The notes beneath the pieces were generated by a model. The model had not been told where the DNA came from and ran no database searches. It worked only from the letters and a program-made list of their open reading frames with translations. Position numbers and translations under genes: made by a program. Shown piece by piece: positions 1-51,117 of a DNA stretch of 51,117 nt. Position 1 is the first letter of the stretch. Each line of letters begins with the position of its first letter. Location: positions 1-51,117 of the forward strand of contig NZ_JADEXD010000023.1 in assembly GCF_015207285.1 (NCBI RefSeq), written 5' to 3'. The stretch is from Tychonema sp. LEGE 07203. GTDB taxonomy: Bacteria; Cyanobacteriota; Cyanobacteriia; Cyanobacteriales; Microcoleaceae.

Positions 1-2
1 AA

Positions 3-479
3 ATAGATAGTTTGGAAACATTGCCGATTTATCCGGGTTTAGCAGAATTTATTGACAAAATTCGCGTTTCTGGACTAAAAATGGCCGTAGTTAGCGGGGC
101 CATGCGATCGGATATAGAATTAGTGCTAGAGCGAGCCGGTTTGGCAGCAAACTTTGAGTTAATTGTCGCCGGTGACGACTTGACGGCGAGCAAACCAGAA
201 GCCGACTGCTATCTGTTGGCTGTGGAACTTCTCAACCAGAAATATCCCGGTTTAAACCTGCAACCGATCGAGTGTTTGGCCCTAGAAGATACTTTTGTTG
301 GGATTGAAGCAGCGAAAAAAGCGGGGATTCAAGTTGCGGGAGTGACTCACACTTATCCGTTTCACATGATCCAGCGCCAAGCTAATTGGACGGTGGACTA
401 TTTGGCTGATTTAGAGTTGGACAGAGTTACTCAGCTTTGCTCGATCGCCCCCACCGAGCCGGCAGCAGAAAACTCTTGA
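3..479 (+). CDS. HAD-superfamily hydrolase, C-terminal part (cut by window edge)
   Basis: The reading frame is open to the left edge, so only the C-terminal ~155 residues are present and the true start is outside. HAD motifs can be seen: VVSGA (motif II serine), SKPEAD (motif III lysine) and ALEDT (motif IV acidic pair). The spacing and the PGLAEF / GIEAAKKAG context match the beta-phosphoglucomutase / phosphoglycolate-phosphatase-like branch, which are soluble Mg-dependent phosphatases or mutases. The nucleophile Asp motif I lies upstream of the window, so substrate and activity cannot be judged. The TTG at 12 is only the first alternative start in the visible piece and is unlikely to be the real one. 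Confidence 0.85.
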   Translation: MDSLETLPIYPGLAEFIDKIRVSGLKMAVVSGAMRSDIELVLERAGLAANFELIVAGDDLTASKPEADCYLLAVELLNQKYPGLNLQPIECLALEDTFVGIEAAKKAGIQVAGVTHTYPFHMIQRQANWTVDYLADLELDRVTQLCSIAPTEPAAENS

Positions 480-599
480 CGTTTTTAGCCCTTACGTGCT
501 AATGTTGGTCACGGTTTGCAAAATTGAAAGTCAATGCAATTTGCAAGCCTTTGAGATTCGGCAATCGAGCATCTAAAATGCTAAATTGAAAGTCAATCA

Positions 600-672
600 G
601 GGGAATTAGCTCAGTTGGTAGAGCGCTGCGATCGCACCGCAGAGGCCAGCGGTTCGAGTCCGCTATTCTCCA
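600..672 (+). tRNA. tRNA-Ala (anticodon CGC)
   Basis: The cloverleaf can be folded by eye. The acceptor stem is 600-606 with 665-671 (one G-U pair), the D arm 609-624, the anticodon stem 626-630 with 638-642, the variable loop 643-647 and the T arm 648-664 with a TTCGAGT loop; the discriminator is A672. The anticodon CGC is at 633-635 and reads GCG (Ala). CCA is not encoded. A HIP1 octamer GCGATCGC (628-635) lies across the anticodon stem and ends exactly at the anticodon. Confidence 0.95.
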
Positions 673-810
673 TAAATCACCTATATTAGTACGCGCGGGC
701 GATCGCACCCTCAATTTTCCAGTTAAATCTCGGACGAAAGAAACCGCGTTTTGAACCGAGATTGAGAGTTTTAGGCAAGTATTTTGATTGAAAAACAAAG
801 GTGATGGCTG

Positions 811-868
811 CCCGTCGATTGGGGCATTGCATCTCGGAAGTTGAAGGGGAGTCTCAAATTGAGATTTA
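811..868. repeat. Dispersed intergenic repeat (pair with 44854-44910)
   Basis: The stretch around GTCGATTGGGGCATTG and GGGAGTCT-like text recurs with divergence at 44854-44910. Apart from this repeat and the NtcA promoter, I see no gene in 673-1204. Confidence 0.5.
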
Positions 869-1099
869 ACAGCGTCGGGGCTGCCGTTTTTCGGATCGTC
901 GCGCAGTTTGACATTTGCGCGTGCGGGCGATCGAATTTCTGCCTAACTCCAAGCATCAATCACTGTTTCTATAAAAAAGCGAGTTTCTCAATTCAGACTA
1001 ATTGCTGACATGAGGTATTCTGATGTCTCAACTCCATTTTTGCTAAAGTTTCCACAACATCCGACAAAACCTTCATTTTATCAATCAATAATAAGTTTT

Positions 1100-1141
1100 G
1101 TATCTAAGTATACAACAGTATACTAAACCAAGTCTTAATAT
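1100..1141 (+). promoter_or_regulatory. NtcA-activated promoter of urtA
   Basis: A perfect GTA-N8-TAC palindrome lies at 1100-1113. It is followed after 22 nt by TAATAT at 1136-1141, matching the -10 form TAN3T. This is the canonical class II NtcA promoter layout, with the NtcA site replacing the -35 box. It lies about 64 nt upstream of the urtA start and implies activation under nitrogen limitation (2-oxoglutarate-bound NtcA). Confidence 0.85.
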
Positions 1142-1204
1142 CAACTCGTCATATGTTATTATTCTCAATCATCTGACTGAGCTATTTAAGAGTAACAAAG
1201 AAAA

Positions 1205-2524
1205 ATGACCAAGCGATTCGATCGGCGGAAATTTCTTTTATACGGTTCTGCTACCCTCACATCAAGTTTATTCCTCAAAGCTTGTAGAACTCCGACTCCA
1301 ACAACCACCCCAGTCGCTTCTCCAACAGCAATAGGAACTACACCAGCAGCAGGCGGTGGAAACACGATCAAAGTAGGAATTTTGCATTCCTTGAGCGGCA
1401 CAATGTCAATCAGCGAAAAAAGCGTTGTCGATGCCGAACAATTAGCGATCGAAGAAATCAACAAAGCTGGAGGTGTCCTCGGAAAACAAATCGAAGCAGT
1501 AATAGAAGATGGCAACTCAGACTGGCCGACTTTTGCCGAAAAAGCCAAAAAATTGATCGACCAAGATAAAGTTGTCACCGTCTTCGGCTGCTGGACATCC
1601 GCCAGCCGCAAAGCAGTATTGCCAGTATTTGAAGAAAAAAATCACATGCTCTGGTATCCCGTACAATACGAGGGTCAAGAGTGCTCAAAAAACATCTTTT
1701 ACACCGGGGCTGCGCCCAACCAACAAATCGAACCAGCAGTTGAGTGGCTGCTAGAAAATAAAGGCAAAAAATTCTTTCTAATCGGGTCTGACTACGTTTT
1801 TCCCCGCACGGCAAACACCATTATCAAAGCACAGCTAGCCGAGAAAGGCGGCGAATTAGTTGGGGAAGATTACATTCCTTTAGGCGGTACAGAAGTCACG
1901 CCAATTATTACTAAAATCAAGGCAGCTTTGCCCGACGGCGGGGTCATCTTCAATTCCCTCAACGGCGACAGCAACGTCGCATTTTTCAAACAGTTGCAGG
2001 GTGCAGGTTTGGACCCGGACAGGTATCCGTCAATGTCTGTGAGTATTGCAGAAGAAGAAGTAAAGGCGATCGGCGTAGAATATCTCAAAGGTCATTACGC
2101 CGCCTGGAATTACTTCATGACAGTGGACACTCCGGAAAATCAAAAGTTTGTCGAAGCATTCAAAGCAAAATACGGCAATGACAGAGTGACCAACGACCCA
2201 ATGGAAGCAGCTTACATCATGGTTTACCTGTGGAAGCAAGCCGTCGAAAAAGCCGGGACAGCCGACGATTTGGATAAAGTGCGGGCAGCAGCTTTGGGTC
2301 AAACCTTTGACGCGCCGGAGGGCAAAGTTACCCTGGAAAACAACCACCACCTTGCTAAATTTGTGCGGTTGGGTCAAGTGAGAGATGACGGTTTGTTCGA
2401 TATCGTTTTTGCTACGCCAGAAGCAGTGAAACCGATTCCTTGGAATCAGTTTGTCGCTGAAACCAAAGGATTTTCCTGCGATTGGTCAGATCCGGCCAAA
2501 GGCGGCAAATTCAAGGCGACCTAA
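1205..2524 (+). CDS. urtA: Urea ABC transporter substrate-binding protein UrtA
   Basis: The protein has 439 aa. The N-terminus carries a twin-arginine motif (R7-R8-K-F-L) and a lipobox L24-K-A-C27, so it is probably a Tat-exported lipoprotein anchored on the periplasmic face. A Thr/Pro/Ala-rich linker (about 29-52) follows, then a Peripla_BP_5 / branched-chain-amino-acid-type binding domain starting at [13 protein letters not shown]. Family knowledge: UrtA is the high-affinity urea receptor for the UrtBC permease and UrtDE ATPases. Length and sequence are typical for cyanobacteria. It is first in the urt cluster and directly behind the NtcA promoter. It is separated from urtB by 920 bp of repeats and IS debris, which is unusual. 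Confidence 0.95.
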
Positions 2525-2573
2525 GTTGAACGGTAGGGAAACTCAACCTACACTATCAACTAAGTTTTTATAC

Positions 2574-2612
2574 TGTAGGTTGGGTTCAACCATAGGGAAA
2601 CTCAACCTACAT
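2574..2612. repeat. Hairpin-forming repeat downstream of urtA
   Basis: TGTAGGTTGGGTT and AAACTCAACCTACA form a stem with one G-T pair around a short loop. A half copy lies at 2529-2553 and another version at 3254-3290, suggesting duplication of an intergenic palindrome. It could act as a processing or termination hairpin after urtA, but there is no T-run. Confidence 0.6.
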
Positions 2613-2690
2613 TATAAGGAATACCCTGAAAACCCTGTGACTTTAGTCCAGAGATGAAAGGGCATGGCAGGATAAATCCTGCCTGTCAGA

Positions 2691-2822
2691 TATAGCAATC
2701 CTAAATGATTCAGATAAATTTGTAGGGGTAGTGCCAAAAATGCCTATCCCCCTATCTATCGGGTTATTCACGGGGCAAGCGAACCCCTACAATAATTATA
2801 TAAATGATTTAGGATTGCTATA
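2691..2822. mobile_element. MITE-like element, family A copy 1
   Basis: Terminal inverted repeats TATAGCAATCCTAAAT (2691-2706) and its complement ending at 2822 bound 132 bp without coding capacity. An inner inverted repeat (GTAGGGGT / ACCCCTAC) lies inside. A second divergent copy is at 20894-21020. Confidence 0.65.
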
Positions 2823-2934
2823 CACCAAGTGCACAAATATTTGGCAAGCGTGCTATCGTCAGAAGAGTTGAAAGTTGCGAATTTTGAGATACGGATGCTC
2901 AAAATAATTAATCAAAACAAACCAAGACTAAAGT

Positions 2935-3138
2935 TCTGAACCGATTAAATCGTCAGTAAAAGACGTTAAAACCTACCCCAAGACTGTAGGAAAGTCACGA
3001 CCGAGGAGCTAGTTGCAATACGCTTGATAGTAGGCAACCATTTTTGGTAAAAGGATTGCGCCCGGAAACCCTAGCAATAGGGATATTCAGGCCCGAAAGT
3101 CTTAATAATCCCCCTAGCTTTAGCGCGGGGAGTGTCAA
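2935..3138 (+). ncRNA. Orphan omegaRNA-like right end of an IS200/IS605-type element
   Basis: The segment shares ordered blocks with the complement of 38989-39160: AAAACCTACC, GGAAAGTC, GAGGAG, GCAATAGGGATATT and a GTCTTA motif. Each then ends in a G/C hairpin followed by GAGTGTCAA. Here the terminal hairpin is CCCC-TAGCTTTAGCG-CGGGG (about 3110-3130). Conserved RNA structure immediately before the right end is the property of TnpB/IscB guide RNAs (omegaRNA, HEARO). No tnpB reading frame is attached, so it is a relic or a non-autonomous unit. The left boundary is uncertain. Confidence 0.5.
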
Positions 3139-3142
3139 TAAC

Positions 3143-3241
3143 TATAGCATTTCGAACTCTCATATGAGGTGCTGTCGGGCATAGGACATCGGCCTTTGCG
3201 GCCAAACCGGGCATACCTCACAACGAGCTCGAACCGCTATA
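3143..3241. mobile_element. MITE-like element, family C copy 1
   Basis: It begins TATAGC and ends CGCTATA, with inner TATGAGGT / ACCTCA arms. Related copies lie at 9587-9695, 33680-33783 and 33867-33954. It abuts the omegaRNA-like right end. Confidence 0.6.
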
Positions 3242-3444
3242 AGTTTTTATACTGTAGGTTGGGTTCAACTATAGGGAAACCCAACAATCATTAGACATCT
3301 CCAATAATACTCGTTTCACAGGCCCGACAGCCTGTTCAAAACAGGCTTTTCTGGAGATGCCTATAGATTGTGCGTTGGGCGGAGTGAAACGGAGGGTTCG
3401 TTCCTCACGGGGCCCAACCTACGCTATCAATTAAGAGGAAAAAA

Positions 3445-4599
3445 ATGGCTGTACTCGACAGTTTATTCAACGGCATTAGCATCGGCGCTGTTTTACTAAT
3501 TGCAGCCCTAGGATTGGCGATTATTTTTGGGCTGATGGGCGTGATTAATATGGCTCACGGCGAATTGATGATGCTGGGGGCTTATACAACTTTTGTAGTG
3601 CAGAATGTCTTCAAAGGTATGGGAGGATTTGCCTCTGAAACCTATATTTTATTTGCCGTGCCTTTAGCTTTTTTAGTAGCGGCGCTGGTAGGATTAATTC
3701 TCGAACGCGGAGTGATTCGCTATCTCTACGGGCGGCCTCTAGAAACATTGCTGGCGACGTGGGGCGTAAGTTTAATTTTGCAGCAGTTTGTCCGCAGCGT
3801 TAGTTGGGTGCTGGTAGCGGGAATTTCTGTATTTTGTTTGCTATTTTTTGGCGGGTTGCAGGTGCTGAAGCGACGCCCGGATTTCGATCGCACTCGCAGC
3901 ACATTTATCGCCATACTTTTACCTTTGTCTTTGGGTATTTCTTGGGCTGTCAGCGCACTTTTAAGCGAAACTTACAAACTCGCAGTAACTAAACCTTGGT
4001 TTGGCTCTCAAAATGTTGATGTGACAGCGCCTGCATGGCTGCGCGGCGGCATCCCGCTGGGAAATTTTCAACTGCCCTACGCCAGACTTTTTATTATTGC
4101 GCTGACAGCAATTTGTTTGGCGGGAATTTACCTATTTTTGCAAAAGTCTGTGTGGGGATTGCGGATTCGCGCTGTGACGCAAAATCGCAGCATGAGCGCT
4201 TGTTTGGGCATACCTACCGAGAAAGTAGATGCGCTGACTTTTGCTTTGGGTTCGGGGTTGGCTGGTGTTGCTGGCTGCGCGATTAGTCTGATCGGTTCGG
4301 TAGGCTCAAATACCGGACAAAATTATATTGTCGATACTTTTATGGTTGTGGTTGTCGGCGGTGTTGGCAAGATTGTGGGCAGTGTAGTTGCTGCAATGGC
4401 GATCGGCACTGCAAATTACCTGATCGGCTCTGGGACAATAGCATTAATGTTTGCTCCTGTCAAGCCCTTAGCTGATTTTTTCACATTTTTCGCCACCACC
4501 AGCATGGCAAAAGTCATGGTATTTGCCTTAATTATGGCTTTTCTGCAAGTGAAGCCGGGAGGAATTTTTCCCCAAAAAGGACGCACTGTTGAGAATTAA
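3445..4599 (+). CDS. urtB: Urea ABC transporter permease UrtB
   Basis: The protein has 384 aa, is very hydrophobic and has about eight to ten membrane segments. It is a member of the LivH/LivM permease family (BPD_transp_2). The N-terminal block GLAIIFGLMGVINMAHGE and the C-terminal loop VVVVGGVGKIVGSVVAA are typical of UrtB. With UrtC it forms the inner-membrane channel for urea. An AGAGGAAAAAA purine-rich stretch precedes the ATG. urtC follows after 26 nt, so urtBC is a transcriptional unit. The 920-bp gap from urtA makes a promoter or processing site within that gap possible. Confidence 0.95.
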   Translation: MAVLDSLFNGISIGAVLLIAALGLAIIFGLMGVINMAHGELMMLGAYTTFVVQNVFKGMGGFASETYILFAVPLAFLVAALVGLILERGVIRYLYGRPLETLLATWGVSLILQQFVRSVSWVLVAGISVFCLLFFGGLQVLKRRPDFDRTRSTFIAILLPLSLGISWAVSALLSETYKLAVTKPWFGSQNVDVTAPAWLRGGIPLGNFQLPYARLFIIALTAICLAGIYLFLQKSVWGLRIRAVTQNRSMSACLGIPTEKVDALTFALGSGLAGVAGCAISLIGSVGSNTGQNYIVDTFMVVVVGGVGKIVGSVVAAMAIGTANYLIGSGTIALMFAPVKPLADFFTFFATTSMAKVMVFALIMAFLQVKPGGIFPQKGRTVEN

Positions 4600-4625
4600 C
4601 AACTACAGCTTCGATCGCCAAAAAA

Positions 4626-5768
4626 ATGAAAAATACACAAAAAAAGGCACGGCTAAAAGAAGCAGCAATTGTAGGGGCGATCGCCCTGACATTCATATTG
4701 CTCGTCCCAGGAATACTTCCAGACGCTCGTCTCAACCAATTGGGCCGATTTTTAGCACTAGCAATTGCAGCCCTCGGCATAGACTTAATCTGGGGATACA
4801 CCGGTTTGCTCAGTTTAGGGCATGGGGTATTTTTTGCCCTAGGCGGCTACGCCTTCGCCATGCACCTAAAACTACAAATTCCCCCAACAGCCAGCACTCA
4901 ACTGCCCGAATTTATGAGCCTCTACGGCGTTACTGAACTGCCTTGGTTTTGGCAACCATTTTACTCTTTTCCCTTCAGTCTCCTCGCAGTATTTCTCATC
5001 CCCGCCATCTTGGGCGGACTTTTAGGTTACTTAGTATTCCGCAATCGAATTCGAGGCGTTTACTTTTCAATTCTCACCCAAGCAGCAACAATAGTATTTT
5101 TCAACTTTTTCAACGGCCAGCAAAAACTGATTAACGGCACCAACGGACTCACCGACTTTAAAACCCTGTTCGGAGCCTCAGTAAACGATCGAGATACTCA
5201 ATATATTTTCTACATTCTCACCGTACTATTTCTCGTAGCAACCTACGCCCTCTGCCGGTGGCTGACAAGCGGGCGTTTCGGGCGGTTGCTCGTAGCAATT
5301 CGCGACGACGAAGTGCGCCTGCGTTTCTCAGGTTACAATCCCACAGGATACAAAGTTTTAGTATTTGCAATTTCCGCCGGTTTGGCAGGGATTGCAGGCG
5401 CTTTATTCACCGTACAAACAGGAATTATTTCCCCGAAAGCGATGGACATTGCATTTTCCATCGAAATGGTAATTTGGGTAGCAGTAGGAGGCCGCGCCAC
5501 ATTATCGGGAGCAATAATCGGAGCGCTGCTAGTCAATTTCGGCAAAAGTTTCTTGAGCGAACAATTTCCTGAGTTCTGGCTATTTTTTCAAGGTGCGCTA
5601 TTCTTAATAGTAGTCACAGTCCTGCCCGACGGCATAGTCGGATGGCTGCAAAATCAAGATTTTGAACACATCCGCCGCCTGTTCAAAAAACCAAAGTACG
5701 CATCAACTTACCCCAGCCTGGAACAAGACCCCGAAGTACAGCTCGAAAAAGAAGAACTTGAACATTGA
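4626..5768 (+). CDS. urtC: Urea ABC transporter permease UrtC
   Basis: The protein has 380 aa and is a LivM-type permease with a lysine-rich N-terminus and about ten membrane segments. Motifs include GIDLIWGYTGLLSLGHG near the N-terminus and the family loop AIRDDEVRLRFSGYN before the last membrane block. It ends with an acidic tail (QLEKEELEH). It partners UrtB in the urea channel. It lies 26 nt after urtB. The gene after it is not urtD but an AIM24-family gene, with a 91-nt gap. Confidence 0.95.
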   Translation: MKNTQKKARLKEAAIVGAIALTFILLVPGILPDARLNQLGRFLALAIAALGIDLIWGYTGLLSLGHGVFFALGGYAFAMHLKLQIPPTASTQLPEFMSLYGVTELPWFWQPFYSFPFSLLAVFLIPAILGGLLGYLVFRNRIRGVYFSILTQAATIVFFNFFNGQQKLINGTNGLTDFKTLFGASVNDRDTQYIFYILTVLFLVATYALCRWLTSGRFGRLLVAIRDDEVRLRFSGYNPTGYKVLVFAISAGLAGIAGALFTVQTGIISPKAMDIAFSIEMVIWVAVGGRATLSGAIIGALLVNFGKSFLSEQFPEFWLFFQGALFLIVVTVLPDGIVGWLQNQDFEHIRRLFKKPKYASTYPSLEQDPEVQLEKEELEH

Positions 5769-5859
5769 ATGCTAAAAAATGATATCTGGTATGCTTGCGG
5801 ATTTCCAACTAAAGATTTTGTAGTAAAATAACTCAATTATTTAACATGAGGAGAAACAT

Positions 5860-6588
5860 ATGGCAGATATTATTGACTACAAAATCTACGGCGACGACTT
5901 GCAACTGATCGAAATTGAACTCGACCCCAGAGAAGGCGTCAGAGCTGAAGTGGGAGCCATGACATACATGGAAGGCGACATCCAGATGCAAACAGCCACA
6001 GGTGGTGGCATATTTCAAGGTTTCAAACGGATGCTGACAGGGGAAAGCTTTTTTATTAGCACCTTTGTCAACAGCGGAAATCGCAAGGCCCGCGTCGCTT
6101 TTGCCGCCCCCTATCCGGGGAAAATAATTCCCCTCGATTTAGGTAAACTTGGCGGCAAATTTCTGTGTCAAAAAGACTCATTTCTCTGTGCGGCAAACGG
6201 TATTGACATTGATGTAGCTTTCACCAAGCGACTCGGTGCCGGTTTCTTTGGCGGAGAAGGCTTTATTCTGCAAAAATTGCAGGGTGACGGACTAGCTTTT
6301 GTTCATGCGGGAGGAACAATAGTTGAGAAAAATTTGGGAGTTGGCGAAGTGTTGCGGGCAGACACTGGTTGTTTGGTCGCTTTTGCGCCGACTGTAGATT
6401 ACGATATTCAGTTTGTGGGTGGCTTTAGAAATGCTCTGTTTGGCGGCGAAGGCTTGTTTTTAGTCAAGCTAACCGGGCCTGGCAAAGTGTATTTGCAAAG
6501 TCTGCCGCTCTCGAAGTTAGCTGAGCGGATTATGGCGGTAAATCCAGCTCCTTTAACGAGCAATTCTAGCAGTTCTAGCTTCGAGTAA
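5860..6588 (+). CDS. AIM24 / TIGR00266-family protein inserted in the urt cluster
   Basis: The protein has 242 aa. The sequence is of the TIGR00266/AIM24 type: EVGAMTYMEGDIQMQT, repeated glycine-rich turns such as FFGGEGFILQKLQGDG and LFGGEGLFLVKLTGPG, and a C-terminal MAVNPAPL tail. Family members are predicted beta-rich soluble proteins of unknown function, related to the mitochondrial AIM24 protein. It has the strongest Shine-Dalgarno sequence in the cluster, GAGGAG at 5848-5853, six nt from the ATG. It sits in the same direction between urtC and urtD, so it is probably transcribed with them. Any role in urea uptake is unknown. Confidence 0.85.
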   Translation: MADIIDYKIYGDDLQLIEIELDPREGVRAEVGAMTYMEGDIQMQTATGGGIFQGFKRMLTGESFFISTFVNSGNRKARVAFAAPYPGKIIPLDLGKLGGKFLCQKDSFLCAANGIDIDVAFTKRLGAGFFGGEGFILQKLQGDGLAFVHAGGTIVEKNLGVGEVLRADTGCLVAFAPTVDYDIQFVGGFRNALFGGEGLFLVKLTGPGKVYLQSLPLSKLAERIMAVNPAPLTSNSSSSSFE

Positions 6589-6734
6589 AAGGTTTGTAGC
6601 GAGGACTTCAGTCCGCATTCAGGCTAAATTTGTAAGAAACAACTAAAGTTCTTACTACAAATATTCAGCAATAAAAGACTCAAGCCCTTACTACAAATCT
6701 TCAACAAACATTCAATATAATTCCTGACAAATAC

Positions 6735-7481
6735 ATGAATAAAAAAGTATTAGAAATAGAAAACTTGACTGTTAGCTTTGACGGCTTTAAAGCCATCAAC
6801 GGTTTGAATTTTAGTATGGATGCGGGCGAACTGCGAGTTATCATTGGCCCCAACGGTGCGGGGAAAACAACTTTTCTCGATTCGATTACCGGGAAGGTGC
6901 AGCCGACGGAAGGGCGGGTAATCTTTAAAGGACGCAATTTACGCAAATTGTCGGAATATCAGATTGCTCGCCTCGGTATTGGCCGCAAGTTTCAAACGCC
7001 GCGAGTTTATTTGAATTTAACACCGCGGGAAAATTTAGAGCTATCTTGCAACGGAAATAAAAATGTATTTCCAACTTTGTTTAAGGGTTCTCCTGTAGCT
7101 GAAAAGCGCACGGTTGCAGGTTTGTTAGAAACAATTGGTTTAGTTGCTAAAGCTGATGTTCCTGCTGGTTTGCTTTCTCACGGGGAAAAGCAGTGGTTGG
7201 AAATTGGGATGTTGGTGGCTCAATCTCCCGATTTGTTGTTGGTGGATGAACCTGTGGCGGGTTTGACTGATGAGGAAACGGCGCTGACTGGAGATTTGCT
7301 GATTTCGCTGGCCGAAAGTCATTCGGTGTTAGTGATAGAACACGATATGGAGTTTGTGCGGCAAATTGCTCAAAAGGTGACGGTTTTGCATCAGGGTGCT
7401 GTTTTGTGTGAAGGAACGATGGATGAGGTGCAAAATGACGATCGCGTAATTGAAGTATATTTGGGAAAACCAGAAGAGTAG
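6735..7481 (+). CDS. urtD: Urea ABC transporter ATP-binding protein UrtD
   Basis: The protein has 248 aa and is a LivG-type ATPase. It has Walker A GPNGAGKTT, signature LSHGEKQWLEIGM (an LSHGE variant usual in UrtD), Walker B LLLVDEP and an H-loop IEHDM. It energises urea import together with UrtE. The stop codon TAG (7479-7481) overlaps the first unit of a heptad repeat array that fills the space to urtE. Confidence 0.95.
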   Translation: MNKKVLEIENLTVSFDGFKAINGLNFSMDAGELRVIIGPNGAGKTTFLDSITGKVQPTEGRVIFKGRNLRKLSEYQIARLGIGRKFQTPRVYLNLTPRENLELSCNGNKNVFPTLFKGSPVAEKRTVAGLLETIGLVAKADVPAGLLSHGEKQWLEIGMLVAQSPDLLLVDEPVAGLTDEETALTGDLLISLAESHSVLVIEHDMEFVRQIAQKVTVLHQGAVLCEGTMDEVQNDDRVIEVYLGKPEE

Positions 7482-7533
7482 TCATTAGTCATTAGTCATT
7501 AGTCATTAGTCATTAGTCATTAGTCATTAGTCA
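7480..7533. repeat. Heptanucleotide tandem repeat (AGTCATT)n
   Basis: About 7.7 uninterrupted copies of AGTCATT start inside the urtD stop codon. This is an STRR of the type common in filamentous cyanobacteria. Confidence 0.95.
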
Positions 7534-7543
7534 GTATAAAAAT

Positions 7544-7711
7544 AACAGTTAACAGTCAACAGTCAACAGTCAACAGTCAACAGTCAACAGTCAACAGTCA
7601 ACAGTCAACAGTCAACAGTCAACAGTCAACAGTCAACAGTTAACAGTCAACAGTCAACAGTCAACAGTCAACAGTCAACAGTCAACAGTCAACAGTCAAC
7701 AGTTAACAGTC
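7544..7711. repeat. Heptanucleotide tandem repeat (AACAGTC)24
   Basis: By direct count there are 24 in-phase heptamers (168 bp). All are AACAGTC except a few AACAGTT units. The array ends seven nt before the urtE start codon, so it forms the whole leader of urtE and leaves no recognisable Shine-Dalgarno. Confidence 0.95.
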
Positions 7712-7718
7712 AATAATT

Positions 7719-8417
7719 ATGCTAAAAGTTTCTGATTTGAATGTTTACTACGGTGAAAGTCACATTCTTCGCGGTGTAGATTTAACCGTTAATGCTGGGC
7801 AAATGGTTTGTTTGATCGGCCGCAACGGTGTTGGCAAAACTACGATGCTCAAAACTCTAATGGGGTTGCTGCAACCCCGCAGTGGCAGGATTAATTTTGG
7901 CGGTGAGTCTATTGTTTCTAAGTTGACTTACCAGCGGGCAAAGTTGGGCATTGGTTACGTGCCTCAAGGGCGCGAAATTATTCCCCGCTTGAGTGTTAAA
8001 GAAAATCTGCTTTTGGGTTTGGAAGCGAAAGCAATTCCTACAAAAAATCCTGAAGTTCCTGATGAAATTTTTGATTTGTTTCCGGTTTTGAAAACTATGC
8101 TCGATCGCATGGGGGGTGATTTGAGCGGGGGACAGCAGCAGCAGTTAGCGATTGCTAGGGCTTTGATGGGTGAGCCGAAATTGCTAATTTTGGATGAACC
8201 GACGGAGGGGATTCAACCATCGATTATTTTGGATATAGAAGCTGCGGTGCGCCGCGTGGTTGCGACTAGGGGTATTTCGGTCTTGTTGGTGGAGCAGCAT
8301 TTGCATTTTGTGCGGCAAGCTGACTGGTATTATGCTATGCAAAAAGGGGGAATTGTGGCTTCGGGAAGCACTAGCGAATTGAGCGATGAGGTGATTCAGA
8401 GGTTTTTAGCTGTTTGA
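7719..8417 (+). CDS. urtE: Urea ABC transporter ATP-binding protein UrtE
   Basis: The protein has 232 aa and is a LivF-type ATPase. It has Walker A GRNGVGKTT, signature LSGGQQQQLAIARAL, Walker B LLILDEP and an H-loop VEQHL. It is the second ATPase subunit of the urea importer. The ATG follows a 24-unit heptad array almost directly and there is no clear ribosome binding site, so its translation may be coupled poorly to urtD. No other downstream gene belongs to the cluster. Confidence 0.95.
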   Translation: MLKVSDLNVYYGESHILRGVDLTVNAGQMVCLIGRNGVGKTTMLKTLMGLLQPRSGRINFGGESIVSKLTYQRAKLGIGYVPQGREIIPRLSVKENLLLGLEAKAIPTKNPEVPDEIFDLFPVLKTMLDRMGGDLSGGQQQQLAIARALMGEPKLLILDEPTEGIQPSIILDIEAAVRRVVATRGISVLLVEQHLHFVRQADWYYAMQKGGIVASGSTSELSDEVIQRFLAV

Positions 8418-8545
8418 TTTACATTTTTGGATCGATCTTTCGGATATTTGGGGGAAAATGTATATTTGGCTGCAGGGTAATGGGGAAAAAGGTAATTGGT
8501 AATTGGCGATAGATTCGGGACTTAGGATCGAAAACTTAATAACTT

Positions 8546-8654
8546 ATATCAAATCCTCTCTTCATCGTCCTGTATTCATATCTCTATTCTCTCTCTGTGT
8601 CCTCTGTGTTCTAGCGCCGGTTAAATCACCTGACGATGCAACCGTCCACGATAT
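8546..8654. mobile_element. MITE-like element, family B copy 1
   Basis: It begins ATATCAAATCC and ends CGATAT, with an inner CTCTGTGTCCTCTGTGTTCT tract and GGTTAAATCA. It is the reverse orientation of copies at 17694-17798, 22746-22856 and 41875-41978. There is no coding capacity. Confidence 0.6.
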
Positions 8655-8756
8655 TAAACACCTCCTACAGTCCTCTCTCCTGTAAGTTGCCTTCCTCAAA
8701 GGAGGCTCTTCCTCGCCCCAGAAGCATTACCAGGCTCTTCCTGGTAACGAGCAATA
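8655..8756. repeat. Dispersed structured repeat D, copy 1
   Basis: It contains CACCTCCTACAGTCCTCTCT, then CAGAAGCATTACCAGGCTCT and a CCAGG-CTCTT-CCTGG hairpin. An inverted second copy lies at 20585-20694. It abuts the family B element exactly. The remaining 8757-8953 shows no gene. Confidence 0.6.
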
Positions 8757-8953
8757 CCCGCCTCGCCCGAAGTACGCAGCTCCTCTTGTCTCGATAATTG
8801 CGAAAGAGCGGATTGCTTGCGGATGTTTTTATTCTTAATAAAGTTTTACAATACCGATCTACACAAACACCAGATTCAGCAATTAAAATAAGCCTAATCC
8901 AAAATATCTACCACAACTTTTTTTTCAACCTAAACTTTTAGGAGTGCATCGAA

Positions 8954-9586
8954 ATGTCAATTAATAAACTGCTCAGAAGCCGAACCACCGCATCGGCTGC
9001 GGGTTTTACATTTCTTGAGATATTAATAATTGTCACTATCCTCGGCATATTCAGCGCGATCGCCGCCCCAAGCTGGCTAATGTTCATCAACAACCACCGT
9101 TTAAAGCTATCGCTCGATCGAGCTTATTGGGCAATGAAACTAGCCCAAAGCAACGCCAAACGCGACAAAACATCATGGCAAGCCAGCTTCAAACAAGTTG
9201 GAGAAAGCGTACAGGTAGCAATTCACAAATCCGAAATTTCCCCGGCCCAAGTGCCAGCCAGTGAATGGAAAAGTTTAGAACCGCAAATTCAAATACATAC
9301 AAATGATACAACATTGCGCCTAGTCGATGAGAACACAAATCAAGTTAGAAAAAATGGAACAGTCTGGCGAGCCATGTTCAATTACCGAGGTTGTCCAGTT
9401 TACAACCAGACTGACGAATGCGGTTTAACAAGCCTTCAAGCAAAAGGAAACCTCACACTATCTCATCCCAATCTCAAAAATGGCGATCGGTGCGTGATTA
9501 TCTCCACTCTTTTAGGACATCAGCGCACCTCGAAAACCCAATCAAAATCCAATCCCAACAGCAACCAAAAAAGATATTGTTACTGA
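8954..9586 (+). CDS. Type IV pilin-like / GspH-FimT-type pseudopilin
   Basis: The protein has 210 aa. The N-terminus has a class III prepilin signal: a basic leader, then cleavage after G17 in AAG-FTFLEILIIVTILGIF, with the conserved Glu at mature position 5 (E22) and a single hydrophobic helix to about residue 45. The rest is a globular pseudopilin domain with one cysteine pair (CPVYNQTDEC). Family knowledge: these minor pilins work in type IV pili or in the cyanobacterial Hps polysaccharide-secretion machinery. An AGGAG Shine-Dalgarno lies about ten nt before the ATG. The stop codon touches a family C repeat, and the C-terminal ~20 residues are low-complexity (SKSNPNSNQK), so the tail may be altered. 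Confidence 0.8.
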   Translation: MSINKLLRSRTTASAAGFTFLEILIIVTILGIFSAIAAPSWLMFINNHRLKLSLDRAYWAMKLAQSNAKRDKTSWQASFKQVGESVQVAIHKSEISPAQVPASEWKSLEPQIQIHTNDTTLRLVDENTNQVRKNGTVWRAMFNYRGCPVYNQTDECGLTSLQAKGNLTLSHPNLKNGDRCVIISTLLGHQRTSKTQSKSNPNSNQKRYCY

Positions 9587-9695
9587 TATAGCCTTTCTGT
9601 GCTCTGGTATGAGGTACTATCCGGGATAGGGCATAGGGCATAGGGCATAGGGCATAGGGCATAGGGCTATCCTCACTTTTTTGATAACCGCTATA
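9587..9695. mobile_element. MITE-like element, family C copy 2 with internal heptad array
   Basis: It begins TATAGCC directly after the pilin stop codon and ends ACCGCTATA. The interior has about six ATAGGGC heptamers (9625-9668), so the loop of the element has been expanded by a tandem repeat. Confidence 0.6.
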
Positions 9696-9938
9696 TCCAG
9701 TCAAGAAACGCAAATCTTGCATGGGGCGCGTTCACCCAAATATCAGCAGCAAAACCTCAATATTTGTCAACCCGCACCGCGCGCCGACAGGATTTTATTC
9801 GCATCAATTAATCGGCAGTGAATTAAAATTATGCAGGCCTGAATTGATCGCAATATGCAGGCCGGGGCGGGTTTAATTGCTCTGGGCACCGATGCGAGAA
9901 AAAGGTGAAGTTAGCCTGTACAGGATTTATCTCCACTC

Positions 9939-10062
9939 ATATCGTTTCTGGTTGCATCGGAACAATAAAATCGAATCAACAGTGAACACTCAACCATTCA
10001 GTTTTTCCACCCGCCCGTCAACAGTCAACAGTCAACAGTCAACAGTCAACAGTCAACAATCA
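9939..10062. repeat. Composite repeat with (GTCAACA)n
   Basis: A half element of family B (ATCGTTTCTGGTTGCATCGG) is followed by AATAAAATCGA, CACTCAACCATTCAGTTTTT, CCCGCCCGTCAACA and about six GTCAACA heptamers. The reverse complement of the same composite is at 17340-17425. No gene is seen in 9696-10100. Confidence 0.7.
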
Positions 10063-10100
10063 TGTATCAGTGCAATCGGAATTGAGTTCGCCCGCCTTTC

Positions 10101-12029
10101 CTACTTCTTAGTCGGCGCAATCTTCTCAATATTAATCAGCGCTTCCATCACCGACTCCACAATCGGCGCGGCGACAACTCCTCCCGAACCGCCCTTGGGT
10201 TCATCAATCACTGCTAGGACAACATACTTAGGAGCTTCCACAGGCATTATCCCTACAAAGCTAGTAATAATTGCCTTGTTAGAATAACCGCCACCAGCAT
10301 TAGCTTTTTGAGCCGTACCCGTTTTCCCAGCAATCCGATACCCGGCAATTTGGGCTGCTTTTCCCGTACCGCCATCAACCACTGTTTCCATCATTTCTAA
10401 AACCTGCTTAGTAGTTTTCGGCGAAAAAACTTGTTTCGGAACAGCCCTTGGAAGCTTCCAAAAAGCTTGACCGTCACGGTCGAAAAGTCCCCGCACAACA
10501 TGAGGTGTTACCAACTTGCCACCGTTGGCCAAAGCTCCGTTAAGCTGTACCAACTGTATGGGAGTAATTGAAAAACCCTGACCAAAAGCAGTCGTAGCAA
10601 CTTCTACGGGAGAATTAATAAATTGCTCTCGATTTTTGAGCTGACTGGTTACTTCAAAAGGCAAATCTGTTCCGGAAGTTTGTCCGAGTCCGAGTTTTTC
10701 TAAAGCTTGATAGTAAAGAGAAGATTTCATGCTTCTCATTAGGTGTACCATGCCCACATTACTCGAATGTTTCAAAATCTGAGTCACAGTGGAAGGCCCG
10801 CGGGCGCCGGCTTGTTGGTAATCGGAATTTTGGATAGTCCAGCCATCCATATAAATCCGGCCTTCATCTTTAAATACAGTGTTAGGTTTGACGGCACCGG
10901 CTTCGAGGGCGATCGCCACATTAATCGCTTTAAAGGTCGAACCAGGCTCGTAAACATCAGTTACAGCCCAATTTTTATAGCGCGACAAATCGAAATTAAA
11001 ATATTGATTTGGGTCATAGGTAGGTTCCGCTACCACTGACAGCAATTCCCCGTTGCGGGCATCCATGACAATCACCGCGCCCCGCTTCGCCGCGTATTCC
11101 TTCATTTTGTCCTTGAGAGCAATCCGCGCCGCCCGCTGCAAGCGACTGTCGATCGTCAGTTGCAATTTCAAATCATCAAGCTGGACAAAACCTGCCGTCA
11201 GCCGATCGGGAACCCATTGCCCGTCGATCGACTTGCTAAACTGAATCGACGGCATCGATCGTTCCAGCAAATTCTGCTGGCTGTACTCTACCCCAGCTTG
11301 TCCCTTCCGTTCCCCATCCACATAACCCAAAACATCCGCCGCCAACTCCTGCTGCGGGTAAAAACGCTGCTGCTGTCGCACCAACTCCAGCCCATCCACC
11401 AGACTGTTTTTAATTTGCATCCGCCCCACGCGATCGGCCACCTCTTGAGCCAGAGAATCGGCAATTGTAATGCCGCTTTCGCCCAGATTAAACCGGCGCA
11501 GCAGTTCAGTTTCCGGCGTAGTGCCCGGACTCAGTTCGACCGGCAGCATCGGAGCCAAAGAAGCCGCAATTTCGGCCTTTGTATGGTTGAACAACTTCGG
11601 GTGAGCGTAGAGCGTGTACACCTGTCTGTCGATCGCCAAAACATTCCCCGCGCGGTCAACAATCGGGCGTCTCGGAACAAACGGCTTAGACTTGAGAGTT
11701 TGCTGCTGCTCTGCCTGTTTGCGTAGCGCCGGAGCTCGCGTCACCTGCAAATAAAACAAATTCACAGCCAGCCCCAGCCCCCCCAGCATCACAACTGCCC
11801 ACACGGCCCACAACCGAAACTTGTTGCGCTTTAAACGCTCCTGCGACCACCGGGGCCAAGGTGGAACCGTCTGTTGTGTGCGGGGGCCGTTTGTGCCGGA
11901 AACTCTGGGTTTAGATTGTTTTTCCCACAAAGTACGCGCCGCGTCGCTATTCCTCCCGCGATCGCCCGACGGTTTTGGGCGTTTAAAGTTCGGCGATCTG
12001 TAGCGGTCAAAACGGGGGTCGTAGCTCAT
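10101..12029 (-). CDS. ftsI: Septal peptidoglycan transpeptidase FtsI (PBP3, class B PBP)
   Basis: The protein has 642 aa. It has a long basic cytoplasmic N-terminus (about 75 aa), one membrane helix (LWAVWAVVMLGGLGLAVNLF), a PBP dimerisation domain (from KPFVPRRPIVDRAGNVLA) and a C-terminal transpeptidase domain. Active-site motifs are S364-T-F-K367, SSN (in LKHSSNVGM) and KTGT (GKTGTAQK). It cross-links septal wall during division, in complex with FtsW and, in other bacteria, FtsQLB. The ATG gives the usual cyanobacterial length. The gene upstream in the same direction encodes an FtsL-like protein, separated by 415 bp. Confidence 0.95.
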   Translation of the reverse strand: MSYDPRFDRYRSPNFKRPKPSGDRGRNSDAARTLWEKQSKPRVSGTNGPRTQQTVPPWPRWSQERLKRNKFRLWAVWAVVMLGGLGLAVNLFYLQVTRAPALRKQAEQQQTLKSKPFVPRRPIVDRAGNVLAIDRQVYTLYAHPKLFNHTKAEIAASLAPMLPVELSPGTTPETELLRRFNLGESGITIADSLAQEVADRVGRMQIKNSLVDGLELVRQQQRFYPQQELAADVLGYVDGERKGQAGVEYSQQNLLERSMPSIQFSKSIDGQWVPDRLTAGFVQLDDLKLQLTIDSRLQRAARIALKDKMKEYAAKRGAVIVMDARNGELLSVVAEPTYDPNQYFNFDLSRYKNWAVTDVYEPGSTFKAINVAIALEAGAVKPNTVFKDEGRIYMDGWTIQNSDYQQAGARGPSTVTQILKHSSNVGMVHLMRSMKSSLYYQALEKLGLGQTSGTDLPFEVTSQLKNREQFINSPVEVATTAFGQGFSITPIQLVQLNGALANGGKLVTPHVVRGLFDRDGQAFWKLPRAVPKQVFSPKTTKQVLEMMETVVDGGTGKAAQIAGYRIAGKTGTAQKANAGGGYSNKAIITSFVGIMPVEAPKYVVLAVIDEPKGGSGGVVAAPIVESVMEALINIEKIAPTKK

Positions 12030-12444
12030 AATTTTAAAACTTAAAAAGCAAGTTAGACCATTTTAGATTTGAGATTTGAGATTTTGAATCTGGACTTGCA
12101 CATCACAACCTGCATCAACCTAGTTTTTTACGGATTTTTCTCAAAAACCAAGGTGATGACTATCCGTGCCTCAGTCCCAATGAATCATTGAAATGGTGTT
12201 AATTATTTTTAATGTGTAACCTACTAAGGTTGGGATGCCCAAACCGATCGCGACTCGCACAAAAGCCTGACAGCAAGCAAGGCCCTCGGGCACTCTCCCC
12301 TCGCGTCTTCTGGGCCTTGACACTGCCCAAAAACCGGTACCGTGCCGCCCGATCGAGTCGCGGAGAACCAGAACTTTCCGACCAAAAATCAAGCTCGCCG
12401 ATCGATTCGGTGGAGCCAATCTCAAATCTCAAACCTTCAATGCC
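12030..12444. other. Intergenic space ftsL-like/ftsI, nothing recognised
   Basis: There are short open frames on both strands but none with start signals or recognisable products. The text is rich in CGATCG and G/C-rich inverted fragments. A promoter for ftsI could lie here. The segment near 12150 (AAGGTGATGACTATCCGT) weakly resembles the repeat at 811-868. Confidence 0.4.
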
Positions 12445-13038
12445 TCAATAGCCCAATGGCGTTTCGGCATCCCCTTGATTTTTGATGGCGGGTTCTTCAG
12501 AATTTGGTGTCCGGGCCCCTAGCGATCGGCGATCGGGAACCGGCTGCAAGAAAATCGTGTCCGCAGGCTTCTGCGGAGCCAAACCGGTTTCTGGGTTTTG
12601 AGCTTCTTTAGCAAGTTGGTGTTTCAAAACTTCGCTAGCAGCAGTCAACTGCTGTTCCCGGAGGCGCAAAGTTTCCAGCTTTTGATACTCTTGACTCCAC
12701 CGCTGCTGGCTGTAGACAGTCAAACCGTAGAGAGCCAGAGCACCGCCTAAAAGCAGAACCACAGCCGCTGAAGAGGCGCGCTCCACCCGCAAAAGAGATT
12801 GCAGCCACACCGGCTGCCACTGGCGATCGGGCATCACTTTCAGTACCGATGCTTCGGCCCTTGGCCTTGGCGGTGCCTCGGCGACCTCGTAGTGGGGCAA
12901 TTCGGGCCCTGTCTTTGCCCGTCTCGCTCTGGCAATAGAAGTAACTTTGCTGTTGGGTCGGTCAGGGGCCCGCTTGTGGGTCGATCGGGAGCGGCGAGAA
13001 TCCGCGGATCTGATAGCAGCAGTCATAGAGTTCACCAA
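12445..13038 (-). CDS. FtsL/DivIC-like single-pass membrane protein upstream of ftsI
   Basis: The protein has 197 aa. It has an Arg/Pro-rich basic cytoplasmic region (1-85), one membrane helix (about 90-110, AVVLLLGGALALYGLTVY) and a short predicted coiled coil (YQKLETLRLREQQLTAASEV). It continues with a GLAPQKPADTIFLQPVP segment, reminiscent of the LGM-x-P-x-[DE] end of FtsL periplasmic coiled coils, and a disordered tail. Its topology and its place just before ftsI mirror the ftsL-ftsI pair of the dcw cluster. Sequence identity to FtsL is not visible, so this is inferred from architecture and synteny. The second Met (MTAAIRS) is an alternative start. Confidence 0.6.
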   Translation of the reverse strand: MVNSMTAAIRSADSRRSRSTHKRAPDRPNSKVTSIARARRAKTGPELPHYEVAEAPPRPRAEASVLKVMPDRQWQPVWLQSLLRVERASSAAVVLLLGGALALYGLTVYSQQRWSQEYQKLETLRLREQQLTAASEVLKHQLAKEAQNPETGLAPQKPADTIFLQPVPDRRSLGARTPNSEEPAIKNQGDAETPLGY

Positions 13039-13376
13039 TACCTAGAGTGGGGCAGCTTCAGCTTGATTGAGGCTAGGAGTTTTTTGTTGCCGATCGTTCA
13101 GTTGTCACCAATCGCGACAATTTTGAATCGATCGGTTATCCTTACCCAAGATACATCACAAGCCAACCAACCCATCCTACCATCGGTCACTTTGACTTCA
13201 GGATTTGCAAAAAAAAATAAATCTTTGCCGATTCGCCAGAATCTAGGTGAAATTTATTAACAAATGCAGTATTGTAATCAACGAGCGAATCGTCGATCTA
13301 TTCGTGCCAGCATGGTTTCTCAAGTACACTATTCCCTTCCTTGCGATGGGTTTTCACTTTGATTTAAGGAGTGTTT

Positions 13377-13586
13377 ATGAACAAGGCATTAATTCGTTTG
13401 ACTTTAGTAATGGGCTTGGCAGCAGCCCTCGGAGCCTGTGGCGGTGAAACCGGCGGCGGCGCTAGCCCTACTCCCGACACCACTACTACTCCTCCTGTTT
13501 CTGCTCCACCAGCAGTGCAGGAAACTCCAACACCCACTCCTGGGGCTGGTGCAACTATTACCCCTGCTCCTAAGAAGTCTCCCTAA
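13377..13586 (+). CDS. Small proline/threonine-rich lipoprotein
   Basis: The protein has 69 aa from the ATG at 13377, chosen over the GTG at 13371 because AAGGAG (13366-13371) then sits five nt upstream. It has a lipoprotein signal (MNKALIRLTLVMGLAAALGA then Cys) with lipobox LGAC, followed by Gly-rich and Pro/Thr-rich low-complexity sequence to the end. There is no folded domain; it is probably a tethered cell-envelope peptide of unknown function. A terminator follows. Confidence 0.7.
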   Translation: MNKALIRLTLVMGLAAALGACGGETGGGASPTPDTTTTPPVSAPPAVQETPTPTPGAGATITPAPKKSP

Positions 13587-13627
13587 CTACGGCTATTAAG
13601 GAGTCTAGGCCCAGCGAGCCTAGCCAG

Positions 13628-13660
13628 GAGGTGAAAATTTCGCTCCTCGCATTTTTTCAT
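13628..13660 (+). terminator. Rho-independent-type terminator after the small lipoprotein
   Basis: AGGAG...GAAAATTTC...CTCCT makes a hairpin followed by GCATTTTTT. A second small stem (CTAGGC / GCCTAG) precedes it. Confidence 0.65.
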
Positions 13661-13950
13661 CTCATTGGTCTAGGTCTCAAGTTGGCTGTTATTGGTTGTT
13701 GTTTGATGCTTGGACTATCCTTGGCTGTTCGATCGCACTGACAAAATTCACGCACTTGGTGGCGAAACCGCGTTCGGGGACTTGAAAAATATACCTGTCG
13801 GGCGATCGCCGGTGCCAAAAAAATCCAGCTATTCATCATCAGATGCCGATCGTCCTGAAACCGGAAAAATTCTATATCACATAGTGTCGAAAAAGTCAAA
13901 AAAATTTAGGTAAAAATCTAAATTATTCAATTTGTTTTAAGATTTATCCG

Positions 13951-14580
13951 AAAATTGGGTTGAAAACCCCGTCCTTTGAGGACTGCTTTAATTTTAAAGC
14001 TTTGTTACCGCGCCGCCACAATCCTGTGCCAGATAGCCTAGTCTAAGGTCAAAGAACAGGGACAAAGCTATGCAGATATTAATAAGTAAACGCTATCTCA
14101 AAATAAGCAGGCAGCGTCAAGACCATGCAGTCAAACTTGCCCAAGTGCGTAGTTCAGTCTAACGACTTGATAGCTTAGGTCGATTTGAGAATTAAAAACT
14201 TGGTAAAAAATCACTGCGAAAGCTAAATCGATTAACGACGCATCTTGGTATCAGTTCCGAATCAGGCTTGAATACTTTGGCAAGGTGTTTGAGAGGGTGA
14301 CGGTTGCGGTTAACCCGCAATATACCAGCCAAGAATGCTCGCTTCTGCGGTGCAATTGTTAAGAAAACGCTATCAACTAGAACCCTGGTTTATCGGTGCG
14401 GTTTTGCAATCGATAGAGATGAAAATGCAGCTCGAAACATCCTGAGTCGGGGATTGGGTGCGGAGCGGGCATACCGGAACCTTTGCAGTTGACCTCTACT
14501 TTTGCTGGAGAAATCCAGGACAGAGCAAGTCGGCTCGTAGAACAAAAAATCCCCGCACGATCGCCCGCCCGGAGTGTCAA
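13951..14580 (+). pseudogene. tnpB: Decayed IS200/IS605-type element with broken tnpB
   Basis: The left end has AAAATTGGGTT followed by a GTCC-TTTGA-GGAC hairpin (13971-13983). TnpB fragments are spread over different frames: SKRYLKISRQRQDHA near 14085, SNDLIA near 14160, DLRIKNLVKNH near 14185, NPQYTSQECS near 14315, and CGFAIDRDENAARNIL near 14400 (zinc-ribbon cysteine and the conserved Asp of the RuvC-like active site). Several stops and frameshifts separate them. The right end closes with AATCCCCGC...GGAGTGTCAA at 14580. The N-terminal half is deleted. The left end is nearly identical to that of the mini-element at 38989-39269. Confidence 0.8.
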
Positions 14581-14806
14581 ATAGTTAGAAGCTAGTCACT
14601 ATCGGTAAAATCACAGCTCGACCGCCAGCAAGGCAACCGGATTGTCGGCTGTGTGCGCTGCAGGCGCGCGCAGGGCCGCCGCGGCACCTGCAAAATCATG
14701 CTAATAAATGGTAGGATGAGCAATCAAAAATGTATCTAAATGTAAAGTGCTGCGGCGCTCTAGGTTTTGAAAGCCATTTAGTTAAAAGATTCAGGTAGGT
14801 AGTTTT

Positions 14807-17095
14807 ATGCCCGCGACCGTCCCCTTTGAACAGATTGACCGTATTGTTGGGAACCAGCACCACGATCCATTTGAAGTGTTAGGCCCCCACACGATCGAAG
14901 AAAATGGCAAAAAAGTCTGGGCTGTCCGAGCTTATCTGCCCAACGCGGATGAGGTATCGGTAGTATTGCCGGAGTCGAGGGCCCAATACCCGATGAAATC
15001 AGATCGTCACCCTCACTTTTTTGAATGTACGATCGACACCCCAGAACTAGCAAACTATCAACTGCGAGTCAAAGAAGGGGAACACGAACGTTTCATCTAC
15101 GACCCCTACGCCTTTCGATCGCCCAAACTCACAGAATTTGACCTTCACCTATTCTCAGAAGGCAACCACCACCGGATTTACGAAAAACTCGGAGCCCACG
15201 TCACCTCCGTAGACGACATCACAGGAGTATATTTTGCCGTTTGGGCTCCGAATGCCCGCAACGTCTCAGTTTTAGGCGATTTCAACTATTGGGACGGCCG
15301 CAAACATCAAATGCGGAAATCCCAAAACGGCATCTGGGAATTATTCATTCCGGGACTACTCGTGGGAACTCACTACAAATACGAAGTGAAAAACCAAGAC
15401 GGACATCCCTATGAAAAGTCCGACCCTTACGGTTTCCAGCAGGAAGTCCGGCCCAAAACAGCTTCAATTGTCACCGACCTAAATACCTACACTTGGCACG
15501 ACAGTGCTTGGATCGAACAGCGGAGGCACACAGACCAACTGACTCAGCCGGTTTCGGTTTACGAATGCCACATCGGTTCTTGGCTGCACGCCAGTACAGA
15601 CGAACCCGCGATGCGGCCAAATGGTGAGATAGAACCAGCCGTTGCGGTTTCAGAACTCAAACCGGGCGCGCGGTTTCTGACTTACCGGGAACTGGCCGCG
15701 AGACTGATTCCCTACGTCAAAGATTTGGGATTCACTCACATCGAAATGCTGCCCATCGCCGAACATCCCTTCGACGGTTCCTGGGGCTATCAAGTAACCG
15801 GCTATTTCGCCCCAACATCCCGCTACGGCACACCCGAAGATTTCATGTATTTTGTAGACCAGTGCCACGCCAGCGGCATTGGCGTAATCGTGGACTGGGT
15901 GCCGGGACATTTCCCTAAAGACGGCCACGGTTTGGCTTTCTTTGACGGAACTCACTTGTACGAACACGCCGATCCCCGCAAGGGCGAGCACAAAGAGTGG
16001 GGAACCCTAGTCTTTAACTACGGCCGCAACGAAGTTAGAAATTTCTTAGTATCAAACGCTCTGTTCTGGTTTGACAAGTACCACATCGACGGGGTTCGGG
16101 TAGATGCAGTAGCTTCCATGCTGTATTTGGATTACTGCCGGGAACCAGGAGAATGGCTGACCAACCAGTACGGCGGCCGCGAAAATATCGAGGCGGCGGA
16201 TTTTCTGCGACAGGTGAATCACGTCATTTTTAGCTATTTTCCAGGATCGCTGTCGATCGCCGAAGAATCTACCTCTTGGCCGATGGTGTCTTGGCCGACC
16301 TATGTAGGCGGCTTGGGCTTCAACCTGAAGTGGAACATGGGTTGGATGCACGATATGCTCGACTACTACCATATGGACCCGTGGTTCCGCCAGTTTCACC
16401 AGAACAACATAACTTTCAGTATGTGGTACAACCACAGCGAGAATTTCATGCTGGCTTTGTCCCACGATGAGGTAGTCCACGGCAAGGCCCACATCATCGG
16501 CAAAATGCCTGGAGACGAATGGCAAAAGTTTGCAAACGTGCGGTGTTTGTTTACTTTTATGTTTGCTCATCCCGGAAAGAAAACGATTTTTATGGGGATG
16601 GAGTTCGGGCAGTGGCACGAGTGGAACGTTTGGGGGGATTTGCAGTGGCATTTGCTGCAATTTGAACCGCACCAAAAGTTGAAGCTGTTTTTTAAGGATT
16701 TGAACCATTTGTACTGCAGCGAAAGGGCACTTTACAGTCAAGATTTTGCTGAGGATGGGTTTGAGTGGATTGATTGCAGCGACAACAAGCACAGTGTGGT
16801 AGCCTTTGTGCGCCGCGAGAAGGATGGCGATGAGTTTGTGGTGACGGTGTGCAATTTTACGCCGCAGCCGCACTCTCACTATCGCGTAGGAGTGCCGGAA
16901 CCAGGTTTCTATACGGAGTTGTTTAACAGCGACGCGCGGGAGTACGGGGGCAGCAATATGGGGAATTTGGGGGGTAAGTGGACTGATGAGTGGTGGTTCC
17001 ACAACAGTGCTTATTCGATCGACTTGTGTTTGCCGCCTTTGGGAGTGTTGATCTTGAAGATCGATCGGGCAAAAACACAAGCAAAATCTCAATAG
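14807..17095 (+). CDS. glgB: 1,4-alpha-glucan (glycogen) branching enzyme GlgB
   Basis: The protein has 762 aa, full length for cyanobacterial GlgB. An N-terminal GlgB N1 module (about 1-110) is followed by CBM48 (about 115-215, [20 protein letters not shown]), a GH13_9 catalytic barrel and a C-terminal beta domain. The catalytic nucleophile is D433 in [11 protein letters not shown], the acid/base is E486 in AEEST, and the third acidic residue is in [10 protein letters not shown]. It makes alpha-1,6 branches in glycogen, the night-time carbon store. The gene stands alone, with a strong terminator downstream at 17164-17197. Confidence 0.97.
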
Positions 17096-17163
17096 TTTTA
17101 AGTAATGAGAGTTTTGAGTTAACAATCAAAACTCGATTATATGTCAAACTTTGAGAGTATTTA

Positions 17164-17197
17164 GAAACCCGGTTTATCTAAAAAACCGGGTTTTTTT
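17164..17197 (+). terminator. Rho-independent terminator of glgB
   Basis: AAACCCGGTTT and AAACCGGGTTT form a perfect stem with a short loop, followed by a T-run. Confidence 0.9.
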
Positions 17198-17248
17198 GTT
17201 TTTGTGGATGCAAACCTGTTGTCTCAATTTCGGTTGCACCGTCAGGTG

Positions 17249-17425
17249 ATTGTTGACTATTGACTGTTGACTATTGACTGTTGACTGTTGACTGTTGACT
17301 GTTGACTGTTGACTGTTGACTGTTGAGTGTTGACTGTTGACTGTTGACTGTTGACGGGCGGGTCGAAAAACTGAATGGTTGAGTGTTAACTGTTGACTCG
17401 ATTTTATTATTCAGAGGCAACGGTC
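17249..17425. repeat. Heptad array (TGACTGT)n plus composite repeat
   Basis: About fifteen heptamers of TGACTGT/TGACTAT run from 17249 to 17355. They are followed by CGGGCGGGTCGAAAAACTGA, ATGGTTGAGTG and TCGATTTTATTATTC, which is the inverted copy of the composite at 9961-10060. Confidence 0.9.
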
Positions 17426-17590
17426 AACGATATTATTTGTAGGGTGGGCCGAACCGCGCGCGCCACCCCGATAAGTATTAGTTTGTAGGGCGTGCACTGC
17501 GCTTAGTGTTGGGGTAGCCTGCGAATGCCGCCACCGTTAGACTTTGTTTCAGCGTTTTAATTCCGAGCCCAAACTCCGTATAGGAAATTT

Positions 17591-17825
17591 CAATAGACTT
17601 CTTGCAAAAATAGTTAGGACCGGCTATAAGCCCATCCCACAAAAATCTTTTTTCTTGTGGGATGGGCTTCTAGCCCGTCCCAAAATTTGATTAATATCGT
17701 TTCCGGTTGCATCGGAATGATTTAACCGCAGAGAACACAGAGTACACAGAGGGAGAGAATATATATCTGAATCATTCCGATGCTACCGGATTTGATATAA
17801 AAGGACTTTTGCAAGAGGTCTATTG
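17591..17825. mobile_element. MITE-like element with 20-bp inverted ends, carrying a nested element
   Basis: The ends are CAATAGACTTCTTGCAAAAA (17591-17610) and the complement of CAATAGACCTCTTGCAAAAG (17806-17825). The interior holds a palindrome (AGCCCATCCCACAA / TTGTGGGATGGGCT, about 17629-17669) and a complete family B element (17694-17798). This indicates successive insertion. Confidence 0.7.
17694..17798. mobile_element. MITE-like element, family B copy 2 (nested)
   Basis: It begins ATATCGTTTCCGGTTGCATC and ends GATGCTACCGGATTTGATAT, giving imperfect terminal inverted repeats. The centre has AACACAGAGTACACAGAG. This is the best preserved copy of family B. Confidence 0.75.
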
Positions 17826-17884
17826 TTTGAAGGACAGAAAAATCGGAACTTCAAATAGCGATTTTAAGCTTTTTCTTTCCAATT

Positions 17885-17938
17885 CCCAATTCCCTGTTTG
17901 GCCAATGCCCAATTCCCTGTTTGGCCAATGCCCAATTT
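17885..17938. repeat. Two-copy 23-bp tandem repeat next to the glycosyltransferase stop
   Basis: CCCAATTCCCTGTTTGGCC plus AATG is repeated twice and a third partial unit runs up to the glycosyltransferase stop codon. The rest of 17426-17590 shows no gene. Confidence 0.8.
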
Positions 17939-18856
17939 TTAATTGCGAGTATCGGAAGTGCCAAGATTATAAGAAACTTTAGACTGCTCAACTGCCACTA
18001 CTTCAGAAATAGATTGTTCTTCCCCTGCATTTAAATTCGGCAGCGGCATATGCTTCATTTCCCAAACTTTCAGCAAAATGAGATATTCATAAAAAGCTTG
18101 CAGCGTGCACCAAGCCAATCCTGCTTGACCGTCAAGAAATCCGCCGAGTAAAATATACATATAGAAAAAACGCACCACAGGGCGCAAAGGCAAGCGCAAA
18201 GAAAAATCTTTCAAAGCGCGACGCCTTTCTACCTCCGATGCGCCAAACAATAAATCCCACCAATTTACTTGACCGGCTGCTAATTGACGGAGAGTTTCGG
18301 CCGCTTCGTCAGTCGAGTAGCGGTTGTGCTTTTCAATCCAGCGAGAAAGACCTTTGCTGCAAGTATAGTGAGGGTAGGTTTCCTTTAAAAAGTGAGTAGG
18401 CCCGCTGCACACTTCCCGTTCGGTGTGACCGTAGTCAGAAAACCACACTCGGTCTTTGCGAAACAGGCGCATTTGATAGCGGGGATACTGAGTGCTGCGG
18501 CGAATCCAGCGCTCCATAAATATTACTTTTTCTGCTACGTAATAGCCGATGTATTCTTGACTTTCGATCGCCTTTAAGCATTCAGCAAACAGTGCAGGGG
18601 TCATCCGCTCGTCAGCTTCGAGGATGTAAACCCATTCGTACTTGCATTCTACTTCTTTGAGCATCCAAGTCCGCTGGCGTCCGTGACTTTCAAAGCGGTG
18701 CTGCACTGTTTGCACGGGATAGTTCTGAACAATCTCAAGGGTGCGATCGCCACTGAAAGAATCAACTACAATGATATCGTCACAAAGCAGTGCCGATTCT
18801 ATGCAAGCGGCGATATCAATCTCTTCGTTGTAAGTCAGAATATAAATTGAGAACAT
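17939..18856 (-). CDS. Family 2 glycosyltransferase
   Basis: The protein has 305 aa and a GT-A fold. The N-terminus is IYILTYNEEIDIAACIES, followed by the nucleotide-binding IIVVDSFSGDRT and a metal-binding LEADERM (DxD-like). It resembles the WaaE/KdtX-like GT2 group, used in lipopolysaccharide or exopolysaccharide assembly. A hydrophobic segment near residue 230 (VRFFYMYILLGGFLDG) suggests membrane association. Downstream in the same direction there is nothing; upstream lies an HpsJ-like gene 97 nt away, so the two may be cotranscribed and act in polysaccharide export. Confidence 0.85.
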   Translation of the reverse strand: MFSIYILTYNEEIDIAACIESALLCDDIIVVDSFSGDRTLEIVQNYPVQTVQHRFESHGRQRTWMLKEVECKYEWVYILEADERMTPALFAECLKAIESQEYIGYYVAEKVIFMERWIRRSTQYPRYQMRLFRKDRVWFSDYGHTEREVCSGPTHFLKETYPHYTCSKGLSRWIEKHNRYSTDEAAETLRQLAAGQVNWWDLLFGASEVERRRALKDFSLRLPLRPVVRFFYMYILLGGFLDGQAGLAWCTLQAFYEYLILLKVWEMKHMPLPNLNAGEEQSISEVVAVEQSKVSYNLGTSDTRN

Positions 18857-18953
18857 TCCCAGCTTTCAGTAAGGGCAAACTATCAGGCAAATCAAGTATG
18901 TATTTCTCAGGGATGTCTCGACTTGCGCTAGGGAGCGGTGGCGGTGGCGCCGA

Positions 18954-19784
18954 TCAACTTTTGCGGCGGCCGAACCGCAGAATTCCCATACTTCTCAATC
19001 CTGTCCAACCAACAGTAATGTAGCCGATCGCTAACAACAAACTGCTGATTCCCGTCTGCAAACTCGAATTTCTCGATCGAGTTCTCAACTCTTTCTCTTT
19101 TTGTTGCTTGCGGGTGCGAATCTCGTTGCGAGCTTGAACAGGCAGTTCTTGAGCTTGCTGTTCTAGAAACTTGTCAAGGGCTTTCGGGTCATTTTTTGAA
19201 TCCTCAAGCACAGCTTTCAATTCCTTGGGAACATCTGGACTCTTGAGTGCTTGCTGCAGCTTCCCGTCATCTTGCAGCAGCGCGCCTATCTCGCTGCGGC
19301 GCTGGCTTTTGAGCTGTTCTACCTGAGCTTTAAACTGCTCGCTTTTAATTTGCACCTCTAGTTGATTTTCGGCTTGTCCCGCTTCCTTATCGACTTGAGC
19401 CAGAGCATCCTTGAGTTCCAAACGAGTATTGTTGAGGTGAACGGGAACCAGCAACAGGTAAATTAGCCCTAACAAGCTGGAAATCAACAGCGCCCAGAAT
19501 CGCAAGTCAACCCAAACATTGCGCCGCTCGATAGAGACTCCGCTGCTGCTGTCCACCCAAAAGCCAGTCATCAGCAGGGCGATACCCATCAAAGGAATAA
19601 TCCCCCGGTCAACTATCTGAGTTGCGGCAGCCAACTGCCAGCCTCGATTCACAATGTCGGAGGTTTCTCCCGGCAGCAATAGAACAATGCAGTCGAGCAA
19701 AGCAGAAAGAATCAAGATAATCCCGACTACTTTTAGAGTTCGAGCTGCTACTGAAGAAAATTGACGGCTGTTAGTTGCTTTCAT
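18954..19784 (-). CDS. HpsJ-like membrane protein (hormogonium polysaccharide family)
   Basis: The protein has 276 aa. There are three N-terminal membrane helices (about 19-36, 62-77 and 92-112), then a long charged, probably coiled-coil region (about 118-235, rich in K/E/Q), and a last helix (GISSLLLAIGYITVGWTGLR). This layout and the N-terminal block fit the cyanobacterial HpsJ family, linked to hormogonium polysaccharide secretion and gliding. The assignment is from memory of the family, not a search. It lies upstream of and parallel to a GT2 gene. Confidence 0.65.
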   Translation of the reverse strand: MKATNSRQFSSVAARTLKVVGIILILSALLDCIVLLLPGETSDIVNRGWQLAAATQIVDRGIIPLMGIALLMTGFWVDSSSGVSIERRNVWVDLRFWALLISSLLGLIYLLLVPVHLNNTRLELKDALAQVDKEAGQAENQLEVQIKSEQFKAQVEQLKSQRRSEIGALLQDDGKLQQALKSPDVPKELKAVLEDSKNDPKALDKFLEQQAQELPVQARNEIRTRKQQKEKELRTRSRNSSLQTGISSLLLAIGYITVGWTGLRSMGILRFGRRKS

Positions 19785-19959
19785 AATTCCTGTTAGATAA
19801 TTCTACACCGTTAGATTCAACGAAATTTTGTTGAGTGGGTTAACTGGTGGGAGATCCCCTACCGTTTTTGATTGGGAATCACTGATTCCATAAGGGTTTG
19901 GAGCTAGCCTACCGTTTCATTTTTTTGGGAAACGGGTGTTAGTTTCTCGTACTCGCTGG

Positions 19960-20165
19960 TTGATTCGCCTGCGGGGCAATCGCGCCCGGGGCCGCGTCAC
20001 ACCATCGCGCGAGGTTCAGTTTCTTGCTCTGTGGAAACAGGAATCCTGAAGGTGAAAACCGCCTTTGAGACGGGAAACTCTGCAAACGAATCAAAGTGTC
20101 CCCCATTTTATGAGTTTGGAAGCCCCCATAAGAGGCGAAGCCGATTGGGTACCTCACGTTATTTT
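19960..20165 (+). pseudogene. Possible remnant of a tnpB 3' end (low confidence)
   Basis: One frame reads GILKVKTAFETGNSANESKC followed by a GSPHKRRSRLG stretch; together with GGAAGCCCCC at about 20130 this resembles the tail and right end of IS200/IS605-type tnpB copies in cyanobacteria. No upstream catalytic part remains. The 158-aa frame on the opposite strand of this segment is not considered a gene. The rest of 19785-20584 shows nothing else recognisable. Confidence 0.35.
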
Positions 20166-20584
20166 CCATCAAAATAGCTCGATCGGGTACTCGCGTCGAT
20201 TTTCTCCGGTTTTTCACCAGGCAGGGGCGTAATTCAGCGCGAGTTGCTGCACGCTCTCTCGGCAAGCTGGGCAGGGGAGGCGGAGCGCGGTCGCCGGAGG
20301 CTGTGGAGCTTTTTGATACTCCCCATGCCGTTCGTGCTGCAATGATTCTTGAACAGTCCCAAGTCTGATTTTCGCTGGCGGCTATCAAATCGCCGCTACT
20401 GATTCCATTGAACAATGATTTTTTTTAAACTTTAAGATTTTTTGTTTTTAAATCTATGCTATCGAACTCAAGATGATTCCAACAATAATTCTGCTAATTT
20501 CTCGGATTGTCAACAATAAAATCACCAAAGTGATAAAGAATACCTGAATATTTTTTATCAAGGGATGAAAACTAATAACTTAAG

Positions 20585-20694
20585 CGATTGCTCGTTACCA
20601 GGAAGAGCCTGGTAATGCTTCTGGGGCTCCGAAGAGCCTCCTTCTTTCTTGCAACTTACAGGAGAGAGGACTGTAGGAGGTGTTTGAGTTATTA
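20585..20694. repeat. Dispersed structured repeat D, copy 2 (inverted)
   Basis: This is the reverse complement of 8655-8756. It contains GCTCGTTACCAGGAAGAGCC, GGTAATGCTTCTGGGGC and ACAGGAGAGAGGACTGTAGG. The complementary blocks make several hairpins. Confidence 0.65.
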
Positions 20695-20893
20695 ATTTTT
20701 CGCTCCTTAGTTGTGCAACCTCTCCTTCTATTTGGGTTGATTCATCCTTGGTTGCAAATATTCTATAATTCTAATTTATTGCTGGGGACTAAGCATTTAG
20801 TTGATGGAATGAATCAATTGTAATCCTTTTATTATTCTGCTCGATCTGGGCTTATTTCTTACTTCTTTAATCGGGAGAGTGACAGAAGAGGCT

Positions 20894-21020
20894 TATAGCG
20901 AACCTAAATCATTTGTGTGATTTGTTGTAGGGTTCTTCTCATCCATGAAGAACCCCGATCGGGGCAGGCACTCTTAGCGCTATCCTTGCAAATCTGCATG
21001 AATCATTTAGGATTGCTGTA
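20894..21020. mobile_element. MITE-like element, family A copy 2
   Basis: It begins TATAGCGAACCTAAATCATT and ends AATCATTTAGGATTGCTGTA. An inner inverted repeat GGGTTCTTC / GAAGAACCC is present. It is divergent from copy 1 at 2691-2822, with different loops but the same ends. Confidence 0.6.
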
Positions 21021-21132
21021 TCGTCTTCGAGGTTGTCTGTGCCCGATCGAACTTTGAGCGGGTTTAGTCGGCGCAGCCTAAGCGATGGCTGGCGGCGGGA
21101 CGATCGCCCCGACACAGGAAAACACTCTTAAT

Positions 21133-22335
21133 CTACTTTAAAAGCGGATAGTACAGTTCTCCTGTTGAGTTGATATAACCCGCGCGATCGCCCGCCAAAT
21201 TTCCGGTTCCCATAAATACATCAACTCTCCCCGCGCCTTTAATTGCACCGCCGGTATCCTGATCCAAAACATACCGATTCACGGCATTTTGTTCGAGTTT
21301 TCCCGCCGCATTGGGATAAGGCAATTTGGTGCTAATTAATGCTAGCGCGCCGGGGGGCATTAAAGCTTTATCTGTGGCGATCGACCTTTCGGCAGTTACG
21401 GGCACTCCGATGCTGCCAGTCGGCGGTGCTCCGTTAGTTTCCCGGAAGAACACAAAGCTTTGATTTTTCGGCAGATACTTGTCCATCTCTGCCGGAAAAC
21501 TGGTGAAATATTCGGTGAGTTTCGGCAATGTTAACTCGTCTAAAGTAAATTTTCCATCCTTAACTAATTCTCGCCCGACTCCTGTATAACTGTGAGTGGT
21601 TTTACCCGCAAAACCCACTGTCATCTCGCCGCCTTCTGCTAGCTGCAATCTTGCGGAACCTTGGACTTGCACAAGAAATGCTTGGAATCGATCGCGCAAC
21701 CAAACTAATTCTAATCCGCGCAGCAATCCTTTGCTTCCCTGCAAAGCATCTGCACCTTCCAAATCCAATCTGGTTGGGTGAGGTCTCGGCCAAGAACCCA
21801 TGTTTGGCGGCAGGCGGTACAGGGGATAGCGGTATTCGGAATTAGGCGTGCGAGATGCTGCATAAGTCGGCTCGAAATAACCGGTAAATGCCACTGTTCC
21901 TTTGCCGTCTTTGCCGATCGATTTGTAGAAAACAAATTCCCGCTTGACAGATTCCTGGAGTTGTGCAGGTGTAGTGGAACTGACTACTAATTGGCGGAAC
22001 CGATCGAGGGAACGGCGGACTCGATCGCGCGTAATTCCAGAGACTCGATAGCGGCTGTAAGCACTGGCGGCGGCTGATGTATTGAGATAGCGGAGGCTGT
22101 TGTCGATCGACTTTAACAGCAATTGGCGATCGCCCGGTTGGCCATTTTCGCCCCAGATTTGGGTGTCAAGCCCGATCGACTCCACCTCGCTAGGCTGCAA
22201 TTGATTTATACTAACTGGTTGCAGCGACGGAACTGCAACGGCGGGCACCGAAAAAGCGATCGTCAAAATACAACAGGCGATCGTCAATAATTGATAGCGA
22301 ACAATCTTGCTCAATTTCCAATTTTCCCCAATCAT
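21133..22335 (-). CDS. mltA: Membrane-bound lytic murein transglycosylase A (MltA)
   Basis: The protein has 400 aa. It has an N-terminal signal sequence (LLTIACCILTIAFSVPAVAV), an MltA domain with TGYFEPTYAAS and a C-terminal 3D domain. The 3D domain contains DQDTGGAIKGAGRVDVFMG, with the catalytic Asp expected in the VDVFMG motif. GH102 enzymes cleave peptidoglycan glycan strands to 1,6-anhydro products. The signal cleavage region has no lipobox Cys, so it is probably periplasmic and not lipid-anchored, unlike the E. coli protein. The gene follows a 93-aa gene by 13 nt and is likely cotranscribed with it. Confidence 0.92.
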   Translation of the reverse strand: MIGENWKLSKIVRYQLLTIACCILTIAFSVPAVAVPSLQPVSINQLQPSEVESIGLDTQIWGENGQPGDRQLLLKSIDNSLRYLNTSAAASAYSRYRVSGITRDRVRRSLDRFRQLVVSSTTPAQLQESVKREFVFYKSIGKDGKGTVAFTGYFEPTYAASRTPNSEYRYPLYRLPPNMGSWPRPHPTRLDLEGADALQGSKGLLRGLELVWLRDRFQAFLVQVQGSARLQLAEGGEMTVGFAGKTTHSYTGVGRELVKDGKFTLDELTLPKLTEYFTSFPAEMDKYLPKNQSFVFFRETNGAPPTGSIGVPVTAERSIATDKALMPPGALALISTKLPYPNAAGKLEQNAVNRYVLDQDTGGAIKGAGRVDVFMGTGNLAGDRAGYINSTGELYYPLLK

Positions 22336-22348
22336 TTAATAATTTTTC

Positions 22349-22630
22349 TTACTCCTCGAATCGTTCGATACTAGAACTAAATAGCGGTTCTACCCGAATT
22401 GCGATAATGCTGCTAGGCCGAACTACCATGTATTCGCCTTGAATATTTTTGATCGGGACATTGACAAATTCTGATGAATCTTGTTTGGGAACCAGAGTTT
22501 TATACCACTGTTGAAAATCTTGCAGGGTTGCAAAACGGATTTCTTCGCGGTGGCCGCCCTCAAGCAGCAGGTGCACTGAATATTCGCTAGGAGTTCTAGG
22601 CATATCTGTGTTTGAGATTTTGGATTTCAA
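22349..22630 (-). CDS. Conserved cyanobacterial hypothetical protein
   Basis: The protein has 93 aa from the first Met or 84 aa from the better-looking Met10 (MPRTPSEYSV, start 22603). It is small, soluble and mixed alpha/beta: YSVHLLLEGGHREEIRFAT, then FQQWYKTLVPK, then GEYMVVRPSSIIAIRVEPLF. The function is unknown. It lies just upstream of mltA in the same direction (13-nt gap), so it may be cotranscribed with the wall hydrolase. Confidence 0.7.
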   Translation of the reverse strand: MKSKISNTDMPRTPSEYSVHLLLEGGHREEIRFATLQDFQQWYKTLVPKQDSSEFVNVPIKNIQGEYMVVRPSSIIAIRVEPLFSSSIERFEE

Positions 22631-22745
22631 GCTTTGGGAACGATTTTATATTTTACCTCTTACTCGGCGCATTCCCCGATCTAAGCAGATTCGATGGAGC
22701 CAGAGGAGAGGGCTGGCGGCGGCTTCGGGCCTTCGGTTGCGCGTT

Positions 22746-22856
22746 ATATCGTGGACGCTGGCATCGTCAGGTGATTTAACCTTATTAGTACGCAGAGTAC
22801 ACAGAGAGAGAGAATATATATATCTGAATCATTCCGATGAAGAGAGGATTTGATAT
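22746..22856. mobile_element. MITE-like element, family B copy 3
   Basis: It begins ATATCGTGGACGCTGGCATC and ends GGATTTGATAT, with the shared core ACGCAGAGTACACAGAGAGA. Its left part (TCGTCAGGTGATTTAAC) matches the right part of copy 1 more than the other copies. The remaining 22857-23393 holds a GGTGCGCCCGCACACC duplicated stretch but no gene. Confidence 0.6.
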
Positions 22857-23393
22857 TACAAGTCGCGGGCGAGGCTAGAGAGATGGCAAACTGGTAGGGT
22901 GCGCCCGCACACCGGTTGACGGAGAACCCGGAGAGTGATAGCGGTGCGCCCGCACACCCTACTAGCATCGGTGAAATTTGTAGGCTGCGCCGATTAAGGT
23001 ATCAGCAAAATTTAATAATTCAGGACGCATTACACACCAAAACCTGGTTTCTGACTAGCCCTGCTGGCGCAACTCGCGCGATCGATCGCGCACCAGACAC
23101 GGATTGTGTATTTTAGAACACGATTCGACCGCAACACTTAAAATAGTCTGGATTTAGCAATCGACCGCACCTTTTTCCCATCAATATTTCTCATTAGCTG
23201 GCAGTGTCTGCCAGCCGGAGTCGCGAGGTTCCGCTGCCAAAATGCCGATCGTGGTGCACAATTTCAAATTAACAACAAAACTTGTACTATTTTGAGTAAG
23301 CTTTTGGTGGAACAGCTCAAAAAGCTTGTTTCTAAGAGTGATGCAAAATATCAAATTTGTCCTCAATCCTGTCCAATTACCAATTGCGAACCT

Positions 23394-26705
<3,312 letters not shown>

Positions 26706-26777
26706 ACTGCGAAATACTCAAAGGTAGGGTGTGCACCGCGCACCTTACCCTAAACACAGGGTACGCGCCACCAAAAC

Positions 26778-27017
26778 CTAATCTGCATCGGAATCTAAAA
26801 CTCCGCTAGACAGCATCAACCTCGGCCAAACCAACAAGAAAAAACCCATCCAAGCCAATAAAGGAATCGCGACTAAAACAGTTATCCAAACAGTTTTTAA
26901 CAAAAACCAACTACCGCCAATCAGGCTAGTACCAGTTAAAAGAATCGACCAAGGCTGACACCACCAAGGTTTGTAATCCCAAGCACTAATAGGTTTTTTT
27001 TCAGAAACAGATTTCAT
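26778..27017 (-). CDS. Small two-helix membrane protein (possibly DUF6737-like)
   Basis: The protein has 79 aa. The N-terminus is WDYKPWWCQPWSILLTGTSL, followed by two hydrophobic helices (about 27-45 and 47-69) and an acidic C-terminus (SGVLDSDAD). Trp-rich cyanobacterial proteins of this type are annotated as DUF6737, but I recall this loosely. The function is unknown. It stands alone and convergent to carB. Confidence 0.6.
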   Translation of the reverse strand: MKSVSEKKPISAWDYKPWWCQPWSILLTGTSLIGGSWFLLKTVWITVLVAIPLLAWMGFFLLVWPRLMLSSGVLDSDAD

Positions 27018-27069
27018 ATTTTCAGTAATTTTTTATGGAGAACAGTCTGGCTAGCTGGATTAACGGAAG

Positions 27070-27672
27070 TTAAACGTTCATCACCTCTTCTGCTGTCAGC
27101 GTTAATTCAGGAAAAGTCCGCGATACAATTAGTTCGCTGCCTTTAAACGCGCTTCTTTGATAGTTGCCCTCTGCATCCAAAAGGTGAACAAATACAGTTG
27201 GAACCTTGGGATTTCCCAGAAATTCCCTGCTGCCAATTGCTAAATAATCGACAATCCAATACTCAGGAATTCCGAGGCGCTGGTACTCGTCCAGTTTGTC
27301 GATATAATCGTCATCCCAATTTGTTGATGTTACCTCAACTGCCAATTGAATTGGTTCTCGCAACGCAGCATAAGCCGAACGGTTCGATCGCCATAAATCG
27401 CGATTTATCACGCTGACATCCGGTCTCCGCCCTTGTTCAACGCCGGCTTTACTTACAGTTTTGATAACGGCTGTATTGTTGACGACATAATTCAAATTCA
27501 GTCGCCGAATTTCATCGTTGAAGTCAAATAACAAGACATTAGCAACATCATCATGATTTCTGGTTGAAATTATTTCGACAATTTCTCCGTTTACCAGTTC
27601 GTAGAGTCCATCTTCTGGACATTCTACAAGGAATTGGTCAAAGGTTAATTTTTGCGTGACTGTTGCAATCAT
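27070..27672 (-). CDS. Uma2-family (DUF820) putative endonuclease
   Basis: The protein has 200 aa. It starts LTFDQFLVECPEDGLYELVN and has the Uma2 core: GRRPDVSVI (the PD of a PD-(D/E)xK-like fold), LAVEVTS (ExxS in place of ExK) and the following YIDKLDEYQRLGIPEYWIVD. Uma2 proteins are abundant in cyanobacteria and are predicted nucleases of unclear role. All motif residues are present, so it looks intact. Its own promoter is probably in 27673-27919, where nothing else is seen. Confidence 0.85.
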   Translation of the reverse strand: MIATVTQKLTFDQFLVECPEDGLYELVNGEIVEIISTRNHDDVANVLLFDFNDEIRRLNLNYVVNNTAVIKTVSKAGVEQGRRPDVSVINRDLWRSNRSAYAALREPIQLAVEVTSTNWDDDYIDKLDEYQRLGIPEYWIVDYLAIGSREFLGNPKVPTVFVHLLDAEGNYQRSAFKGSELIVSRTFPELTLTAEEVMNV

Positions 27673-27919
27673 AAGATTTATCCTTATTTTGCAGTAATAC
27701 TATTAGTCTACATTACCACAGGCAGGAATGAATTTGTTTTTTTGACCGCAGATATCCAATTCTACAATCAAAAATATACAATCAAAAATCTCAAATCGAT
27801 TCAGGTAAATGGTAAAATACGATCGCCAGCCGGCAGATTGAGTTAAATATGTCACCTACTGGCTAGGGTAGAAAGTAACAAACCTAGAAATCAAGCCACT
27901 CCCAGGTCAACCCCGAACC

Positions 27920-28582
27920 ATGAGACTAGACGAAGCCGTAGAATTTGCCGAAAACCCAGAGCCGCGCTGCCCCTGCGTCCTCCTGCTGGACACCTCCGGC
28001 TCCATGCAAGGCGCAGCCATAGATGCCTTGAATGAGGGGCTGGAAGTTTTTAGGAATGACCTAATTAAAGACGAACTAGCTAAAAAGCGAGTCGAAGTCG
28101 CGATTATTTCCTTTGACAATAATATCAAAGTCGTGCAAGACTTCGTGACTGCCGACCAATTCGAGACACCGCTGCTGACAGCCCAAGGACAAACCCACAT
28201 GGGCGCGGGCATTCAGCTCGCACTAGATACCATTGCCGCCCGCAAATCCGAATACCGCAACAACGGCATCACTTACTACCGCCCGTGGGTATTTATGATT
28301 ACCGACGGCGAACCTCAAGGCGAATCAGATGATGTTGTGGAAATAGCAGCACAGCGAATTAAAGAGGAAGAAACGAACAAGCGCGTGGCATTTTTTGCTG
28401 TCGGAGTCGAAGGTGCTAATATCTCCCGTCTCGCGGAAATTGTCGATCGCACTCCTGTAAAATTGAAAGGATTAGACTTTCGAGAGATGTTCATTTGGCT
28501 GTCGGCTAGTATGCAGAGAGTTTCTCACTCAAAAATTGACGAACAAGTAGCACTGCCGCCGCCCGGATGGGGAACTGTTTAG
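27920..28582 (+). CDS. VWA-domain protein, TerY / YegL-like
   Basis: The protein has 220 aa, a single von Willebrand A domain. The metal-binding MIDAS motif is complete: D24-T-S26-G-S28 (LLLDTSGSMQG), the Thr in GQTHMG and the Asp in MITDGEPQG. The C-terminal ALPPPGWGTV end is typical of the TerY group. Family knowledge: such proteins occur in TerY-phosphorylation triads with a PP2C phosphatase and a protein kinase (YegL-YegK-YegI in E. coli). Here the PP2C gene follows after 425 bp of repeats, but no kinase gene is in the window. Confidence 0.88.
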   Translation: MRLDEAVEFAENPEPRCPCVLLLDTSGSMQGAAIDALNEGLEVFRNDLIKDELAKKRVEVAIISFDNNIKVVQDFVTADQFETPLLTAQGQTHMGAGIQLALDTIAARKSEYRNNGITYYRPWVFMITDGEPQGESDDVVEIAAQRIKEEETNKRVAFFAVGVEGANISRLAEIVDRTPVKLKGLDFREMFIWLSASMQRVSHSKIDEQVALPPPGWGTV

Positions 28583-28586
28583 TCCG

Positions 28587-29013
28587 TTGTTAGTTGTTAG
28601 TTGTCAGTTGTTAGTGGTTAGTTGTCAGTTGGTAGTTGGTAGGGGCGGTGGATGGTGCGTGCGGGCCCTCTCAGTTGTTAGTTGTTAGTTGTTAGTTGTT
28701 AGTTGGTAGTTGTTAGTTGTTAGTTGTTATTAATAATAACAGATTCTTAAGAACTCTCTTTACACAATGAATACAAACTAACAATTGATAATAGAGATTG
28801 TAAGACAGAAACCCGAACTAAGGATTTTTCTTGATTCCTTTATGGAATAGTTCAATCTCAATTGTTTTTTGATTCTCACGACTAAAGACTAATAACTAAC
28901 AACCAAAAACCAACAACTAACAACTAACAACCAACAACCAACTAACAACCAACAACGGACAACCAACAACAAATAACTAATAACTAATAACTAATAACTA
29001 ATAACTAATGACT
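28587..29013. repeat. Two opposed heptad-type repeat tracts between the VWA and PP2C genes
   Basis: 28587-28735 is built of GTTAGTT/GTCAGTT-type heptamers interrupted by a GGGGCGGTGGATGG insert. 28880-29013 is built of AACTAAC, AACCAAC and AACTAAT units. The two tracts are roughly complementary and could form a long imperfect stem in RNA. The second tract includes the PP2C start codon. Confidence 0.85.
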
Positions 29014-29787
29014 AATGACTTGGGACTATTGAGTAATTGGCAAGTTGTAGCGGCATCCGTGACGGGTACGAGCCACGAAAAACGATCGCAGCCCTGTCAA
29101 GATGCCCACTGCTGGCGCGTCTTGGCCAACGGTGTTTTGGTAGCAGCAGTTGCCGACGGCGCGGGTTCGGCTGCACTGGCAGAAGTTGGGGCAAAAATTG
29201 CTGTAGAATCGGTTGTCGAAATGATTTGCCAACAGGATTTGCAGCCTGAAAATGACGGCGAATGGCAGGTATTTTTGACAGCATCGCTGCAAGTCGCGCG
29301 GGCGCAGGTGGAAGCAGAAGCGGCTGTGCGGGAAGTGCCGGCGAGGGATTTGGCTTGCACTTTAATTGCGGTTGTGGCGACTCCGGAATTAATCGCAGTT
29401 GCTCAAATTGGCGATGGTGCGGCGGTTGCGGGCGATAGTGAGGGAAATGCGATCGCCCTTACTGTACCTCCCTGCGGCGAATATATCAACGAAACCATCT
29501 TTTTAGTTTCGCCAAATGCGATCGAAACAGCGCAATTTCAGGTAATGCGGCAACCGCTGCGGCACTTGGCCGTGTTTTCCGACGGCTTGCAAATGCTAGC
29601 TCTCAAAATCCCCGAAGGTACGCCCCACAAGCCATTTTTTACGCCGTTGTTTCGGTTTTCGGGCGAAGTAAAAGAAGAGTCAGATGCGAAACAGCAGTTA
29701 GAGTCATTTTTGCGATCGCCTCGTGTGTGCGATCGCACCGATGATGATTTAACATTATTGTTAGCAAGTTTTTCTAATAATGTCTAA
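29008..29787 (+). CDS. PP2C-type protein phosphatase (YegK-like)
   Basis: The protein has 259 aa. The opening VVAASVTGTSHEKRSQPCQD is the PP2C_2 signature. Metal-site segments are AVADGAGSAA, AQIGDGAAVA, VFSDGLQMLAL and the C-terminal DDDLTLLLA. All the expected aspartates are visible, so it is probably active as a Mn/Mg-dependent Ser/Thr phosphatase. It is the usual partner of TerY-like VWA proteins. The start ATG and the codons for MTND lie inside a heptad repeat, and there is no Shine-Dalgarno. The next ATG in a different phase is seven nt on. Confidence 0.88.
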   Translation: MTNDLGLLSNWQVVAASVTGTSHEKRSQPCQDAHCWRVLANGVLVAAVADGAGSAALAEVGAKIAVESVVEMICQQDLQPENDGEWQVFLTASLQVARAQVEAEAAVREVPARDLACTLIAVVATPELIAVAQIGDGAAVAGDSEGNAIALTVPPCGEYINETIFLVSPNAIETAQFQVMRQPLRHLAVFSDGLQMLALKIPEGTPHKPFFTPLFRFSGEVKEESDAKQQLESFLRSPRVCDRTDDDLTLLLASFSNNV

Positions 29788-29825
29788 CACATTCAAATTT
29801 ACTTACAAAAGCAGGATAAAAAAAT

Positions 29826-30497
29826 ATGACTGCTCAACCAATTAGTGGTAGAAACTTGTTGCGAGAAACCTTTGCTGTCATTGGTTCTGTATACGTTCCC
29901 CTGTTGATTATCTGCTCTCCCCTTTTCATATTTCGCGTGCTGAAACTTTCAGAAAAGCTGGGTTCAGCAAGTGTTGCTTTGAATATTATCTACTCATGTG
30001 TTTTAATTCCTTTAGTGAGGGGAGCTGTGATTTTCTACCTTTACAGAAGTTTGACAGGGAATCAAGTAACTGTGAACGAAGCTTTCCAACAAGCAAACAG
30101 GAGGTTGTGGCCCCTCATTTTGGTTTTTAGTAAGTCGGCGCTGATGGTTTTTGCAGGCTCCATTGCACTAATAATTCCAGGAGTTTATTTAGCCTGTCGC
30201 TTACTATTTGCACCTTGCGCTACCGTCATTGAAAACTGTTCGGATGTGGACAGTCTTAACAGCAGTTTCCAATTAACTCAAGGGCGCGAGTGGTTAGTAT
30301 TTCGATCGAGCTGCTTGATATCATTTGTGTATTTTATCCCAGGACTATTGATAACCATATTAATTGATCCGACAGGAATATCCCTAGCATCTAATCTCGC
30401 GGGTAATGCAACTGTCTTTTTAGTTGCACCGTTGACAAATGTTTTTGGAATTTTATTGTACCTGCGCCTGCGGGAATCGGCAGCAACTATTAAATAG
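29826..30497 (+). CDS. Six-helix membrane protein (glycerophosphodiesterase membrane-domain-like)
   Basis: The protein has 223 aa with about six hydrophobic helices. The block ALIIPGVYLACRLLFAPCAT, followed by a small polar loop with SSFQLTQGREW, matches the pattern IPGIYLxxRxxFAxP of the GPDPase_memb / DUF975-like group. These proteins have no known enzyme function. It starts 38 nt after the PP2C gene and so probably belongs to the same transcript. A link to the VWA/PP2C pair is inferred from position only. Confidence 0.7.
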   Translation: MTAQPISGRNLLRETFAVIGSVYVPLLIICSPLFIFRVLKLSEKLGSASVALNIIYSCVLIPLVRGAVIFYLYRSLTGNQVTVNEAFQQANRRLWPLILVFSKSALMVFAGSIALIIPGVYLACRLLFAPCATVIENCSDVDSLNSSFQLTQGREWLVFRSSCLISFVYFIPGLLITILIDPTGISLASNLAGNATVFLVAPLTNVFGILLYLRLRESAATIK

Positions 30498-30648
30498 ACA
30501 TCTCCTAAAAATCAAGTTAAGGGCTGTCAGGATACCTACCCCACAACAATTGTTCGAGATGTCTAACGAGATATGAAAATTTGGCGCTGTTCTATAATAA
30601 AATCGAGGTGTCAACAATTCTGGTTTAATCTGTACAGTAGGTCGTCAC

Positions 30649-31341
30649 TTGCAAGCACAAGATATTAAGGATAAGCTCAACTCCCTAATTAGCGCAGCAG
30701 ATCGAATAGATCCGAGTTTGGCGAGAAGATTGGATGAAATCAATCGCTGGGTGAAAGATGTCAAACCCGGTTCGCTAACTGCTAAGAAATTTGTGATGGC
30801 TTTTTTGCTACAGCTTATCCGAGATTCTCAGGTTTGGCTGGCAATTAAATCTCTACCTTCGGAAAGAGAACAACAAGCAGCTTTTGAATTAATGAATCCG
30901 GGGGAAAGGTATTGGTACGGCTATTTATTTCCTAAATGGCTGAACGAAAACGATCGCAAATTTTTCATCTGGAAACAAAAACTCAAAGCCGGTGAATTCG
31001 ATCCGGCTGACGATCTAGTGATTCGGGCGATCGCCGCCCGGATTGTCGAACGCCAAGGCACTGTTTTGTATCGCTATGTTGCCGATCTTTCTATGGCAAC
31101 CGACTCGATCGTTAGCAGCCGCCAACAGCAGCCCCTCTGCATTCAAGTCACTACTCTTTCGGATGAGTTTTCTCAACAAAAATATCAAAAATGGCAACAA
31201 ACTCTTCGAGATTGGGGGATTGACAGAGGATTATTTTTAAGTTATGATATAAACGATGCAAATTTCCTGAACCAGTTAGTTAACATTGCATTATATAATA
31301 GCGATAATTTGCCTGCAGGTCGTTACCTGAAGTTCCCGTAA
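30649..31341 (+). CDS. Hypothetical protein with possible PD-(D/E)xK-like C-terminus
   Basis: The protein has 230 aa from a TTG start, with a weak AGG eight nt upstream; no in-frame ATG or GTG near it fits better. The N-terminal half is helical. The second half reads RIVERQGTVLYRYVADLSMA, then D152, then LCIQVTT, then a helix KYQKWQQTLRDWGIDRG and a final strand GLFLSYD. An E134...D152...Q166-x-T order is reminiscent of a degenerate restriction-endonuclease-like fold, but this is speculative. It ends with NLPAGRYLKFP. I do not recognise a family. It lies between the membrane-protein gene and the pseudo-RNase III gene. Confidence 0.6.
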   Translation: MQAQDIKDKLNSLISAADRIDPSLARRLDEINRWVKDVKPGSLTAKKFVMAFLLQLIRDSQVWLAIKSLPSEREQQAAFELMNPGERYWYGYLFPKWLNENDRKFFIWKQKLKAGEFDPADDLVIRAIAARIVERQGTVLYRYVADLSMATDSIVSSRQQQPLCIQVTTLSDEFSQQKYQKWQQTLRDWGIDRGLFLSYDINDANFLNQLVNIALYNSDNLPAGRYLKFP

Positions 31342-31913
31342 ATCAACCAAGTCTGCTGCTGAGAATAGTTCGACTGCTAAAAACTCGGTGAAGAAGAAAT
31401 TTTGACTTGTCTCACATATTGCACAATTCTCGACAATGGCAAAAACCTAAGCCTCAGTCCGCTTCCCCGCAAAGGGAAGGCTGCGCCAAGATTTTTCCTC
31501 CTTTTTTCTGTTTCCGGGAGGGGCATTCTGGCAGACTGCGACAACAGGCACAGGTGTCAATTTAACGTCAAAGGCAGTACGAATCTGCTGTTAGATTATT
31601 ATGCCCGATTATCCCCCCGTCCCGCCCTAAAAAAAAGGGGGGGACAAGAGTCTTTTCTGGCCTCCCCGCAACGATTCGGGGGATGCCGGGGGTATCGGCA
31701 GTAGGGGATAAACGACAAATACCGATGTTTTCAGGCGATTGTTGACTCTTTCCCAAAGTCAACAGGTACTCGATACGCTAAACAACGGGAACATTTACCA
31801 AAACAATCAATAAGATTTGAATAACTGGCAACTCGGTATAAAGTGAATAGAGATTTGATTGAATTGCTGTGAAATTGTTGGAAAAAAAATCAAATTAAAT
31901 CAAAATCAATACT
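31342..31913. other. Intergenic space with hairpins, no gene seen
   Basis: It contains a CCCCGCAACGATTCGGGG hairpin (about 31665-31681) that is shared with 39505-39600, and a C/G-rich CCCCCCGTCCCGCCC...GGGGGGG stem. Short frames here have no start signals. Confidence 0.5.
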
Positions 31914-33656
31914 ATGACAGTACAAGCTAAAAGCACCGTTGAAAGCAACTTGCACAAAGTCTGGGAAGAACTGGAAGCAGCCAGAAAAATGCAGGATGAT
32001 TGGATGAATCACGGGGTGGATTTTGTGGATTTGTACGTGGAAGATGCAGGCGGTGATTGGTTGGAAAAGTGGGAAAAATGTGAAAAAGAATTAGAGCTGA
32101 TAAAAAACAAAAAGGTAGATGTTGCAGCAGTCAAAACAGCGATCGACCTGCAGGATTTCGGGCGAACCGAACTGCTGGAAATTGCCTTGACCGGCCGTTG
32201 GCAGACTGGCGATCGCCCCACAGGGCAAAATGTGAAACACCAACGGCTTTCACTCTTGGGCGGAGCAATTTTTGGTGCAGTTGTTACCGATTACCTGTAC
32301 CGCACCTATCCCGATCTCAACTGCGATTGTATTTCGACCCTAAAAACTCGTTTTACAGACCAGAAAAAAGTTGCGGAATTAGCACAAAATTTAAAATTGA
32401 GCGAACTCAGCCGGCCTGCTGGTAGGGGGAAGGAAACAGACAAAAGCGAGGATAACAATTTTTTGTGCCAGACTTTTGAGGCTTTGTTTGGTGCGATTTA
32501 CTTGGAGTTCGATCGCAATTTTTGCCGCGCGGCAAATTGGCTGGTTCAGCGATCGCTAGAACCGACACTCAGCCAGTATATAGATATAACTCAGCAGCCC
32601 GATCGCGCGCCCGGAAACGAACTCAAACGGCGGGAAATCCTCGGTGCGGGGATTCTAGAGGCGATCGCGATCGACTATTTGTACAAGCGATTTCCCGAAC
32701 GCAACGCCAGCCAACTAATTAGCTGGAAAAATCAGTTAGTAGCAAAAAAGATTTTTCCTAAAGACTTTCAAGCAAAACTCGGCAGTCGTTACTTGGAATT
32801 GGAGAGCAATTTCTCGCGTACCAGCGACTGGTTGGTAGATAACTTTATCAAAACCGCAATTGACGAACTAATAGAAGAAACCGACTCTCAACCAGAATAT
32901 CTGATTGACACCGCCAACCCGGAATCGCTAGCAGAATTTGTTAGCAAGATGGCCGACAAAAAGTGGAAAAATGAATTTTTGAGAACAGTCGATGTTTTGC
33001 AACCGGCGGACGAACTTTTGCTGCTGATGCAAGATAACATTGACAGTATGGTGGCGAAAAATGAAAGTTTGCAGCAGTTGCTAATCTGGGCAAATCACAA
33101 ATCGGTGTCAGCCCAAAAGAATTTCAAAGGGGCAGAAATTCGGGCTTTTTATGTTGCCTTAGTTTGTGTCTTGGCTTTGAGTTTGACTAGCGTCCTCGAT
33201 CCGAGTATGGAGTTTGATAAATCGCAAGTTTGCCAGTTGCGGAAGTGTTTGGAAAAAGCTGGAAAAAATGTGGAACTTGCGGATGTTAGCGGCAAGGGGA
33301 AACACAATTTTTACGGTGATTTGACTAATGTCTTGGTTGGGATATTGTCGCTGGATATTGAACCGGAACTCAAACAACTGCTGCAACAATTTCAGCGTCA
33401 AATCCCTGAAGTGCAAAATTGGAAAAAGTGGCGGAAAGAGTGCGGCCAAATTTGGCTGGAAAAATTCAAAAGGGCGATCGGCTACAATTTAGACTTTCGC
33501 CCCCAACAGAAAACTTTGCTGAAACAATATTACTATGCCCAAAACTTGTTGGTGGAATGCCTCCACAGCGATAATTGTCAGGTGACACCGGCCGTCAAAC
33601 AAAAAATTGAGGATAGGATGATGTTATCTGTGGATTTGAAGCTCGTTTACATCTAA
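31914..33656 (+). CDS. Protein with two degenerate RNase III-like domains (pseudo-RNase III)
   Basis: The protein has 580 aa. After a charged helix (1-80), residues 84-216 follow the RNase III fold: LLEIALTGRW, then HQRLSLLGGAIFGAVVTDYL at the signature position, then CQTFEALFGAIYLEFD. The catalytic ERLEFLGDAVL motif has E to Q110, E to S113 and D to G117, and D to Q186 in the second motif; only E189 remains. Residues 235-315 repeat the fold in shortened form (RREILGAGILEAIAIDYLYK and GSRYLELESNFSRTSDWLVD) with D to A245 and the middle deleted. Residues 330-580 are helical and unfamiliar. No dsRNA-binding domain is seen. It should bind RNA or act as a scaffold, not cleave. It lies in the VWA/PP2C island. 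Confidence 0.75.
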   Translation: MTVQAKSTVESNLHKVWEELEAARKMQDDWMNHGVDFVDLYVEDAGGDWLEKWEKCEKELELIKNKKVDVAAVKTAIDLQDFGRTELLEIALTGRWQTGDRPTGQNVKHQRLSLLGGAIFGAVVTDYLYRTYPDLNCDCISTLKTRFTDQKKVAELAQNLKLSELSRPAGRGKETDKSEDNNFLCQTFEALFGAIYLEFDRNFCRAANWLVQRSLEPTLSQYIDITQQPDRAPGNELKRREILGAGILEAIAIDYLYKRFPERNASQLISWKNQLVAKKIFPKDFQAKLGSRYLELESNFSRTSDWLVDNFIKTAIDELIEETDSQPEYLIDTANPESLAEFVSKMADKKWKNEFLRTVDVLQPADELLLLMQDNIDSMVAKNESLQQLLIWANHKSVSAQKNFKGAEIRAFYVALVCVLALSLTSVLDPSMEFDKSQVCQLRKCLEKAGKNVELADVSGKGKHNFYGDLTNVLVGILSLDIEPELKQLLQQFQRQIPEVQNWKKWRKECGQIWLEKFKRAIGYNLDFRPQQKTLLKQYYYAQNLLVECLHSDNCQVTPAVKQKIEDRMMLSVDLKLVYI

Positions 33657-33679
33657 TAGCAAGTGCGGCATTTAAACTG

Positions 33680-33783
33680 TATAGCCTTTCTAGCTCTCAT
33701 ATGAGGTACTGTCGGGCATCGGGCAAACCGGGCCTAAAAGCATAGGGCATAAGGCATACCTCATCTTTCTGATAAGTGCTATA
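33680..33783. mobile_element. MITE-like element, family C copy 3
   Basis: TATAGCCTTTCTAGCTC at the left and AAGTGCTATA at the right. The interior holds TATGAGGTACTGTCGGGCAT, GCATAGGGCATAAGGCAT and ACCTCATC. Confidence 0.65.
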
Positions 33784-33866
33784 TGTCAAAAAACAATAAA
33801 ACTATTGTGGGGTGGGCCAGAAAGCCCGCCCTGAATATGCAATGTTTATTTGCGCGACAGACATGA

Positions 33867-33954
33867 TATAGCGGTTCTCAAGCTTGGTGAGGTATACCAT
33901 ATACCCTATACCATATACCCGCCAGAGCACCTCACGTTACTGAGAACCGCTATA
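33867..33954. mobile_element. MITE-like element, family C copy 4
   Basis: This is the best preserved palindrome of the family: TATAGCGGTTCTCA at the left and TGAGAACCGCTATA at the right, with inner GAGGTATACCATATACCC / GCACCTC arms and two ATACCCTATACC-type units. It ends 13 nt before the mnmG stop codon side. Confidence 0.75.
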
Positions 33955-33967
33955 TTAACTATTCTCC

Positions 33968-35884
33968 TTACTTTGCCACACCAGCCGGCTGCTGACGGTT
34001 GCGTACTTCCAAAAAAATCAACAAAGCATTAACATCAGCCGGATTAACCCCGCCAATTCTCGCAGCTTGGCCAACAGTCAGCGGCTTGATTTTAGTCAAC
34101 TTTTCCCGCGACTCCTTCGAGAGAGTTGTAATTGCCATATAATCCAAATCTGCAGGCAATTGGCGGCGTTCGTGTTTGGCAATGTCATCAATTTGATTTT
34201 GCTGTCTTTGCAAATAACCGGAATATTTGAGGTCAATTTCTACAGCATTTTTCTCGGCTAATTCTAGACTGGAATTACCTAAATTGTAACGTTCCAAATC
34301 GACATAATGAAAACCGGGACGGCGCAGCAAATCAGCGAGAGTAATTGAACCTTTAATCGCTTGTTGAGTATCGGCCAAAATTTTCTTCCCAAGCTCTTCG
34401 TGTTCTTTGACGCGAGTCGAGTACAAACGGGCTTTTTCCGCGATAATATTAGCTTGTTTGCGCTCAAATAACTCCCAACGCCGATCGCAAATTAAACCGA
34501 TTTCCCGTCCGAGCGGAGTCAAGCGCTGGTCCGCATTGTCCGATCGCAATAATAGCCGGTATTCCGATCGCGAAGTCAGCATCCGGTAAGGTTCCCGCAA
34601 ATCCTTCGTACACAAATCATCAATCAAAGTCCCGATATAACTTTGCTCGCGGGGAAACACAATCATCTCCTGATTTTTTGCAAATCTAGCCGCATTAATC
34701 CCCGCCACAATCCCCTGTGCCGCCGCCTCCTCATAGCCAGTCGTACCGTTCACCTGACCCGCGCAAAACAGCCCTTCAATCTTCTTAGTCATCAGCGTTG
34801 GAAAACACTGAGTTGCCGGCAAATAATCGTACTCCACAGCATAAGCAGGGCGCATCATCTCGCACTTTTCCAAACCCGGAAGAGTCCGCAGCATTTGCAA
34901 TTGCAAACTTTCCGGCAAACCAGTCGAAAAACCTTGGATATAAAGTTCAGGAATATCCCTACCTTCCGGTTCAATAAAAATCTGGTGGCTTTCCTTATCT
35001 GCAAACCGGACAATTTTATCTTCAATACTCGGACAGTAGCGCGGCCCCTTCGCATCAACCCAGCCGCCGTAAACCGGAGAAAGGTGCAAATTGTCTCTAA
35101 TTAACTGGTGAGTTTCTGGCGTAGTTCGAGTTAAATAACAAGGCATTTGTTCCCGTTCGATCCAAACTTCAGGATCGAAACTAAACCAACGAACTTCTGC
35201 ATCTCCCGGCTGCGGTTCCATCTTGGTGTAATCGAGAGTCCGCTTGTCAACTCTTGCCGGAGTTCCAGTTTTCAATCGTCCAGTTTCAAAGCCCAAACGG
35301 TTGAGAGTTTCTGTCAAACCGACGGCGGCAAATTCTCCGGCGCGTCCTGCCGGCATCGACTTATTGCCCACCCAAATTGTGCCTCCTAAAAAAGTGCCTG
35401 TGGTGAGAATTACGGCTTTGCATTCAAAGGCAACGCCGAAGTAGGTTTCCACTCCGATAACTTCTTCATTTTTGCCCAAAACTAAGTCTGTTACCATCGC
35501 TTCGCGGACAATCAAGTTCTCTTGATTTTCGACAATATTGTTCATCACGGCGGCGTATTCCCGCTTGTCTGTCTGTGCTCTGAGAGCCCACACTGCGGGG
35601 CCTCTGGAAGCGTTGAGGACGCGCTTTTGCAGATAAGTGCGATCGGCCATTTTACCGATTTCCCCGCCCAAGGCATCCACTTCGTTAGTAAGTTGAGTTT
35701 TCGCGGGCCCGCCCACAGCCGGATTGCATGGTTGCCACGCAATTTTGTCGAGATTGAGGGTGAGGAGAAGGGTGCGACAACCGAGGCGAGAAGTGGCGAG
35801 GGCGGCTTCGCAGCCGGAGTGTCCGCCACCAACTACGATGATGTCGAAACTGTCTTGGAATTGTACTGGAGTTTGTGCAGTCAT
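33968..35884 (-). CDS. mnmG: tRNA uridine-5-carboxymethylaminomethyl(34) synthesis enzyme MnmG
   Basis: The protein has 638 aa, full length. It has the N-terminal FAD-binding [19 protein letters not shown], the family motifs [20 protein letters not shown] and [20 protein letters not shown], and a C-terminal helical domain ending near [14 protein letters not shown]. With MnmE (not in the window) it modifies wobble U34 of certain tRNAs, using FAD and methylene-tetrahydrofolate. The gene has a (TTTTAGA)n heptad array directly upstream of its ATG and no clear Shine-Dalgarno. Confidence 0.97.
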
Positions 35885-35941
35885 GGGATTTTAGATTTTA
35901 GATTTTAGATTTTAGATTTTAGATTTTAGATTTTAGATTGA
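35885..35941. repeat. Heptanucleotide tandem repeat (TTTTAGA)n
   Basis: About seven perfect heptamers form the immediate leader of mnmG on the minus strand (read there as TCTAAAA units). Confidence 0.95.
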
Positions 35942-35981
35942 ATAATAGACATCTGGCAAAATTAGATTTTAGCTTCGTCAA

Positions 35982-36311
35982 TTAAAACTCTTCCTCTCCA
36001 TTAGTGTAGCTGGTTTCTTCCAACATCGATCTTAATCCACTAATTTTTACCGGTGGTCGATCTTTGAATTCTACTACAAATGACAACTCCCCACCCATTG
36101 CCGCGATATAACTTTGCAAAGTTGATACCAACAAATCTGCACGGCGTTCGAGTCTCGAGACGTTTTCTTGACGCATATTTAATAATTTTGCCATGGGAAT
36201 TTGAGTAAGTTTTCTGGCTTTTCGTAAGTCTGGCAAAGTCATTTCTTCAGCCATTAATTCAACCGATCGCTTTTCGACTATTGTTCGCTGTTCGGAAGGC
36301 AAATTCTCCAT
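35982..36311 (-). CDS. XRE-family antitoxin (HigA-like)
   Basis: The protein has 109 aa. It has a helix-turn-helix of the HTH_3 / XRE type: LPDLRKARKLTQIPMAKLLN then MRQENVSRLERRADLLVST. After it comes LQSYIAAMGGELSFVVEF, the usual end of HigA antitoxins that pair with gp49-type HigB toxins. It would bind its own promoter and the toxin. The toxin gene upstream (36325-36683) is broken, so this is an orphan antitoxin. Confidence 0.8.
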   Translation of the reverse strand: MENLPSEQRTIVEKRSVELMAEEMTLPDLRKARKLTQIPMAKLLNMRQENVSRLERRADLLVSTLQSYIAAMGGELSFVVEFKDRPPVKISGLRSMLEETSYTNGEEEF

Positions 36312-36324
36312 AATATTTTTCAGT

Positions 36325-36683
36325 CTAATTGTTATCTGTTTCTGGCTCCATTAACTTATTCCAACGATCGGCAAATCTACTATCGGCTATCTTAATTAGT
36401 TGCTTGTAAAATCGCTTCTCACTACTACCAGATTTGTCTCCAGCTACCAACAGAATCGCAGATCGGCGGGGGTCAAATGCTCCCAAAGACTCGCTAGCTA
36501 AACTCCACCAGCCGCCTGAAACCTAAGTTCCGCATTGAGAATATCGACGACGTGAGGACGCTTGAGGTTTGGACTAAATTCTTGTAACAGCCTGAGTTTT
36601 GCTAAAAGCTCTAATCTGACATCAGTGAGGAATTCGGTAAACTCAGAGTAAAAATCAAAGTAAAAGTCAATGTTCTATGTCAT
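36325..36683 (-). pseudogene. Broken HigB / gp49-like toxin gene
   Basis: Reading the minus strand in two frames restores a phage-derived gp49-like toxin. Pieces include FTEFLTDVRLELLAKLRLLQ, LKRPHVVDILNAELRFQAAG and, in another frame, FDPRRSAILLVAGDKSG then SSEKRFYKQLIKIADSRF. A stop (third codon), an in-frame TAG after AAGGV (about 36505) and a frameshift in the same region interrupt it. The ILLVAGDKSG-EKRFY block is the family hallmark. It ends 13 nt before the antitoxin start, the HigBA order. Confidence 0.8.
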
Positions 36684-36844
36684 TAGGATCGATTATGCCT
36701 TAGATAGCATATTATAGGCAATAGTCGATCGAATAACAATATTTATCTGCACCCTTCGCGTCTTCGCGGTTAAATAATTCGGTAATTCCGTAGAATTGCA
36801 GTTTTGCGCTATGTTAGACAAAAAATCTCAACAAGCGTACACAA

Positions 36845-37177
36845 GTGAAATACTTCTTCTTATCCGACGGCTGGAAAGTTGGGCGCGTCTGGGGAGTCGG
36901 CGGCGAATGGAATCACTCCGCCTGGAGGCGCCAGCCGGACATCCAACAGCTCAACGTTTGCCTTTGCGATAGTCGCAACGAAAAAATGTGGCTCTACCGC
37001 GTAGAAGACGCCGTACTCATGGTAGAAGTCCAACCCCAACCAACCCTCGCTCCAACCGCAGCAGCCAAAAATATCGGCAATGTCACGCTTACCAGACTCA
37101 TCGATGCCGAGCAAGTTCTCGAACGCCTCGGGACGATCGCCACCCGCTGCGAAATCGGCAACCCACAATTAATGTAA
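36845..37177 (+). CDS. Conserved cyanobacterial hypothetical protein upstream of psbB
   Basis: The protein has 110 aa from a GTG start (MKYFFLSDGWKVGRVWGVGG). The N-terminal half is aromatic with beta character (WNHSAWRRQPDIQQLNVCL, WLYRVEDAVLMVEVQ), then a proline-rich linker and a helix ending with IGNPQLM. I do not recognise the family, but base use and HIP1-type sites match the neighbours. psbB lies 197 nt downstream in the same direction, and the psbB promoter is probably in that gap. Confidence 0.65.
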   Translation: MKYFFLSDGWKVGRVWGVGGEWNHSAWRRQPDIQQLNVCLCDSRNEKMWLYRVEDAVLMVEVQPQPTLAPTAAAKNIGNVTLTRLIDAEQVLERLGTIATRCEIGNPQLM

Positions 37178-37374
37178 TGGCGAACATATTGCAATCGGTT
37201 CTAACACTCGATACACTTCTTTAAATAACTTTCATTTTTATACCTCCTCCTGTGAAGGTAGAAAGGATTCGGCAAAAGGCAGAATTTAAACCCCGGACAT
37301 CACCGCTCGGGATGAAAAATCTGAGTTTTCCGTCAAAATGACATCATCACTTACACCTTGGAGAACCGCAGTCA

Positions 37375-38904
37375 ATGGGACTACCCTGGTATCGCGTACA
37401 CACAGTCGTCTTAAATGACCCAGGCCGATTGATTTCTGTACACTTAATGCACACTGCCCTCGTGGCAGGTTGGGCCGGCTCAATGGCCCTTTACGAACTA
37501 GCAGTTTTCGATCCCTCAGACCCCGTTCTGAACCCGATGTGGCGTCAAGGGATGTTCGTGCTGCCCTTCATGACTCGCTTGGGAGTCATCGGTTCTTGGA
37601 ACGGTTGGAGCGTCACGGGCGAAGGTAACGTCGATCCTGGCTTCTGGTCTTTTGAAGGCGTCGCCATCGCTCACATCATCCTATCGGGCTTGCTGTTTTT
37701 AGCAGCAGTTTGGCACTGGGTATTCTGGGACTTGGAACTCTTCAGAGATCCCCGCACCGGCGAACCCGCCCTCGACTTGCCAAAAATGTTTGGCATTCAC
37801 TTGTTCCTCTCCGGCTTGCTCTGCTTCGGCTTCGGCGCATTTCACCTTTCGGGGCTTTTCGGTCCGGGAATGTGGGTCTCCGACCCCTACGGTCTGACCG
37901 GTCACGTCCAGCCAGTGGCTCCTTCGTGGGGCCCTGAAGGCTTCGATCCGTTCAATCCGGGGGGCATCGTGGCTCACCACATTGCAGCGGGCGTAGTCGG
38001 CGTAATTGCCGGTTTGTTCCACTTGAGCGTGCGGCCGCCGGAACGTCTTTACAAAGCCCTGCGGATGGGGAATATCGAAACTGTACTTTCTAGCAGTATC
38101 GCTGCAGTGTTCTTTGCAGCCTTTGTGGTTGCGGGTACGATGTGGTACGGTTCTGCTGCTACTCCGATCGAACTTTTTGGTCCGACTCGCTATCAGTGGG
38201 ACGGCAACTACTTCCAACAAGAAATCGATCGCAGAGCTCAAGCTAGCTTAGCCGCTGGCGCTAGCTTCCAAGAAGCTTACGAGCAAATTCCCGAAAAATT
38301 GGCTTTCTACGACTACGTGGGCAACTCTCCGGCTAAAGGCGGTTTGTTCCGCGCCGGCGCGATGGTCAACGGCGACGGTATCGCTAGAAGCTGGCTGGGC
38401 CATCCAGTATTTACAGACAGCGAAGGTCGCGCATTGTCGGTGCGCCGCCTCCCGAACTTCTTTGAAACTTTCCCAGTCGTTTTGACAGACAAAGATGGAG
38501 TAGTTCGCGCTGACATCCCCTTCCGCCGCGCTGAATCAAGATACAGTTTTGAACAAACTGGAGTTACTGTCAGCTTTTACGGTGGCGAACTTGACGGTCA
38601 AACGTTTAAGAATCCTCTAGATGTTAAGAGGTTTGCTCTGGCCGCTCAAAAGGGTGAAATTTTTGAATTCGATCGCGAAACCTTGAATTCCGACGGTGTT
38701 TACCGCACTTCGACTCGCGGTTGGTTCACTTTCGGACACGCTTGCTTTGCTTTGCTGTTCTTCTTCGGCCATATCTGGCACGGTTCTCGGACTATTTTCC
38801 GCGACGTGTTTGCTGGGGTTGAGGCTGACATGGAAGAACAAGTCGAGTGGGGCTTGTTCCAAAAAGTGGGCGACGTGAGCACCAGAAGAGAAGAATCTCT
38901 CTAG
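37375..38904 (+). CDS. psbB: Photosystem II CP47 chlorophyll-binding protein
   Basis: The protein has 509 aa, standard length. It has six membrane helices with chlorophyll-ligating histidines ([40 protein letters not shown]) and a large lumenal loop from about residue 255 to 450. The end is [11 protein letters not shown]. It is an inner antenna of photosystem II, in the thylakoid membrane. A GGAG precedes the ATG by 11 nt. A strong terminator follows, then an inserted mini IS element, and psbT, which normally follows psbB directly. Confidence 0.98.
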
Positions 38905-38945
38905 TTTTCGCCAGCCACAGGCGCACCGGGAAACTTCCCCGGTGC

Positions 38946-38982
38946 AAAAAAACCCGGTTTCTTCAAAAAACCGGGTTTTTTT
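38946..38982 (+). terminator. Rho-independent terminator of psbB
   Basis: AAACCCGGTTT / AAACCGGGTTT stem with a CTTC-containing loop and a T7 run. It is nearly the same hairpin as the glgB terminator at 17164-17197. Confidence 0.92.
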
Positions 38983-38988
38983 AGTGAT

Positions 38989-39269
38989 TGACACTCCTCG
39001 GCAGTCAGGCACGAGGATTTTTAAGACATTTGGGTCTTAATATCCCTATTGCCAGGGTTCCTTTCGCTGGCCGCATTTGCACGTTACGCGCACAGTCATA
39101 TCTCCTCAAAAATGTTTTGGGCGCAGACTTTCCCCCAGTCCGGAGGTAGGTTTTTACATCTTGTCTGATTTATTTACTCTTCAATATTCATTTGTGAAGA
39201 TGGATTTGTTATTTTACTTAGCAATGGAAAAAAGCCGTCCTCAAAGGACGGGGTTTTAAACCCAATTTT
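38989..39269 (-). mobile_element. Miniature IS200/IS605-like element with omegaRNA-like right end
   Basis: Read on the minus strand, the left end is AAAATTGGGTTTAAAACCCC plus GTCC-TTTGA-GGAC (39237-39249), as in the decayed tnpB element at 13951. The right part has AAAACCTACC, GGAAAGTC, GAGGAG, GGCAATAGGGATATT and GTCTTA blocks, then a GAGGA / TCCTC-type terminal hairpin and GAGTGTCAA. These blocks are shared with 2935-3138. About 280 bp, no coding capacity. It is probably a non-autonomous derivative that can be mobilised by TnpA and may express a guide-like RNA. Confidence 0.7.
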
Positions 39270-39311
39270 CTGATAAAATAATACGGCAAGGGAAGATAGG
39301 GAAAATTTAAC

Positions 39312-39407
39312 ATGGAAAGCGTTGCTTACATTTTGATTCTGGCTTTAGCCTTAGGTGTACTATTTTTTGCGATCGCCTTTCGGGAACCTCCCCGGATTGG
39401 CAAATAA
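39312..39407 (+). CDS. psbT: Photosystem II reaction centre protein T
   Basis: The protein has 31 aa, [18 protein letters not shown] then [13 protein letters not shown], one membrane helix with a short stromal tail. It is identical in pattern to cyanobacterial PsbT, which sits at the PSII dimer interface near CP47. It is too short for standard gene callers. It is cut off from psbB by a terminator and the mini IS element, so it probably uses its own promoter; TGATAAAAT (39271-39279), an extended -10-like sequence, lies at the edge of the element. Confidence 0.97.
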
Positions 39408-39479
39408 TTAGCTGTACGCCGGGGGCGATCGCGGTGTCAACTGAAGTCTGAAACCGTTTGTAGTATCTCTCGTTGATAC

Positions 39480-39610
39480 CAGAGTCTCGATCCCCTTGGC
39501 ATCCCCACAACGATTCGGGGGACGCAACGCCAGAATTTCTGGTTCCCCTCGGAAAGTCGGGGAATCCAAGATGCTCTTGTCCGCAACGATTCGGGGAGCA
39601 GCGGGAACTC
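39480..39610. repeat. Repeated hairpins with CAACGATTCGGGG
   Basis: CCCCACAACGATTCGGGG and GTCCGCAACGATTCGGGG occur 90 bp apart, with a CCCCTCGGAAAGTCGGGG hairpin between them. The same hairpin core is in 31665-31681. Between psbT and nrdR no gene is seen. Confidence 0.6.
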
Positions 39611-39771
39611 GGACACAGCAGTCAAACAGTAGACTGGTACTTGGTTTTAACTCAACTTTATACCTATGCTCGCGACTGTATTCCGAGTTATTTTTCTAGT
39701 CCAGCCATTCATCTAACCGCGCGGTGACATGAATGGCAATTTGCTGGCAACGCCTGTTAAAATCAGCAATC

Positions 39772-40329
39772 ATGCGCTGTTCCTCCTGCCAACACACAAA
39801 TAGTCGCGTTCTCGAATCGCGTTCAGCCGAATCAGGTCAAAGCATCCGTCGGCGGCGCGAGTGTTTGAAATGCCAGCACCGGTTCACAACTTACGAACGC
39901 ATAGAATTTGTGCCGATTACGGTGATCAAGCGGGACGGCAAGCGCGAATCTTTTGACAGGTCAAAATTAGTCAGGGGACTGGTTCGGGCCTGCGAAAAAA
40001 CCGGTTTGTCTTCCGGGCAGCTAGAAACTCTGGCAGAAGAAATCGAAGCGCAACTCCAAGGTCGATCGCTCCGAGAACTCGCCAGTTCGGAAATTGGGGA
40101 ACTGGTGCTGTTGCACCTGCGGCCGCTTAGCGAAGTCGCTTATGTCCGTTTTGCCTCGGTATACCGGCAATTTCGAGGCATCCGAGATTTTGTAGATACC
40201 CTAAATCACCTTCAAAATCCCCTCAAGGAAGCTGAAGCTACAGAAAATCAGCCAGATGTTGATGCAGGTGCCCTCGATTCGGATAAAGTCGATCGACAAA
40301 GCCCCGCATCCTGCGCTACTCCCAACTAA
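39772..40329 (+). CDS. nrdR: Transcriptional repressor NrdR
   Basis: The protein has 185 aa from the ATG at 39772 ([17 protein letters not shown]). An upstream ATG at 39733 would add 13 unconserved residues, so it is rejected. A zinc ribbon (C3-x2-C6 and CLKC, with the [17 protein letters not shown] motif) is followed by an ATP-cone ([20 protein letters not shown]). It ends with a variable acidic tail longer than the usual 150-160 aa. It represses ribonucleotide reductase genes in response to dATP/ATP. No nrd gene is in the window. Confidence 0.95.
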
Positions 40330-40596
40330 AGTCCGTTAAATTAATTTATAAACCAGTATGCGTGTAAGTTATAATAGTCTACTTGACTCGGAATGTTAAG
40401 ATTAAACGTTTTAACACAGAGTTTAGAGTAACAGTAATGGCAAGCGCTAGCGTGCAGTTGCACCAGGCAAAAGTTAGCGAAAACTGACTTTAGTAAAAGA
40501 TTTGGCAAGAAGTTAACCGCTTTTTCAGCAAAATCTCTAATATCTGCCGGCACAAACGAAAAACATGAAGGAGAGAAATCCTAGGAAACTATTCGC
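40330..40596 (+). promoter_or_regulatory. Long leader region of rpsA
   Basis: A 267-bp space without a gene. It contains GCTAGCGTGCAGTTGCACCA with a small palindrome and an AAGGAGAGAAATCC purine tract about 20 nt before the ATG. In bacteria S1 represses its own synthesis through the leader; whether this leader does so is inference. Confidence 0.4.
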
Positions 40597-41799
40597 ATGG
40601 TCAATCTCAAAACCACAGTCAAAGACATCGGCTTTACTCACGAGGATTTTGCAGCCCTACTTGATAAATATGACTATCACTTTAGCCCGGGCGACGTAGT
40701 AGCCGGTACAGTTTTTAGTATAGAACCGAGGGGCGCTCTGATTGATATCGGTGCTAAAACAGCAGCGTACATTCCCATTCAGGAAATGTCGATCAATCGA
40801 GTGGAAAGCCCAGAAGAGGTATTGCAATCAAACGAAACCAGAGAATTTTTCATCCTCACCGATGAAAATGAAGACGGACAATTAACCCTGTCCATCCGGC
40901 GCATCGAGTATATGCGGGCCTGGGAAAGAGTGCGACAACTGCAAGCAGAAGATGCCACGGTGCGATCGCAAGTATTTGCCACCAACCGCGGCGGCGCACT
41001 CGTCAGAATTGAAGGGTTGCGAGGCTTTATTCCCGGTTCTCACATCAGTACCCGCAAACCGAAGGAAGAATTAGTCGCCGAAGAATTGCCATTAAAATTC
41101 TTAGAGGTAGACGAAGACCGCAACCGCCTAGTGTTGAGCCACCGCCGCGCCTTAGTCGAGCGGAAGATGAACCGCCTCGAAGTCGGGGAAGTCGTCATAG
41201 GTACCGTGCGCGGCATCAAGCCCTACGGTGCCTTTATCGACATCGGCGGAGTCAGCGGCTTGCTGCACATCTCAGAAATTTCGCACGATCACATCGATAC
41301 GCCTCATAGCGTCTTCAATGTCAACGACGAAGTGAAAGTGATGATCATTGACTTGGACGCCGAGAGAGGCCGGATTTCTCTCTCCACCAAGCAGTTGGAA
41401 CCAGAACCGGGCGCGATGGTCAAAAATCGCGAATTGGTTTATGAAAAAGCTGAGGAAATGGCAGCTAAGTTCCGCGAGAAAATGCTCGCTCAAAAGCAAG
41501 CTAAAGCAGGCATCGATGTTGCTGCAGACTCAACAGATTCCTTGGAAATCTCCGACGAAACACTCGAAGACATACCCTCAGCAATGGAAGAGGATGTGCC
41601 GGAGGTAGCAGCCGAAGCACCCGCCGAAGCACCCGCCGAAGCACCCGCCGAAGCACCCGCCGAAGCACCCGCCGAAGCATCAGCCGAAGCATCAGCCGAA
41701 GCATCAGCCGAAGCACCCGCCGAAGCACCCGCCGAAGCACCCGCCGAAGCAGTATTAGATGGAGTAGAGGAAGAAATCTCTACTGCTACCGTCGAATAA
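40597..41799 (+). CDS. rpsA: 30S ribosomal protein S1 (short cyanobacterial type)
   Basis: The protein has 400 aa with three S1 domains: about 32-101 (SPGDVVAGTVFSIEPRGALI), 118-184, and 198-268 (EVGEVVIGTVRGIKPYGAF, then SGLLHISEISHDHI). This is the three-domain form typical of cyanobacteria and plastids, not the six-domain E. coli form. The last ~60 residues are an Ala/Glu/Pro tandem repeat (AEAP)n. S1 brings mRNA to the 30S subunit. The gene follows a long leader and ends in a strong terminator. Confidence 0.95.
   Translation: MVNLKTTVKDIGFTHEDFAALLDKYDYHFSPGDVVAGTVFSIEPRGALIDIGAKTAAYIPIQEMSINRVESPEEVLQSNETREFFILTDENEDGQLTLSIRRIEYMRAWERVRQLQAEDATVRSQVFATNRGGALVRIEGLRGFIPGSHISTRKPKEELVAEELPLKFLEVDEDRNRLVLSHRRALVERKMNRLEVGEVVIGTVRGIKPYGAFIDIGGVSGLLHISEISHDHIDTPHSVFNVNDEVKVMIIDLDAERGRISLSTKQLEPEPGAMVKNRELVYEKAEEMAAKFREKMLAQKQAKAGIDVAADSTDSLEISDETLEDIPSAMEEDVPEVAAEAPAEAPAEAPAEAPAEAPAEASAEASAEASAEAPAEAPAEAPAEAVLDGVEEEISTATVE
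41611..41751 (+). repeat. 12-bp coding tandem repeat in rpsA
   Basis: Five GCCGAAGCACCC units, then three GCCGAAGCATCA, then three GCCGAAGCACCC, plus a last variant unit. They encode AEAP or AEAS. Because the unit is a multiple of three it keeps the frame. Confidence 0.95.
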
Positions 41800-41818
41800 C
41801 ATCGCAGTCACTGTTACT

Positions 41819-41846
41819 AAAAGAGGGGATTATCCCTCTTTTTTTT
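41819..41846 (+). terminator. Rho-independent terminator of rpsA
   Basis: AAAAGAGGGGATTATCCCTCTTTTTTTT: a compact stem with a long T-run. Confidence 0.92.
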
Positions 41847-41874
41847 GCTTCAACGTCCCAATTACCAATGATTA

Positions 41875-41978
41875 ATACCGTTTCCGGTTAAATCTGAATG
41901 ATTTCACCGCTCTTGGCGCAGAGGGAACAGACAGAGAAGAGAGAGATGAATACAGGACGATGCTACCGGATTTGATAT
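41875..41978. mobile_element. MITE-like element, family B copy 4
   Basis: It begins ATACCGTTTCCGGTT and ends GATGCTACCGGATTTGATAT, with GCAGAGGGAACAGACAGAGA inside. The best right end matches copy 2. Confidence 0.65.
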
Positions 41979-42120
41979 AATTTCCAATTACCAACGAACA
42001 GGAAGGGTTCGGGGAAGACAAGAAAAAAGTCAAGCTCAATTATCAATTACCCATTACCTATTGCCAGACATTAGATTAACTTGTCACCAAAAGTTCAGCA
42101 GAGCCTATCCACTCAGTCAA

Positions 42121-42165
42121 CTCCAATCTAATATCTCAAATCTCAAATCTCAAATCTCAAATGGT
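42121..42165. repeat. Heptanucleotide repeat (ATCTCAA)n
   Basis: About five ATCTCAA units. The remaining space to 42310 has GGGTAATGG-type words but no gene. Confidence 0.85.
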
Positions 42166-42310
42166 ATGAAGTATCTCCGGTAATGGGTAATGGTAACGGG
42201 TAATGGGGAACGGGCAAGAATATTTTTCAACATTGAGGTTTTTCCCGATTACCAATTACCTTTTCTCCGGCGATCGAGCGCACCTCATCTTACGCTCGAA
42301 AGGCTGTATA

Positions 42311-44380
42311 CTAACTAGGGCTTGCTGGTATGCGAACAGTGAAAGTTGACCCCTTTCCCTCCTCACTTTCCACCAAAATCTCGCCACCCATCATCTGACA
42401 GTAATGGCGGCTAATTGTGAGTCCCAATCCAGTGCCGCCGTACTGGCGCGTCGCCGAACAATCAGCTTGTGCGAAAGCTTCAAACAATTTGTGCTGCTGT
42501 TCCTCAGACATTCCAATGCCGGTATCTTGAACAGATAAGCAAATCCAATCCGATGCTTCAACAGTAGCAATTGGACAAGCAATCGAGTTCGATTTCGTGC
42601 AGCCTGCCACCATTGAATTTTCAACACCCGACAGTTGAGCTGAATTCGATTTTTCGGTTCCATTAACGCGGCTGACGCTGATTCTCACCCTGCCATTTTT
42701 GGTGAATTTAGCAGCATTGTTCAGCAGGTGCAGCAGCACTTTCCGCAGTTTTCCAAAATCTGCGTGCATTGTACCGATATTTTGAGAATCGCACTCTATT
42801 TCTAAAACATTGCCATTCTTTTTTACCGACAATTTAGTCGCAATCTCCACATTATCAATTAGGGATGCGATGTCAAATTCTTCGATGTCGAATTTCAGCC
42901 CCCCCGCTTGAATTTTCGACAAATCGAGGATATCGTTAACCAAAGATAGCAAGTGCGTACCGGCATTTTGAATTTTGTGTAAGTCGGGAATAAAATCCTC
43001 TCCTTCAAGTTCTGCCGCCTCTTCTAAAAGTAGTTGACTGTAGCCGATAATCGCGTTTAAAGGAGTCCGCAACTCGTGGCTCATATTTGCTAAAAATTGG
43101 CTTTTAGCAGTGCTAGATGCTAAAGCCTCCTCCTTGGCTTGTTCCAATTCTTTTGTATGTTCGGAAACTCGCTCGATCAGGTGATTGAGAGACACAGCTA
43201 ATGAGCTTATTTCGTCTTGTCCGGTGACGGGGGCTCGCAAATCAAAATTAGATTCGGCGGCTACTTGTTCGGCTACCTGAGTGACGCTGACGACCGGTTT
43301 GGCGATCGCCCGACTGGTGCGGTAAGCCACCATTCCGGCCACTGCTACCGACAGCAGCATACTCATCATAATTATGGCTTTTTCGAGGCCTTGGGCCTCC
43401 TCCATCACTGCACCGCCTTGCCGCTCTTGCTGCTGGGCAATATCGAGGATTTTGCTCACTTCCTGAAGGCGGCTTTCTAGCTGTTTTGCACCTTCTCCGC
43501 TTTCTGTCGCCAACAATTTTCGGGCTGACTCTATCTCGCGAGGCGAGAGTTGCGATTGCTGGATTTGCTGCAAAGTTGACCTCAGAGTTTCGGCGTACAA
43601 TTCTAAATTTTTGGTGCAATTTTGCAGTAAAGTTTTTAGAACTTCCGGCTTGGCTGCCAGCCATGCGGGTTGGCTGTCGGCAAACTTTTCTAGGCGCAAC
43701 CGCAGGTTTTCAGCCTGGACAACAGTATTGACAAACTGCTTTTCTCGGAGTTCCAGCTTGGCGGAATTATCTACAAAAGAATCTAGCTGTGCTCCCTGCA
43801 ATTGTGCTGCCAGCACTGCATCTTTAAAATTACCGAGCAATTGCGCTTGTACGTGAGCGTCATTGAGTTGTTTTAATCCTTGTCCTTGGTAGTAGTCGGC
43901 AATCACCAGTCCGCTCAGGGAGCCGATAAAGCCGATTCCTATTGCTAATAAATAACCGCCGCCAATTTTTTGATGGATGGGCAAACAGCCAATTTTAACT
44001 GGCAAGATTTTGTGAAATTTAAGGGAGGTTTTTTCTACAGAATTATGGCTGGTTGAGTTTTGATTTGCAGTTTCGACAGAAGCCACTTGTTCGGAAATAA
44101 AGAGCGGCATCAGTTTACCTGGATTGCTATTTTTGGGGTTGAGTTGTTGCGTTGCTACAGATCTTTTCGGTAGGTCGAATTCTTTTGGCTCTGGATTGAA
44201 CTCGCCATTGCCGAAGCAAGAGGCAACCGATAAACTTGCTTTGTTTCCGGTTTTTTTGAGCAAGTTAATTTTTGACATATGCAACCGCTGTATTTTGTGA
44301 AAATCTACCACGCTTTTAAGTTCTCCCAAAGGAAAGCTTGTTGGTTTTTTAGCAGACATCTGCGAAAAAGTATCTTTCAC
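42311..44380 (-). CDS. Sensor histidine kinase with HAMP domain
   Basis: The protein has 689 aa. It has a cytoplasmic N-terminus of about 140 residues, then a membrane helix ([20 protein letters not shown]), a periplasmic helical sensor region (about 165-325), a second helix ([18 protein letters not shown]) and a HAMP domain. HisKA follows, with H435 in [10 protein letters not shown], then HATPase_c ([26 protein letters not shown]). A 40-residue serine-rich insertion lies inside the ATPase domain. No receiver domain and no response-regulator gene are adjacent, so the partner is unknown. The long N-terminal extension before the first helix is odd for this family. Confidence 0.93.
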
Positions 44381-45096
44381 TCTTATCGAGTCAGAAGAGA
44401 AACTTAAATTCGGTTGATGTCTAATAAATAATTAGGCTATTGATGGCTGTTGCCAAATTACTTCTTCGATTCGTAAAACTCTGCGACAGGCAAAAAAAGA
44501 AATATTTATCCCTGCAGTGAATTATCGCTGCATGGGAGGTTACAGCCAGAATTTTCTGTCTGATTCGTTTTGCCTGTGAATTGTCCAAAGCTGATATTGT
44601 CTGTTGACAATGCACCCGATTCCTCAGCTTTGGAGTTTTGCTGCCAGCAATGCGACGATTGCTGGACGGTTTTTGTTGAGCATCCGACGACTTCGTACTG
44701 CAGGCTGTCACAAATGCGGCTGCCGATCGAACTTTTGCATTAGGCGCGATCGACTTTTGGCATCGCTGCCCCGCTTTCGACAAGTCTCAAGCAAAGTCCT
44801 GTAAGTTGAGTATAACTTTTTGACTTACCAAAACAAACCGGGTTCCAGGAAGTCTGTCGATTGGGGCATTGAATCTGGGAGATTGAACGGGAGTCTAAAA
44901 TTTTGATTTCTCCACGACTCCTGTCGGCAAATTGTATCGGTTTTTGATGGTGCAAACTGTTGCCAATCTGCTGTATCTCTGTAACAGCGCTTGATTCCAG
45001 CGCACCTGCTTGCACCAGTTCCAAAAAAGAATGTAACTCTCGCCCCAGCTTAAAACCCTGAGAAAATCAGTCATTCCCCAATCTAAAATTTAAAAT
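44381..45096. other. Intergenic space, no gene recognised
   Basis: Contains the dispersed repeat at 44854-44910 (pair of 811-868) and AAAATCTAAAATTTAAAAT near 45085. The 120-aa and 94-aa open frames on the minus strand lack family features and are not accepted. Confidence 0.45.
44854..44910. repeat. Dispersed intergenic repeat (pair with 811-868)
   Basis: CTGTCGATTGGGGCATTG, then ATCTGGGAGATTGA and GGGAGTCTAAAATT match the other copy in the same order and strand. Confidence 0.5.
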
Positions 45097-46995
45097 CTAA
45101 AATTTAAAATCGCAGAACTTACCGTCTCTACCCAAAGCTTCATCGGCTAATTCCAGCATCCAGCGATTCGGCCTGGCTTGGGGTTTGGCCGCGAGCACCG
45201 AAGTCCAAGCTTCCCTTTCTTTACCCCGGCCCAAAAGCGCAGCGCAAACTATCAAAGCTGTTGCTGTTGAAAGGCTGATGCCGCTTTGGCAGCAAACGAG
45301 TAAATTGCCCGGCCGCGCTGACATTTGGAGGGCAAAGTCAATAATTTGGAGGATATCATCAAGTGTAGGCAAAACCCGATCGGGGTCGTCAACGGGGGTT
45401 TCGAGGTCGTTTAAGGACTGTCGCAGTCGGTTCGGGATTTTGTGAAAACTTTTGGGTTCAGGTATGCCCGGAGTGCCGATCGAGATTAAGTATTTGAGGG
45501 AGCGTCCCGCAGGGCGATCGATAATGTATTCGGTGGCTTCTGCTTCCGAAGCAATCAGGATTTTCGGCAATTTTTCACCTGATGAATCTGCGGAATTGGA
45601 GGACTCAGCATCAACTGTTTTGACTGGTGTCTTAACATCCGGCAAGTATTGGGCAGCCAGCGCCCGAACGTCAGCAAATTCGCGGTTTAAAGCTGATTCC
45701 AGAGCCAAAATAGCAGCATCAGAGCCAATTTGACCCAGGGATTTAACAGCCTTTTGGCGCACTCCAGGAGTTTCGTCCCCCAGCAGGTGCACCAAATCTG
45801 CAACGGTTTCCTCTGTCCCTATTTCCCCCAAAACAGCAGCAACTCTCCACCGGACATAGGATTCGCTGTCTCTTAAGGCAATCGCGAGTCCCGCCTCGAC
45901 CATTTTTTGCAAGTTAGCATCTCCGGCTGTATTAATGTTCCCCAAAGCCACCGCCGCCCGGCCTCGCACGAAAATGTCTCGATCCCAGAGCGATCGCATT
46001 ACTGCCACCGCAGCCACCTCGCTGCTGATTTCTCCCAAGGCAGAAACCGCACTGCCGCGCAAGTCTGAGTCGTCGTGGTTGAGGGCTTGCAGCAGCCCCG
46101 CCACAGCCGTTTCCGTGCCGATTTGTCCCAAAGCTTCGGCGGCCCTCAAAGAAACGACATAGTAGTCGGGATCGTGGAGCAATTCTACTAAACAGGGTAC
46201 TGCGTCGCGATCGCCGATTTTCCCCAAAGCCGAGGCGGCCCTAGCGCGCACAATTGGATTGGAGTCTCTCAGGGCGTTCAGCAGGGCGGGAACCAAATCA
46301 GAGACCCCAATTTTTCCGCAGTTGACCGCCGCCCGCCAGCGCACCTGGGAGTCTTCGTGTTTGAGGGCTTTTAGCAGTGCGGGGACGGCTATTGGCGGCT
46401 GTATTTTGCCCAAGGCCCAAGCAGCCCAGGCGCGTACTTGGGAGTCTTCGTGTTTGAGGGCTTTGAGCAGTGCTGCGACTGCTGGTTTCGAGTCAATTTC
46501 TCCTAGGGCCCAAGCGGCCCAAGCTTGCACTTGGCAATCTTCGGATTCGAGCGATCGGGCTAATTCAATTATTGCTGCTGCCGAACCAATTTTCCCGATC
46601 GCCCGAATGCTGTGAAGGCGCACTGCACTTTGTTTGTGGTTCAATGCTTTGACTAGCATCGGAATTGCCCAGTCGGAACCAGTTAGTGCCAGCAGTTGAA
46701 TTTTGAGACTGGGCGAAGTTGGGATTTTTCCGATTAATTGGATTGTGGCTTTTTGAAATTCTGGCTTGACAGTGCCTGCTAGCTTCGAGCCTAGTTTTAA
46801 GTTTACTTTTAGGGCTAATTTTATGGCGCGCAAAGCCAGACTTTCCTGTTCTACTTGTGGCAATATTCTCGCCAAGGCGTGCATCCCTTGTCTTTCTTTC
46901 AAATATTTTTGTTTAAATTGAGCATCGCTGAGTTCGGGTAGCTGTTGGATGAGGCTTGCTGCTGAGTTCATGGATTTATTCTCATATTTTGGCAA
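45097..46995 (-). CDS. HEAT-repeat protein fused to a degenerate tyrosine-phosphatase domain
   Basis: The protein has 632 aa. Residues about 85-465 are a run of about 11-12 HEAT / PBS-lyase-type repeats (for example VRAWAAWALGKI, VRARAASALGKIGD, VRGRAAVALGNIN). After a Ser/Glu linker, residues about 490-628 match the PTP family whose hallmark is HCxAGISRSTAA: here NLLVCCQSGISLSTATALIV. The catalytic Cys is C569, but the CX5R arginine is L575 and the preceding His is Cys568. The end ARPNRWMLELADEALGRDGK is also of that family. It is probably a pseudophosphatase or substrate trap on a HEAT scaffold. The fusion is unusual. It is not clearly cotranscribed with neighbours. Confidence 0.8.
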   Translation of the reverse strand: MPKYENKSMNSAASLIQQLPELSDAQFKQKYLKERQGMHALARILPQVEQESLALRAIKLALKVNLKLGSKLAGTVKPEFQKATIQLIGKIPTSPSLKIQLLALTGSDWAIPMLVKALNHKQSAVRLHSIRAIGKIGSAAAIIELARSLESEDCQVQAWAAWALGEIDSKPAVAALLKALKHEDSQVRAWAAWALGKIQPPIAVPALLKALKHEDSQVRWRAAVNCGKIGVSDLVPALLNALRDSNPIVRARAASALGKIGDRDAVPCLVELLHDPDYYVVSLRAAEALGQIGTETAVAGLLQALNHDDSDLRGSAVSALGEISSEVAAVAVMRSLWDRDIFVRGRAAVALGNINTAGDANLQKMVEAGLAIALRDSESYVRWRVAAVLGEIGTEETVADLVHLLGDETPGVRQKAVKSLGQIGSDAAILALESALNREFADVRALAAQYLPDVKTPVKTVDAESSNSADSSGEKLPKILIASEAEATEYIIDRPAGRSLKYLISIGTPGIPEPKSFHKIPNRLRQSLNDLETPVDDPDRVLPTLDDILQIIDFALQMSARPGNLLVCCQSGISLSTATALIVCAALLGRGKEREAWTSVLAAKPQARPNRWMLELADEALGRDGKFCDFKF

Positions 46996-47423
46996 TAGCT
47001 GGAGATTGCTCTTTTAAACTCGCTTTTTTAATAGAAATACGGCTGGACAACACTCAAATTATCAAAAAAATTGGACGCTGATAAAATATGTCGGATTCCG
47101 CTATTTTTGCAATTCCCCAATGATTAATTTTTTGGGGAACCGGCTCGATCGTTAGTAGCGGTTGCTGCTTGGCATCGATGCGCTATTAACGGACACAGCT
47201 CTGCTATATCGTTTTATACTCACATTTTGCACCATTTTTAGCAACAGGCTTTCGGGCCTGTTTGACAAAGAGTGAATTTTCTTGTGGAACAGGCGCGAAA
47301 GCCCGTTCGTAAAAGCTTGCTGAGAATGGTGCCACATCTCATTTTAGAGCAATTTAGCTGGAAATCTCGATCGGCTCAGTTGAACGCAGCGAACCGAAAA
47401 CAGCGCAATTCCGGGACAGTCTC
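46996..47423. other. Intergenic space with palindromic repeats
   Basis: AACAGGCTTTCGGGCCTGTT and AACAGGCGCGAAAGCCCGTT lie around 47239-47310, separated by TTCTTGTGG, resembling the tandem units at 48655. No gene is seen. Confidence 0.5.
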
Positions 47424-48593
47424 TCACCTAGCGTAGGGCCCGTTTTTCAAAACCTCAGCCAAAGCGTTACCGTTATCTCGCAAACCTTCGTAAAAAAACA
47501 GCACTTCTCCTTGAATGCCGCGGGCGCGGTTGTAAGCAATTACTTGCAACAAATGCTCTGGATTCATGCTATACTTACTACCTCGATTCGCCAACAAAAT
47601 ACCGGGCGACACGCAGTGCAGTTGTTTGCCGCTAAGCTGTTCTCCAACCAGTCGATCGACCAATTGTTTGTAAGCCTTAAAATCCCGGCGGTAAAACTGC
47701 GGGTGAAGCATATCAACCAACTTTTTGTCAACCCAAGCTTGAGAATCTTGCAAATATTCCACCAATCCCCATTCATAGGGACTAGGCGAAAGCGACAGTA
47801 ACAAATCAGGATTAATAGCTTTCAATTCTCGGTGCAAGCGAGCCACAAACTGAGTAATAATATCGGCGCGCCATTGCAGCCAATGTCGCTCTTTCGGATT
47901 TTGTGGCGGTTCTCTCCCGCACTCTTGCAGGTAGCGTTTAACCGTTTTTTCGTCATAACCGCCTTCGGAAGGAAGCGCAATGCGATCGTCTCCTTGAATG
48001 CCATTTACCGGATAATTCTTAGCGACTTCCAGCATCAACCCCAGCAAAAATTCTTGAACTTCCCCATCAAGAGAATTCATCCATTCAAACTTATTTTTCT
48101 GAAGTAAATTGCCGCTGCAATCGCGCGCCGCCCACTCAGGTTTTTTCGCCAGCAAATGACCGCCGTTGAGATTGTAAGAACTCACAAATCCGTATTCAAA
48201 CCAAGGAATAACTTTTAAACCAACTCTATTCGCCTCAACAATTAATTCTGCCAAAGGATCGCGCCCTTGATACCTAGCATCTATTTCTATCCCAAATTGT
48301 TCGCGCATAATTTGAGAAGGATAAGCAGTAAAACCCCGGTTCCAAACTACAGGAAAAACTGTATTAAATCCCGTATCTGCTAAAAAGTCCATTGCTTCAG
48401 CAATCCGCTGTTTTGAAGTGAGAACTTTGCAGTCGGTACTGGGTATCCAAACGCCGCGAATTCCCCTGTGATGGGGCGTAAATGTCCTGGGAATCGTTGT
48501 TTCATTTTTTGCGTCAACTAAAACCCCAAACTGCTGTTTAAATAAAGATTTGAAACTGTGAATTGCTGATTGGAATCGCTCTAAAAATGGCAT
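47424..48593 (-). CDS. GHL10 (DUF187-type) glycoside hydrolase-like protein
   Basis: The protein has 389 aa. It has a barrel beginning HRGIRGVWIPSTDCKVLTSK, then FLADTGFNTVFPVVWNRGF (the TIM-barrel signature of PF02638), then YPVNGIQGDDRIALP, SLSPSPYEWGLV and GILLANRG. No signal peptide is seen, so it is probably cytoplasmic or unconventionally exported. Family members act on unknown glycans, some linked to cell wall or exopolysaccharide. It is a single gene between repeat-rich spaces. Confidence 0.88.
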   Translation of the reverse strand: MPFLERFQSAIHSFKSLFKQQFGVLVDAKNETTIPRTFTPHHRGIRGVWIPSTDCKVLTSKQRIAEAMDFLADTGFNTVFPVVWNRGFTAYPSQIMREQFGIEIDARYQGRDPLAELIVEANRVGLKVIPWFEYGFVSSYNLNGGHLLAKKPEWAARDCSGNLLQKNKFEWMNSLDGEVQEFLLGLMLEVAKNYPVNGIQGDDRIALPSEGGYDEKTVKRYLQECGREPPQNPKERHWLQWRADIITQFVARLHRELKAINPDLLLSLSPSPYEWGLVEYLQDSQAWVDKKLVDMLHPQFYRRDFKAYKQLVDRLVGEQLSGKQLHCVSPGILLANRGSKYSMNPEHLLQVIAYNRARGIQGEVLFFYEGLRDNGNALAEVLKNGPYAR

Positions 48594-48654
48594 TTAGTCT
48601 GGGGATTTACAAGATTTTGTACTATTTTTTATAACTCACATTATGTGTCAATCT

Positions 48655-48779
48655 TAGCAACGGGCTAGAAGCCCGTTTCACAATTAATAAAATTTCTTGT
48701 GGGCTGTTAGCAACGGGCTAGAAGCCCGTTCCACAATTGATAAAATTTCTTGTGGGGTGGGCACGCGAGCCCGCCCCTG
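48655..48779. repeat. Two tandem units of a palindromic intergenic repeat
   Basis: Each unit has AACGGGCTAGAAGCCCGTT followed by CACAATT and ATAAAATTTCTTGTGG. The second ends GGTGGGCACGCGAGCCCGCC. Similar words occur at 17629-17669, 33805-33836 and 47239-47310, so this is a genome-wide element. Confidence 0.8.
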
Positions 48780-48808
48780 AAATTTTACTGGCTGGCGCTG
48801 AAATTTTA

Positions 48809-50071
48809 CTATCCAGCGACTCCGGACAACTTCTGGCTCAAAGCTTCTTTCAAAAGTTCGGCCTTGTCAGTTTGCTCCCAAGGCAAATCTAAATCAGTGC
48901 GTCCGAAGTGACCGTAAGCTGCCACATCTTGATAAAAACGGCCGCCTCTTTCAGCAGGCAAATTCTGCAATCTAAATGCCTGAATGATGCCCGCAGGACG
49001 CAGTTCAAAATGCTGCTTCACAACTTCTAAAAGGCGATCGTCATCAACTTTCCCAGTGCCAAAAGTTTCGATCATCATGCTGACAGGCCGCGCTACGCCG
49101 ATCGCATAACTCAACTGCACTTCGCACTTTTGGGCCAAACCGGCCGCCACGATATTTTTAGCAACGTAGCGACAAGCATAAGCCGCGCTGCGGTCTACCT
49201 TCGTGGGGTCTTTTCCCGAAAAAGCGCCGCCGCCGTGACGGGAATAGCCGCCGTAGGTATCCACAATAATTTTGCGGCCCGTTAAACCCGAATCTCCTTG
49301 AGGCCCGCCGACTACAAATTTGCCGGTGGGGTTGACAAGGAAGCGAGTTTGTGCATCCGGCTTGACGCTAATATCGGCAAACACCGGTTGGACGACAGCA
49401 GTCCAAAGGTCTTCTTTAATTTTGGCTTGAACTGCGGCCGTTTCTGTGATGTCGCCGATCGCCTCAGTGTGCTGCGTAGAAATTAAGATCGTATCGATGC
49501 CAACAGGTTTGCCATCTTCGTAAATCACGGTAACTTGGCTTTTGCCGTCGGGACGCAGGTAAGATAACTGACCGGTTTTGCGGACTGCGGCCAGTTGACG
49601 GCAAATCCGGTGCGCTAAACTGATCGGCAGAGGCATCAATTCCGGCGTTTCGTTGCAAGCAAAACCAAACATCAAACCTTGGTCGCCAGCACCGATGGCA
49701 TCCAACTGCTCTTCACTAGCTTGTTCCCGACTTTCCTGAGCCGTATTCACCCCTTGGGCAATATCGGGAGACTGAGAGTCAAGAGCCACCAACACCGAGC
49801 AGCTATTAGCAGAAAATCCGTTGTCAGCGTGGATGTAGCCAATATCGGCTATTTTTTTCCGCGCTAATTCGATGTAATTTACCTGAGCTTTAGTGGTAAT
49901 TTCTCCCGTCAGCAGCATCAAGCCCGTGTTGACGACAACTTCGGCTGCGACGCGGCTTTTAGGGTCTTCGGTCAGCAAGGCATCTAAGATTGTATCTGAA
50001 ATTTGATCGCAGATTTTATCGGGATGACCTTCAGTAACAGATTCAGAGGTGAACAGGTAGCGGCGTGACAA
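48809..50071 (-). CDS. metK: S-adenosylmethionine synthase MetK
   Basis: The protein has 420 aa. It has [32 protein letters not shown] and [20 protein letters not shown], the ATP, methionine and metal-binding signatures. It makes SAM from ATP and methionine. The start codon is TTG (50069-50071), fixed by the conserved MSRRYLF start and by AAAGGAG at 50081-50087, nine nt away. A TATAGT -10-like box is at 50236-50241 on this strand, implying a leader of about 160 nt. No SAM riboswitch is recognised there; 50072-50397 otherwise shows no gene. Confidence 0.96.
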
Positions 50072-50397
50072 TGATTATTTCTCCTTTGATGGGGGCGAAT
50101 CCTGCACGACATCAGCGACAGACGACTGACTTTTCAGGTAGAGGCCAAGAATCATCGCGTCTGGGCCGCCGTCGAATTTGTGTCGGTCTGAACAGCAGTG
50201 TTGAAGCAGGGTTTGAAATTGGGTAAAGTGACACTACTATAGCAAAGTCAGTCGCGGGAAGTCCCGAAAAACTTACATTGTGTAGGGGATTGTCAATAAG
50301 TCTTCGATACCGCTGGTCTATCCCCCTCACCTGGCAAAGGTAAGATGCAGTCAGGGTATCGCCTCGCACCAAGACTGTGGCAGGAATCCAATCCAAA

Positions 50398-51100
50398 CAG
50401 TTGCGGACTTAGAATTTCCCGGCGATCCCATACCGATCGACTCTCCATTTTATATAGCTCGATCGCCCGCCGAAGCCCTAGCTCGTGCAGAAATTGGCAA
50501 GCCCGGGAGCCTGATTCGGATTAAAGCTCCCCGAAAAATGGGCAAAAGTTCGCTGATGCTGCGGATAATTCACGCTGCGGTCGATCGCGGATACCGCACA
50601 GTAACTGTAGACTTTCGTGCCCGCCGACGCAGCGGTTTTTGCTAGTTTAGATAAATTTTTGCGCTGGCTTTATGTCAATGTCGCCCGCCAACTCAAACTC
50701 GAACCAAATCTCGATGAATTCTGGGATGAAGATATGGGCAGCAAGGTAAGCTGCACTATTTATTTTGAAAACTATTTGCTCGAACAAATTGACAGTCCAA
50801 TTCTGTTGGCGATCGACGAAGTAAACCTAGTATTTGAACGTGCCAATATTGCTCAATAATTCCTGCCGCTGCTTCGTTCTTGGCACGAACAATCTCGACA
50901 ATTTCCAACCGGGAAAAAACTCCGCACCGCGGTCACTTACTCGACAGAAATTTATATTGTTTTGAGTCTCTATCAATCTCCATTTAATGTAGGACTGCCG
51001 ATTAAACTATCAGAAATTACAGCCGTACAAGTCCAAGATTTGGCGCACCGACACGGACTGATACCATTTTTCTCAAGATGTGCTATGGATAAAGTCTGAG
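50398..51100 (+). pseudogene. Broken AAA-like (AAA_35-type) ATPase gene
   Basis: Frame one reads DLEFPGDPIPIDSPFYIARS and GSLIRIKAPRKMGKSSLMLR (a P-loop like the AAA_35 family), then VDRGYRTVTVDFR. A one-base frameshift near 50616-50630 moves it to DAAVFASLDKFLRWLYVNV and KVSCTIYFENYLLEQID, then AIDEVNLVFERANIAQ with a TAA at 50857. It continues in the same frame as FLPLLRSWHEQSRQF, STEIYIVLSLYQSPFNVGLP and VQDLAHRHGL before running out. Family members usually have this domain fused to effector or repeat domains in cyanobacteria. The Walker B acidic pair (AIDE) remains, but the gene cannot be translated whole. Confidence 0.8.
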
Positions 51101-51117
51101 CCAAGCCTTGATAAGGG

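Follow-up and report, generated by a model that had tools for sequence, protein, structure and literature searches.

The locus and its protein product

The window, the whole stretch of 51,117 nucleotides of Tychonema sp. LEGE 07203 DNA that was analysed, carries on its plus strand an open reading frame without internal stop (31914..33656). It encodes a protein of 580 amino acids, called the window protein here, in which two degenerate RNase III-like domains in tandem are followed by a C-terminal region that ends in an NCH2 domain (NACHT C-terminal helical domain 2). The protein starts with an acidic extension (aa 1-64, 31914..32105, plus strand), which is conserved in the genus and has no Pfam match. 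Upstream on the same strand lie genes for a vWA protein (27920..28582), a PP2C phosphatase (29008..29787), a membrane protein (29826..30497) and a conserved 230-aa protein of no known family (30649..31341). A palindromic repeat (33866..33955) occupies the junction of the tandem gene and mnmG.

As the preliminary description had stated, there is no dsRBD: a Pfam scan with E values up to 1 detected none in the window protein, which is therefore not a class 1 bacterial RNase III. The score of 78 bits against the NCBIfam RNaseIII family is below the cut-off of 166. The acidic residues essential for activity are those at the positions of E. coli RNase III D45 and E117, and both have to be present in one domain. 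The window protein has G117 and E189 in domain one, and A245 and Q286 in domain two, so that neither domain combines the two.

RNase III-like domain one

Domain one (aa 65-224, 32106..32585, plus strand) was delimited with a profile built from 15 relatives outside the genus, which it matches with 117 bits. Pfam Ribonuclease_3 (PF00636) matches the protein in two stretches, the best of them at residues 110-198, with a whole-protein score of 75 bits (E 8e-21). A phmmer search against the PDB sequences places Drosha on top (E 2.7e-11, best stretch residues 100-199). By fold, the protein belongs to the RNase III superfamily according to Pfam, the profile score of domain two and the RNase III matches found with Foldseek. 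The RNase III fold pattern earlier noticed in domain one is thus upheld by Pfam, by the structure model and by Foldseek.

The residues E38, E41, D45 and D114 of E. coli RNase III are given in PMC8708148. By our placing, the corresponding motif positions of domain one are occupied by Q110, S113, G117 and Q186, and all four acidic residues are lost. E189, at the position of E. coli E117, is retained. The four substitutions had been listed correctly from the start, but the retention of E189 had gone unmentioned, and Q186 is weak evidence of catalytic loss, because seven of eight ordinary cyanobacterial RNase IIIs have no Asp there either. In these canonical enzymes (L002 from the same genome and L062-L068, collected in passing) the D114 position is Ser or Asn.

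RNase III-like domain two

Domain two (aa 230-325, 32601..32888, plus strand) is supported by the profile and by the model. The outside profile aligns with it in two segments, residues 230-279 (profile positions 46-95) and 279-325 (profile positions 126-172). The matches start at position 46 and leave a gap between positions 95 and 126, so that this domain lacks 45 positions at its beginning and about 30 in its interior. It scores 57.7 bits in the window protein, compared with 5.5 bits for the best of 500 shuffles of the same domain, and 52.6-65.9 bits across all 27 genus sequences. The earlier reading of domain two as an internally deleted duplicate with A245 is borne out by the profile and the shuffles. 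With A245 at the D45 position and Q286 at the E117 position, both essential residues are gone.

The internal gap of domain two lies between the post-signature stretch and the FEA motif. In canonical RNase III, the alpha5-alpha6 loop bears RNA-binding motif 4 (PMC4357697). By our inference, this loop should fall within the gap. The part of domain one that corresponds to the alpha5-alpha6 stretch is poorly conserved.

These features bear on the possibility that the protein is an RNA-binding factor comparable to RNC1, in which two dead domains hold structured RNA and aid its processing without any role in signalling. RNC1 itself, which is described as catalytically inactive, carries two such domains and takes part in the splicing of group II introns (PMC8708148, PMC11241334). 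Moreover, the E. coli D45A variant, which has no activity in vivo and low activity in vitro, still binds dsRNA according to a table in PMC8708148. However, the window protein lacks a dsRBD, and where an RNA-binding motif would be expected, domain two has its deletion and the sequence of domain one is poorly conserved. Charge does not decide on RNA binding: the pI is 5.9 for domain one and 5.5 for domain two, compared with 4.8-5.5 for three canonical cyanobacterial RNase III domains, and exceeds 8 for domain two in 6 of the 27 genus sequences. We regard a purely RNA-binding role as unlikely.

Structure model

A model of residues 61-330, built from 13 sequences, has a pLDDT of 75.0 and a pTM of 0.77, and both domains are all-helical in it. 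The full-chain model (7 sequences, pLDDT 38.6) is unusable. In a Foldseek search of the PDB with the model of residues 61-330, Drosha is again the top match (E 3.3e-6, TMq 0.56). The single RNase III domains 1i4s_A and 9h4a_B are matched with a TMt of 0.78 and an rmsd of 3.2-3.5, and the listed one-domain RNase III matches as a group have TMq values of 0.36-0.47 and TMt values of up to 0.78. Because of the single-domain matches, domain one can be assigned the RNase III fold, and the structure prediction called for in the preliminary description thus gave an RNase III-like result.

The model suggests a pseudo-dimer-like packing of the two domains. The rmsd of the Drosha match is 13.5 over 348 columns, and the packing is therefore not established by this match. 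Thus, the proposal of an RNase III fold in two domains without a complete metal site stands, and the best match is indeed to the paired domains of Drosha, but packing in the manner of a dimer is only suggested.

Orthologues and selection in the genus

With a threshold of E 1e-40 or better, 29 genomes of the genus (Microcoleus) yield 27 orthologous sequences, which come from 26 of them. Six named orthologue records were found, four from Microcoleus, one from Lyngbya sp. and one from a 'Phorm 6' isolate. The Asp of the metal site is absent at its position in both domains in all 27 sequences. It is replaced by G, E, A, S, R or K in domain one, and by A or G in domain two. Domain one retains the FEA Glu in 25 of the 27 sequences and domain two in none, with Q, H or K occupying this second essential position of domain two in every case. 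The residue that directly follows the lost Asp in domain two is D in 19 sequences, E in four and neither in four, among them the window protein (G246). In the orthologues with an acidic residue one position on, a shifted metal contact would be just conceivable.

Selection was estimated by the Nei-Gojobori method, comparing the window gene with 16 orthologues. For the whole gene dN/dS is 0.22-0.40, and is below 1 in all 16 comparisons. Domain two (0.14-0.28) has lower values than domain one (0.28-0.50) in all 16 comparisons, and in six of them the N-terminal extension has a still lower value than domain two. The C-terminus has values of 0.30-0.48 in the eight compared orthologues that possess one. 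For the neighbouring genes, dN/dS is 0.01-0.11 (vWA), 0.09-0.17 (PP2C) and 0.15-0.26 (230-aa protein). The tandem gene is therefore maintained, yet of the four genes measured it is, overall, under the weakest constraint. Its faster evolution compared with vWA and PP2C fits a passenger gene as well as a conflict protein.

The orthologue alignment, which the preliminary description had proposed as a check, thus finds the acidic losses conserved and the gene under purifying selection. The idea that the window protein is a single decayed copy is rejected, since the losses are shared by all 27 sequences and dN/dS is below 1 throughout.

C-terminal region and NCH2

The C-terminal region (aa 330-573, 32901..33632, plus strand) had been described as some 250 residues of unknown nature. 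This is incorrect: the region matches the C-termini of NACHT proteins, being homologous to the C-terminal 240 or so amino acids of cyanobacterial NACHT proteins, and Pfam assigns residues 486-571 (33369..33626, plus strand) to the NCH2 family with 81.4 bits, against a cut-off of 27. NCH2 is the only domain of this kind that Pfam finds in the window protein. A NACHT ATPase domain is absent, and the protein is thus not a NACHT or STAND NTPase. The window genome has no NCH2 match besides the one at 486-571. For this reason, we reject the idea that the protein generally pairs with a NACHT protein that bears NCH2 and is encoded in the same genome.

NCH2 is present in 10 of the 27 genus sequences, which are full-length. 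The other 17 stop after domain two, which makes the NCH2 part dispensable. In a tree of C-termini, a single branch (support 100/97) parts 13 RNase III-linked sequences from 20 NACHT sequences. Independent fusions of RNase III and NCH2 were set aside because of this single branch, and one fusion with later loss of NCH2 is the simpler account because the branch parts all 13 fused sequences from the 20 NACHT C-termini. The presence and absence of NCH2 require three label changes on the genus tree, for which losses and regain are indistinguishable.

Several NACHT proteins (L018, L021, L023, L024) have a low-complexity Leu-Asp/Ser/Arg repeat of variable length that precedes NCH2 in the C-terminus. 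This repeat is absent from the RNase III fusions seen. Another protein (L094, genome G234) combines what appears by eye to be a caspase-like N-terminus with NACHT and an NCH2-type C-terminus.

Relatives outside the genus and origin of the tandem

Outside the genus, fusion counts are lower bounds. At least four proteins from other families of the order, each about 400 aa long and with a single RNase III-like domain, have this domain joined to the same C-terminal region (the RNase III-NCH2 fusions L017, L019, L020 and L022). In a further protein of the same lineage (L085 8733-9842, genome G002) the RNase III-like domain is fused to GUN4 (140 bits), another C-terminus of the sensor type. A further 19 relatives across the class have neither NCH2 nor GUN4. 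Eighteen of them are standalone proteins of 163-211 aa, and the remaining one, L046, has an extra N-terminus. The outside profile was built from the four single fusions and 11 of these 19 relatives.

The D45 position is Asp in 18 of the 19 relatives without NCH2 or GUN4, in all four NCH2 fusions and in the GUN4 fusion. Among these 24 proteins, the FEA Glu is present in all, the D114 position is Glu in all, and the E38 position is Arg in 22. For L046, L055 and L057 the motifs were read by eye.

The standalone proteins (L040, L042-L045, L048-L052, L054-L061) form an RNase III-like cyanobacterial lineage without dsRBD, in which the motif is mostly R-D-E-E, replacing E-D-D-E. Several members have a conserved acidic tail at their end, for example WAPGDDDD. 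The members of this lineage may be active. They do not obviously match either of the two kinds of RNase III described in the available sections of PMC10989914. One standalone protein from a sister genus (L055 1489-2109, genome G075) has Ser instead of the metal-site Asp, perhaps a second and independent loss. In L046 (1141-2097, genome G550) a nucleotidyltransferase-like N-terminus, by eye of the MNT type, precedes an RNase III-like domain of the standalone type.

In the RNase III tree, which samples 13 of 27 domain-one sequences, 14 of the 19 relatives without NCH2 or GUN4 and seven of eight canonical enzymes, the RNase III-like lineage stands apart from canonical RNase III with support of 100/100. 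We infer a noncanonical RNase III-like lineage without E38 as the starting point, which would then have been fused to a NACHT C-terminus. In the Microcoleus line, this would have been followed by the gain of the N-terminal extension, the addition of a truncated second copy and the loss of D45. Within the genus, NCH2 would have been lost (or regained) last.

The tree also concerns a possible role of the protein as a dominant-negative regulator, which would form dead heterodimers with an active relative or with the active RNase III of the cell. In bacteria, RNase III forms homodimers (PMC10989914), and the same genome encodes a canonical RNase III with intact signature (L002). However, domain two would already offer an internal partner, and the tandem family is a clade apart from the canonical enzymes (100/100). 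Interference of this kind appears very unlikely to us.

Gene neighbourhood

In the genus, the gene order is vWA, PP2C, (membrane protein), 230-aa protein, tandem gene, (Uma2-like), 704-aa kinase, with all genes on the same strand. The fast-evolving membrane protein is not in every genus cluster, and the Uma2-like gene adjoins the tandem gene in 5 of 12 genus regions (Pfam-checked in two). The match of the kinase to Pkinase is weak, its 26.7 bits falling short of the cut-off (31.7). A zinc-ribbon-like motif, C313-x14-C328-P-W-C331, is present in the one kinase examined. A TerY-like vWA protein, a PP2C phosphatase and a kinase fused to a C-terminal zinc ribbon make up the TerY-P triad, which is presumed to be a metal-sensing phosphorylation switch, and anti-phage activity is attributed to the versions that have an OB-fold kinase (PMC11090510). 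The neighbourhood in the genus has the composition of this triad, as have 10 of 15 regions around the vWA gene in other genera, with the vWA protein (the first triad gene, followed by PP2C as the second) being TerY-like by context only. PADLOC has no match for the window protein, the vWA protein, PP2C, the membrane protein or the 230-aa protein, and the kinase matches other kinases weakly.

In 21 of the 26 genomes with an orthologue, the tandem gene lies within 2 kb of the kinase gene, on the same contig and strand. The kinase is 25 kb off and on the other strand in G228, and apart from the tandem gene also in G288. In the window genome (G000), it is found on a different contig (C100), cut at the contig end and with other DNA before it. 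Adjacency is not judgeable in G219, where contigs end, and in G628, where no kinase was found and the contig ends 1.4 kb on. The three genomes of the 29 without an orthologue (G092, G621, G626; 99, 84 and 87% complete) also have no kinase, and in G092 a separate search found the vWA gene missing as well. The palindromic repeat sits beside mnmG, where most relatives carry the kinase. Its 15-base arm has 23 exact copies in the genome, compared with none for the reversed control. The repeat may represent a small mobile element and mark the rearrangement.

In tblastn searches (1e-6), neither the tandem gene nor the 230-aa protein was found in any of the 15 vWA regions of other genera. As the triad exists elsewhere without these genes, both were probably added between PP2C and the kinase in the Microcoleus line. 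The 230-aa protein is co-located with the tandem gene in the genus and is also present in genera without this gene. Of 148 genomes of the order, 36 encode it, and as 32 of these belong to other genera, it was rejected as an obligate partner. Counter to this rejection, the distance between the 230-aa gene and a gene for a single-domain RNase III-NCH2 protein is about 4.4 kb in G108 (region L082).

The tandem gene could be a passenger that was inserted at a tolerant spot between PP2C and the kinase and is now either decaying slowly or maintained for reasons that have nothing to do with the triad. In support of this idea, the triad occurs without the tandem gene in 10 of the 15 regions of other genera, a Uma2-like family also adjoins the gene in 5 of the 12 genus regions, the gene evolves fast, and the kinase is separated from it in three genomes. 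Against it, dN/dS is well below 1 in all 16 comparisons, and the gene is present in 26 of 29 genomes and missing jointly with the kinase in the other three. On balance, we find a mere passenger improbable.

Possible function

The NACHT-type C-terminus and the gene order suggest a role in signalling no less than one in RNA handling. Our favoured reading, which we put forward tentatively, is that the protein is a non-cutting pseudo-dimer adaptor within a TerY-P-like phospho-switch. Domain one and the cut-down domain two would pair within the chain, imitating an RNase III dimer that is unable to cut. In the full-length form, this pseudo-dimer would be joined to a NACHT-type C-terminus that probably senses a ligand, as the C-terminal ends of STAND proteins are described as sensors (PMC10907252). 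The tandem protein would probably act with the vWA-PP2C-kinase switch, either as a scaffold or as a phosphorylation target, and may be linked to a stress or phage response. In favour of the adaptor are the metal-site Asp missing at its position in every orthologue, the selection on domain two, the Drosha match of the tandem, the NCH2 fusion and the closeness to a kinase with a zinc-ribbon-like motif. Several observations argue against the adaptor. NCH2 is missing from 17 of the 27 genus sequences, the kinase is not adjacent in the window genome, G288 and G228, and two of the three genomes without both genes are only 84% and 87% complete. Further points against it are the faster evolution relative to vWA and PP2C, the N-terminal extension being under stronger constraint than domain two in six of 16 comparisons, the acidic residue next to the lost Asp in most domain-two sequences, the high rmsd of the Drosha match and the five proteins without a PADLOC match.

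A more specific alternative, which we consider rather improbable, is a receptor without an ATPase of its own. In such a receptor, either RNA or a phage factor that targets RNase III would be lured by the dead pseudo-dimer, acting as bait or decoy. Sensing would fall to the NLR-type C-terminus and output to the vWA-PP2C-kinase switch. If this were true, the locus would be a cyanobacterial conflict system with a pseudo-nuclease as its sensing part.

Among the matches listed, the titles and abstract starts of open-licence PMC papers contain no case of RNase III joined to NACHT, nor of a tandem RNase III with NACHT C-terminus in a TerY-P-like cluster. Words beginning with RNase are absent from the accessible text of PMC10907252 (PNAS 2024), on NACHT-linked sensors, and the terms RNase III and RNaseIII from that of PMC7159879.

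Comparison with known systems

Drosha and Dicer are active enzymes. They share with the window protein the arrangement of tandem RNase III domains in one chain, and Drosha is its best match both by fold and in the PDB sequence search. However, Drosha and Dicer are far longer, and the window protein has both sites broken. Mini-III is similar in having an RNase III domain without dsRBD, but it matures 23S rRNA (PMC10989914), whereas the window protein has lost an essential Asp and gained a second domain and a C-terminus. The cyanobacterial NACHT proteins with NCH2 share homologous C-terminal residues (about 240) with the window protein. In contrast to them, it has no NACHT ATPase, and the RNase III-linked C-termini form a group of their own.

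The neighbourhood in the genus has the same three gene types in the same order as the TerY-P triad, placed around the tandem gene, but an RNase III-like component is not mentioned in the accessible parts of PMC11090510. In the ternary conflict systems of Kaur et al. 2020, dead versions of enzymes are described as decoys or dominant negatives (PMC7159879), as might apply to the window protein, but these systems are centred on MoxR-vWA in the available text.

A close parallel in architecture is RNC1 of plant chloroplasts, which has two RNase III domains per chain and is described as catalytically inactive (PMC8708148, PMC11241334). In contrast to the window protein, RNC1 acts in intron splicing, and the available parts of the same two papers do not mention a NACHT-type C-terminus. 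The window protein also differs by its internally deleted domain two and by its place in a bacterial phospho-signalling cluster, and the likeness is one of architecture, not of compared sequences. As RNC1 already has two dead RNase III domains, a dead tandem is not new as a kind. The present protein is a bacterial case with a traceable history, from relatives with an intact Asp, some standalone and others single-domain fusions, through duplication and internal deletion, to the loss of the metal site. Since an RNase III fold is tied here to a NACHT C-terminus and a phospho-switch, a single protein with its neighbours offers a test case for a pseudo-nuclease that serves in signalling.
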